From Apus apus (lineage: Eukaryota > Chordata > Aves > Apodiformes > Apodidae), in NCBI RefSeq assembly GCF_020740795.1, contig NC_067285.1, forward strand, positions 91,099,152 to 91,163,151: a DNA stretch of 64,000 nt, read 5' to 3'. The notes under the pieces are model-generated. The model ran no database searches. It had not been told where the DNA came from and worked only from the letters and a program-made list of their open reading frames with translations. Below, piece by piece: positions 1 through 64,000 of the stretch (its first letter is position 1; each line of letters begins with the position of its first letter). Made by a program: the position numbers and the translations under genes.

Positions 1-3000
1 ACAAGCTTTTATGTCCCTCATAGGAAAGCAAAAGTGTCTGCAACTTCCAATCTCTAGCACCACCTCCCATAAAGTAATTAGGACAAGGCACTTTCTTTAC
101 ATTTCCCGAATAATATTAACCATGGGAGGTTTCCTTAGTCTTTTTTTGGGGAGGTCAAGGAAATGGAAATAAAACTTTTTATTATTATTTTTGTAGGATT
201 TGCAGATGGGGGAGAGACACCTAATTCTGCCTGTTTTCCCTGTATAAATATTGCAGGTTTGGTTCTGTGTGTCCCAGCAATCATTTCCACTACCAGGGAA
301 ATCTGTCTTGCCCAGGGAACGGGTAATCAACATGACACTAAAGTAGCTTTCAAGGACGTAGGACTTCACCTGTCAGAGGAATCACTGAGTCACACAAGAA
401 GACTTATGTCTTCTCCACAATTCTTTACTGACTCTTCCACTCAGTAGAGGTCCACCTACGTTTACCTGGATGAGAAAGAAAGCAGCCCAAACCCTTTACG
501 GGTGTTCCGAGGTGAGCCATGCCTTTCACAAAAAGCAACTTTTTCCATGTGAGCTGGAGAACTGTGCCACACTGAAATTTGTTTATGCTTCTTTCCTCTT
601 TCCCTTTATCCAAGCTGCTGAAGATTAAAATTAATCCATACAGCTTTTTCTAAACAGACACTTTACAAAATAATTTTTCTCTTTTCCTAGACTGACTTCA
701 GTTTGGTAAGATCTTAATTAATTATTAACCCATCGTGAGGTTCAAATATGCAAGTCATTCTCAGGATATTAACATAAACAACACCAGAGAAATGCAATTG
801 TGCTTTCAAGATGACCTTGCTGCCTTGGGAATGTCAGGAGCTCTGTTGAGACCTTGGGCACTGTGACAACATACTGCCAAGTCAATCCCATTCCTTTTCT
901 AAACTTCTTTCTTGATGATCCTGAAGAGCAGACATTCACCTCCTTAGCTGGTATCAACCTAGATTTCTAAAAAACAGCTTTGACTTTCTTTAGGAAAAAC
1001 CACCCATTAACACGACTATAATACAGCTACTATATAAACAGGTTAATATGAAATTCAAGTGGATGAACACCACTCTGATATTGCATCTCCACATTTATAT
1101 AAGCACTAGAGGTCAAAGTATACACAAAATGCATTTTTTATACATTTGGAAAGGTGTATTTGGTACCCCATCTTCTCTGTGGTTGGTGTTACACCACTAA
1201 TGTCTCTGGTCTGTCTGGGTCCTCAGCACCTACCAAACTGTCTGCTCCCCATATGCCTATCAGCCACAAAACCAACCCATCATGCTGACCTGTAAAACAA
1301 ATAAACCCCAGACCTACTTCATAACAGGAGAAACTGCCTCTGCTATGAATCTAAAAGCCAGCAATGTCAAGTTTTATGCTTCAGTGTGTCAACTAAATGC
1401 TGAATTACACTTGACTGGGTTTCAGGGCCAAGTCCTGCCTGGCGACAAAACAGTTGGAGGGGTGTTGTACAGAGAAGCTGAAAGTTATGGAATTGAAAAA
1501 AAGGCTGTTTTGTGGCATCAGGTCCTTCCCTGCTGGCACAAAGGCAGGCTATGCAATGCAATTACAGCTGTTCAAGATGCCAAAGAGCAAAGATACCATG
1601 GAAATTTTTAGAAATTTGGTACTGTGTATGTACTTCCATATGAAGTGTTTCCTGTCAAGCTGATGAGTTGGAGATGATATTTTTTTTCAGCCAGAAGGCC
1701 AGGACTAAAATTCATTGGTTTCCTAATCAAAGAAGACATAAGCACTGCCTCGCAATCCTTGCTTAGGGAAAACTGCAGATCCTGCATGTGGGAGGTGAGC
1801 AGTAAAGGGCTGTCTCCGCTAGAAAACTTTCTGGAGAATAATGCTCACATGTGCTCAGGTTTGTCCCACATGCACCAAATGGCCATGTCTTCCCACCACA
1901 GTGACGTATCCATCTAAACAGGCTGTGCTGGGCAATGCATGGCAGGCCCTGGAGCTTCACCTCCATGCAGCTGGGGCTCCCCACGGTCACCTTTCCCCTG
2001 GGCATTCATAGTGGCAAGATCACAAACTCTGCTTGGGCTGTGGATTTGTGCCCACCCTGACTGTTCCTGTACTTCTATGTGCCACTGGTTTGCAGGGTGG
2101 TCACCAGTCTGAAGCCGTGCCACATTTAATGGTCTGGTTGCCCGTGGCTGCAGTTTTACTGAGGCATGATACGGTTTCATTCAATTTTTTTCCCTCCTTC
2201 CAAACACACACACAATTTTTGCCAAGCAGGCTGCACTTTGAGCCGGTCCTGAGTTTTAGCAGTATCACTGAAGATCTGTGTCAGCTCAGCCACTGCCTGT
2301 AATCTGTGTGCTGGTGGGAAGTGAGAAGCCACAGGTAAGCCCAGAAGATCTTACAGAAGCGTGGAAAAACCCCTGCAAACAGCCTACACAAGCCAGCAGA
2401 GTGACCTCAAGCTAACCAGCAGAGAGATGTATTTATGTTGGTCAGAGGCAACCAGGCATGTGCTTAGAGCAGTTCCTTTGTTCTAAGCAATAACTACAAC
2501 TGCGACTTCTCACCCATGTAACACAGCAGAGCGCTGCAGCCTGAGAGGGCTGTGGCACACCCCACGTTCCATGCAGACATACCTCCTCCTACAGTGTCCT
2601 AGCAATGCTGTTGGCCATCCCCTGATGCCATGGTGCTGCAGCAGGCCCTGGAGCACACCCAAAGGCTCTTATGTTACAGATGAGCCCCAACAAGTATGAG
2701 GTGAAATACATCAGGCTTGGCATACATGTCAAGAATGAAAGATGGGGAAGAGCATTTTGTCTGACTTGGACTTGCAGCTGCAGTCATAAGGTGTTTAATG
2801 ATGTACCAGAGGAGACATCACCCAGACCGACGAGGAAACTGATGGTGAGGTGGCATCCTGAGGCCCTGGCATGTGGAAAGATGAAGATGTGTGTCAGCCT
2901 GTTGAAGGGAATAAATTGTTTTGTGTCCTTAATTTGGACAGAGATCTCTCCCCACTGGAGGTCCCTTCCCCTTGAGGTGTGCAGAGCAGGTCTGCCCTAC

Positions 3001-6000
3001 TTGATGCACCTAGCCATGTTCAGGGTTTTTTCCCCACTACTGGCTTGTCAAACTCAGGACAGCAGCTGCATAACTTAGGCAACACCCACAAAAGGCAGAA
3101 AAATACCTGTACCTGCCTTGTCTGCTTTTCCCTCTTGTGCACGGAGAAGGGCAGCAATATGAGCACTTCAGCTCCGCACCCCTCTTTCCTCCTACCATCT
3201 CTGAAGGGAGATGCACAGAGGAGAGGGGCTGGCCTTGCTTCTGCTGACAGGTATTGCATTCTTCAAGCCAGTCCTCCCCAGAGCACACACAGGGGAGGAG
3301 AGCAGGCTGGAAATGGAAACCATTTCCAGGGTGATCCCCCAGCTCTGTGCCTGCCCTCACAGACAGTGAGGACATTGAGCAGAGCTGACCTAGGTGAGAC
3401 CTCCCACTCCATCCCAATCATGTTTTTGTGTTTTTTTCCTCCAATCATATATATTTTTTCATCCCAAGGGTATTTTTTCTCAGGACTTTGCAAAACAGAA
3501 ACAAATGGGAAAAACAATTCTGTCAGTCTCTTTGGGTCTGACAGCTTATTTCTCTTTTGCCAAGGAATATACTGAATATGACATATAGCAAAGCTGATTC
3601 TCTCCAAGAGATGGAAATAGCCAAATACACATATGCAAAGTAACTGAAAATAAAATTATGTTTATGCATGTGATATTGAAGTAAGAGAGATGCTTTTTTA
3701 AATGGCTCTGATGCTGAGCAGTCCTTGTCAGAAAAGTGACCACTATCATCAAGCCTAGGGAGATCACACACATTATTACCATAGGCATTAAAGGCATAAT
3801 ACTAAGTACATCTGAGCTTCAGGAAAAGGTTCCTTCATCCCCATATGCACTTACTCCCTTCTTAATTTCACTTTATTGACACCTGGACCCCATCCTAGCA
3901 GTATGCATGTTTTTTTGAGATATTGTGATTGTTGTGTTAGAAGCTATTTTCTCCCACATTTTTGCTTTTGTGCACATTCTTCTCAGTTTACTTTTCAGTT
4001 TGGGACTAGGACAGCACTGAAGTCTTAAAGGATTAAATTTAAGAATAATAAATGCTGATATCAATTTTTAAAAAATCCACTCCCTGAGAAAGCAAACTTC
4101 CTTGTCTTTCTGTGGCGTCTTTGTGAGTGATAGGAGGGGAGGGAGAATATGGAAATGTACAGCACTTGGCACTGGGCACACCTCAAACTTGTTTTTCAAC
4201 ATTTTACAACCAGTTCTGGCCATGTGATCTACATGGAAAGATAAACTGAGACATTTAATCCTTTTTTTTTTTTCACCACAAGGAAGTGAATATTATGTGG
4301 TTGTGATCATTAAATTACAGTAAATTATTTGCCCACAAAAGGGAAAAAAAAAAAAAAAAAGTAGCCTAAAGCAGGGAAGGTGGGGACAGAGCAACAGTTT
4401 GTGACCCAATACCCTTCCCTAGCTTGAAAACTGTGAGCTTCACTATTTCACCCTGGCTATGGCATTTAGGGACTAGAGACACGTCAGCTCATTGCAGGTG
4501 AGGATCTCCCAACACTTGGTTTTGCAACCAGAGTATGAATACAAAATTTCTACAAGTTAAAGCAGTTTGAGTTAAAGCAGCAGCAATTACCTACAAGGTG
4601 TTAGGAAGTTATTTAACACCTTATTACTCTAGAAAGCAGCAAAGTTAACAACTTTTGCTTCACCTCCAGAATACGATCAGCTTGTGAAATTAAGGCTGGG
4701 TGCCCAGTAAGCCAAGCACTCTGGTGTACTGGGACAGGAAAGCCAACTCAGCCCAACCAGGAGCACAGAGCTGCCACCACCCTGGACAGGGAACACACCA
4801 TTTTATGGCAGCATGAATCACATCTCTGGCACAGAGAGGCCAGAGTGACCTTGGCACCTCCCTCCTCTTGAAGCATCACTGGAGCCCAGCATGCAGTCTC
4901 CCCCACGCCTCCTGAGACATTTTAGGTTAGGTTATATGAGTGGGAGAGCATCACTGGTGAGGCAACAGTTAGTCAGCATTGTCAGCTGAGATGAGGACAC
5001 AGGTTGGGAAAACATTAATGGAAACAGATGTGCAAGCAACTCTGCAGCCCATGCCCATGAGGGTACACACCACAGTTTTCCTGTTAGCACAGAGACCTGC
5101 CCCGCAACGGACTGACAGGTGCAATAGCAGTTGTCAGAGTGCCAGGCACTGGAGGTTGTCTCCTCCAGCACTGAGGATGGCATGCCTGCTGATTTCTGAG
5201 AACTGTGGGGTTTTGCCTTTTTTTTTTTTTCCCTCCTGTTTGGCTGCACTCCCACATGCTGACACACACCAGTATTTTCTTAAGGATAACATTTGTCTGA
5301 CTATTTAAACAGCTTTTTGCTGCTGCCCTCTCAATTCAGGATCCAAGGAAACCTTCGCCTAGGCAAGATAACAGCTAACACTGAAAGCACCTTTGTAAAG
5401 GTGCCACTGCTGTCCCCTCAGATATGCCAGCCATGCAACCACACAGACTAAAGCAGGGCTTTTCATCTCAGGTGCTACAAGACCCTGACATCCAGGTTTC
5501 CAAGCAGGAGCTCACACAGCTTTGACCATCCTGGAGCAAGAGCAGACAAGCCAGGCCCACTGAGCACCCACATATGCATGTCACCAAAACCATCCTCAGC
5601 CCCTCCACCACCAGCTGGGCTGAAGGGGAAGAGCAAGGGCTTGTGTTTAACCAGACCCAGCTTCCTGATACAATCTGCCACGTCCCCATGTGAACCGCTG
5701 CATTGGCACAGGGAGGAGGCAGAGGGGAAGCACCCTTGCAGCCCAAGGGAGCTCCCCAGGAGCAGCCCAGCATCTGCTGCCATCTCACCTTGCCTCCATC
5801 CACATGGCAATGGCAGGGGCACAGTGGCAAGAGTGCAGGAAAACCCAACTAGCAAGGGCCTGGGGCAGTGAGCACAATTGAGCAAGATGAAAGCAACTGA
5901 GCCACACCTGTGGAACAGAAAGCATTTTGTATATGAAATTCTGCAGTGTCACTTCTTATGACCGCACCAAGACTCTTCCTGTGAGGCTGCTGACCCACAG

Positions 6001-9000
6001 CCCCAGTATTTCCTGCTATGAGCCATTTTTATTAACTGACAGCTCAGCTCTCCTACTCCCATTTATTCTTGTGAGTAGGTTTTTTCCAAAGATAATTTCT
6101 GGGCCCAGTGCATCCCCACACTCCCTGCCTGCAGCCCAGCTACGTTTCCCCCAGACCTTGCTCCACCAGCCTCTGCTCACCTGCTCTCCAGATTTTCTCC
6201 TGCTGCTTGTGTAATGGTATTACACATCTCAAGGCTTAGGAAAGGCTCTGCAGCCAGCAGCAAGCACCATCAGCAAGAGGAGAATCAAGCACCAATAGCT
6301 CACTCTCGCTTCAGGGCAGCAAATGAAATTGTTTTGCTCTTTTCCCTTCCTGGGAAAAGCTCCCGCGCTGCTCCTGCAGCTTTCTCCTGCCGTCATCTCA
6401 GGACCCTGCCAAAAGCAGCACTCCCACAGACACCAGCGTCTCCCCCTCAATGTTAGGAAGTTTGACTCTAGTTCACTTGAGAAATGAGTTTTCACATCTG
6501 CAGACAGGGAAAGCTGCAGGGATAGCTAGCTGCCTTGGCCACTGTGAGCAGCAGTGGTTACACTGCCTTTGAATAAGGAATGGACAGAAAAAAAACCTAA
6601 ATGAAAACTGCAGAAGTCTGTCAAATCCAGGTCTGATTTGACTGGTGTAGCTCAGACTTCACCTGCAGAGGTATTTTCGTCTCATCTTACCATGACCATG
6701 GAAAGTTCCTACCAAGAAGCACTTTAGAATTCAACTTTGACAAAACTTAGCAACACCATGAAATGGCCTGTATAAGATGAGTGATTGCATATAATCATCT
6801 TAAATATTCCTAACTCAATGACTTTGGATATTTTAAGACAAACTCTAAGAAGAGGCACTAAAACATCCTGACACAATACATTATATGCTGGGGGAATAAA
6901 AAGAGAACATGCCAACTAGAAAAATATTTCAGAACAGCCTTCTAGTTCATTACAAATTTACAAGCTTTATCGTAAATTTTGCTTGGCACACCTTCCCTTG
7001 GCATTTTCCTATTGTTGATTCCAGTTTTAACAGACAGTCTTTTTTCTTTTTCTTTTTAAATTAATTGCTGTTAATTTATTAATTGGGTCAGTCCATAAGC
7101 CCCAAAATGTTTAATTCCCATAGTGAATGGGGGTGATGTGCATACATGTTATCTGACAAAATTGTAGCTATGTGCACTTCCAGAATGTTTTTTCTTGGAG
7201 TTTGATGTTACAACCTTGGTGTGATGGGCTGAACAACCTCATGGGGTTGGACTGAACTTACAGGTCTCAGGTCTTGTTCCCTGCAAGTTTTCTCTGTCAT
7301 GTTTGATGTGACAGCAGTAGAAAGGGGCCAGCACGTAAGCACATGTGGGAACACACACCTCCCAAAACAAAAGATGAAAGCTATGCTTTTAATGAAACCA
7401 GAAAGGGGAAGAAAAAAAGTGAAGGTAGAATGGAAAACCCTGCAAGAAGTCAACAGAGGGAAACAAAGGGCAGCTTTATGCAACCAGCTATTTCACTCCA
7501 GATATGGGAGGGCTGGTTAAGGCACCACTGTGCAGTGTTTTTAATCCAGAAATTCAGTATAATTACGGTTTTGCTTGTACCAGAAAGTTAATGGCAACCT
7601 AAAGATAAGATTTAATAGTAGATGAGGCTTCGGAAGATGAAGAAGAGAGAACAGACAATGAACAGGGCTCTTCTCAAAAGGCAAATGACTGCTAAGGAAA
7701 AAATGAGGTAATTCTCTACATTTTAATTTTCTACTTTGATCAGGTAGAACAAAAGCTTTCAATAACTGTTACAGGATCTGTTGATCAAAAACCAATTCTA
7801 AATGAGCTAATATCTCTACTTGAAGGGCAAATAAAGTAGATTGCAATTTTCTAGTAAGAAAGCAACTTTTAGTGTCAAGATTAACTGGTATCGGGAACTA
7901 CCAAATTATAAAGCTGGGCAAATCATTGAAAGATTTCTGCCAATTGAGTTTACCTAACTTGCTTGCTGCTACAAGGAATGCTAAGAGAGAAGATGGTATT
8001 TCAAAGTAGCCCAGGATGAATGGTGTAGAAGCAGAGTGATGGTACCTATTTGCTTCCACACCATTTACAGCCTAACAGAGAATTCATTAATTCCACGGGA
8101 AGATCTTTCCATCTCTTTAGCAGCTGCAGAGTCAGAACTTTTGGGCAGCTGTGCTGAGTCTGATGCAGGATTGATCTAGCCCAAGATTTAGTCTCCTGCA
8201 ATGGCAGAAGTCAATAGCCAGGGTAGAAAAATAATCAGTAAAGTTTATCTACAGTGCCTGAGCAATCCTCCAACCTCCAGGCACTTCCAGCTCAGGGAAT
8301 TTCAGCAGCTGAACATACTGTCTGTTTATCTAGTAACTAACAGGCATCTCTGCCAAGTAGTCCGTATCTCAAGTCAAACTGAAGGCAGCTCAGTCAGACA
8401 TCCTTCCTTTTTATTTTGCATAGGTCCTTTCCATATTCCACTTACTTTGTGTCACACAGTTGCTTCCACTTAAACTATACATGACTTTCCTGGGCCTGAA
8501 ATGTAAAAAGAGAACAATGTCTCATTGTGGGGAAGATGGGAAGGAACCTTTGGAGACAGTGTGGTAGATGATCAGTGTTTCACTCTGACATGCTGACCTG
8601 TCCATCCACCAATGGCTGCGCCGCAATTCTGAAGATTTAGCTCTCTGTCTAGGGTTTAAGCAAACACATATTTGAGATGCTCAACTCAGTTTAGAGCAAT
8701 GTGCCCTTGAAAATCTCATCTTGATCACTTTTCAAAATGCTGTTATTTGTTGTCATTTATTTTAAGGAAGGAGTTGTGGATGAAAGAGCTACTTTCCACA
8801 GGGCAATTCAAGACTAGCATACAGAGAAATAGCAGCCATACTCTGCCCACAGGAGCAATTAAATCTTGCAACATACCCAATATTGCAGAAAGTTATTTGT
8901 ATTGGCAGGTAGGTGGCATCTTCAGTGTCAGGGGTTGCTGTAGGTGTTTAGACTATTCAGATCATGCCTGAACACTGCACCAGTTAGGAATATAGCCTAA

Positions 9001-10764
9001 GAGCTGAGAAAAATGGAGCAGATGTAATAGACATACTGGGCTTAATAATCCATTTATATCCAGTATGTCCTGTGCACAAGGCAAAATGAAAGGTGGCTTT
9101 AGTTGGGAATCTCATCTGAGATCAAGTACCTGCTGCAAATGTTTTCAAAGCCAGGAAATGATGGAGCAGAGGAGCTGTTGTGCTTTGAAAAAAATCACAT
9201 GCACTGAGAAAAGGAGAGGACATAATGGCTAGAGGGGCTCCCTTAGATATGTTCTGGAAAGGGAAGGCAGGCAAATATACTTTTTTCTTTTAAGAATAAT
9301 TTTGAATGCTGCCTTTAGATCTTCTCTGGGGACCCTTTTTTCTAAAGCTACCCTTTCACAACATGCTGTCTGAGAAGCTGCTTTAAAGGTATATCTCATC
9401 ATTGCTTTCATAGCCGTGTGCTAAACCATAGTCCAGCAAAGGAGATAAGAAGCACACACCTCAGGGAGACAGCTAAAATCAGCTTTTCCCAGCAAAACAG
9501 GACGTGTTATGGTGCACATGCCTCATCCATATGCTCTGCATAACCCCCACTGGCCTGGACTTGAGGAGAGAGGCCTAGAGAGGTCAGGTTCTGGGCTGCT
9601 GCTGCAGCACCCTGGCAGAGCACACCCAGAGGCCCTGGCTGCACTGAGCTGGGGTACAGCAATGCACCCACAGTCTCCAACAATTCCTGTTGGCATTGCA
9701 CAGCTGTAAGACCAGGATATGGATTAGCATCTAGCTGATTCATTAGAGCAAGTACGTAAGTACCTACAAAGTGCTTTGAAGGTGTAAAAACTATGACATG
9801 TTATCTATATTCAGTGAATCCTCATAAGCATTTTAGGACTCTCCCATTTAATGTAGTGGATTGCATCTTCCCTTGTGATTCATTCAGCCACAAGAATACT
9901 TTACTGCTTAGTTTTAAACTCATAAGGTACATTTTACAGGTGCCTCAAGTACTCCTGTGGAAAGAGAGCACCCCTAGCAGGAAAGGGAAGGTTGCAATAC
10001 TAGTCCATGCAGACCCTGGTGCGTCAGGAGACAGCTGAGGCTTGTGCACATCACTTGGCCGACTGCCGCTGCAGGTAGTGGTTGTCTCCACTACATCTGC
10101 TTTAGACAGACTTCTAAACTTAGTTAAGTCTCTAGCACACCACTGTGACTGGCTAGACTGCAAGGGCTCCAGAAAAGCTGCAATGCTCCCTTTGCAATTC
10201 TGTCCCCAGTGAAAATACACAGTAGGACCACCTCAGCAAAGATCAGTTGAACAGGACAGCATGCAGAATGGACAGGGGCAAACAGCTGCTTCTGCACGTC
10301 CTCCACAGACACATGCTCCCAACAGCTCACATAAAAGGCCGTTCTGCAGGATTTGGAATTAACTCAGCTCTATTTGCTCTGCTGGACTCTGCCAGTGTGA
10401 TCTCCAGGAAGAGCAGCAGAGACAGCCCCATACATTTCAGCACAAAGGAGCAAAGTCTAACCAGGAGTGCCAGAAGGAAGGAGCACGGTGACCCCAGGTT
10501 TCTATGAAAATACCCTGGTGCCAACTAATCCTGGTTCCCTCAAACAGGAACAGGTTGGTTTGGAGCGCTGAATCCCCTATCTGTACACACGTAGAGCTTT
10601 GGACAGCAAAGCTGGCCCTCACAAACACCCACTTTCATGAGTGAGTTGTCTGCAGGGGTAGAGTGAACACTCAGTGCTGGCTGATGCAGCTCTAGGCACC
10701 ACCACTGTTGGCTTATTCTCAGGCTTTGTTCCAATTTCATCGTTCTGGAGATAAATCAGTCTGC
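1..10764. other. Intergenic DNA, no gene recognised
   Basis: I read both strands and found no exon with a recognisable domain. Open frames are short (the longest is 135 codons at 2671-3078), overlap one another in several frames, and lack family motifs, so I treat them as chance. There are A/T runs near 4260 and 4340 and a short AC-rich stretch near 2205, but no repeat with clear ends. If mammalian gene order holds, this side should lead to RBM47, but no RBM47 coding sequence is visible. Confidence 0.6.
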
Positions 10765-11138
10765 ATTAAAAAAAGACAGGACTAGAGGAAATGGCCTTAA
10801 GTTGCATCAGGGAAGGTTCAGATTGGACATTAGGAAGAATTTCTACACTGAACGAGTGGTCAGGCACTGGAACAGCCTGCCCAGGGAGGTTGTGGAGTCA
10901 CCATCCGTGAAGGTATTTAAAGAAACGTGTAGATGTGGCACTTCAGGGCATGCTCTAGTGGCCAAGGTTCTGGGGGGGGTTTTTTGCAGAATTTTGTTTG
11001 TTTGTTTTTTTGTTTTTTGTGGAGTGTGTGAGGTTGGTTGTGTTTGGTTTTTTAAGGGTATGGTTTTTTGTGTTGATAGGTGGACTCTGATCTCAGAGGT
11101 CCTTTCCAACCATGATGGTTCTGTGATTCTGTAATTCT
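10765..11138 (+). mobile_element. CR1 LINE, 3' end
   Basis: The segment reads as the last part of CR1 ORF2 and its 3' UTR in the plus direction. It codes a degraded version of the conserved CR1 tail (a [22 protein letters not shown] peptide around 10838-10910) and ends in the avian CR1 tail, where GATTCTGTGATTCTG-like units follow a TTTCCAACC block at about 11103-11136. A T- and G-rich insertion at about 10971-11065 interrupts the usual spacing. It is truncated at the 5' end, as is normal for this family. Confidence 0.9.
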
Positions 11139-12365
11139 AAGATGTTCTCAGCAAAGGCAGAAAATGTAGAGGGGAAAACTCATTGTTTCCAGCATGGCTT
11201 CCAGCCTCATGAAGCAGGGGAAGGTGCCTGTGCAACAATTAGTTCAGGGCCAGGTTTACACCTGGCAAAGTTGTTTCTACTATCTGACTGCAGACCAGTA
11301 AAATTAGAGGTTCCTAACCCAAGTCTGAGATGTCACACAAAAATTAGATGGAAGTGAATTACTAAGGCAAAATAGTTTTCCTTTATGATGAAACCTCAGA
11401 AGAGTAATTAAAACAATCAGCAAACTTCAACATTGCCTTTCATAACCTGAGATGCACCAAGAGGTTAAACTATAGGGGCCAAGTTATCTTTGTGACCTTT
11501 ATAACCAGGAAAATTTACAAATGGCAATTAGCAGATTCAGAGGCCAAAAAAAATTAACCTAGATATAAAGCATGTAATAAACCTCTGGCATTTAACTAAG
11601 AGAAGCTGAAGCAGAAAAGCCAAGACAGATTCTAGGCTGTGCTACAGCCACTGACTGCAGCAAAAGGAATTAGCATTGTTCTTCTCACAGGAGAAGGTTT
11701 GCAAAACATCACATAGCTGTTATAGACTGAGGTTGTAAAATTGAACCCACTTATCATTTCATGTCGGATCTAGAATTGTTGGACAGTATTTAAAGGAACA
11801 TGAGCAAACTGCAAGTGACTGTATAGATCCTTGATAAGATACTTTTTCACAGAGTTTTGTGGTGAACCTTGAAACTTCTAGCTCCCTTTTCTCTCAATAG
11901 CATGCAATTAGCTGAATTACTTGGTATAGATAAAATCACTCTGTGGAGAAATATTACTTACAGTGAAACAGCATAATCCATAGGAGCAATAAAAAAGAGG
12001 GGAGGCTCACATACCAGGTAAAGAGCAAGAAAACTCTAACAAAGCTAGGTTTTGTTTGACACACCATCCCCCCATTAGCCCTTCCCTGATTAAAGTAATT
12101 CTCTATGCCCTTTCCCTTCAGATTTAATCCATTTTAAGAGAAATCTTTATCTCCATAATATAAATTGTCTGTTTGTTTATTCAGCAATAATATCTGGGTG
12201 CACCTGAAGGGTCAACATGTGAGTACTGCAGAGCCATAGGTAAGTCCAACATGCCTTTGGGACATCTCCAAAGTAGTGGTCCTACTCCCAGGGCACAAAG
12301 CAGCCTAGGTGGGACTCAGAGCTTAGACAAAGCAGCTGTTTCTACAAGTGCTATTTCTAAACTTG
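11139..12365. other. Intergenic DNA, nothing recognised
   Basis: AT-rich single-copy-looking sequence between a CR1 tail and a solo LTR. I see no open frame of interest and no repeat with recognisable ends. Confidence 0.5.
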
Positions 12366-12370
12366 TCAAT

Positions 12371-13060
12371 TGTCCTGGTTTGAGCCAGGATGAAGCCAAT
12401 TTTCCTTTTACTGATTTTTTTTTTTTTCCTTCAGTAAACTTTCTTTTAACTAGTAGCAGAGTGTTCCAACTAAGACTGGTAAGAGTGGAATGTTTTTCTA
12501 ACTCCTGAGTCTTCAAGGTCACATCTTTGCCAGCTCAGACACTACAGGGAGATCTATGACCCCCCCCCCGTAGGAGGCTGAGTCAGACAGACAGCAAAAC
12601 CGGCCAGAGATATTCCATTCCATACATCTACGTAAGCTCGGAGGAAGGTCAGAGATCACAGAAGACAACTTCCTTCCTGCTTCTTCTTCCCTTTTCTTCT
12701 GTCCATGGCCGGTGTCCGGGGAGGACTCCGTCCATCCATCACCATCGACCCCCAGGCTGGAGCTCTCCTGACCCTCATCACTCTATGCTTTCTCCAGCAG
12801 CAGCTCCGGGATTTTTCAGGACTGTTCCAGCTCAGGGGAGTGCTGTGGGAGTTGCTGGGGGTGGGGAGAGGCAAGAGGCTTTTGCACATACTTGAACACA
12901 TTTGTATATATTTTCTTTTATCATTAGTGTTTAATTAAAGCTGTGTAGTTAGTTTTTAATCCAGCCAAGTCTCTCTCTTTTTCTCTCTCTCCTTCCCTAG
13001 CTGGGTGGGAGGGGGAGGGGATCGAGAGCGTTGTTGTCGGACCTGAGTCAAACAGTGACA
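12371..13060 (+). mobile_element. Solo LTR of an avian ERV (copy 1)
   Basis: A 690-base element that starts TGTCCTGG and ends GTGACA, giving the TG...CA ends of an LTR. It is flanked by the same five bases, TCAAT, at 12366-12370 and 13061-13065, which is a 5-bp target-site duplication. The same sequence occurs in the opposite direction at 45796-46503. There is no internal retroviral sequence, so this is a solo LTR left by recombination between two LTRs. A C-run near 12561 and CT-rich blocks near 12970-13000 are shared features. A 5-bp duplication is common in ERVL-like (class III) elements but I cannot assign the family with certainty. Confidence 0.93.
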
Positions 13061-13065
13061 TCAAT

Positions 13066-16000
13066 AAATGCTGAATCTTGGGGAGAAGAAAAAAGCTACA
13101 GTCGTTAAGTAGAGGGAATAGAGAAATAACTCATGATACACACTGTCCTAAGCCTAAGCTAAGCATTCCCACTAAAAATACCAGACAACAGAAAAACCCA
13201 GTATCACACTGTTCTGTCCTGTCCTGTATTCACCCCCATCTAGAGCAATCTATTAATACATCCTGCAAAAAAAAAAAAAAATACAGGATGCTTGCTTGCT
13301 GCTAGGCAAGCCACAACACTAGGTCTCAGTCCCAGCAAGACCATCAGCAAGACCACAGCCCGAAGATATGATACTTCAGTGCCTCATTTTTAATATCCTA
13401 AAGCATCTCATCATTCCAAAAATCTAGATGGGTTACTTAGAAGGCAGTACTTAATCACTTCTTAAATACAGGTTTTCAGGAACTAGAATGAAAAACCCTT
13501 TTTTCAACTGCAGCTGCCATTTTTGGACCTTGATTGGTGTTTTCTGGATGTTTACTAAGACTGACTTATACTCTGAAGGAGTGCCCAAGAATAGACCAAG
13601 ACATTAAAATTCCATGCAAAAAATGCATCTGAAACTAAGCACAAACCACATTCTTCACCCTGCTATGCTCCCTATCAACTGACATCCCTCCCTCAACAGC
13701 TGTATTTGTATTTTGTCCTGTTGCAAAGGTATCCCAGGTTGCCTTCTCAAACACAATGGCTAGAACTATATCTGGAGATGCAGCACTGTTGTCGCCAAGA
13801 ACCAGACATGCCTTAGTTCACCAGGTCTGCAGGTAAGTCCCTGCACCCCAGGTAACCAGAAGGCAGGTTGGACTACCTGTGAGACTCACCTTTCTGGCAG
13901 AGACAGACTGGGGGCACCTGGTGCTCCTAACAGTTCACAAGAGCTAATATGCCTTGCAAGACCTAAAGGAGTACTAGCACAATAAATCCTTTGATAAATT
14001 CACTGCCCGTTTTTGTCCACCCAAGTGGCTGAAATAGACAACCTTTGGAGCTCAATTAATCTCATAAATGGAAGCCACATGGAAGGATGGGTTAAACTCA
14101 TACATAAACTCATACAGCTCATAAACTCATAAAACTCATACTCATAGAACAATTGCAGTGTATGCCTGATGGCCTTGCAAACCTTCAGTGGTCTGTGGCC
14201 TAGACAAGGAATCATATGCACAAAAATATTTAGAAAGAGATAAACCTGAGCTGGATACTTGCAATTTGTTATTCTCTACTGCAAGCAATGTAAAACACTA
14301 TTGTTCACTGCCACCTTGCAGAATGGAGTTCTTAAAAGAACACAATGAAATAATAATAAACAGAATAAAAATAATTTCCTCTCACCCACCACTCTCCTAC
14401 CTCTTAAACAATTACATTACAGGTCTTTCTTTTCTCTGATTGCGACAGAAATGCATAATCAGGAGTTCTTGCCACACTCCTGCACTTCTTGAGAAACAGC
14501 TCTGACACTGGCCATACTTGGGCAGTGTCAGAGAACAAAGCTTTGTTGACCAGAGGATGAAACATGCAGATAACTTACAATGTAACATCCAAATTCCTGA
14601 AGCATGGGGAAACCCTCTTGTCCATTTCAAAATTAATTTACTATCCAGAAGTATCCTTTTGGGTTTAGCCTGAATCCTCAAGCTGCAGTTTCCACAAACA
14701 GATTTCCTGGTGTAGCTGAGGGCATCTCCTACCTTTCTGCACCATTGGAAACTTAACACCCCAACATCCCATCACACTTCACCTTCAGTTCTGTGATTCT
14801 GCTCATGGAAGACAGTACAGTGAAGGAAATTGCTTGTATTTCTCTTCATTTAAACACTGCAATAACTCAAAACAAGAGAGGGAAGGTGATGTCTCTGCCA
14901 AGAGATGGTACCAAAAAAAAAAGCCAAAACCCCAAACAACAAAAAAACCCAAACAACCTGTCAGCTCATTCCTCAGCAGCTTCTGCACCACACTGATCTC
15001 AATATTTTTACAGCATTATTGTACTCCTCAATAAATATAAAGTCACCCTGCTGCCTTCATGTTATACCAGCAGTTACTCAGGTACCTAATGATTTTTCTG
15101 TTATTAAAATCCTAGTAATTCATTGTCTCAGGATTTAATCTTCCTCAAAGATTACTGGATCTAAGCATGAGATATATAAAGGAAAGAGGAAGAGACCAGG
15201 ACAGTCAGAATTAGATCAAACATTCCTGTCTCCACTCAGCACTAGGGTTGTCACATACAGTTCTGACTGCTAACACACTTGGTTGACTTAGAGAAAGTTT
15301 TTTTCTTACTGAAATAGCTAAGCACAGTAAAGTAAACATAAAGTAAACATAAGACCTTGGAAGGACACTTAAACTACATCCCCTAGAGTTTAGTTAGAAA
15401 ACCCTGAGCTAGCTTTAAACCAGCTAGCGATTGTATGGCTGCCATAGCATGGACCTTCTGTCAGCCCTGTCACCAAAAGCAAGGCCATGCACCATCACAT
15501 GTTGTTTTTACCCTGGAAAATTATCAAGTCCAAAGATGTGACTCTGAGAGTCCTAGCATGAGGCTTCACAATAACAATTCAGGTACCAGCTTCTACTGGT
15601 ACCCATCATCTGCTGCTCACATTCCTTACTGAGTCCAGGGCTCTTATGAACTAAAACCAGAAAAGTGTTTGTTACAAGAGCAAGAACAACATTCACAACA
15701 TCTAAATAAAGGAAGAGAAACACTTGAGAATGCCTGGTAATCCAAAGAAAAAGATTAACAGAAAATAATTCAAAAACAAATGTAAAGTTAATAAATTAAA
15801 ATAGGCAGGAATCATTTTCAAATTACATACTTACAAGGAAGATAATTCCTTAGTACCATCACATCTTCACATAAAATAGGATAAGAGATGATAAATATGA
15901 TTTCAACATCATCATCCAAGCATGCAGCATACTGAGGAGCACCAGCATGATAAAAAATCCCACGATCCACCTATGATTGCATACTTTACCTTACATGTGG

Positions 16001-18050
16001 AAAGCCCACAATGGCAGCAGTTTGTTTTGAACAGAATGATATGGACACAACCTGAATTTCTAAGATTTTCTGAGTTAGACTAAAGGTCTGTCTAAACTTG
16101 GAAGCTGCCTCCAGTAGGTGCCACCAGTGGGATGAAGAGCACTGCAAAAGAACATGCAGTCATGAACTGTAAAGATACTGCTCCACCTTTCAACATTTCA
16201 TGACTGTATTTAGTAGTATGCCAATAGATTTCTCTTCCATATTTTAGTTTACAGTGAACAGTAACTGTTTTCTTTAAGCCATAAGCCTTGTACAAACACT
16301 TGGTCATCGGTTCTCCATGCTGAAGACTCACATTCTGAGTATTTTACCCTTATTTTTAAATACTTTGCTTCCTTAGCTTTTGGGACTTTTTTTTTCCACA
16401 ACAAAGAACAAAGTTCCCTCCAACAGGCAGTGTTAAGTGCCAAAACCTGAACTCCATGGCAAATGGGGGCAACCATTTTTCTGCACAGTGAAACTGAACA
16501 ACTTGTCCTCTAAAGGAGATATTCCAAGTTATCCTGGTTGACTGGAACTGATAATACACAGGGAACACACCTGAGACTTTTTCCACATACTGAGTTTATT
16601 CTTGGCTACCCATCTAGTTTAGCTTTACATTAGAACCTGGGCTTTAAGGCTTGCATTATGTATGAGAATCCAGATACACTTACAACATTAATTATTCCAC
16701 ACAAAAGAAAACCTGCCATTAGCAATTCAATGCATCATTTACATCATCATCATAATTAACAATTCCCTTTCTTCCAATAAATTTGGGCATAACAACTGCA
16801 TCACTTTTCCATTTTGACTCCTTGCTCTCATGTTACAGCTTCACAGGTATGCTCCTACTAACTGCAACAATTATTAAAATTAGTTTTATCACATTAACTT
16901 TTGACTAGGATGCATTACAGTATCATTCTGTCTCTTCCACTGCATCTAGAATATCATGGTTTCAAAGTTCAGGGTGCTTTGTAAAAGCAATTTATCTGCC
17001 ACAGGCATGTCTGGGGTACTAGCTGCTCACTTTACGCCAGGCATCTTCCAGAGCTCTATTAGTCTGAGAGAGTTAACAGAAATTACAACACAGATGAAAG
17101 GTTTTTGCTGTTGTCAGTGACAAACACATTCATATAAGAACTAAGGTGTTGAGCAAGGAGTGTTGGTTATGGCACTACTTTAATGAACCTGTAAGATCAT
17201 GCTTTTGCGCTAAGTAATGCACGAGCAACCTCAGCATTCCTGTAAACAATTTAAGTATGCTGGAGGATGTAACACTGGACAAGGGATACACAGAGTGAAC
17301 ACTGGTGAAGGCCAACGAAAAAAGCAGAGGCAAAAGTTACAGCCTCCTATTTCAACAGTCTCAAATAGCATTTAAAGGTCCATTTTGCACGAATACCTAT
17401 GGGAATGAGACAGTGAGGGAGGACAGGAGAATCTTTTCCTATTATTATACTCAAGAGAAAGAGAACGAAGGGAGGCCCTCCGACTTGGAGAGGAAATAAC
17501 CCTGGAAATCCAGCTTACTGGAGCCATGGTGACAATGGGGTAATATTAAGTAGCAGAAAATTATTAAGAGGAAGGTCAAGGTAACCACCCTATTCAGCAA
17601 GCTCAACAGTATTAGAAGTGAAAAGCACACTAGCCAGCAGATAGATAGGTAAAGTCTATGAAGTTATATAAAAAGTGGCCAGAAAGAGCCATAACAAAAA
17701 AAAGTTAGGAAGATGAACTAAAAAGGAGAAAAGGGAATGCCATAAATGAATGATTTCCAGGAACTGCCACCATGTCACAAATACACATTATTTATTTCTA
17801 GGGGAGAGAAAAGACTGGTCATGTTACAAGGTGCAGAGATGCAGCCCTGTGAATACAGTGCTTCCTGCTAGACTGTCTGCTCCATCGCTGCAATACTCCG
17901 TCCCATTGTGCCCGAAGTCATGGTCACCACCCAACAAGATGCAGCACAGAGTGCTTTCCAAGCAGCTTTCATCAGGGCTGCACTCCCATAACTGAAAGGC
18001 CACGACAGTCACTAACAAAGCTCTCAGCTGATCAATGTCTCAACACTGTC
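13066..18050. other. Intergenic DNA downstream of CHRNA9
   Basis: I see no gene. The stretch holds A-runs (13267, 14910) and a low-complexity run of ACTCATA units at 14096-14145. It lies beyond the CHRNA9 polyadenylation signal. Confidence 0.55.
14094..14146. repeat. Imperfect tandem repeat, ACTCATA units
   Basis: Several copies of a 7 to 9 base unit (AAACTCATA with indels) follow each other. It is short and imperfect, and I see no function for it. Confidence 0.7.
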
Positions 18051-18071
18051 ACAGCCTAGAGAATCAATTTG

Positions 18072-18077
18072 TTTATT
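18072..18077 (-). promoter_or_regulatory. CHRNA9 polyadenylation signal AATAAA
   Basis: On the minus strand an AATAAA hexamer lies about 110 bases after the CHRNA9 stop codon. It is the first canonical hexamer downstream, so a short 3' UTR ending near 18050 is likely. Other sites further on are possible. Confidence 0.65.
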
Positions 18078-18186
18078 GTTGCAGAATGCAAGACAAAGAT
18101 CTCAAAACCACCCCTGTCCCACAGCTCCAGGGAAACAAGCCAACTCAGTATATTCAGATTTACAAAAGGAATATTTTCATCTTCAG

Positions 18187-18743
18187 TTAAGCTGCTTTCC
18201 CAATGATCAGCATGCTCATAAAAAACACCATGATAAAAAAAATCCACATGAAAAATCTGTCCATCACTTTTGCGACTTTTTTCCACTCAATTCCTTTGGC
18301 CTTGTTTGCTTTATGGTCTCGAACACAATTAGCAATATACTCAATATTTTTAATTAGCATTTTGTAACAGGAACAGCAATTAACAGTCTCCCTAATATTT
18401 TCACCATTAACCCCACAGCTTTTATTCAAACTTCCATTGAGCTTCTCCTTGAGATGACAGTCATCATTCCTATAGGAAAGGTGATTCCTTACTTCTCTGT
18501 GCCTCCTCTGACATCTGTCATCCCCCTCTAACTTACGCTCTTCCCCCTTCTCTCTTTTCGGACTTGTGCAATTTTCACCCACATCATAAACAAAAAAGAT
18601 TTTTGACATGTAGTCCAAAATAACCACCCTGGCCCATTGTGGAACAGGCTTTGCTTCTGAGCCACAGTGATGGAGATTCATTATAATGATCGTCAGTGCA
18701 GTGGAAGCTGTGATCATCGTCATAGTTGCTATGTAATACTTTC
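18187..18743 (-). CDS. CHRNA9: CHRNA9 coding exon 5 (M3, cytoplasmic loop, M4, stop)
   Basis: The exon begins after TTCTAG with GAAAGTATTAC, completing the split Gly302 codon, and ends with the stop codon at 18187-18189. It carries M3, the M3-M4 cytoplasmic loop rich in Lys, Arg and Glu, and M4 ending IIGKAA. The loop is the most variable part of the family and differs most from mammals. Confidence 0.96.
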
Positions 18744-21700
18744 CTAGAACACAAAATAAAATCATATTACAGATGCAACTCTAAAAAAAATTCAATGTAA
18801 CTGTAACAATAAGTGCTAATGATAAGTGCAAGTGAAACCAGTTTTTAATTACCTGTATTATCTATACTTGGATTACACTTAATTTACCATTTAAAAACAC
18901 AGATTAAAGCCATTCAAGTAAAACCTCATACTTGTTACTGGCATGCCTTTATCAGATGAGTGACTATTGTATTAGCATGGTAAATACTTGCAAGCCAAAA
19001 CCTCTGATTTCTCAAAATACACTTATTCAGAAAACAGCTTAAAAGTGTTTATCAGGAGCCTTGCTCTTTTCCTGATGTCCGTAAAACCCCAGTGTAGACA
19101 GCTTCACCTGGCACATTTGAAATCCCACTTCCTGATGTATTAACAAAAGGGGTGGTAATGTTTTGTTGGAGCTATTGATACATCCTACACCAGCGTTCGC
19201 ATTCACACAGACCAGGGAATATCCAGACCACAACTACTGTACTAACAACTAAGAGCTCAGGCACAGAGCTGAAAGGTGGCTCTGTTGCCACCCTTCTTGA
19301 GATTTGCTGTTTCTTCAGAAAGCACAAATTTCAGTATAACTAGAACAAACAGGAACAGAGCTTGTTCTGGCCAGGAACAGATAGTAAAAAGGGTGAACGC
19401 AAGCTGTGGCCCTCAGCCACTGCTTGTCACAAGGGAAGTACACAGGTGAGCAGCTAAACTGCTGTGGCTTGTGCCTATGCAAAGAGGCAGCTCCCAGCCC
19501 TGCTGTGGTCTTGTGGAGCCTCTGCAGGAAAAGCGAGGGCTGGCATCCATGACACAGGATGTGACACAGACAAGCACGATGGGATCCCAGTTTCTAAAGG
19601 GGTTGGAAAGGATGGTGAGGAGAGTGTGAGAAGAGAGAAAGCAGACTGAGGTCAGGTCCTGACTCCTTAATGTAGACAGTGTGATAGGAAGGTAGGGAAG
19701 TTACTCCACTACAGCAAGTCTGTATTCTAGGGAGGAACAGTTGCTGCTGGTGTGGGAAATGCATTCAACTTTCCTACTCATGGACCGGTGTTTTGTCTCA
19801 GTTAAGCCATGCAGGTTTTCATAAAAACAGTAATAATGAAAATTAAAATTGTTATCTTAATTAAGCTGGAAGCTAGAGTGAAGTTAACAGTATTTCTAGT
19901 CCTCCAGAAATTCTATCAGGGTAGCTGGGCAGCCTCCAGCCCCAGGGGTGGATCAACCAGGGGCAAAAGGGTCTTGGCAGAAGGCAGGTGCTAAACACCA
20001 CCCTTTTGCTACCCATCAGCTCTTTTAAACCCTCAGGCCTAGAATGAAATTCAGCATAATGGATTGCTAGGCATTATATTTCAATGTAACTATTGTCAGA
20101 CATCAAGTCAACCCTGAACATCCCAGCCAGGTCATCCAACCACCTGATCTGACAGAAATGTATGTTTAAACAGTCTGATCTTGTGTGTACAGCTCTTGCT
20201 TACACTTTGTACGCCAGTTCTAAAATTGTTTTCTATTACTAAGTTTATTACAATGTGACAAAATAATTCTAAATGTCTAATTATATTTAATAAATACAAA
20301 ATAGCTAGCTAATATAATTAAAATAAATACAAAATAACTTTAAAGAGCTTCAGCATACCTGTAAAAATTCCATGCATGTTGTATTTCACTATGTTTTAAA
20401 TATGCAACACCTATACCTTATCAGAAGTCACAAACAACATATAGAATCATAGAATCACAGAATGTTAGGGGTTTGAAGGGGCCTCCAGAGACCATTGAGT
20501 CCTACCCCCTGCCAAAGCAGGACCACCTAGGGCAGGCCACACAGGAATAAATCCAGGTGGGTTTTGAAAGTCTCCAGGGAAGAAGACTCCTTGCCATAAA
20601 GCCCTGCTATTATTAAGCCATGTTTAAAGACAAAACATGTAAAACTCACCTATCAAAGGTACACTTTCAGATGGAGGCATGATCTCTGCAACCATCAGCT
20701 GAAACACAGTCAGAGCAAGAAGAACTGTAACACCCAGAGACACTTTTTCCCCAGAGTCTGCAGGGAGATAGAATCCCAGTGGGGCCAGGAAAGAGATCAA
20801 AACACAAGGCAGCAACAGATTAAATATGTAGAATGAAGACTTCCTTTTCAAAATCAGTGTGAAGGTCACATCTGGATAAGGCTCAGAGCAGCAGCCATAA
20901 GTTATGACATTCTTAACTGCTGGCATACCATGAACCTCCCATTCCACATCTTCTACGAAGTCAGAGAGGTCACCACTATCAAGAGAATTAATGATGTCTA
21001 CCTGATTACCATTATAGGTCCAGGACCCAAATGTAAGGTTGCACTGCTGGCTGTCAAAAGGAAAATAAGATACATCCACTACACATGAGCTCTTTGTGAT
21101 AGCAGGTGCATCCCAAGTGATTTTTCCATCATATCTCAACACAATATTAGTATTCACTGGTTCTGAAAAGTCATCATCAGCCCTAAAAGACAGAAAAGTG
21201 ACAGTCAGGATCAACAGGCAACAACTTAATGTGTAGGGCAGGGAGGTAGGGAAAGACCTTTGCTTCACACCATTAAAAGCATGCTTCTGAAGTCATGTTA
21301 TTTATTTATACTAAGCTTTATTAGGAACTTACTATTACCTATCATTTACAGGCACCAGTGCCCATTAATGCCTTTGTGGACACAATCTTCCAGAGCTCTT
21401 CAGCAGCCTCAGCAGAAAGCACTTCAAACTGCCAGAGTATTCAATTCCCAGCGCAGAGAAATTCAGAACAGTTTTGCTGTGTAGCATAATCAATTGCCAA
21501 ATCCTCTCTATGGCTTTATTGCAAAATATTTAGATGATCAACAACAAATGTTAAGACAACAAACAAACCCCTTGCTAAGGTAAGGTGAAGAGATGAAAGT
21601 TCAAACTCTGTGGGTCAGTTCCTCCTTCAACCCCTTCCCTCAGACTGAATATTCAAGCTTATTTTCTCCAGTCACACTCACTTGTTGTACAGGACAATAT

Positions 21701-23874
21701 CTGGTCTCCAAACCAAATTGCTTGGAATCCTGATAGAATCCAACCCATCATATTTATCCTTGTCCCATTTGAGGTAAGCATCATACCAGCTTTGTCGAAT
21801 CCATAAGTAAGCCGACAAAATTTGGTTCCTTTCATCCTGCATAAAAATGTAGAAATATTTCTAGCTGAAGGTGACAAAAATCACATCTTAGATGGAGACA
21901 ACAATTGTTGTATAGCTTTAAAGTAGTGTCCAAAAAAAGGCCAGAATGCTGACAGGCCACAAGAGAACAAGTACATATGCCCATACAGGGTACAAGGGGC
22001 TTGCATCCTCCCTAGCTTTAATCATAATTGTCTAAGGCTCCCAGTACATTAAGAATTTGCTTTTGTGAGCTTCAGAGTACCAAACAGCTAACAGATTCAG
22101 CCTACCAATTTCTTTGAAAGCTTGGTGAGGCCTCAAAGGTGTAATTCAAAAGTCAGAAAAGAGATTTTCTGGTCTCCTAGACACATTTTCTTTTGCCTAA
22201 AAAAGTATATCTGGTTAAATCAAATTTATTTTAAAAGTTACTTAAGGCTAAAATAGGGCATTTATGTAGAAATTAATTGCATCTTAGAAAAAGCATTTGT
22301 TCTTTCTATTTAAAACTCAGCAAAAGTTGCCTGGAGGGTGTGATACCAACACCTAACAACAGAAGAAGTCTTAACAGTACAGTAGCTGTAAGTTTGCAAA
22401 CTTAAAATGAAAATCTTAGTGCTGCAATCAGATAAGAATCTACGAAGAACTGGAAAACATGACCCTCGTGAGGAAGGATTATTGAAGTTGTCACAACAAA
22501 ATGCAAGCTGCCTTTCCTACGCCAAGCAAAAGGTTTACAGCTAGTACATTTCCACGTATCTTTAGAAAAAGAGAACTGCACTCTTACCATATCTTTAATT
22601 TGGGACAATGTGATCTGAAGGGTGACATTCAGTACTTTATCTGTGTCTTCCACTGGTCTTAGAGCATTTGAGTAGTCTTCAAACAGTTCATTAAACAGCA
22701 TGTGAGCATATTTTCCTTTCGCTGATTTTACATCTAGGTAACATTTATTCAGCACATCAGGTTAAGAACTGAGCAGTAGCAGAAGATATCCTCTTTCTAC
22801 AGCTTCAAGTAGCATTTGCTGCAACTATATTAAACATTCACACACTGTAGAATATAATTTAGTGCAAAATCAGAAGTATACCTAATGAAGCTATTCAAAT
22901 AAGGACAGCATTCACCTGTAGAAAATGAATAGCTAATTCTAGCATTCCACACCAACCAAAAAAACCCTCTACATCCATAGATTCCTGCCTGTTTTGAAGG
23001 CAAATATCAGTACCTTTATTTTACTGGTGTTTTTCACAGGCAAAGAGATTACTGACTTACAGTCATACATCTGCCAAACTAAAATTAGAAGCAAAGTCTG
23101 AGGTCAAACCTATTCCCTGGCTAATAACTTCTGATTTTTCCCTAGATGCAGCACTGAGATTCATACTACTTTCAGAATTTACTCTTTCTTTTTTAACTAC
23201 CTCCTGGAAAAAGTCTGAGCTGCTGTTCTTCACAAATTGGCAACTGCATGATGAGCACATCCTTGCACTAACAGCTTTTCCAAACCATGTACTTAGAGAT
23301 GGTTCCTGCTATCCAGGCTTAGTCACTAAAGATCATTCACTGAAACTTTAGGTTTTAAATGACAGTTTTGCTGTTCCACACCATTTTGTGCATCACAGTT
23401 TCTGTAGGCAGTCTTTGTATTACCTTTAGATAGATTCTCACATTCTGCCAGCAAAGGGCAAGGACAGTAACATTCAAGACTTGCACAAATGCCAGCTGGC
23501 ACTACCTAGGAAGCAAGTGCTTTGGAGTGTATCACTCTCTGGTGACTCACAGTGACTTCCTGGACTAATAAAAACAAACCTTTCTGATTAAAAAGAAATC
23601 CTAGCAAATCAAAGCTTCACAAAGAATGCTTAAGTTCTAGCTGTACGTGATCATTCACTTTGTCTTTGCATCAATGAGACAAAATAAAATGAAACAGATG
23701 AAAGACTTGAAGACTTCAACTATGTAAGACATATCAGGATAGTAGCTCCTATCTGAGTAAAATAAACCTCAATGCAACATTTAGCTATTGAGCAGTATTC
23801 TCACCTTGAAGCATCACTGCTGTAAACAGCAACCAGAGAGAGATGGAGAAGGAGGACAGGCTATTTCTCTTCAT
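18187..23874 (-). CDS. CHRNA9: Nicotinic acetylcholine receptor subunit alpha-9 (five coding exons)
   Basis: This gene codes the alpha-9 subunit of the pentameric acetylcholine-gated, calcium-permeable channel which, usually with alpha-10, mediates efferent inhibition of hair cells. Coding exons on the minus strand are 23805-23874, 22588-22733, 21682-21836, 20650-21182 and 18187-18743; every junction has GT...AG and the phases agree, giving 486 residues, close to the usual alpha-9 length of about 480. It has a signal peptide (1-23), an extracellular ligand domain with loop A Tyr122, the Cys-loop pair Cys157/Cys171, loop B Trp178 and the alpha-type vicinal cysteines Cys221/Cys222. M1 (about 240-262), M2 (about 269-289), M3 (about 304-326), a long variable cytoplasmic loop and M4 (about 461-482) follow. 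Possible N-glycosylation sites are Asn59 and Asn172. No frame break is seen. The alpha-9 assignment rests on the [16 protein letters not shown] and M2-M3 region. Confidence 0.97.
18744..20649 (-). other. CHRNA9 intron 4
   Basis: The largest intron, about 1.9 kb, with GTGAGT at its 5' end and TTCTAG at its 3' end. It contains a CR1 fragment close to the donor and otherwise AT-rich sequence without recognisable features. Confidence 0.9.
20441..20595 (-). mobile_element. CR1 LINE fragment in CHRNA9 intron 4
   Basis: A minus-strand CR1 3' end. On the plus strand it starts with the reverse of the tail (ATAGAATCATAGAATCACAG) followed by the block GGAGGCCCCTT-like and the conserved region up to the AGACTCC block. 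It sits about 55 bases from the exon 4 donor and has the same orientation as the gene. Confidence 0.88.
20650..21182 (-). CDS. CHRNA9: CHRNA9 coding exon 4 (Cys-loop, loop B, loop C, M1, M2)
   Basis: The exon starts after TTTTAG and ends ATAG before GTGAGT. It codes residues 125-301 plus the split codons at each side, including the Cys-loop with 13 residues between the cysteines, the SWTYNG loop B, the adjacent cysteines of loop C and the pore-lining M2 segment. Confidence 0.97.
21183..21681 (-). other. CHRNA9 intron 3
   Basis: About 0.5 kb, bounded by GTGAGT and a TTTTAG acceptor with a pyrimidine tract. I see nothing else in it. Confidence 0.9.
21682..21836 (-). CDS. CHRNA9: CHRNA9 coding exon 3 (loop A region)
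   Basis: 155 bases after a TTTATGCAG acceptor. It codes residues 73-123, starting at the DERNQIL motif and ending in the [10 protein letters not shown] motif that holds loop A Tyr122; the last lysine codon is split across the junction. Confidence 0.97.
21837..22587 (-). other. CHRNA9 intron 2
   Basis: About 0.75 kb of AT-rich sequence with a GTAAGA donor and GCAG acceptor. I see no repeat or exon in it. Confidence 0.88.
22588..22733 (-). CDS. CHRNA9: CHRNA9 coding exon 2
   Basis: It codes the start of the mature extracellular domain up to the IKDM motif, ending before GTAAGA. Two acceptors in the same frame are possible: CTAG ending at 22734 (exon from 22733) or TCAG ending at 22722 (exon from 22721, four residues shorter). 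I use the longer one. Asn59 in an NVT context is a likely glycosylation site. Confidence 0.93.
22734..23804 (-). other. CHRNA9 intron 1
   Basis: About 1.07 kb, GTGAGA donor. No repeat element or further exon recognised. Confidence 0.85.
23805..23874 (-). CDS. CHRNA9: CHRNA9 coding exon 1 (signal peptide)
   Basis: A start codon at 23872-23874 opens a 23-residue signal peptide: basic start (MKRN), hydrophobic core (about residues 11-21) and then the GTGAGA donor after the first base of codon 24. The phase fits exon 2. No ORF longer than this is needed upstream. Confidence 0.88.
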
Positions 23875-24092
23875 TTCTGGATCTTAAATAAAACTGTTCA
23901 TTCAAGGGCACAAAAACGTTTATCGCCATGCAAAACTAAAGAAAAAATAAAAATCAAGTTGCACAGCTATGTAAAGATGCCGAGGCACTGATGAGCTGCT
24001 AGAAGCAACTCAGTCGTCCCTCAGCAGCTGTCAGAGTCCCAGAGCGACCGATGGTCTTTGCCCCTCCTTCCGTAACCTGAGAGCTGCCTGCT
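23875..24092 (-). promoter_or_regulatory. CHRNA9 proximal 5' flank
   Basis: The 220 bases between the start codon and a CR1 copy should hold the 5' UTR and perhaps the core promoter. I see no clear TATA box. On the minus strand a TTTTTTCTTTAG sequence lies about 65 bases before the start codon and could be an acceptor for an upstream noncoding exon. A CAGCTG E-box occurs near 24024. Confidence 0.4.
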
Positions 24093-24404
24093 CGATGGAG
24101 TTAAGCTTTTTTCAGTGAAGACCAGTGATAGGACAAGGGGTAATGGATACAAGTTGGAGCATAGGAGGTTTAAGATGAACATCAGGAAAAATTTTTTTAC
24201 TGTAAGAGTGACAGAGCACTGGAACAGGCTGCCCAGAGAGGTTGTGGAGTCTCCTTCTCTGGAGACATTCAAAACCCGCCTGGATGCCTTCCTGTGTGAT
24301 GTACTCTAGGTGACCCTGCTCTGGCAGGGGGGTTGGACTAGATGATCTTTCGAGGTCCCTTCCAACCCCTATGATTCTATGATTCTATGATTCTATGATT
24401 CTAT
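24093..24404 (+). mobile_element. CR1 LINE, 3' end, upstream of CHRNA9
   Basis: A CR1 3' end in plus orientation, from CGATGGAG to four ATTCTATG-like tail units at 24370-24404. It is closely related to the minus-strand copy at 48414-49055, with which it shares the stretch from the GATGGAGTTAAGC block to the tail. It lies within about 220-530 bases upstream of the CHRNA9 start codon, on the opposite strand. Confidence 0.95.
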
Positions 24405-26639
24405 AATGCTGAGGAAAACAAACGGATGGGGTATCAGTAGGAAAACTACATTGCGTTGCATTTTTTTACTACACATCACAGAATCACAGTATGTTAGTAA
24501 GACTCGGACCAAGTAATGAAGAACCCTTTCACATTTCTTCACTGAGGCACTTTTTACTGCCCCTATGTTTAGCATAGCTTGCTCAGAACCCTCACAAAAA
24601 AGTGACCTGCCCCAGTGCTTTACTTGGTACAGTCACACTATGTATCACACATTCAACATGTAGTATACCAAAAAACCCACAGCCTACCTACTACCATGGT
24701 GACAAAACAATGTTTCCACCAACCAAAGTGGCACCAGATGGAAGAGACAGAGCTACACCAAAGTCGGACAAAACGGGCAACACTTGCACTGGCCCGACAT
24801 CGCCGTGCAAACAAAACCTTCCAGTGGTGCACACAAGTGAGACCAGTTCTCAGCACAGTAAATCAGGAGCAAAACTGGACTCTGCAGATAAAATGCTATT
24901 TCCTAATACAATACAATTTTTCCCAGATGAGCTTAACAAGACTTTACAAAGAATTACAGAGCTACTGGAAATCTCTTGCATTTAGTCAAAAGACTTCCTG
25001 GAGAGAACTATGAATATAAAACAATACTAAACCTGGCCTGCCTTCTACCCTGATGCTCAGAACTTCATTAGCTCTGCCTGTGCTACATATGTTGCCAAGT
25101 TAGTTTCCTAGTACTGCAGGTACTGTAAACTCTTACAGGTTTCTCAAAGCCAAGAGATTACTTCCTCCTTTTCATAGTCCAATCCATCATGATATACTGC
25201 AATCCGTTTTGCCATCCTTTTAGAACAGGTAACAGAAAATAGTCACTAAAATAGAAAGGTGAAAATGTAGAATGAACTACCAGCAAAAAGAACTGATTCA
25301 TAATAGGTCTGATCCACACAAAATATAAAATACTGTTGCTTTACTCCTGTGCAGTCTTTTGGCTAGAAGGAAGCTGATCCCTCCATGCATATAATTCTAT
25401 ATATTAGCACTCCTGACACTCATTGACTAATGTTTGTGCTTTTGTGGGGTCTATAAATCAATTACATTTATGGCCAGGTTTAATAGGTAAGCAATAAATA
25501 ATTTCAGTCAAAGCACCTGTAATGAAATCCATCATCATCACTTCATTTGCTGAATTGTCAAAGGGGAAAAAAGTGGAAAACAGCTTAGATGTCAGAAAGG
25601 TCAGAGCAGCCCATAGGCAGTATGTAATAACCTGCTTTTTCTGTGGGAAGATGGATGCTGTTAGAGACAACAAAAATCGGAGACAAAAGATGAAATATTT
25701 CTGAATGGAGTCTGATCAGTGCATTCTCTGAGGACAGCTTTAGCCTACAGCACATGGCCACTATGTCAGCAAGTAGCTGCTGCTTTGCTGCCACTACAAG
25801 AGTGACCAGGAGTACTGCTTTAAAGTGTGCTATCAACACTACAGGAACCAGGACTAACCCTTGCTTTGCCACAGGCTTGAGACAATCTTGTGACCAGCTA
25901 CACCAGCAATATACATCTGCCAAGTCGTGCAGACTGATTTATTTGCATAAGATCACATACATTAAAGAACCCTGCATCTTTATTGTAGTATCTTCTTGAA
26001 GGAAACTGCAGGTTCTCAAAAGACAAAAAACAAGAAGCATGCTTATGTGTTGTTTACTCATTCGTATGAACACATATATTCCATGTTTATAATTACAAAC
26101 TTGCAAAGGGATTGATCATAAGATATTTTGATCTATCATATTTCCAGTCATCAAATATACCCAACAGTTGCCACATACGGGACATACAGACTGGCAAACA
26201 TGAGCACACAAAGACAAGATCACTTGTTATGCTTAAGATGCTTCATTTATCACACAGTGCTTGTAAAAATAAAACTAAAATAGAAATTAGAAATCCAAAA
26301 TGCTTTCTAATATTACAAATACAATAAATTTAACAATCTTAGTAGGCCAGACCATTTGGCTTCTTTACTTTTGTTCACAAGACTGATGTGTAATTTTAAC
26401 CAAAATGTCCCTAATGTAGACATTGTGTGAAGAGCAAGTATTAACATTAATTGTTATTCATTGATCTGAGAGATTAATCTACAAACTCGTGCTTCCTCAG
26501 AATATAGTTTTGAATTGTGGCATAATCTAGGGCAATGCTATTACCAGATCAAACAGCCACCCTATTTAACATCTGCATGGAGCTTACATTTATAGTTAAG
26601 CAGGTCTCTATTTTTACAGTAAGAAGTTCTGCTACAAAG
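24405..26639. other. 5' flank of CHRNA9, nothing recognised
   Basis: Open frames at 24602-25013 (plus, two overlapping frames) and 25458-25923 (minus, two frames) show no family motif. I see no repeats with clear ends. Confidence 0.5.
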
Positions 26640-27120
26640 TCAGGAATTAACATACGAAGCGGCTTGCAAAAATAATGTAAGAAAAGTCACAGGAGTTTGT
26701 AAATTAGAACTAAGCCATTAACCTCTCCCCGAACTAGATTCGTTCCCAGCAAAATTCCAAGTTATCTTGCTGGAGCACACGTGCCAGCAGATGGCCCTGT
26801 TCGCCAGCCTACTGATCTACCCGGAGATTCAAGGCGATTTTCGCGTATCACACAAAAATCGTATCGCATTTTACTCCGATTAATTTCACAGATTATTTGC
26901 CTAACATTTGCTGTAAGAACAAGATGAGAAAAATATGTTCTTCTAAATAAAAACAGATAAGCAGAAGGAACAAAGCCACTTAGTGCCTGAATCCTGCTCT
27001 CGGATCAGCCTATCATATTAAACCAGTCACGAGAGGATCTCAGGGCAAATAAATACATGTAATTGTCAACAACGGTATGATACAAAACCGTATTTAGATC
27101 ACAGGCCGCTTCTGCTGGTC
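26640..27120. promoter_or_regulatory. CpG-dense but AT-rich segment, possible regulatory element
   Basis: About 18 CpGs lie within 480 bases although the GC content is ordinary; seven are in the line from 26821 to 26880. In methylated vertebrate DNA CpG is rare in such a context. The segment is about 3 kb upstream of the CHRNA9 start codon, so an unmethylated enhancer or upstream promoter is possible. The function is inferred. Confidence 0.35.
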
Positions 27121-30100
27121 CAGAGAGCAGTTAAAGCTCATGGCACAAGACCCAACTCTGCTTTCACATATTTTGTTCAAACACTTGACTTTGAGAATGT
27201 GCATGGGCTATAGACAGAGCAGAATGTTGTGGTCATGCTTACATTTAGTGGGACAAGAGCTTACCCTTCATTGTTGCATTCAGCTTGTACACCATTCACA
27301 TGTAACACATGTAGCTTTTTATGGTTCTAGACAAACACACATGCTGTCATCAAGACAACATCCAAAAAATCTGAATTCATTTTACTGCCATGTAAGGGAA
27401 GTTTGCCTCGCATGCTCTTTAATAAAGGACAGACTGAAGTGGAGATTACATGGGAGGGATCTCTTTCCTATTAAAACTTCCAACTTTAGATATTTATCTT
27501 AGCCAACTATAAGCAAAGCAGGAAAAAAGTGTAAAAGAGTTTATTTAAAAATTTGTTCTTTCAATTCAACAAATCTTTCCTGCCTGAAATAATAATTTGC
27601 TCCCAAGGCTGAGGTTTTGACATGTACATTTCAGATTTTATTTCAATGGATTCTTACCATTAAGACTTTTTAAGCCTCCAACTTTAAAAGGTGCAGATAC
27701 AGTATTATCACAGTCCTCAATGCTGTTTGTACCACTTATAATCCATCCCTTCATCAGAGACAATAAAGAAGAACAGATTGGTTTCTAAGCACAGTTTGTA
27801 AGAAGTGTCTCACAGTCTGCTTCTGCCTTGCTGCCAGTTTTTCTCCCCAGAAGCTGTTGCATTCACAGCATTCTCCACAGCATTTGCTACAGAATATTAT
27901 CTTGTGATGGGGTCAAGCAGCACACTTAACTCTTCAGAGCCAAATTTCTCCCCTTAGACTAACTGAAACCTTAACAGCAGGGGTAACCACAGCTCTTCTT
28001 GCCAGTAGAGCAGCCTCACTCTGCCTGCTCTGGAGAAGAATACAGCACATCATTTAGATGCAGCCTACTTCCTCTCCACTTCATTTTTTCTCAACCACCT
28101 ACTGCCTCCTCCTTCCTTCTCTCTAAAAATCCCCTACCACCTGAAACTACCATACTCATTCATATTTTCTTCCACTCAGCTCTACACATGGAAGATAGGA
28201 AATACATTAGGAAGCATTCACACTGTCAGGTCCTGAGATAAGGTAGAATATTACCCACATTTTCCAGAGATGGGAAATCCTGGAATTGCATGTTACAGTT
28301 GAGTTTTTCTGAATATAAATTTTATTTGGGTCCACTTACACAGGCAGCTCTGCTGACCATCTCTCAACATCTGGAACAGAGAAACATTTTTCCCCTAGAA
28401 GCCTTGTATTATTTAATGTGATCTCAAATGCAGCAAGTTCATCCTTTTTCATCAAAGGCTTGCAACCTGACTGGTATTTTGTCCACCCCTGATAAGCATT
28501 TGGTATCTGACAGAGTTAAGAGCTGTTTTAAAAATTTTCTATCAGAAAGTTGTTTTATATACAGCTCTCTCTCATTGGGATCATTTCCAGCTTTATATCA
28601 TGCCCCTGAATGGCTGATCCCAGGATCCATAGTCCACACAAAGACAACCTCTGAGCCTAGACACCTTCCAGAGCACAGGTTTGCTCTGACAGGCAGCCTG
28701 CTGCTCTAAAACAAACTGAATTGGAGAAATATTTTTACCCTGTCACAAGGGTGCAGACAGACTCAAGGCTCTTCCTTTATGTGATTGCTCTTGAGCTATG
28801 GAATACAGCACATTATCTCAGCTTTCCAAAGTAGAGAGGAGCCCTCCAGCTACCACTGCAGGATGAAGACAACTCTCTTCCCCAGAAAGCAATTCCTTCA
28901 GCTTGTGTGCACATCACAAAAATCTGATACTAAACCGGAATCTGAAGAAGCAAGACCAAAAGGCAACAGTTAAGATACTATCTCAAAAATTAAGTTTTGC
29001 TCAAAAATTCAGAGAAGGGGGGTAACATCCCTCTAAAACATTACCAAAAATCATGTTCACAAGGGTCTCTGCATAGAATCTAGCATCCCCTGAAATCCTC
29101 TGCTTTTGTGCCAAGTTCACGTCCCCCTTACAACACGTAATATGATACATCTAAACTTCTGTGTTCTTATCTGAGTTCAGGAGTTGCCTACAAAGAGCTA
29201 AGGCTAACGCTATGCACTAAATTCAGTGGCTGAAAAGGCAGGATGTCAAAAGATGATTAAGACAAGTTAAAAGAAAAAAAAAAAAGCAGACCATAGTGTA
29301 TAATACTAAACTTTTACTGTGTTTTCAAGGAATTCACAGAACTCCAACTGCAAAATGACTGCTCAAACAGTATGCATACATGCTATTTCAGTGTTGCATA
29401 CAATTCTACTTAAGTTGTAATACAAATCTCTTTGAAAAAGACACTAAACATTTATATCGCAAAATTTGTCATTATCTAATTCTTTCTGTTCCATCTAATC
29501 ACACACATCAATCTACCCTGGTGATTTTTCCAAGCTCCCAGAATTTAGAGGAATACTGCTGTACTCAGATTCCAAAATACCCACCTTAGCAAACCACTCC
29601 TAAAGGGTTTTTTTCTAAACCAAATAAATTAGTTTCCAAGCTTACATATATTGCAGAGCTGCCCACTTTAAAACACTCCAAGCAACTAAATGGGGGAGGA
29701 CAACTCTAAATTATCACAATGCATTTACATGTGAACAAAACTCCCTGTAGGATAAGGCAAACAGCAGCTACTTATCTCTTTGAGGGAGAAGAGTTTTCAA
29801 TAAAACATGGTTTTAGCTACTGAATCATCTTACAGTATGTGGTTACTGACATTCTTTAGGATGCCCTAGCACGAACACAGCTACATTATGCAATGGACTG
29901 AGGGGGGAAAAAATCTTCTTGAGCAAAATATTGTAGTAAACCTGCAGTTTTATTCAAACTCTGCAACTAGGCTTGTTCTGGCACAAGAGAATTGTTTAGA
30001 TTTTGGGTATAAAGTACCACCATTTCAGCTGAAGATAGCATCCCTTGTCTTAAGCATCTGAGCACAGTGGCTGCAGATCAGTTAAGGAAGCTGTGTGCAT

Positions 30101-31294
30101 ACCATCAGTTTTCATCTGCAAAATTCTAAGCAATTGTCCAATGCCAAGATATTGGTTCCTTCTTTTCAACCCACAACAAATGCAATTAAATTAAAGGTTA
30201 GAACTTCCAAGGGAAAAAAGTTCAAGTATTAATATAGAGAGTCACCAGAAAGCAACATCCTTTTCTTTGTGTAACTGGGCTGAAAAAAACTTGTTTTGCC
30301 CATAATGCAAAAGATTTGCCATATAGAAGTGTTAGACTACAATACTGATCTGAATCTTATTTTTCAAGTTCTGTGGAAGATGATGAGGTATGAAAACTGT
30401 TAAGACAAAAACCCCATGCTCTAACATTAAAATGCTACTACAACCGCATATTAAACCTGGTTGGTTTGTGTGCTTTGGGGAACACTTGCTGCTTGCCTGC
30501 CAACATTTGGCAGGGGTCTGTGAAATACCTCTGCCAATTGTTCAGCTGCCATTAGCTTGAGGAAAGGCATTTTATTCTGAAACAGAACCTAGACATTGGG
30601 AGAAAATGCAAGAGAAAATACTGTGCAGCTGATAGCTACGCTAGAGCTATGAGAAGAAAATTCTACAACCATTCTGCAGTTACAGCTTTTGGGAAATGTA
30701 CACAGAAATGCAAAAGCCAGTTCCTCAAACTAGTATAAAAGCACTAGTGTAAGAACTCTGCAGTGGCTTACTTCTGGGCTCTAACAAAAGCAGCATCTTT
30801 ACATGGCCATGGCTGCTCCTAATCCAATGGTACTAATGACTGAGGTATGGTCAAGTCTGGACTCTGATGGATAATTTATTTGCGCTTGGTAGGGAGCTAT
30901 ACATAAGGAAAAAAGCATGGGATTTGTGCTACATGCTATTCTCTTTCTTTCTGCCAGCACCTCAAGGCAATGTAAGCTACAAATAAGATACTTGAATGGT
31001 TGAGCAACATGCTGCAGTGAATACACAGCCAGCTTCAGAAAATGAGATGGCGACACATGGTATCTCATTGGAAGAGTAGCAGTTGGTGCATTCAGCACAA
31101 TACTAATGCTTCTACTTGCATCACAACACATAAAACAGAACCTTAATCACCTGTCTTGAATGAAAAACATTGCTTTTTCTTTAGATATATTAAAATAAAT
31201 GTACTTTAATGCCTACACAGATTCCAAGTTTGCAACATTAACAATTACAAACTTCCTGAGGTGTGGCTTGAGAAGGTATGACCCCCAACACAAG
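27121..31294. other. Intergenic DNA, nothing recognised
   Basis: AT-rich sequence with short chance open frames only. No tandem repeat, CR1 or LTR could be recognised. Confidence 0.5.
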
Positions 31295-31755
31295 AACACA
31301 GAGCTGTCAGAGTCTTGAGGAGGCCCACAAATATGATCAGAGGGCTAGAGCACCTCTCCTATGAAGACAGGCTGAGAGCTGGGGTTGTTGAGCCTAGAGA
31401 AGAAGAGGCTACAGGGAGACCTTACAGTGGCCCTTACAGTACCTGAAGTGGGCCTACAGGAAAGCTGGGGAGGGACTTTTTTACAAGGGCATGTAGTGAT
31501 AGGATGAGGGGGGAATGGCTTTAAACTGGAAGAGGGGAGATGTGAGACATTAGGAAGAAATTCTTCACTGTGAAGGCAGCGAGACTCTGGAAGAGGTTGC
31601 CCAGAGAAGTTGTGGATGCCACCTTGGAACTGTTCAAGGCCAGGTTGGATAAGGCTTGGAGCAACCTGGTCTATTGGAAGTTGTCCCTGCCCATGGCAGT
31701 GGGATTGGAACTAGGTGATCTCTAAGGTCCCTTCCAACCATTCTATGATTCTATT
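31295..31755 (+). mobile_element. CR1 LINE, 3' end
   Basis: It runs from a CR1 ORF2 segment coding the EHLSYEDRL-like and FSLEQ-like blocks (31338-31400, degraded) to the TTCCAACC block and the ATTCTATGATTCTAT tail at 31737-31755. Plus orientation, 5'-truncated. Confidence 0.93.
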
Positions 31756-34734
31756 GACATTAAATAAACATCTTCAACAGAAAGCCAGAGCAGTGTAAAC
31801 AGTGCTGGCATGTTATGCCCAGTGTGCTGCTATTAGAGCTGCTGCAGAATGTCAGCGTGCTCCTTGCTATAGAGCAGAAATGACCACATCTCCTCCACAT
31901 AGAAGTAAACATCACAACTGATGGATATACATATCCTCAAGGAAGAAGTCCAAGTGACAAAAAAAGACTTACAGTTACTCAAGAGGCACATTGCCAAAGT
32001 GTAATATTATTTCTGTCATTCTAAGGAATACGTATTTGATATAAACATCACAATCAGAATAGAATCAAATGCATACCAACCAAGTGTAAAAAATAAGTTG
32101 TTGGTTTTTTTTATTAAAAAATACAACTAATCACTTCCCCGTTGTTCTTGAAAATAGTCTAATTACTTAACAATTCTAAATTGTACAGATTTTAAGAGTT
32201 CAGCTTCCACATGTATAATGATTCGCCAGTATCTCCACATAATACAGTGAATTCCCACAGCAGACAGTGATCTGAGTGCAGTACAAGAGTAATTTAGCTG
32301 TTTCTGGAGTCAGTATGCTTAGCCTCTCACCCTTAACATTATAAAAATGTGTGAAATCATTAACATTGTAAGAGAATTGTGAGTTGAAATAATAACCCAT
32401 TCTGATTCTTAAAGTAAATACCCTTCTTAAATACCCTTCTGCTTCTATTCAGAACCTTTGAAACTGCAAATACTAAGTTGTTCTAGAGAGATAACCATTT
32501 TAAGATTCTGAGCTGATGAGATGTGAAACTCCTAACATGCAGGAGAAAATGGGTCTCATTTACTCACCATCTCAGTTTTATTTGCCACATAAAAGGAGAC
32601 CTATAGCTCCAATGAGTAATTATAGATCAAGCACTGCATTTAAAACCATGTTATCTGAAAATAGGCCAGCCTATCAAAACAGGGCTGTTTGAAAAGCTAA
32701 TTACCCCTGCAATGGCTGTTCCTTAAAACCTAATTTCTCTTCTTCTCAATGCTGGGATCAGAATTCAATGAAGTTAATAAGAGTTGATTCTTTGTCACCT
32801 CTCCAGCTACTTCTTAGATTTTACTTCCACTTAGCAGTGTACAATACCAAAAACTCTGGCTACAGCTACAGAATAAGTAGAAATCAGAACAAAGGTAATT
32901 CTTCTTTTCATGTATCATTACAGATAAGACAGGCATCCATTTTCCCAAGATTGTAGAGCAATCATATGGCATTTATTTGCCAAATACCAGGTTCACCAGA
33001 AGACAGTCTCAACTCTAAGTTTAAAAACAGCACATATATTAAAGGTCCTAGTACTCATACAGCCATTCTTGTCTTACTAGAACATACATTTACACTCTAA
33101 AAATACTTGCAAGGCACCCCATTGGGAAAGCAAAATTTTTTTATTAAATCAATTAAATGGGAGCGTCCCAGAAGGGAGTTAAATGGTCAGGCACATCCAC
33201 TGAGCTTGTTTTGTACGACACTCATTTTGACACCTCCCAGGTCTGTAACACTGGTGCAGCTACTTGGACCTACTTGTATTGAGGCTAAAGACAGAGATCA
33301 TTTGCTGTCACAGGTATAACAGACTCAACTTGGGAAAAATTAATGTATTGCCAATTAAAGTATTTGGGTACTGGAAAACAAAAATAAGAACCAGACAGCC
33401 CCTATCTCTTCCTACAGAGGTCACCCCTGCAGTTCCCCCTCCCCTCACTACCAAAACTGTGGTACATACAGCCCATACCTCGCCCTATCACAGCAAGGGA
33501 AGAGATAGTACTAGAAGTTGGCATGCCTGTGTACAGCACAAGCCAGAAAGCAGACACAGCACATACACAGGAGATAACAAAAAAAAAAAAAAACTTCCAC
33601 AGAGAACACAGCAGTTCCTTATCCAGGTGTGTTCCAAGTGTCTGCCCAGCCTAACCAGAGCAGCAGCTGGCAGGCACCTCAGGATAAGTTGCTGGGCAGA
33701 TGGTCTATTTGCATTACCTTAGCTTTAGCTCTATTTACACTCAGATTTCATGCACAGAAACAGAAATTACTACACAAACAATCATTTCCAGTGAACAAAG
33801 CCACACAATGAAGACAGCTTTTGGCTGAACTGCAATTAAAACAAAGATGTCACATATGACTGTAACCACAGAAGTACTGTTGCACTATAGTTAATTCCCA
33901 GAGTGAATGCAATGCCACTCTCATAGTAAAGATAGTGCTGCCCTACACAGACAGTATTAGTTTCTACTAATTGAAAGTCTCAGAAGTCATGGCTAATTAT
34001 TCACATGGAGATCAAGCCAGCATTAAATTTTAGCAAACTCCCACATTTCTGTAACCCACACTTTTGTTAGACAGAGACACAGAGCAGAATAAGATACAAA
34101 ACTAGGCTGCTTAGCATTAATCATGGTCCAGGTTTGGAGCAGTGATAGTAATAAGGGTGATCAAAAAGCTTGCTCACCACAGATCGCAGCCAGGGGACTA
34201 TGACTCAACAACTCCCTGACCAGTGCAGCCATATGGTGAAAAATACATTCCACCACATGCTACCAAAGTACTACGCACAGTATAAATGCAAAATTAGAAG
34301 CACTCGAGCCATGGTACTTTGACTATTGTAGAAAAGTAGCTTAAAATTCAGGCAAAAAAAGAGCAGGTTGAATTAGGGACAGCAAGTATCACATCCTAAG
34401 GAAATTATTAACTTTTAAGTGAACTATGTGCTATTCTTGTTATTTAAAATACTGATTAGGCTAATTATGCTCAGAGGGAATTGTGTCTAGCAGATCAAAT
34501 GAAATCTTTTCAGAGGCAGAGTTTGCTGAATAGAAAAGCTGTCCCATTTAAGCAGTACAAGATACCACTTGAAACATCTCATGAATATCCGGATTTTAAA
34601 ATGTCATGCTTTGGTGCCTGTTATTGGGCTAACAACATAGCTTATATTTCTCTTTTGACGTTAGTGACATACGTTAATGTTAAGAAGTGCATAGCTATGC
34701 CAAAATGCATGACAATTCAACTACCTCTTTGTCC
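31756..34734. other. Intergenic DNA, nothing recognised
   Basis: No gene or repeat recognised. A 14-base A-run is at about 33580. The longest frame (33264-33722, plus) has no recognisable motif. Confidence 0.5.
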
Positions 34735-34885
34735 AGGGGAGTGGTGAAGTCACCATCCCTGGGCGTGTTAAAAAAAAGTGCACTCTTAAGGACATGGTTT
34801 AGTTGGCATGGTGGTGTTGGGCTGACAGTTGAACTTTATGATCTTAGAGGTCTTTTCCAACCTTACTGCTTCTATGATTCTGAGT
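34735..34885 (+). mobile_element. CR1 LINE, short 3' end
   Basis: A degraded CR1 3' end: a GAAGTCACCATCCCTGG-like block, the TTGGGCTGA block, then GAGGTCTTTTCCAACC and a single tail unit. It lies immediately past the polyadenylation signal of recombinase-like gene A. Confidence 0.88.
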
Positions 34886-34936
34886 AAAGGGCAACAATAT
34901 TAATACTAGGCAGAAACTGTTTTTAAAAAGGAAACA

Positions 34937-34942
34937 TTTATT
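34937..34942 (-). promoter_or_regulatory. Polyadenylation signal AATAAA of recombinase-like gene A
   Basis: A canonical hexamer on the minus strand about 245 bases after the gene A stop codon. The distance is nearly the same as for the ATTAAA hexamer of gene B, which supports both. Confidence 0.65.
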
Positions 34943-35186
34943 AATTCACGCTATACAAAACTGTCTGCAGATTTGCTCTGTCAAGACAGACAAGGTCCAC
35001 ACACAGCAGGTTTGACACTCCCCCACCCTCAACACACAGACAACACAAGCTGCAACTGTGAGTGAACTTCAGAGGTCACTGTGAGGTAGAATATTCATTA
35101 CAGGTGTTAAAACTACATTACTGCCAAAGACTAGAAACTATACAGCTAAAAGCCAACTCTACAGAAATAAGGTCATGCATTAGCTT

Positions 35187-36118
35187 CTATTTCCCCATTG
35201 GTCTCCATGGGTATGGTCTCTCTGGCACCAGACAGGGCCACCTTGCCAGGCGAGTGATGTCTTCCCCAGGATACCCGTAGCACGCAGCAGTGACTGCAGT
35301 CCCCAGCCAGAAGGAATGCACACCATAATACTCCGGGCACAGCCCCAGCAGCTGCAGAGCACATCGGAAAACTGTCAGGAACTCCCTCTTTGTTACAGTC
35401 CTATTATCCGAGTGCATAAAGAGGGGTCCTTCCAGCTGAGATCGCACTGTCACATAGCTCCGGAGGGCCAGAACAGGGCACACCCATGGCTCTCCAGACA
35501 ACGAAAGGCTGATGACATGCCTCTCCTGACTCACAGGAGAGTTATTCAGGGAAAACACTGCTCTCCTCTCCATCAGCTGGAGATCACTCAGGTACAGCAG
35601 CTCAGGCTGCAGCACATTACAGCGCTTCATCACCATCTCTCCTATGCGAAGTGCCCCAAAAAAAGCTACAGTAAACAACGCACGAAACAGTAAGCATTCA
35701 TAGTGAGTTATGCAGACAGTCTCCAGAGCTCCTAAGAGAGACCGCAGCATCTCAATTGTTACAGGCAAGTATTTATCCCTCAGGATACCTGCCTGGCGCT
35801 TCAATCCTCTCACCATGCAGCGGGTTACAGGATCTTGCAAAGGATCAGGATTACCAGTCAATTTTGATAAGTAAGACAGTGCTGCCACATACATCACTGT
35901 CTTTGAGGATGAACAAGGAGATTCCGCAGCCAAAAACCCTCTAACTTGCTCCGCTGGAACAGGCCAAGCTGCAGGCATTCCCATGCTTTTCCTAAAGGCA
36001 AGGAATTTCTTCAGTCCTTCCAGGTAGCCTTGCCAATGCTTGCTATTCCCCGAGTACTCCAACAGTGACAAAGTCTTCAGAGGCCAAGGTCCTAAGGGAT
36101 GTTTCTGAGGACAACTTC
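35187..36118 (-). CDS. Gene A exon 2 (recombinase-like core)
   Basis: The exon opens after CTATTGTAG and reaches the TAG stop at 35187-35189 with no break. Its first codons (QKHPLGPWPLK) match those of gene B exon 2 almost exactly in protein but differ at third positions, which fixes the acceptor and frame. Confidence 0.88.
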
Positions 36119-36894
36119 CTACAATAGAGGATCCTTGTTAGCACATGCTGACAACAGTCACAGACGTGCCACTTAAGCAGCAAAAAAGACAATGTTCCTT
36201 AGTGCAATACATCCCTACACAATGCTCTGCTAGTTTGTGTGACTGAAGGTGATTCACACACAGCTACACTCACAGCTATTAAAGAACATGGATACTTTTC
36301 AAATAGGAAGCTGCAAGCAGCATTATCAGGCCCATTTCGGGCACTAGATCTGGTAACACTCGGGGAATTTACAAGTTTGCAGCACAGTAACAGAGAAGAA
36401 AAGCAGAAAGCAAGTTTTGAATCGCGCACTGCTGACACAGTTCACAGAAGCTACAACTCCAAAGGGCACACAACACACTCCCACCAGAAGCCAGCACGTT
36501 TCCCAGCCCAGAACCCCCTCGAGGCTTCCCTCCAAAAGCTCCGGCCTCCCACGAGAACTCGAGCAAAAGACCCATGGAGCCGCTGCCCGGCGGGAAGCGG
36601 GGCCGCCAGCGATCCCCCGCCCCGCACCCAGCGCCCGCTCCCGGGCCCGCCCGCCCCGCACCTACCGCCCAGCGCCGCCCCGCGCCCCGCGGGCTGCTCC
36701 GCGGGCTGCTCCGCGGGCTGCTCCGCCGCCTCGCCCCTCCGCGCTGCTCCCTGGCGGCGCTGCTGCAAGGGGGCTGCTCGCCCAGCCAGGACCAGCTCCA
36801 GCCACTCCAGGCCGGGCTCCCGGGCCAGCAGCGACAGCATCTCCCAAAAAGGCGCGGCGACAGGCGCGGCCGGAGCGCTGGCACCGCAGGACAT
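35187..36894 (-). CDS. Domesticated tyrosine-recombinase-like protein, gene A (two exons)
   Basis: Two coding exons, 36666-36894 and 35187-36118, join in phase 1 (donor GCG/GTAGGT, acceptor TTGTAG) and give 386 residues. The first exon codes a short N-terminus with the block APFWEMLSLLAREPGLEWLE, followed by an Ala/Gln/Glu/Pro-rich tail with three EQPA repeats. The second codes a tyrosine-recombinase core: an N-terminal helical DNA-binding (SAM-like) part at about 95-185 and a catalytic-like part at about 190-380. Landmarks are Arg234 in GALRIGEM (box I), His344 in HSFW, Trp370 in ARW and Tyr379. The His-to-Trp interval (26) and Trp-to-Tyr interval (9) equal those of bacterial XerD. The box II arginine is Trp347 and no hairpin lysine is obvious, so strand transfer is unlikely; DNA binding may remain. 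The domain resembles DIRS/Ngaro or Crypton recombinases. I know of no named vertebrate gene that it matches. The inner start codon at 36892-36894 aligns with the gene B start; an in-frame ATG 15 codons upstream (36937-36939) is an alternative. Confidence 0.85.
36119..36665 (-). other. Gene A intron
   Basis: About 0.55 kb. It begins in the CpG island and turns AT-rich towards the acceptor. The acceptor has a weak pyrimidine tract. Confidence 0.8.
36666..36894 (-). CDS. Gene A exon 1
   Basis: Codes residues 1-76 plus one base. The block around PFWEMLSLL/EPGLEWL matches gene B exon 1. It has a low-complexity Gln/Ala/Glu/Pro tail absent from gene B. Confidence 0.82.
36689..36724 (-). repeat. Coding 12-base tandem repeat, three copies (EQPA)
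   Basis: Three perfect copies of GCGGGCTGCTCC in the plus direction, read on the minus strand as EQPA three times. Because the unit is a multiple of three, copy-number changes would keep the frame. Confidence 0.95.
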
Positions 36895-36968
36895 CGCGGC
36901 AGGACGAACGCCGTGCTCTCCCTTCTCCACGCAGGACACAGGCTCTCACAGCCGCCCCTAATGGGGCA

Positions 36969-36975
36969 TTTTATA
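36969..36975 (-). promoter_or_regulatory. TATA box of gene A
   Basis: TATAAAA on the minus strand, 75 bases before the preferred start codon, inside the CpG island. Gene B has a TATA-like sequence at nearly the same distance. Confidence 0.7.
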
Positions 36976-37100
36976 GCCGGGAGCCGCTGGCAGGGCCTCC
37001 CTACGCTTGGGTGCCCCGAGCAGCCCCGGGCCCGGCCCTTCCCCGGCGGCGGGTGTGAAGCGGCCCTGGGCGGGGGCGCGCACGGAGGAGGGTGCCAGCA

Positions 37101-37619
37101 CTTCTGCCAAGCCCTGAAAGGCTTTACTGATAAGGTTAAATCCATTCCCTGCCCGTTGTTCTCCTAGGGTCTCCGAGGTGTGGTTTCCAGAAAGCCCGCA
37201 GATGATAGCTCGAGGCAGCTGACTCCATCCTGAATTACTCATCAGTCATTCTTTGCAGTTAATTACTGATAGTGCACCTCGGTATTTCACTCACGGTTCA
37301 GTGACATGATCACCCTTCTCTGTAGCAGCTAGCCCTGCTGAATCCCAAAACAAACCAAACAGGCTTCACCCACGGTTTTCCAGTTTCAGCTTCCCTTAGC
37401 ATTTTCCTGAGCGTCCTCATCTCCTTTGGGGTGCCTTCACAGAGCCCCAAAGGCTTCTTCTGGGGAGAGGGTAGCCAGTACCCCACGGCTCTTGGCCACA
37501 CAGGGCACCAGCAGCTGCTCCTCACTGGGACCCTTAAGACCCAGCCCAAAGCTGTGCGAGGACCTCAGCAACCACCATTCCTGGGAGCTTCACCTCCCTC
37601 CAGATTTTACTGTTACTCA
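37101..37619. other. Region upstream of gene A promoter
   Basis: Unique-looking sequence between the gene A CpG island and a CR1 patch. I see no coding exon in it. It may be part of an original shared promoter region for the two recombinase-like genes. Confidence 0.45.
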
Positions 37620-37783
37620 TATAATAATAGAATTGTTTTGGTTGGAAAAGACCTTTAAGATTATGTGTGGTGTGGTCAACACACTGGAGGGAAGGAAGGC
37701 CATCCAGAGGGACTTTGACAGGCTTGAGAGCTGGGCCTATGCCAGCATCATGAAGTTCAGTAAGGCCAAGTGTAAGGTCCTGG
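37620..37783. mobile_element. CR1 LINE pieces in two orientations
   Basis: Bases 37628-37660 resemble the end of a CR1 3' UTR on the minus strand (a TTGGTTGGAAAAGACCTTTAAG block). Bases 37690-37783 match CR1 ORF2 on the plus strand in the reverse-transcriptase end (the block that reads [12 protein letters not shown]). This is a rearranged or double insertion, and the ERV begins directly after it. Confidence 0.75.
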
Positions 37784-37820
37784 TGTTGGAAAATAACTCC
37801 AAAATCTAGAATGATGTGGC
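37784..37820 (+). repeat. Remnant of 5' LTR start
   Basis: About 30 of 34 bases match the first bases of the 3' LTR at 40440 (shared start TGTTGG and the block TAGAATGATGTGG). The rest of the 5' LTR and the first part of the provirus are deleted. Confidence 0.7.
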
Positions 37821-37869
37821 TGAGATGGAGCTGTTCATGGACAGCAGCAGCTTTAGGTCAGAAAAACAC

Positions 37870-39110
37870 TGAAAAGCAGAATATGCTATTGTGACTGCAG
37901 ACTCAGAGATGGAAGCTCAGCCTCTTCTGACAAACACTCAGCCCAGAAAGCACAATTGATCACCTTAATCTGGGCATTGGGACTGACTGAAGGGAAAACT
38001 GTGAATATTTGGCCTGACTCTAAATAAGATTTTGGAGTGGTACATGCACACCAAGCCATTGGGAAGGAAAGAGGACTTTTATCATCACAAGGTGCCCCTA
38101 TAAAATATGCAGAGTTCATTTTGAAATTGCTACAAGTACCTCTGTAGTAATGAAGGAGGTAATGCAAAAAAAACCAACCTTATACATTATTGGAGCAGGC
38201 ATAGCCAAAAGCATTACCAGAAAGTGTGAAATGTGTTTGAAAAATAAACCTAAAATCCAGCCAAGGCCACCACCAGGAGAGGTAAAAAGATGAAATGCAC
38301 CAGGAGATTATTGGCAAATTGAGTTATCCAAACTACCATGACAAAATGGGTTCAGGTATTTGTTGGTATTAGTAGATACTTTCTCAGGCTGGCCTGAGGC
38401 CTTTCCATGTCACACCAATCAGGCAAAGAAAGTAAGTAAAATTATTTTGAAATGAGTCATTCCTAGATATGGAATAACTAGAGGAATGTCATCAGACAGG
38501 AGACCCATTTTATAGGAAAGGTGATACAAGGCCTAGTTAAAGTTTTAGGCATAAAATGGGATTTGCATAACCCTGGGAGACTACAGTCCACTAGAAAGGT
38601 GGAATGGATGAATGAGGCCTTCAAGAGGCACATTAGTAAAATTTGTCAGGAAACTAATACAAAGTGGTTAGATGCTGTACCTTTGACCCTGTTGAGGGCA
38701 AGAGGGACCCCAAAGTCAAAAGAAAAAGTAAGTCCTTTTGAGGTTATGTACGGGAAATCTTATATGGTAAATAGTGATGAATCCAAACCAATATCCTTGA
38801 TTGAAAATCAGAAAGTTAATATCTAATATTTTTAGGGGAAGTGTAGCATTCTCTTGACAGATATTTGCAGCTGAGAACACCCCTGAGACTTGACTCTCTG
38901 ACCCATCCCTTTCAACATGGATAAGTGGAAGGGACCATTCCAAGTTCTGTTAATAATGTACACAGCTGTGAAGCTGGATGGATTCAAGCCTTGGATTCAT
39001 TACACACAGATCAAGAGAGCAGCACCAGAAACAAGTGGACATTGATTGCTCAAGCAGATAACCTTTTACAAAACAAAATCAGAAGGGTCACTAGATTAAT
39101 TGCTGATATT
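37870..39110 (+). pseudogene. ERV pol remnant (RNase H and integrase)
   Basis: Read across frames, the segment resembles the RNase H end of gammaretroviral pol, then the integrase zinc-binding (CxxC) part near 38225, the core, and the C-terminal domain near 38930-39040. Stop codons occur in the RNase H part and in the integrase core, and frameshifts separate the parts. The longest open piece is 38521-38826. It is not functional. Confidence 0.85.
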
Positions 39111-39269
39111 TAATCAGTTTCACATTCAGAGTATATCTAAGGAGCAGTTTTCTGATTTGTTTTTATTTTTTTATTATGTTTCTATATAGGTACACTACTG
39201 TTATAAAGTCTGGCATTTCTTCTTGTCTTCCTGAGCCAGAAGACTAAAGGGAACCAGGAGGGGTGGAAC

Positions 39270-39850
39270 CATAATCAGGAAAACTATGAGAACAGCTAAT
39301 CAAACAAATTGTTGGGTGTGTTCCCATTTTCTGGAGCACAGTGCTAAGGAGGTACTAATAGGGATGTCAGTTCCTTTGAATACGTCCTGGAATAATTTGT
39401 GAGTAAGACCAAAGTTCACAGGAAAGAATGAATCTGATCTTCAAATTTGGGATATGATATGACATCCCAATATTACATAGTGGGACATTATCCATACTGT
39501 AATTGGTAATGTTCCAAAAGGTAGTGATTGGTAAAGCACAAAAGGTCCTGCCTCCAAATTGGTCAAGTGATGAGGACCACAGGCCATGGTTAAGATCATT
39601 AATGAAAAGACAAAAAAGGAATAGAAAGACCCACGAAATTTCACTCCTTTGCCAGATGGTTTATTCCTTGTCTCAGAGTAAGTGAATTGGAATAGGCCAT
39701 AGTCTGCCTTCACATAACAGATTTGAAACAGAACTTCTGATGCTGTCCTTGCTTTACAAGAAGAAGCATCAGAAGAGGCAAAAAAGGCTACCCAAAATGT
39801 ACCCAGAAGGCTGGTGTTCTTAGCCTCTCGAGGCATGCACAGTAATTAAC
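39270..39850 (+). pseudogene. ERV env remnant
   Basis: A short piece with a CWxC motif near 39310 of the type found in the surface subunit of gammaretroviral envelope proteins, followed by degraded sequence with stop codons and frameshifts. No transmembrane subunit is seen before the CR1 insertion. Assignment rests on the CWxC motif and position between pol and the 3' LTR. Confidence 0.55.
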
Positions 39851-39854
39851 CAGC

Positions 39855-40372
39855 AGCTGTGTGTAGGTAGATCAGAGTGGGAGAGAATTGCTACTGACTG
39901 GGGGTCTATTACAGACCTCCTGATCAGGACAAGGGAGTTGATGAGGCTTTCTACAGGCAGCTGAAAGCAGCCTCACAATTACAGGCCTTGGTCCTCATGG
40001 GGGATTTTAACTAACCAGGTATTTGCTGGAAGGCCTACACAGCCAGCCATTCACAGTCTAGGAGGTTCCTCCAATGCATCGAGGATAACTTCTTGATACA
40101 AATGGTGGACAAACCAACTAGGAGAGGAGCACTGCTGGATCTTGTGCTCACCAACAAGGAGGGTCTGGTTGAAGCGGTGATGGTCAGTGGCAACCTGGGC
40201 TGCAGTGATCATGAGATGGAGTACAGGATCCTGTGTGGGAGGAACAGAATACCTAGCAGGACCAGAACCCTGGACTTCCACATGGCTGACTTTGACCTCC
40301 TCAATCAATTGTTAAGGGAAGTCCCCTGGGACAGGGTACCTGTAGGTGCTGTTTGGCACTCAGCGATCATCT
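39855..40372 (+). mobile_element. CR1 LINE fragment (endonuclease part), nested in the ERV
   Basis: The plus strand reads as CR1 ORF2 endonuclease: the YYRPPD motif near 39906, the MGDFN motif near 39998 and the SDHE motif near 40206, with a stop codon after MGDFN. It is truncated at both ends and has no 3' tail here, so a deletion or recombination took place. Confidence 0.88.
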
Positions 40373-40439
40373 TGATGTGCTTGATGTGAGAATGAGACTT
40401 ACCTAAAGAATGCCCTAAGACAAGTCTCAAAGGGGGGAT

Positions 40440-41103
40440 TGTTGGGAAATAACTCAGAAATTTAGAATGATGTGGTTATTTTGTGTAAGATGTACTCTGT
40501 CTCTATATATACAAAAGTTAAAATTGCAGTCAGAGAAACACGGAATTAGTACCACAGTCAGCACTGAGCAAGGACATCCTGCAATAATTAGGCCTTGGAG
40601 AAGGCAATTAATCAAGAGGCTTAGAGAGTGTCTCATGTAAATCACCAACTTGGCAGAGAAGACTGGAGGTCTATATAGATAATTGGATCTAAGGAATGCA
40701 GAAGTGATAAAGAAGAAACAAAATCAAGAAGATTTGACAGCTAAACCAGTCTTGGGCAGTTGAAGATGTAGAAGTTGTGATATTGTGTCCTTGAGGTGAA
40801 CTTAGCTCATTATAATGTCATTATGATACTAAAAATCACACTCCCAGGTCAAAAAGTGCCCCTGCCCAGGTGAAGACCCTTTCCCTCAGCCTGCATGAGA
40901 GTATAAAAAGTGATGTATCTACATGTAAATTGCTAACCAAGCACTGTAAGGAGGATGGATCTGGAAGCTTACTAACTTTATCGTTTTGTGTATCAATACG
41001 TCCTGGAAAATCTCATCTGGTGTGCTTGATGTGTGGGAAGGCACCCAGCACCCAGCTTTGTACAAACTTGCAATAAATAACAATGCCTCCTTCCTAAACG
41101 TCA
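40440..41103 (+). repeat. ERV 3' LTR
   Basis: Starts TGTTGG after the purine tract, has TATAAAA at 40902-40908 and AATAAA at 41072-41077, as expected for U3, R and U5. The end is placed at 41103 from a terminal CA, but this is uncertain. It lies about 250 bases upstream of the gene B start codon and points in the same direction, so it could give gene B an alternative promoter. Confidence 0.75.
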
Positions 41104-41197
41104 TCTCTTTGCGTTTCGGGAGCGATCTGGAAACGGCGATGTCCCGGCCGGCCCTGCCTCCGCCCTCCCCAGGGCGACCCCGGGCCGTTCCGCTCCA

Positions 41198-41232
41198 GGC
41201 GGGAACACCGCGGCAGATGGGCTGTTCCCGCC
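41198..41232. promoter_or_regulatory. Inverted pair of E2F-like sites
   Basis: GGCGGGAACA (41198-41207) and its exact reverse complement TGTTCCCGCC (41223-41232) are 15 bases apart. TTCCCGCC fits the E2F consensus. The pair is about 60 bases upstream of the TATA-like sequence of gene B. E2F6 sites of this sort often control germline genes, but binding here is inferred. Confidence 0.5.
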
Positions 41233-41291
41233 CGGGCCCGCGGGGAGGCGAGGGGAGGCCAGGGCAGGCACAGCCCCGCCCGGGCCCGCGC

Positions 41292-41298
41292 TATAAGG
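41292..41298 (+). promoter_or_regulatory. TATA-like box of gene B
   Basis: TATAAGG in a GC-rich setting, 65 bases before the gene B start codon, matching the position of the gene A TATA box (75 bases). Confidence 0.6.
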
Positions 41299-41356
41299 GG
41301 CAGCGCGGCGCCGTCCCGCAGGCCGTGCCGCCCCGCACTGCCGCATCCCGCGGGCC

Positions 41357-41510
41357 ATGCAGCGCGGCGGGGCCGAGCCGCCCGGCGCCCCTGCCCCGTT
41401 CTGGGCCATGCTGGAGCTGCTGCGGAGCGAGCCGGGGCTGGGCTGGCTGCCGCGGCCTGCGGGCGGGTGGTGCGGGCCCGGCGGCGCGGAGGCTGGCGGC
41501 GCCGGAGCTG
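41357..41510 (+). CDS. Gene B exon 1
   Basis: Codes residues 1-51 plus one base. The hydrophobic FWAMLELL and EPGLGWL blocks align with gene A exon 1; the Gly/Ala-rich tail is shorter and has no EQPA repeats. The donor CTG/GTGAGT is strong. Confidence 0.83.
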
Positions 41511-42735
41511 GTGAGTGGGACGTGGCTGCGTGCGGGGGGAGGCTGGCAGAGGTGTGGTAGGTTCTTCCCTGGGATCTGCTGCGCGGGGAGGCTTCTAGGA
41601 CTCTGCGTGTCCTACCGACTCTGTTGCTGGTGTGTATCTTTGCTGCTCTCGGCCCCTTGTGCCGCTTGAATGAGGTGCAGAAGGTGCCTCGCAGAGTTGC
41701 AGAAATGTTACTGTAGTGGGCTGGGCCTGTTTGGTGGCTTGATGTGTTGCTTTAAAGAGAAAAATCAGTAGGGCTTTTGTCTTTTTGAGAATTTAATTAT
41801 TCTCCTGTGGATTTCTTTCAGCAGGTGAACTCGGCCAAGTTCCTGAGAAGCATCCCCTGGGCCCTTGGCCCCTGAAGGCTCTGCTCTTACTGGAGGGTTC
41901 AGGAGATAGCAACTTATGGCAGGTCTACCATGAGGGCCTGAAGACTTTCCTTGCCTTTAGAGAAGGCATGTCTCTGTCTGTGTCCTGGCCAATTCCAGTG
42001 GATCAAGTGAGAGGCTTCCTGGTCGCAATGGAGTCTCAGAATCTGCCTCCTGCAAAAATAGTAATGTATATGGAAGGACTGTCCTTCATCTCCAGGATGG
42101 TAGATCACAGTGATCCTCTTCAAGATCCTGTTATCTGTCACATGATATCAAGGTTGAAATGTAGGAGTGGCCCTTCAACTGATAAATACTCTCCTGTGAC
42201 TATCGAAGTGTTAAGATCTCTCCTGGGGACTCTGGAATCTGTGTGTAGCTCTCCTTATGAGTGTCTGTTGTTCCGGGCCATGTTTACTGCAGCTTTTTTT
42301 GGTGCACTCCGTATAGAAGAGATGGTGACAGGTCACCAGAACACAGCACATCCAGAGCTCCTGTACTTGAGTGACCTCCAGATGACCGAAGGGGGTGCAG
42401 ACCTTTGTTTGCATACCTCTCATATGGGCCAAGAGAGGTATTTGATCCAGCTGGGATTTTCTAAAGAGCTGTGGGTATGTCCTGTTGAAGCTCTCCGTAT
42501 CTATGTGGCAGCACGGCCACAAGGAGAGGGCCCTCTCTTCGTGCACTCAGATGGTATGGCTGTGACAAAGAGGGAGTTCCTAACTGTCTTCCGCCACGCT
42601 CTTGGGCTTGCTGGACTTCCTCCACACCGGTATGGTGTGCATTCCTTCTGGCTGGGGACTGTTGCAACAGCACTATCTCATGGGTATTCTATTGAAGCTG
42701 TTAACAGAATAGCAAGGTGGTGGGGAACATCCTGA
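41357..42735 (+). CDS. Domesticated tyrosine-recombinase-like protein, gene B (two exons)
   Basis: Exons 41357-41510 and 41825-42735 join in phase 1 (donor GTGAGT, tandem acceptor CAGCAG) to give 354 residues, or 355 with the proximal acceptor. It is a paralogue of gene A: the same first-exon block (APFWAMLELLRSEPGLGWLP), the same HPLGPWPLK linker after the junction, and a recombinase core about 60% identical by eye. Landmarks are Arg214 in GALRIEEM, His324 in HSFW, Trp327 in place of the box II arginine, and Trp350 in ARW. The stop codon comes four codons after Trp350, before the position of the nucleophilic tyrosine (gene A Tyr379), so it should be inactive as a recombinase. The start codon context is CGGGCCATGC. 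The frame is otherwise intact. Role unknown; DNA binding or regulation of gene A-like partners is possible but speculative. Confidence 0.83.
41511..41824 (+). other. Gene B intron
   Basis: About 314 bases, with a pyrimidine-rich 3' end (GGATTTCTTTCAGCAG). The position and phase are the same as in gene A. Confidence 0.82.
41825..42735 (+). CDS. Gene B exon 2 (recombinase-like core)
   Basis: Begins with GTGAAC after CAGCAG and ends at the TGA at 42733-42735. The reading frame stays open for 34 codons after the TGA until a TAA. It codes the helical N-terminal part and the catalytic-like fold described for the whole gene. Confidence 0.87.
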
Positions 42736-42984
42736 AGAAGACATTATTCCATCTATCTGTTGGGCTTCCATAGTAAGGGGCATCTTCTGCAATGCAGAAA
42801 TGTTATACTTTATATAGAACAAAGTTTCAGTGCTCTGTAAAGTTGCAGAGAAGGTAACTAGTATGAGATTACTTTTTTCACCTGGGATAGTTTTGATAAT
42901 GTGTCATGGTTTTAAAACTGCTGTCAGTTATGGTTTGGTGTCCATACTATTTGCATGTTTGTTCTGGTTGTATTTTGACCTTTT

Positions 42985-42990
42985 ATTAAA
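42985..42990 (+). promoter_or_regulatory. Polyadenylation signal ATTAAA of gene B
   Basis: The hexamer is about 250 bases after the gene B stop codon; the common variant ATTAAA is used. Gene A has AATAAA at the same distance. Confidence 0.6.
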
Positions 42991-43587
42991 CTGCATTTTC
43001 TTTTAAGAATTTCTCTAGTCTTATCTTTTACACCCTGGTCAAAGGCCATTCATCACAATGGTGATGAGAACTTGGTACAAGCAAGCATCCTTTTTACTGT
43101 ATAGTGTAATGAGAAGTAAAGCTGACTGATGGTCAGTGACTGGAAGCTGTGAGTGTGGAGGGAATTCAGCTGTTAACTGATGTGACACAAGCAGGGAAGT
43201 TGATGCTCTTGTTGTAGTTCCATAGCAGCTGCATCCAACCTGAGCTGTTGCTGCTGCAGCCTCAGTCTCCTGATTTATAGAAGCCTTCCCCTTGATAGTA
43301 TTAAAATCCTTTGCTAATCCCTTTATGGTGACCAAAAGTAGCCCTTGACTGAAATGTGGCTAACGCATTAGGGATGACCCTGCTCTGTTCAAAGGATCCA
43401 TTGTAGCAGAGAACTTGAGATAGCTGTAACAAATAACCCTCATTCTGTAGTTAGAGCACTTGTTCAAGAAACACTCAATACAGATTAAATAATCAGTATC
43501 TGAGAAGCAGGATCACAAGAAGGTTGAGTGTCACCTTTCATAATGAGAGTGTTTGAAGTAATGGCATCCCCTGTAGTGCATTACATC
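42991..43587. other. Spacer, nothing recognised
   Basis: Sequence between gene B and a CR1. A minus-strand open frame (43039-43335) has no family motif. Confidence 0.5.
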
Positions 43588-45045
43588 ATAAAATCATAGA
43601 ACGGCTAGGCTTGCAAGGGACCTTAAGGATCATCTAGCTCCAACCCCTCTGCATGACCAGGGACACCTCCCACTAGACCAGGTTGCTCAGAGCTCTGTCC
43701 AACCTGGCCTTAAACACCTAAAGGGAGGGGGCATCCACAACCTCCCTGGACAACCTGTGCCAGTGTCTCACACTGAAGAATGTCTTTCTAATGTGTAACC
43801 TAAATCTACCCTCTTCCAGCTTGAAACCATTACCTCTCATTCTATCACTAAATGTCCTGGTAAAAAGTTCCTCCCCAGCTTTCCTGTAGCCCTTTCAGGT
43901 ACTGGAAGGCTGCTATAAACTCTCCCTGGAGCTTTCTCTGCTCCAGGCTGAACAGCCGCAACTCTCTGAGCCTGTCTTCATAGGAGAGGTGCTCCAGCCC
44001 TTGGATCATCTTCGTGGCCCTTCTCTGGACTTGCTCCAAGAGCTGTATGTCCTTCCTGGTTTTGAGGCTCCAGAACTAGACACAGTACTCCAGGTGGGGT
44101 CTCATGAGTACAGAGTAGAGGGGCAAAATCACCTCCCTTGACCTGCTGCCCACACTTCTTTTGGTGCAGGACATGGCTGGCTTTCTGGGCTGCAATTGCA
44201 CATTGCCAGCTCATGTTGAGCCTCTTATCAACCAACACCCCCGGGTCCTCCTCAAGGATGTTCTCAATCCATTCTGTGCCCAGTCTGTATTTGTGCTTGG
44301 GATTGCCCCAACCCAGGTGCAGGACTTTGTACTTGGCCTTGTTGAGCTTCATGATGTTAGCATGGGCCCACCTATCAAGTCTATCAAGGTCCCTCTGAAT
44401 GGCATCCCTTCTGTTCAGCATGCCAACCACATCACACAGCCTGGTGCCAGCAAACTTGCTGAGGATACACTCAATCCCACAGTCCATGTCACTGACAAGG
44501 ATGTTAAACAGCACCAGTCCCACTACCGACCCTTGAGGAACACCACTCGTCACTGGTCTCCATCTGGACAGCGAGCCATTGATCTCTACTCTCTTCACCA
44601 GACTGCCATGACTTTCCAAATATGATGGAAAACAGCATTGCAACTTCATCTGCCAGCTCCCTTAGGAGCCATGTATGGATCTTGTCAGGTCCCATGGACT
44701 TGTGCACTTTCAAGTTCTTTTTTGCTCTCAAACCTGCTCTTCTACAGTGGGCAGATCTTCCTTTTCCCAGTCTCTGCCTTTGCATTCTGTGACTTGGACT
44801 GTGTGGCCAAAGCCCTTACTGGTGAAGACTGAGTTGCTCAGTACCTCAACCTTCTCCATATCCTGTGTGATGAGGTCTCCTATTTCCTCCTAGAGAGGAT
44901 TCACATTTTCCCTGTTCTGCCTCTTACTACTGATGTACATGTAGAAACCCTTCTTATTAACCTTGATGTCCCTGGCCACGTTTAACTCTGTCTGGGCTTT
45001 AGCTTTCCTAACCTGATCCCTGGCTTTTCAGACAACTTCTTTGTA
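43588..45045 (-). mobile_element. Long CR1 LINE fragment (reverse transcriptase end)
   Basis: About 1.45 kb in minus orientation, with a degraded 3' tail at 43588-43600. The minus strand reads as CR1 reverse transcriptase: the SGVPQGS motif (near 44545), the thumb region with RDLDRLDRWA (near 44380), and the C-terminal RRATKMIQGLEHL region (near 44010). The catalytic YADD-type motif is not intact (the region reads SKFAGT), and frames are broken in several places. It is the longest CR1 in the window. Confidence 0.93.
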
Positions 45046-45790
45046 TTATGTATAGTATTATGTATCAACATGTTCAGGAGCTACCAAGGTGACAGCTAAG
45101 TATACAGAAAACAGCCAGCATCACACTGTGCTTTCCCATACCCAATCTAGTTTCCAAGAGGATCTTTAGTTACATACAGTTCCTGTTGTGCTCTCCACAC
45201 AGAGCATGCTGCAAAGGCAGAGCTGTGATAGCAGGCAACAATCTGTTCATTCCCTGGCATACATTTGGTAGCTCCCTTTCTACAGCTTTACTACAAGCTG
45301 TTGCAGAATTAGCAGACTGTGATGCTGGGTCCCATATTCCTGAACGTAAAGTGGTATGTCAGAGTGGCTACAACTCTCTCTGTGACTGCAAGGCAATCCA
45401 TTTATGTTGAAATCCACATTAAAAGTGTGCCAGGAGAAGCAGAGGTCTTACGCTGGGTGATGGGAGAGAAAAGGAAGGGTTTGGCTCATCACCTTTGGTT
45501 ATTGAGGGGAGGCAGGGAAAATGCTTGCTTCAGAAGTGAGGAGGAAGACTGGTTTATTGTGAGAATGCAAGGGGGTTCTCTGGGTCAGAAATGTTTACTC
45601 AAGTGAGAAAAGGGATTTATTAGGGAAGGAAAAACAGGATTCTACTTTGTGCATGAGGCAGAGAAGGAACTGACTGCACAGAGCCCAGTGTTTGTGCACA
45701 TGACTGCTCAGCCTTATGCTGTGTGATCACACATGGAGTCCTGGACTGTTCTTTCATCCTGAAAAACCAGGGGGCTGGACTGTGGATAGG
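45046..45790. other. Intergenic DNA, nothing recognised
   Basis: Unique-looking sequence between a CR1 and a solo LTR; no gene or repeat recognised. Confidence 0.5.
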
Positions 45791-45795
45791 ACAGG

Positions 45796-46503
45796 TGTCA
45801 CCGTTTGACTCAGGTCCGACAACAATGCTCTCGATCCCCTCCCCCCCCACACCCAGTCAGGGAAGGAGAGAGAGAAAAGGAGAGAGAGACTTGGCTGGAT
45901 TGAAAACTAAACTACACAGCTTTACTTAAAACACTAATGAATCACACAAGAAAATATATATACAATTATATACAGATATATTCAGATATGGGCAAAAGCC
46001 TCTCGCCTCCCCCCACCCCCAGCAACTCCCACAGCACTCCCCTGAACTGGCAAGAGTCCCGAGAAATCCCGGAGCCGCTGCTGGAGAAAGCGGAGAGTTA
46101 TGAGGGTCAGGAGAGCTTGAGCCTAAGGGTCGGCGGTGATGGATGAGCAGAGTCCTCCCCGGACGCCGGCCATGGACGGAAGAGAAGGGCAAGAAGAAGG
46201 AGGAAGCTGTCTTCTAAGATCTCTGTCCTTCCTTTGAGCTTACGTAGATATATGGAATGGAATATCTTTGGCCAATTTTGCTGTCTGTCTAACTCAGCCT
46301 CCCACGGGGGGGTCAGAGATCTCCCCATAGAGTCTGAGCCGGCAGAGTGAAGATGTAACCTTGAAACCTCAGTAGTTAGAAAAACATTCCACTGTCTTAT
46401 CAGCCTAGCAGAACACACAGTTGCTAGTTACAAGAAAGCTTACTGAAGGAAGAAAAAATCAGTGAAAAGAAAAATTGGCTTAATCCTGGCTCAAACCAGG
46501 ACA
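45796..46503 (-). mobile_element. Solo LTR of an avian ERV (copy 2, inverted)
   Basis: The reverse complement starts TGTCCTGG and ends GTGACA, as in copy 1 at 12371. The target duplication ACAGG is present on both sides (45791-45795 and 46504-46508). The element is 708 bases, slightly longer than copy 1, and internally colinear with it. No internal viral sequence remains. Confidence 0.93.
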
Positions 46504-46508
46504 ACAGG

Positions 46509-48413
46509 TTAGAGGAAAGTGTCTGGGGGACCTGTTTTACTGTCTCTTATGCTACCAGAAAAGTGCTAATTACATCAGAGAAGCATAGCAGGCTGCAGTA
46601 ACCAAGCTAGCATGGGGCACAGCAACCTTGAAGCTGTTCTCAGGTATGCATTTGAAAGTTCATTCCATCCCCACCCAGAAGGTCTCTGTTAAAATCCAAG
46701 TGTGAATTGATCATCTTTTCAAGGCTGTGAGAAGGGTCTTTCAGCTACAACAATGGTAAATGCTCTCATTGTACTGCCCCTTAATTTTCTGAGGTGGAAG
46801 GGGATGCTGGCCTGTCTCAGATAGAAACCAGGGTATTCATGGTAGTAACACTGATGGTTTCATACCTTCAAGGATTTCAAAGATGTTAAGTGTGCTGTCT
46901 CTCTATACTGATGTAATTGCAGTTCACCTAAGAGATGGCAGGAGAAATGATGTAGAGCTCAACATAGCTGACTCGAAGTCAGGAAAACCTCTGTGGGTCT
47001 CACAAATTATGATCTCTGTGATGCTGAGCAAACAGGGAAGAAGTGAAGGAGGAACTCACAAAAAAACAGCCGAATGCCACTGTGCAGAGCAGCTTTCCCA
47101 CAATGGTTCCTCGTCATCTCTGTTAGCAGTTGACATGGTAATGGTTACTTTTCTCCCAACAGGGAAAAGAGATCCTGAAAAAATGCTTTAAGCTGTGCTG
47201 AACTTCACAACGGTTTCCTCAGCAGCAAAACCAGCTTATCACAAGCGCTTTCTCATCCACCACTGTTGATTCCCTCTCTGCACTATCTCCCTCAGCTAGT
47301 ACATTTTGCTTGGCTAAACCTCAAGGAAGCACAGAAACAAACATATATTTAAAATAATCAGATTATCGTGAAAATCTAAAAAAAACCTGTACTGATCCAG
47401 CTGAGGCCAAGTAAGAAAATGGCATATGTTGATTCTCCTGCCAAAAAAAAATGTCATCAAATTATGTCATCACAATGTCATTATGTCATCAAAAAATATC
47501 ATCAAATAATTTATATTATTATAAAAGCACCTCTGTGAAGCAGTCTTCCTGGGGTGCTGTCTTCCTACAAGTGCGCCCACCCATCGCTTTTATTGCTGTG
47601 TATCCCGCGGCTAAATTACTGCAGCAACGACTCCTGGATAACAAAGCCAGGCAAGGGAAAGGAAATTCCATCAGTTTAATTGATGTATTGTTAAAACTTC
47701 CAAGGTGCTTCCCCTGCTGGGTTGCTAAACCATTGTGCAAATCACCGGGTGAAGCTTTGCATCACATCGTGAAAAACTCTGTAATCCGTTGGGCACAACG
47801 GCACTGAAATGCAACCACTTCCTAATGAAGGGGAATCAACTGACAATTTAAACTGACAAATTTAACCTTGTTTTACTCTAGCAATGTGATCAGATAGATT
47901 CACTTTACTGGTTAATACCTCTTTCATCTTTACAGATTCTTTCTGTAGAGGGGCAAAGAATGAAACGTGATCCTCAAAAATCCGGGTAAACAAAATTTTA
48001 GAAAGTATGCAAATTCCTTATGGAGATCAAGCCTTAGACACCATATTCTACAAGTTTAGACTTGGAGAACTCAGTCCTTAAAATTGTTAAAGCCTTTTGT
48101 GTTATTTCACACATGCATTTTTCACTGAATATTTGAAAAGTTATCTAATACCCTTTAGTCACAAATTCTAACAGCAATTTCCAGTACAAGCCACTTGTTT
48201 AGATTTACTTGGCTCTTTACTTTCTGGCACGTTTCCCTCATTCCTTCAGAAACTCATATTTACTTTAGGTCAGTCTGGAACTCATCTCAGCTGGGCTCTC
48301 AAAAAAGCACTAGCTGCCCTGTCACTTGATGACACACCCCATCCTCTCACCTCCAGCTGCTTGGCAGTGTGAGCTTTCCTGTCCTCACACTACAGGCATG
48401 TTTTACAGTTAGT
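46509..48413. other. Intergenic DNA with a CpG-containing patch
   Basis: No gene recognised. A short run of ATGTCATCA-like units lies at 47451-47505, and bases 47565-47810 hold about nine CpGs in otherwise ordinary sequence. Confidence 0.45.
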
Positions 48414-49055
48414 TCATAGAATCATAGAATCATAGAATCCTAGGGGTTGGAAGGGACCTCGAAAGATCATCTAGTCCAACCCCCCTGCCAGAGCAGGGTC
48501 ACCTAGAGTACATCACACAGGAAGGCATCCAGGCGGGTTTTGAATGTCTCCAGCGAAGGAGACTCCACAACCTCTCTGGGCAGCCTGTTCCAGTGCTCTG
48601 TCACTCTTACAGTAAAAAAATTTTTCTGATATTCATCTTAAACCTCCTATGCTCCAACTTGTATCCATTACTCCTTGTCCTATCACTGGTCTTCACTGAA
48701 AAAAGCTTAACTCCATCGTCTTGACACTCACCCTTTACATATTTGTAAACATTGATGAGGTCCCCCCTCAGTCTCCTTTTCTCCAAACTAAAGAGACCCA
48801 GCTCCCTCAGCCTTTCCTCATAAGGGAGATCTTCCACTCCCTTAATCATCCTTGTGGCTCTGCGCTGGACTCTTTCAAGCACTTCCCTGTCCTTCTTGAA
48901 CTGAGGGGCCCAGAACTGGACACAATATTCCAGATGTGGCCTCACCAATGCAGAATAGAGGGGGAGGAGAACCTCTCTTGACCTACTAACCACACCCTTT
49001 CTAATACACCCCAGGATGCTACTAACCTTTGGAATGAAGGTCCTTAGGATGTTAA
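48414..49055 (-). mobile_element. CR1 LINE, 3' end, well preserved
   Basis: Minus orientation, with the tail (ATAGAATC repeated) at 48414-48442. The minus strand keeps an open frame of about 150 codons (48607-49055) for the C-terminal part of CR1 ORF2, including the [11 protein letters not shown] and [10 protein letters not shown] blocks. Together with its close match to the copy at 24093, this suggests a fairly young insertion. Confidence 0.95.
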
Positions 49056-50279
49056 GCAGCAAAAATCACAGAGGATTTTACTGAAAATGCAGTTTTGTTG
49101 GTCATGCAATAGAATAAACCACGTGATATTAGTGACCAGTATATCCTGTGCAGAATGTCTGAGGGAAGCCTAGTAATAAGGTGAACTTCTGCAAAGCATG
49201 CTAGGAACAGAGGTAATGCATATTGTGTGTAGAGCTTCAGCAACCCACTGGAGCATCTTCTTCCTGTTACAGTATCTCCCTCAACTCTGAACATACGGAC
49301 ATGGTATCTTTCTGCCTCTGGGAGCATTTTCTGTTGGCTTTTTCTTTTTTTTTTCTTTCTTTTTTTTTTCTCTCCCAAGATATTCTTTTTTTCAATGGAT
49401 ATTTAAGATTTAACCCTCAGCTGATCCCTGGTATTTTCATGCTCGGGCAAGAGATGATTGCCAAAGGCCAGTTCTTCCACAAATGTTTCGGGCCCTCATC
49501 ACGCATTTTGCTAGGTGGGTATTGTATGCACCCTTTTGGCATACTTTGGCAGCTTCACAAAAGCCCACCTACTACAAACCAAAATGCTAAAAGAGGTTTA
49601 TGAGGCATGTCCATTGTGTCCTGAGAACTGCTCTGCACTGGGTGGTGCTCACAACAAGCAGCAGTGTGAGCTGTTCAGGATACAGTAGCTTCTAAGCCCA
49701 TGCCATCCCCCTGCTTCAAGCATGCTCAGCCTTCAGGGCCATCACTTTCTGCAAGTCTTGCAGTCACCCATACAGACACCTGAAGGGAACTAGGCCTGAG
49801 ATTAAGTGAAAGTGCATAGAACTCCAGACCCTGCTGCAGCCACGCTTTCATGGTCAGGAAGGAATTGGTGGGCTTGGTGCACTACAGACCAATATCCATA
49901 TGTGCATTCATGCATGTATGCATCCATGTATTCATTCACCCATACATCCATGAACCTGCCCAGAGGTGTGGGGAGGAGGTGACACTTGGAGGGTTAAGAG
50001 CTGTCAGACCCATCTGGGCTTGCAAGACTCAAGGGATAGCTTTCCTGGGCCACAGGTATTGTCCCACCAGAGTCCCAGTTGTTAGAACTCAGACCTGCTT
50101 ATCGGGCGAACAGTATGCGCGGAAAATGTACCAGATTTAGGCAGCTTTGTGCTTTCACTGGGCCCGTTTTAGCAAAGTTTAAAAGAGGCAGAATGACTTT
50201 TCCCAGATCTTGACATTTAAATGTCCCCCAGCTTGGCAAGCCTCCGTTTCGTTGGAGGAGAAGAGCCAAGGAGCAGGGC
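49056..50279. other. Intergenic DNA, simple repeat only
   Basis: Contains a T-rich tract at 49338-49372 and a run of CATCCATG-like units at 49900-49955. No gene recognised. Confidence 0.5.
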
Positions 50280-50430
50280 ACAGCGCGTCGTGCGCGCTGA
50301 GAGCTGCCGAGAGGAGGCGAGAGCGTGGCGGGGCTTGTCCGACCGGGCGCCGAGGGCCGCCCCTTGCGCTGCGCTTCTCGGCAGCGGTGCACGGCTGTTG
50401 CCCGGGGCTTTTGCCATGCAAATCACATGT
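50280..50430. promoter_or_regulatory. Small CpG island with an octamer motif
   Basis: About 130 bases (50281-50410) hold more than 20 CpGs. An octamer ATGCAAAT lies at 50416-50423, just past the island, and a CCAATCAG motif near 50776. This looks like a promoter, but I find no coding exon attached to it. It could start a noncoding RNA or a gene outside the window. Confidence 0.45.
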
Positions 50431-53400
50431 CAAAGAGTTCAGAGGGAACAAAAGCAGCTCACTGCTCCTCATGAAGCACCACCAAGCTGTCCCTTCAGAT
50501 GATGGAAATGCGAGGTCACCGTTTTGACTGAGGAGTGACACCCGGTTTTGTGAGCCCTTTGCCTTACACCCGGTGAAATGACCCAGTGAGCCGCCTTGTA
50601 TTTATTTGGTGTGCTCAATAGCACCTCCTGACCTGTTGCTACATAGCTAAAAGTTTTATCTGGGGCTTTCTTCGTGCAGCCCGAGTGAACAGAGCCCTTT
50701 TGGCAGGTGTTTCCGGCGCAGAAAGAAAACAAGCCCCTGTGGTTTAGCCGCGTAGTCCGCTTTGGCTCACTCGCCAATCAGTGTCAAGCAACAGCGGCTT
50801 CCCCACCTTATCTGAGCCCTTTGCGAAAAAACTCCACAGCCGGGAGAGTATTTTAACACCCACCACTAACCTCAGTACTTAGTGTTACCCAAATAAAGTA
50901 AGTTAAAAAAAAAATATTTAAAAATTACATGATTTTCTGCGACTGTAGCTGCAAAACCTGGGCTAGGGCAGCAGTGTGGTGCGTGCTGCCAGCAGCTCCC
51001 ATGCTCAGGAGAAGCTTCCCAGCCTTCCTCGGCACCCTGTGCACATCCCCATGGCTGGGTTTGCTCATGCTTTACCTGCATGGGAGTGTGGCTACCCTCC
51101 TCCAGTCCACTGAGAGACAGAGGAAAATAAAGACCTCTGAAGGAAAAGTTAAGCAGCAAAATAACCTGAAAAATCCAGTGATGGAGTATGTGGTAATACT
51201 TCCATGGGCAGAGCACAGCCAAGCCCAAGGTGAGTGCAGGAGGCAAATAAAGGTTTCCTGGGCCAATTATGTGGGGGGATGCCCCTATCTCTACAACTCC
51301 AACCATACAATACACATTGAAACAAATTCAGCCTTTTTTCTTCTTCCACAAATGTTCCCCACCTGGTTCTGCAGAAGCAAACACTAATATTTTTACTTGT
51401 TTTGTTTGTTTGTTGTTTTTTGTTGGGGTTTTTTTTTGAGCTATAAAACTCTGAAGAAGGGGTTTGGGTGTTTACAAATTTTAATTGGTTAGCATCTTTA
51501 ACACTCCAGCTCCTGTTTCTGCCAGTGGTTCCTTCCCCTCGTTGTTCTCCAGGGCAGACCTGGTGTGCTGCCTTTGAATGGCCTGAGATGGCCAGGACCA
51601 CGGGTAAGCCTGCAGGCATGCAGTTTGTGGCCCTAAGTTTTCTCAGCCACTTGATTTTCTTACTACATACACACAAAAGCAGCTTTGTTTTGACAGTATA
51701 TCTTCCTCACACATCTCCTCACCCACCATCCAGAAACAGGGTGTTCCTCTGTCTAAGAGCATGGGCACATGAATAAATTAACTGACTCTGTGAATTTACA
51801 GCATGTCATTTATTCTGTGGTAACTACCCATAAGTATACAGTCCTACTCAGTAAAACACAAGGTAAAGAGGTGTAAATGATTTCACACTTAATCACAGAG
51901 CAAGAACATTTATCCAGAGGTATTTTAACAAAGCAGTTTACTGCACAGTAAGCTTTGCCTTACTTCTGGCCTAATCTAGACAACAAGTGGTACTCCTCAT
52001 TTCAGGCAATTAGCTCCCCGGCAGAGATAAAGCACATGTCCATTAACCAAATTATCTTTACCTATTTTGGGCTGTCACATCTGTGTTCTGTGGTATAAAA
52101 TAGGAAGACCTTAACTCCTTTTAATTGGGAGCATGGTCAAGGTCCCACTGAACAGGACTTGTTATCTCCCTGTTAAGTGGGAGATAATAGGACCCAGTAG
52201 CCAAACACTTGTTAGTGCAGGTCGCAGACTTTCACATAGTTATCTAGTGGTTTTATTTACATGATGGTGTTTCTTCTCATTATAGGAAGCAACTAGCATT
52301 TACAGTTCAGAAAAAGAGCGAGATTACATGGCCAAGAGCTCTTGTCTTAACTTCAGACTTGGAGCTGTACAATTGCAGTTGATCAGGCTGAGCAGAAAAT
52401 TTCCTGGTCACTTTAATTTATGTGAAACAGCCAATTTTTTGTCACATCGAGCCCAATGGCATCTGACCAGCTTTCCAATGGCATTTACATGTGAAGGGGT
52501 TGTAAGAAATGCTGGGAATGCAATTACAAACTCTTTAGTGAAATACTTTTTTTGTCCTGAAATCCCTGTCCAAGGAATACTCCAGGAAGTTTTACTTAAG
52601 GACTAGTGAATGTTAAAGGGAGATAATGCAGCACACCCTCACAATGGGATTGGAGACCACAGAACAGGGGAGGTTTCAATCACCAGAGCCTAGTGACTGT
52701 CATTAGTTGGTTCTTGGTATAGCTAATGAAGATGCCAAAGTTAATATAAATTATAACTTCATACTGAACACACTTTATAATTAAAAGCACCCCCGAACCA
52801 TAGCTGCAGTGCAGTGATGCCCCAGTAAGGGAGAGGGGAGTTTGATATTGACAGAGAGACTGTATATCTGAGAGCTCGTCCCTCTTCTCTCATTACATCT
52901 TTCTGATAAAACACCGGGGCGTGTCCTAATCTCACCAAACATTGTATATAACAAACATTGTCTGGAACATAAACAGCAGAAACTTTTTCACTGGAGTCTT
53001 CTTGAGCAGTTACTCATGTGTGGATGTCAGAGGACAAGACTTATTCCTTTTTTGCATGCATCATCTTTGTCTTCTTCATGAAGAGGAAAAAGACAGCAGG
53101 TGGGAGAGCTCAGCTCCTCCCTGAAGGCAGTAGGGACTGAATAATTATTGCATGAACTTTGGGTACAGTGCCCACTGTAGCAGCTTCAGCTCTCCTCCCC
53201 CAGTAAAATTACAGTGCTTAGCCAGGTGGAAGGAATAGTATTTCATCATGATAATTCAGCTGGCATACACTTCTGTAGTGAGACCACATCAAAAAGTGAA
53301 ACTGCAGTCTCATGCGGTTGTTTGCAGAGTAGATGAGTCAGAGCCTCTCTCTTTCCGTGCTGCAGCTTGCAAAACCTGCACTAAGTTTAATAATTTCCAT

Positions 53401-54172
53401 TCCCTTCGGGAGAGAGGGCTGTGTTCATGGGAGTGATCACCCAAACACTCTTCACCATGTAGTGAAAGATGTTAAGGTCTTAACCTTAATGTGTATTTGA
53501 TGAACAACACTCCATTTAAATTGTCAGATTTATCACACATCCACTTTGGCAGAAAGCCTAATGGCTAAAAATCCAAGAACAGACAAGTTTCACTGTTAAA
53601 CCAGTGCCAAAATGAACTGTGGATTCCCCTCTGGATTTCATTACAGCTGCAAAGTTTGCAGGGACCATTTTATGAGCAAGGATGGATAAAAAGGGAGAGT
53701 ATATTCACATTGCACATTCCTCACACCCCATCAGTGTCCATCTCTGTCTCAAGAAATGCTAAGTCTGACGTCAACTTGTCACAGCTGAGTTTATACCCTG
53801 TCCAGCAGGAAATCTCTGAAGTGGCTGCTATGACATTAAATGCCTCAAATCTACAGAATAGCATAAGCATTTGTTGATCTTGATTCAGAAGTTGAACGTC
53901 AAACATTTATGCCTCTAAGCTTACCTTTGTCTCTAATTAATCTGATTTTTATTTGATTCTACAGGGAATACAGATGAGTGTACCTTTATACCACTTTGTT
54001 GCATAAAGTCATTCCTGGCAGTTTCTAGTTCTGCCTCTAGTGTGACAGATGGGGAAAAAACACCTTTAAAGTGCAATTAACTTCAGATAGATGAACAATA
54101 GCTGTGACAAGTGCCTCCACCCCTCTCAATGGTGTTGTTATATAAAAAAGGTTTAAATGCAAGTAGAAAACT

Positions 54173-54180
<8 letters not shown>
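50431..54180. other. Intergenic DNA, nothing recognised
   Basis: No gene or element recognised. Overlapping open frames on both strands at 50872-51676 have no family motif. Confidence 0.45.
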
Positions 54181-54204
<24 letters not shown>

Positions 54205-54230
54205 CTATATATCTATATATCTATATATCT
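54181..54230. repeat. (TA)n microsatellite grading into CTATATAT units
   Basis: Twelve AT dinucleotides are followed by three copies of an 8-base CTATATAT unit. Likely to vary in length between individuals. Confidence 0.97.
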
Positions 54231-54606
54231 GCCCACAGTTTCAACAGCAGCATCTCAATCATATGCATTATGTAGCTGAATATGCTGTTTGCTTAGAAAG
54301 ATTTTTCCCTAGGGATCAGACTAACAGCAGGAATGAGATGATCACTCTAGTTGCCTTAATTCCTAAGAAAACAAGGATTATGTGACTGCTGTCTGCTTGT
54401 CTCTCTCCTCTCCAACAACTTGTTAATGCATTGGCAAATTCCAATTAAATTCAATGGAGGAAGAAAACCTCAGAAGTACTCAGTTCTTATGCCCACACCA
54501 TTGCACATCTGCAAACAGCTGGTGCTTGTGGAGCCTGTGAGCATGCTCTTGCAAAGTGAGGAGAGAAGAATACAGCCCATGACTCTGTTACCTACCACTG
54601 CTGATT

Positions 54607-55240
54607 ATAGAATCACATAGTGTCAGAGAATGGTAGAGGTTGGAAGAGACCTCTGGAGATCATTGAGTGCAACCCCCCTATCAGAGCAGGACCACCATAG
54701 AATTTAGGGCAGGTCACACAGAAACACATCCAGATGGGTCTTGAAAGTCTCCAGAGAAGGACACTCCACAAGTTCTCTAGGCAGCTCCATAACCCTTACA
54801 GTAAAGAAGTTTTTGCTCCTGTTGAGGTGGAACTTTCTATGTTCTAGTTTGCATCCATTGCCCCTTATCATACCACAGGGCACAACTGAAAAGAGATTGG
54901 ACCCTCCTTCTTCACACCCACCCTTCAGATATTTATATATATTAATAAGATACCCTCTCAGTCTTCTCTTCTCTAGACTAAACAGCCCCAGGTCTCTCAG
55001 CCTTTCCTCATAAGACAAGTGTTCCAGTCCCTTAATCCTCCTCGTAACCTCTGTTGGACTCTCTCAAGTAAGTTCCTGTCCCTCTTGAACTGGGGAGCTC
55101 AGAACTGGACACAATACTCGAGATATGGTCTCTCTAGGCCAGAGCAGAAGAGGAGGAGAATCTCCGTCAACCTGCTGGACACACTCTTCTTAATGCACCC
55201 CAGGATACCACTGGCCTTCTTGGCCACAAGGGCACATTAC
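54607..55240 (-). mobile_element. CR1 LINE, 3' end
   Basis: Minus orientation, with a degraded tail at 54607-54640 and the ORF2 C-terminal blocks ([20 protein letters not shown] near 54990). The end near 55240 is the AAGGGCACATTAC block. Frames are broken outside 54704-55018. Confidence 0.93.
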
Positions 55241-58200
55241 TAAACTTTTGTCTCTGTTCAATTCTGTGGATGTTTCTTTCCTCACAGTTCTTCTGCAGTG
55301 CCATGCAGGTGGGGACATGGATCTGAAATGCTTTGAAACACCAGCTGTTGGGCCAGCAGCTCTGCTTTAAGCTAAATTCAGAGCAGTTATGTTGTTCCAA
55401 AAGTAAACCCTGCCAAAACCCAGCAATATGTACTGCTCATATCCCAAGAGAGCCATGCATCATCACAAGCCACCTGGTCTCTCAAGCATCTGCAGGACTT
55501 TGCAGCAGAGTGCTGGTCCCACAGCATGTGCTCTGAAGGTTTTCTGTGTCACTTCATCTTAAGCACAAGGTGATTTTTTTTACCCCAGTCACTCAACCAG
55601 CAAATGAGATTGTTCAAACCTCTGGATGCTTGGCAGGCAGCTCCCTGTGGTCTGCAGCAAACCCGGGCAGGATAAGTCTCACAGCTTGAGTCCCAGCAGA
55701 GTGAATAGCTCCTAAGTCAGATGTAAAACTTGTGAGGCCATATCTTAGGAACCTTTGCTTTAGCAACCCACGGTCACCAAGCCTTGGGTTTCCCTACCAG
55801 TTTCATGATGTTTGTCATACATCCACAGGCACCAAGCATGGAGAAAAATAACCCTAAGTTTCAGTGCCACAACCACTATTGCACCCTGACTGCTACTACC
55901 ACTTGGTGTCACTGAGTGTCACAGATCTGGTGTCTCCCTGCACCTCAGGGCATTCACAGATGCTCTGTCCCCTTTCTACAGTCCCTCCCCAGCAGCTCCA
56001 AAATCACCACCCTACTCACTCCTGATCTCAGACTGCTTTCTGTGGGCACAGGTCCAAGCTCCAGGCACAGCCACAGTGGTTGAGGGGCAGCCTCCCTGTC
56101 CCCTGTGCCACAGACCCCTTATCTGGGGACGCACACCCTGAGCTCTGGGCAGGGTTTGAGAGAGGAGCAGGTGCTGGGGAGGCAATTGTGAGGCCATATA
56201 TGGGTGTCACAGCCTGCTGCAGGGCAGATACAAAGCAGATTTTCTTCTTTACAGCAGCAAGTTAGACTTTACATTTAACTCTGAATGAGAGCACTGGGTT
56301 GGGGGTGCCCTGAGCTGCCCTTCTGTGCTTTCCTGCCTGGCAGAGGTTTGCCTTGCAAGAGAACCATTTGGTTTGACCAGGTAAGGCAGGTCATTCCTCT
56401 TGCTGCCCATTGACCAATGTACTCCTAGTTTGGGATGTCACATTTGTTGCTTTTATGCCAGCAGAAGAATCAGAGTAAATTGCCCAAATACCCCCCTGTG
56501 CTGCAAACCACAATGAATGAACAGCTTTTGAAGACACGACTGGGGAGCTGAGGGAAAGCTTCCTTCAGCCACATTGTTTCTTCTCTGATTTCTTCAGTTC
56601 TTAGTAACCTTTTTTACTTTTAATAGCCTCAGCTACTTCCTTTTGCTATGCTTTAGCTCCTACTGTTCAGCAGCCCACCTCTCTCTCCTCCTTACCCCTC
56701 CTACCTTCTTTCAAGACCTTCTTGAGAGCAAACCACTTCCTTATGTTCCTCTCATTGTTAGAGCCTCCACCACAGCTGCTGTTACAGCTCTTCACTCCTT
56801 TTTGATCAAGTGGTCTATCTCAGCTCTGAACCTAAACTGCTCTTCAGATATTCCCATCTGCAGGTGTGCAGACCACCCCAGTAAACTATATTTTACGTTT
56901 GAAATTAGTTACCCTTAAATAAATTATACATACCTCAAATCCATAGATTATTTCTTGCAGTAAGTGTCAGCACTCCATCACTTTGAAACTTGGGGCAGGT
57001 TTGTGGTCCTGTAAAAATAGTTTGCTAAACAAACTCCTGGACACTTCAGAGAAAGAAAGCAAGCAAAGTGACTATTCCTATTTGTATAATTTACCGTGGG
57101 TTTAATTTTGTGGCCGTTAATACATGCATTGTTGGATCTTTCCATGATTGACTCAGACTGAACGTAACCGGCAACTGGCACAGGTACGTGACTGAATTCA
57201 CATCGCACCCCTGGCAGTGTTCACACTCACTCACAAAAAGCATGGAGCTGTGATCACAAAATCCAGCTGGTGCCAGTTCTTGCAGACTGCATCATCTCCA
57301 TCCCTTGGCTTGCCAGTATTTTTCATTCTGTGACTCCAGTGCTCTTTGCACCGTAGAAACGTTTGGTTTGTATTTGTCTGAGGGAATTTGCCTTACTCTG
57401 TCTAAGCAGCATCTCTGTCACAGTCATTCAAGTGGTTTTGTAGCTTGACCAACATTTGCTACATCCAGAGAGAACTTTATCATTGACCTGGGACCCTATT
57501 GGGAAGAGGCACAAGATGCAGATCTGCTTCTCAATGACCTGTCACATTTTTGCATTCAGCCTGTGAAAAGAAAACGGTTTTGCAAGGGTTGTACTGCACA
57601 TGTGGGAAGATAACATTTGAGGCGTCTGAACTAAAAAAACCCACAGGATCTGCTGTGCTGAACTGTCCAGACGAGCAGCAAGAAGAGAGATACATTGCTG
57701 TTTTGGCATCTGGCAGCTGCCAGTTCCTTTACTGCACTGGTAATGGGTTCAAACCTAATAATGTGATGTCGTGAGACTGATGTGGGAAAGAAGAACCATT
57801 TCCCACACATGGTCACCACATCAGAAGGTGACATTTCCATTAGGTCTTGCCCTAAACAACCTTCAGAAGATGGATGCAGAGGAATTCAAAGGGGAGTTTT
57901 GCTCCCCACACATTTGGTGAGAGGCATGCTCCTACAGGCTGGCTCCTTGGCCAAGCTCAGTTCCTCATAGGGAAGCAGAAATTTGACTGCATTTTCAAAT
58001 ACCATGGATTCTTTCTTTCAGCTGGTCTGATGAGGCATGTGACAGCTGTATTTTCTATATCTCCTGCCTCTTTGGTGAGTTTAAACAGATCTGGACCAGA
58101 TCTGGTAGGCTTTAGTACAAAGGGACCTCCCTTCTGCTTTAGTATCTCCATCAGGGAGAATCTGATTTTTAAACATGTCCCTGATGTGTCAGATGTTAGC

Positions 58201-61200
58201 TCAGCCCATACCCATGTTCTGTACAATTAAAAAGGGTGTTATTTGATAGTTGTGATTAAGATCTGTTAAAATAGTAATTAATACACTGTTATATATTGTC
58301 CTTTCTCTTTCTGTCCCTTGTGCTTACCTATTCCCTAAGCCTGCAGTTAATTGAAATGCTGGAGAGCCCTAATCTTGTAAAGTGGTGTTACAAATCCCTT
58401 CAGACCCATCAGCAGGAACACTTCTAGGAAGGGGGTCTAGGACTTGGTGAAGTCAGAAGTACCCACCAGCACTAAGACCTTTCATGACTGATCTGAAAGT
58501 GCTTTACAAAAAGGTCAGAGCCATCTTGCCATTTCATGCACAGGGCCATTCACCAGCCAGCCATGGAGAGCAGGCTCAGGCAAGGTGAATCCATTCAGGT
58601 CAGGCTGATCCTGGACATAATCCTGGGTTCGGGTCAGTTGCACCCACAGTCAGTTTGGAGTCATGTAGCTAAAAGTTAACTTGTGCAGACTTACACAGAC
58701 CTACAGCTTGGTTTAATTTAAAAGCTCCCCACTGACCTGACCTGGCTCTGGCCAAGCTTTAAATGACGGGAGAGGGATTAAACAGCAGCATTCATTGTCT
58801 AGGTCAATGCCCTAATCATAAGGCAAAGCTGCAGCTTTGGTATAGTTGATCAATAACTCTATGATGGATGAAATACTAGCATGAATTGCACATACTACAT
58901 TATAAATTAAAATACATGTATATATTCTCCATGTCTGAGATCCATTAGAAACTTTAAACCAGTCTTTTCTGAAATCCTGTGACCTGTAAACCTTACTTGG
59001 GTGCATGCTGTGTTGAGCACTGCAGTGTTCACAGCACAATGGCACTGACACTGGCTTTTAAGCAGTACATCTGGTGTCACAGCGGCAGATCAATGCTAGG
59101 TAATAGCCACAAAGTGTTTAGTATTTTATGTATAAAAAGAACAAACAGAACAGAGTTTTCTGAGAAAGAGAAAAATTAGCAGTTGCTTATGTGTTACCAG
59201 AGATTTGGCATGTAAGACACAGATGTCTCCCTCCAGTTGCTTCTTTGTAATTAATTCATGTACCAAGTTGAGGTCTTGGGTCTCTGCCCTCCCATACTGG
59301 GGCTGGCCACCCACCTCTGGCTGCCGTGGCCCTGCCCGTGGCTAGCGAGTGCACTCATCCATGCCTGGAGCAGTTAGCATTTCCAAGGGATCATCATTTT
59401 AAAAACATTTGCTCTTTTGAAAATCTCACCTTTTTGTGGTACCTGAACAGCAATGGAGCCTTTAGGGAAGGCAGCCCAGGGAACAGGGGGAGACACCTGG
59501 GTCTCGGCATGACAGACCGGGTGGGCTCTCGTCCTCCGAGGCAGAGCCAGGAGCTGCTGGGCTGCCTGTGGCAGCCGGGGCTTGCTGGAGGCTTCTTGGA
59601 AACGCTGCGGACGCAGGCGAGTGCTTCACAGTGTGCAGAGGCATTTGTGGTCGTTTCCTTCCTCTTTTCCAGAGACAGAAACAACCACCACCATACACGG
59701 GCCTGTGCCCTCCTACTCCACCCGTGTGTGAATCATGCTGAGGGCTGCCCGAGGTGAGAGGAGCAATGACAGAAATCCCCCCACCAGCCCTGTGTAGGGT
59801 GGGTGTGAAAGACCGGAGATAGGCAGGTTGCTCATTCACTTTTCATAACCAGAAGAGCAGCAACAGCTGTTCTTTCGTTTGCTGATAGCTACTTCAGGCC
59901 TCTTGCAGCTGATCCCCACAAGGCTGCAGGCAGGCTCCCTGCACTCCGCAGAAGGGACGTGCCACAGGTCTGGCTCAGTGCTTGGAGATCCTCCCCAAAA
60001 TGCAGTAGCTGGAGCCCGGCAAAGCCCACCCTCGGGCTGTGCTACCAGCACAGCAGCACCTGCAGAAACCAGGCCTGGGTAGTGGCTGAGAGAAACACGG
60101 ATTTTAGAAATGGCATGCAAAATAAATCTGTTATGCAAAGCACCTGTGAGTGACAGAGGTCTGACTGAGGCAGAGCCAGCTCTGCCTGCAGAGCAGGGCA
60201 AGTGCTTGTGGTGCCTGGGAAGGGAGAGCCCTGAGGCCCATTGCTTCTGTCGTGCTGAGAATCACTCTCCTCCGGGCTGCCTGGGGACAAGGCTCTCCTG
60301 CCTCCCGAGCCACGCTGGCACACAGCACCTGCCATGTGTCTGCTGGCGATGGAGTGAGAGGCCCAGGGCAGGGGAAAGGCCACCAGAGCTATGGTTGAGC
60401 ATTTACAGCAATATAAACATCTAGGTGGGGTTTTCTCCCTGAGATTTTTTTGCAGCAGCTCAGAGCACCACCTGAAGGGTGTGCAGGTCAGCTAGGACAG
60501 GCACACAGTGATAACTGGTCCAGACTTTTTGTACTTATAGATGTGAAGAAGATCTCTGAGACATAAAATATGTTTCCTCACGTCCAGAGACAATAGTTCA
60601 TTACTATTTTTTCTAACAAGGGAGTTTGGCTAACCCGGTTGTGCTCGTATCTGGCTTTTTTCAAAGGCTGAAATGACTTTTCATTAAGTCAAGGTAGTTA
60701 ATTTGCTCACAAAAGCATGAGCAGACAAGTTAGTTACCATGTTCTGAAATGAAGCTTTTTATTCTTTGAATCTTAACCTGAGCGCTGTGTGGCAGAGGCA
60801 TTAGGAGAAGGTGCTAAAAGACATGAATTACCCCATTTATTTGAAATTATTTTAATGGCTGTTCTCACTCAAATGTAATAGTAACACAGGAAAGGCTGAG
60901 ATGTGAGAGTGCTGACATTTCTTTTTTCTTTGTGTCTGATCCCTGTGGTGATTTATTTCATTGTGGTGCCATGTATAAAAAAAACTGCTTTAAATGCATT
61001 TTCTTTATCAGTACAAGTACTAGCTATTATGTGTTTGGACACCTTAGCAATGACACAGTGCCCCCCAAAATTACACAAATATTTGCAAACTGTTAATTGC
61101 AAATATCAGGCAAAAGACTATCAATTATATCTAACAAGTTTTAATAACTTCCCATATGAAAAACTGGTGGGAAGATCCAAAACATATTTTTATTATTTAT

Positions 61201-64000
61201 TCTTAGAAAATATTTATATTGTATACTACAGACCAAGTAAGTATAAAAAGGCTGGGAAATTGGTATTTAAAATAATGTAACATATACTCACCACAAAAAT
61301 AATAGTTTCTGATTTCACAGACTGTGTATCTATTTAACATGTTATCTGACTTGCAAAATTCAGTAAAACAGTTAGTGACCCAAAATGATGTTTTCTGTCA
61401 AAATGAGAAGTCAGATGCTGACAAAAATAACAATGCTTTAAGTTTCAAGCATTTTATCTTAAAAAAATAAATAATAAAAAAAAAAGAGTTTAACCTAATT
61501 TAATAGGAAATGAAAGTAAAATGAGCAATGGAGTAACAAAATGAAAGGATCAGTTTGAGAAGGTTGAAAAGGAACATCTGGGCAAGGTCTCTTCCCCTAG
61601 CTGAACAGCTTGGCTTGATTGAGGTGCACATTGTTTCGTTCTCCCCCAGCCTCCATTTTCTCAGACCAAAGAAGTTGAAACTTAGCATGTCTGCCCAGCT
61701 GTCATTTGAATGTATTTTGAATACTAGAGAGAGATTTTTACCACCGAGCTGTACCCAGGGACCCTGGTGCCCAAGTAACACTAGCAAAACCACCCTAGTA
61801 GGTTTTCTCATGTTCCTGTTCCTTGCCATTCCCACCACGTGCAGTGGGACTGCAGTTATACAGACCCCATCCCAATAAGCCATTTGGCCAGATCTTCTGC
61901 TCAGTTCTTCTCTGTCCAGATTTCACTCACTGTATTTGAGTTGCCACAATTTTGGAGCACATCAGTTCTATAGCTCAGGAAAAGCTGCATAATTAGACAC
62001 TACGATAATGTGCTTCACACTTCATTGCCAGTAAAAAGTGCCTTTTAGCTTTGAGAGTCTGAAAAAACCAGGCTGTGAATAACCAGCCTTTTGTTTGTTG
62101 CTTTTTGGGTGGGTTTGTTTGTTTTTTCACATAGCACCAAACCAAAATTCCCCTGATACTTTATCCTCTCTCCAATTTGATTTTAAAAATCAGCCAGCTT
62201 TTGGTGGCTTCACACTTTGCACTGGTTGTAGGATGCACAATCAAAAATACATCAAGTCTCCCATAAATGCCCTGTGCATCCTGTATGGTCAGCTCAGAGG
62301 TCTCAGGGAAGCCCATCCACTTTGTTTCACTGAATTGCAAGCAAACCTTGAATTCTTCAGTTTGTGATACAGTGTAAGAAGCCCTGTGAAGCAAATATGG
62401 ACGTGATGGGATTTTCAGTTATGGTGTGATTCTGGGGCATGTCTTCATCTGGCTTTGTCTGATACAACAACTCTCTGGTGCCTTCTGGTCTCTGAATCTG
62501 GCATCCCACAGAGGATGCCACAACATATCATCCTGGCCTAGCTATTGCTGCACTTCAACACATAAAAACAGCAGCATGAACTGTTGTACATAAAGCTTAA
62601 CCCACAGAGAAAAAGATGACATCGAACAGAACGTGTTCAAAAGTATGTCTCAAAAAACTTCAAAACAGGTATTCAATCTGTTAGTGGAGTGGGGACAGTA
62701 GTAAAAATGTTCACCATTGTAACAGATTTCAAGATTCACAGCATGATAACTTGGATGTGATCTTTAATGTTCACACAGTAACAATGGCTACTTTTAAATT
62801 AGGGTTACAAAAACCAAAACTCTCAGTGAAGTGGCACTGAGAGAGCTGAGATGTAGAAACCTATTTCTTCCAAAAGCCAAAATGCTTTTAACTGAGGACT
62901 GCAAATACCTAGCCACTTGCGTAACTCTGCAGAAGTATCACGCTGTTCAGGTTCTTTTACAAACATGTCAGTTTTAGTGTTTCAGGGGGCAATGGATTTG
63001 CAATCAACATTTGAAGAGAAAAAGAAGTAGGAAAGAGAAGAGTATAGGAAAGATGGGCACCCTCGTCTTGTCTGCTTGGGTGCAGAAGCATGTAAAGATT
63101 TAAAGCTGATGTGAAAACCTCACATGAGACTAGTATGTTTTTGTGACCAGAAGCTTCCCTTTAGATCAGGTTGATAAGTGCTAAATATTCACCAGCCTGG
63201 GAGCTGGAGGGTCAATCACATCATCAAGTGTCCCATACACCACAGCTATTCAAGGTGCCTGCAATGCAAATACTTGCTCACCTACATTTGCAGGTGAGAT
63301 TATCTCTATCTCTGGGATTCATAGGAGGGGAACAATTTAATTTGGAATTTATTTTTAAAGAGAAGCTCAGAGTATAGAGAAACAGGGTATGGACAAGAAT
63401 ACCCAACCAGTTTATCAGGGACAAAGTATAAATAGGTAAGATCTGAGCGGCAGCTTATTGCTTTTAGGGTAACTCTTGAAGTCCCACTTTGGATTTGGAT
63501 CAGACAAACCACCGCATTCATTCCTGTTGAAACACATGAGTTGGGGCTCAATCAAGACAGACACACGTCATTCTCTCAGGATCCATGTGGAGACAGAACC
63601 ATCCTACTGTGCTACGTGCCATCTTTATGGCACCATGCTGTAGGTCCCTCAAAGGTCAGTTCTGAACTAGCTGAAGAACAGAGAAAGGGAGAAAAAATAA
63701 TCTTGCTGCACTAAGAAATCCCCCAGGGAATTTCCTCTATGGGCTGCAGAAACCTTGGGGTGAGACAGATGTGCAAGATGTGAGAGATGGTGTGGGACAG
63801 AGGGGACAGAAAACCTGAGGAGGAGGGGAACACCACAAGTCATGAAGAATGTACTGCATTGTGTGTTAACCCCACTCCATCTTCTCACAGAATTCTCTTA
63901 CACACCTGAAGTTTCTACCCCCTTAGCTTGGCTTTCTGTGCAGGAGGACAACTTGGTCTGATCGGGTATGTCAGGATTTGACTCTTAGACTTGCCCAGCT
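55241..64000. other. Intergenic DNA to the end of the window, nothing recognised
   Basis: No gene or repeat with clear ends. Open frames at 59326-59757, 60903-61280 and 61500-61883 have no family motif. The stretch 59330-60420 is somewhat GC-richer than its surroundings but has no exon that I can support. RHOH, whose coding exon is single and should be easy to see, is not here. Confidence 0.45.

What the first reader, a model, noticed from the sequence alone, without database searches (positions are those of the whole stretch)
35187..42735. Two intact tyrosine-recombinase-derived genes arranged head to head in a bird genome
Seen: two two-exon genes with identical intron position and phase, TATA plus CpG promoters, polyadenylation signals at matching distances and related proteins with a tyrosine-recombinase fold signature (GALRIxEM, KREFLTVFR, YGVHSFWLGT, ARW). 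Known: such domains occur in DIRS, Ngaro and Crypton transposons, and Crypton-derived vertebrate genes exist, but I know of none with this two-exon architecture next to CHRNA9. Inferred: a single domestication followed by inverted duplication.
Basis: partly seen in the sequence, partly recalled or inferred. Interest (0 to 1): 0.92.

Follow-up and report, generated by a model that had tools for sequence, protein, structure and literature searches.

The report
Bird gene pair from ancient recombinase
Two neighbouring genes in this bird descend from a DNA-cutting enzyme of a long-gone mobile element; relatives are kept in birds, a crocodile, turtles and a lizard, the cutting machinery is broken, and what the proteins now do is unknown.

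Summary
Confirmed and extended. Genes A (minus, 36894-35187) and B (plus, 41357-42735) are intact two-exon, phase-1 genes, head to head between CHRNA9 and RHOH; RHOH's coding frame lies 1.2-1.8 kb past the window. The 1.1-Gb genome holds these two intact copies and one broken fragment of B: not a dispersed element. Relatives occur in birds as two clades, and in turtles, a crocodile and a lizard. The tree, rooted on the lizard-type rows, follows the species and puts the duplication on the bird stem. The family is homologous to phage-integrase-type tyrosine recombinases (E 7e-12 and 2e-8 among 5.8 billion sequences; Cre-like predicted fold), but not detectably to Crypton-derived DUF3504 genes of the same genome. 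The active site is gone: catalytic Lys in 0 of 82 rows, HxxR mostly HSFW. Best reading: a recombinase of non-Crypton, probably DIRS/Ngaro-like, origin, domesticated before the sauropsid radiation, now working without catalysis as a binding protein or coregulator. Domestication is well supported; function is inferred. The searches I could make showed no description of it.

The parts
36666..36894 (-). Gene A exon 1 (start codon 36894-36892); carries the PFWEMLSLLAREPG form of the conserved exon-1 motif
36119..36665 (-). Gene A intron, 547 nt, phase 1, GT..AG
35187..36118 (-). Gene A exon 2: recombinase-like core-binding and catalytic-type domains, stop codon at 35187-35189
36970..36975 (-). TATA-like box of gene A (TATAAA on minus), inside a CpG-rich stretch
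34937..34942 (-). AATAAA polyadenylation signal of gene A, 250 nt past the stop
41292..41297 (+). TATA-like box of gene B (TATAAG)
41357..41510 (+). Gene B exon 1 (PFWAMLELLRSEPG form of the motif)
41511..41824 (+). Gene B intron, 314 nt, phase 1; alternative exon-2 start at 41822 (NAGNAG acceptor)
41825..42735 (+). Gene B exon 2: recombinase-like core-binding and catalytic-type domains, stop codon at 42733-42735
42985..42990 (+). ATTAAA polyadenylation signal of gene B, 250 nt past the stop
18187..22761 (-). CHRNA9 (three frames with receptor-channel domains recognised), flanking gene used as synteny anchor

Best explanation
The pair is a host gene family made from the tyrosine recombinase (YR) of a mobile element that was captured once, beside RHOH, no later than the common ancestor of lizards, turtles, crocodiles and birds; it was duplicated as an inverted pair on the line to birds. 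Shown here: homology to integrase-type YRs, the two-domain YR fold (predicted), two intact copies in one place in this genome, a species-like family tree, purifying selection (one A-B comparison), and loss of the catalytic Lys, of the second Arg in nearly all rows, and of a conserved Tyr. Inferred: the protein no longer cuts DNA; it uses the retained core-binding and catalytic-type domains as a clamp that binds DNA or other proteins, most likely as a nuclear coregulator or repressor. Precedents are the Crypton-derived QRICH1/ZMYM/KCTD1 genes of animals and the dead-recombinase repressor MrpR of phage SPbeta. B and the reptile proteins carry little of the basic charge seen in the two outside YRs compared, so protein partners are at least as likely as DNA for them; A is more basic in the core-binding domain and may bind DNA better. 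The element source is probably DIRS- or Ngaro-like, by elimination of Cryptons.
Against: No expression, localisation or binding data could be examined. No family member matches a Pfam YR family (0 of 50), and a family-only profile finds no recombinase in the PDB by sequence, so the sequence link rests on two outside proteins of unnamed source. Near-neutral charge in B argues against simple DNA binding, while one A row (P0053) is +9 in the catalytic-type domain; the charge comparison has only two outside YRs. The His of HxxR (74 of 79) and the first Arg (57 of 84) are often kept, more than a pure binding scaffold needs. In this bird's gene A, and in Willisornis A, a Tyr stands 9 residues after ARW, the spacing I recall for active YRs, although the commonest tail ends before it; gull A has HSFR. 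B lacks or changes its C-terminal end in 18 of 30 long rows, so constraint there is weak. The lizard-type rows do not show the exon-1 motif, and their place beside RHOH rests on a database name. DIRS and Ngaro YRs could not be compared directly. The selection estimate is one pair with near-saturated silent sites.
Confidence: 0.62

Rival explanations
1. A restriction factor: the dead recombinase binds element DNA or active recombinase subunits and poisons their assembly, silencing DIRS/Ngaro-like elements. It would be kept, or be a relic, because it helped to clear them.
For: A catalytically dead YR with the fold kept is the expected shape of a dominant-negative. DIRS elements are reported absent from chicken (PMC5006616, passage) and from bird genomes (PMC5753468, passage), yet many are reported in Anolis, 775 sequences (PMC3266345, passage).
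Against: Both copies stay intact in this bird, and relatives in many birds, although such elements are reported gone from birds. A lizard (Pogona) keeps the gene while another lizard (Anolis) holds many elements. No sign of fast evolution in the one A-B comparison (0.21).
Confidence: 0.1
2. Origin from a Crypton, like the other animal YR-derived genes I read of, with sequence drift hiding it.
Against: No DUF3504 match in Pfam scans of the window genes at E up to 10 or of the 52 members of A4 at E up to 1; the DUF3504 search of the whole genome does not ring here; family profile -0.2 bits or less on DUF3504 frames against 55 and 50 bits on the two outside YRs. Fold likeness is shared by YRs in general.
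Confidence: 0.1
3. Gene A, or both, are still active recombinases acting on a host site.
For: First Arg, His and Trp are kept in most A rows; the window A has a Tyr 9 residues after ARW; gull A has HSFR.
Against: Catalytic Lys in 0 of 82 rows; second Arg in 1 of 79; the commonest tail ends 8 residues after ARW, before any Tyr.
Confidence: 0.03
4. Annotation mirage: decaying element fragments whose frames stay open by chance or through recent insertion.
For: No expression data were available here; one fragment elsewhere (C3) is plainly a pseudogene.
Against: Intact relatives across birds, turtles, a crocodile and a lizard; a species-like tree; exon 1 conserved from turtles to birds; dN/dS 0.21; place between CHRNA9 and RHOH.
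Confidence: 0.03

Closest known systems
Crypton-derived DUF3504 genes (KCTD1, KIAA1958, ZMYM2/3/4, QRICH1, WOC); Kojima and Jurka 2011, PMC3212892 (passages)
   Same: Host genes made from a mobile-element YR, with catalytic residues lost (the paper: all lost the Tyr and the second Arg), old and conserved.
   Different: Those match DUF3504, sit in much longer proteins and are reported in almost all jawed vertebrates. This family gives no DUF3504 match, is YR plus a first exon without a recognised domain, and was found here only in sauropsids among named sources.
DIRS1-like and Ngaro retrotransposon recombinases
   Same: YRs of vertebrate retroelements, and the only other YR sources named for animal genomes in PMC3212892; DIRS reported in Anolis and in a tortoise (PMC3266345).
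   Different: Here two intact copies at one place, not a multicopy element. Direct sequence comparison was not possible.
LAP2alpha domain of TMPO and ZNF451 (Abascal et al. 2015, PMC4495291, passages)
   Same: Host exon domesticated from a DIRS1-like element.
   Different: From the first ORF (gag), in mammals; not the recombinase.
MrpR/YopR repressor of phage SPbeta (8a0a, 8bj6, 8bpz; PMC10516654, passages)
   Different: Bacterial phage protein, no close common origin claimed; it keeps the Lys and Tyr and lost the first Arg and the His, nearly the reverse of this family.
Ndc10, budding-yeast kinetochore protein (4aco, 6gyp)
   Different: Different origin and context (recalled).

Membership tests
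Tyrosine recombinase superfamily (fold and descent) | Core-binding helical domain plus catalytic-type domain of YR fold | tested here: met
Tyrosine recombinase superfamily (fold and descent) | Significant sequence similarity to recognised YRs | tested here: met
   controls. Not reached by Pfam scans of single members or by a family-only profile against the PDB.
Active tyrosine recombinase (enzyme) | R-K-H-R-[H/W]-Y active site | tested here: not met
   Of 86 rows: Lys 0 of 82 with a residue; second Arg 1 of 79; first Arg 57 of 84; His 74 of 79; Trp 45 of 46; Tyr within 15 residues of ARW in 3 rows, not conserved.
Crypton-derived DUF3504 gene | DUF3504 (PF12012) similarity | tested here: not met
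DIRS or Ngaro retrotransposon (as a live element) | Multiple dispersed copies | tested here: not met
   Two intact copies and one fragment in 1.1 Gb.
DIRS or Ngaro retrotransposon (as a live element) | Reverse transcriptase/RNase H frames and split or inverted terminal repeats around the YR | not tested
   No dedicated repeat or reverse-transcriptase search around the two genes was made; only the ORF list was read and chosen neighbouring frames scanned.
Gene derived from a DIRS/Ngaro recombinase | YR nests among DIRS or Ngaro YRs in a tree | not testable with these tools
   No Repbase sequences available; inferred only by elimination of Cryptons.
Domesticated host gene | Species-like family tree and purifying selection | tested here: met
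   Tree (inner supports 89-94, root set on the two lizard-type rows); A-B dN/dS 0.21, one pair.
Domesticated host gene | Same chromosomal place in distant species | tested here: inconclusive
   Shown for this genome; for other species only inferred from names and contig lengths.
Domesticated host gene | Expression as spliced mRNA and protein | not testable with these tools
   No RNA-seq or proteomics available; database isoform names are indirect.

The most novel reading that the evidence does not exclude
This may be the first host gene known to be made from the recombinase of a DIRS/Ngaro-type retroelement, fixed before the sauropsid radiation, which served as a dominant-negative guard against those elements, helped remove them from the bird line, and was then split in birds into a basic DNA-binding copy (A) and a neutral partner copy (B).
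Probability: 0.08. Interest if true: 0.85.

Novelty: new variant of a known kind. Interest (0 to 1): 0.6.

Why it matters
The YR-derived animal genes in the passages I read (PMC3212892) are assigned to Cryptons; this one belongs to the integrase-like side, shows no added domain that Pfam recognises, and appears to have lasted since before lizards and birds parted. It adds an unstudied gene pair to the bird genome beside RHOH. With A/B pairs in birds and one protein found per species in crocodile and turtles, it offers a natural comparison for asking what a recombinase fold is good for once it can no longer cut.

Tried and rejected
No match or no use: Pfam and PHROGs scans of the two exon-2 frames (0 families); scattered weak Pfam matches of some members to unrelated families, which I took as chance; phmmer of B against the PDB (two entries, 8cwy and 8cws, E 0.005, taken as chance); family-only profile against the PDB (no recombinase; one INO4 match at E 0.48); viral contigs with B, P0085 and A3 (no relative); Rfam on the window (0 matches); a third protein search with a lizard-led alignment, which found three known members and no mammal or amphibian (only 7998 candidates were scored, and one search likewise only 7999, so absence there is weak). 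Promoter and intron sequences of A and B show no similarity beyond short matches at E 0.11 or worse. First structure model: catalytic domain unreliable, pLDDT under 50. Profile A3 against the PDB gives Cre E 1e-11, but A3 contains P0085 and P0086, so I do not count it as independent. QRICH1 is not among the 50 rows shown for the better model; that proves nothing.

Considered and rejected: live element; Crypton origin; active enzyme; chance frames.

Rows dropped: for the C-terminal count only rows of 240 aa or more were used, 29 of 31 A rows and 30 of 49 B rows; A/B labels there come from identity to the window copies. The tree used 42 rows chosen by hand: 40 of the 86 proteins fetched plus the two window genes. 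The DUF3504 frame test used the four loci with long single frames, of the 16 matches.
Full report
What is there. Splicing gives open frames with phase-1 introns at the same place, a TATA-like box near a CpG-rich first exon, and a polyadenylation signal 250 nt beyond each stop. They point away from each other, start codons 4.5 kb apart. CHRNA9 lies on the minus strand below them. RHOH, an open 191-codon frame on the minus strand, lies 1.2-1.8 kb past the window's upper end. A and B therefore sit between RHOH and CHRNA9.

Copy number. The window is on a 115-Mb contig of a 1.10-Gb assembly. Gene B's exon-2 protein finds three places: itself, gene A, and a piece on another contig with two stops. 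That piece matches window 42532-42887, the end of B's coding region and part of its 3' untranslated region, at 75% over 364 columns: a decayed copy of part of B. No dispersed family was found.

Relatives. One search finds 83 proteins at E <= 0.01, a profile search 75 at E <= 1, a lizard-led profile three. Named sources are birds of many orders, three turtles, Crocodylus porosus and Pogona vitticeps; P0077, close to Pogona, has no named source. The Pogona protein is filed as an isoform of RhoH, and so is one from Limosa, which suggests the same neighbourhood; I could not read those loci. In five birds (Chroicocephalus, Willisornis, Parus, Pitangus, Lamprotornis) an A and a B protein come from contigs of identical length, in three of them with close gene numbers, so the pair seems to stay together. 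Nearly all named entries are uncharacterised or hypothetical proteins; one A protein is named putative tyrosine recombinase and another Tyr recombinase domain-containing.

History. Rooted on the two lizard-type rows, the tree of 42 rows runs turtles (91/87), then crocodile (89/83 for crocodile plus birds), then birds (94/95), inside which A and B are each one clade (100/100). The three inner supports fall short of the starred level. The simplest reading is one gene in the sauropsid ancestor and a duplication on the bird stem. Window B groups with the swift Chaetura (99/87), so the bird is probably a swift or close kin. Exon 1 is part of the gene from turtles to birds: an FW..L motif near the N-terminus is found in 27 of 86 rows, 15 B, 9 A, crocodile and two turtles, and in both window genes. 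Many rows lack exon 1 because they are partial or predicted otherwise; the lizard-type rows do not show the motif. They do share HSFW, which speaks for common descent after the loss of the second Arg.

Which branch. In animals the YR sources named by Kojima and Jurka are Cryptons, DIRS and Ngaro (PMC3212892, passages). The Crypton hallmark DUF3504 has 16 matches in this genome, none at this locus; the family profile scores -0.2 bits or less on the DUF3504 frames of four of those loci, hhalign 1.8% on one of them. The same paper reports that DIRS and Ngaro YRs do not match DUF3504. DIRS and Ngaro fossils older than amniotes are reported in the human genome (PMC9004415, passages), so such elements were around. 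A DIRS- or Ngaro-like source is therefore likely, by elimination; a lost YR element of another kind is possible.

Active site. Over 86 rows (84 proteins and the two window genes) the first Arg is R in 57 of 84, the Lys position never K in 82, the His kept in 74 of 79, and the second Arg is W in 73 of 79 (C in 4, Q in 1, R in 1, the gull A protein); the rest have gaps. Of 46 rows that reach the ARW Trp, all but one end within 16 residues after it. A Tyr follows within 15 residues in three rows: window A, Willisornis A and a fusion-like prediction; in the first two it stands 9 residues on, the spacing I recall for Cre and XerD, but the commonest tail is 8 residues long. I read it as coincidence.

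Selection. A and B differ at 95, 71 and 143 first, second and third codon positions of 297 aligned codons; dN 0.31, dS 1.47, ratio 0.21. Silent sites are near saturation, so the ratio is rough. B's C-terminal end is missing or changed in 18 of 30 B rows of at least 240 aa (two of them, P0004 and P0006, only at the ARW itself), against 2 of 29 A rows, one of which still ends in SRWPC.

How it may work. The retained fold with a dead site matches what happened to MrpR, a YR-fold repressor that lost recombinase function (PMC10516654, passages), and to DUF3504 genes, many of them described as transcriptional regulators (PMC3212892, abstract). One of these, QRICH1, has a solved structure titled as a complex with SEPHS1 and ZFP91 on DNA (9hjt); the paper on that complex I saw only as a reference-list title. 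A binding role, as a coregulator or DNA clamp, is therefore my committed reading. The charge data qualify it: catalytic-type domains lie within 3 of zero in 39 of 50 family rows (extremes -5 and +9) against +8 and +11 in the two outside YRs; core-binding domains are -4 to +5 in the B rows, -1 to +3 in the reptile-type rows and +2 to +8 in the A rows, window A being +8, against +8 and +10 (some rows are partial). A looks the better DNA binder; B and the reptile proteins may work through proteins.

Literature. Ten searches of the open PubMed Central set were made; eight bear on this gene. Neither their listings nor the passages I read describe it. DIRS elements are reported missing from chicken (PMC5006616, passage) and from birds (PMC5753468, passage); the latter names LAP2alpha and ZNF451 as the two genes with DIRS-derived domains in human, from the gag-like frame (PMC4495291, passages), while PMC9004415 reports further DIRS and Ngaro fossils there. 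PMC3212892 does not fully rule out a DIRS-like source for two of its genes. Subscription journals were not searchable, so 'not described' is provisional.

Limits. Expression, localisation, binding and exact element origin are untested. The sauropsid age follows from the species found; no dating was done.

Noticed in passing
G000:C3:26421720-26421881 (L003, L015): Decayed fragment of gene B: end of the coding region plus part of the 3' untranslated region, 75% identical over 364 columns, two stops in frame.
   Followed up: yes
window 38100-39000: By eye, remnants of a retroviral pol-like frame lie between the two promoters; a Pfam scan of 38482-38823 gave no retroviral match.
   Followed up: partly
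window 43978-44661: CR1-like reverse transcriptase remnant beside gene B (RVT_1, E 1.9e-7; the CR1 label is recalled).
   Followed up: partly
P0009, P0014, P0018, P0020-P0022, P0036, P0039, P0043, P0048, P0049: These B proteins, the named ones all from passerines, share a replaced C-terminus (about NPNRxISxVFPQSD; P0021 ends early in it) after HSFW, as if one old frame change was fixed in that lineage.
   Followed up: partly
P0001, P0003, P0034, P0037: Some A and B predictions use a shorter exon 1 ending near EP or EPG, in both paralogues; in this bird neither gene has a GT at that spot, so the alternative donor seems absent.
   Followed up: partly
P0032 (Chroicocephalus gene A): This gull A protein has HSFR, the catalytic form of the motif, where 73 of 79 rows have W in that column.
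   Followed up: no
window 36687-36726: A perfect 12-bp tandem repeat (3.3 copies) in exon 1 of gene A encodes the AEQP repeats of its protein.
   Followed up: no
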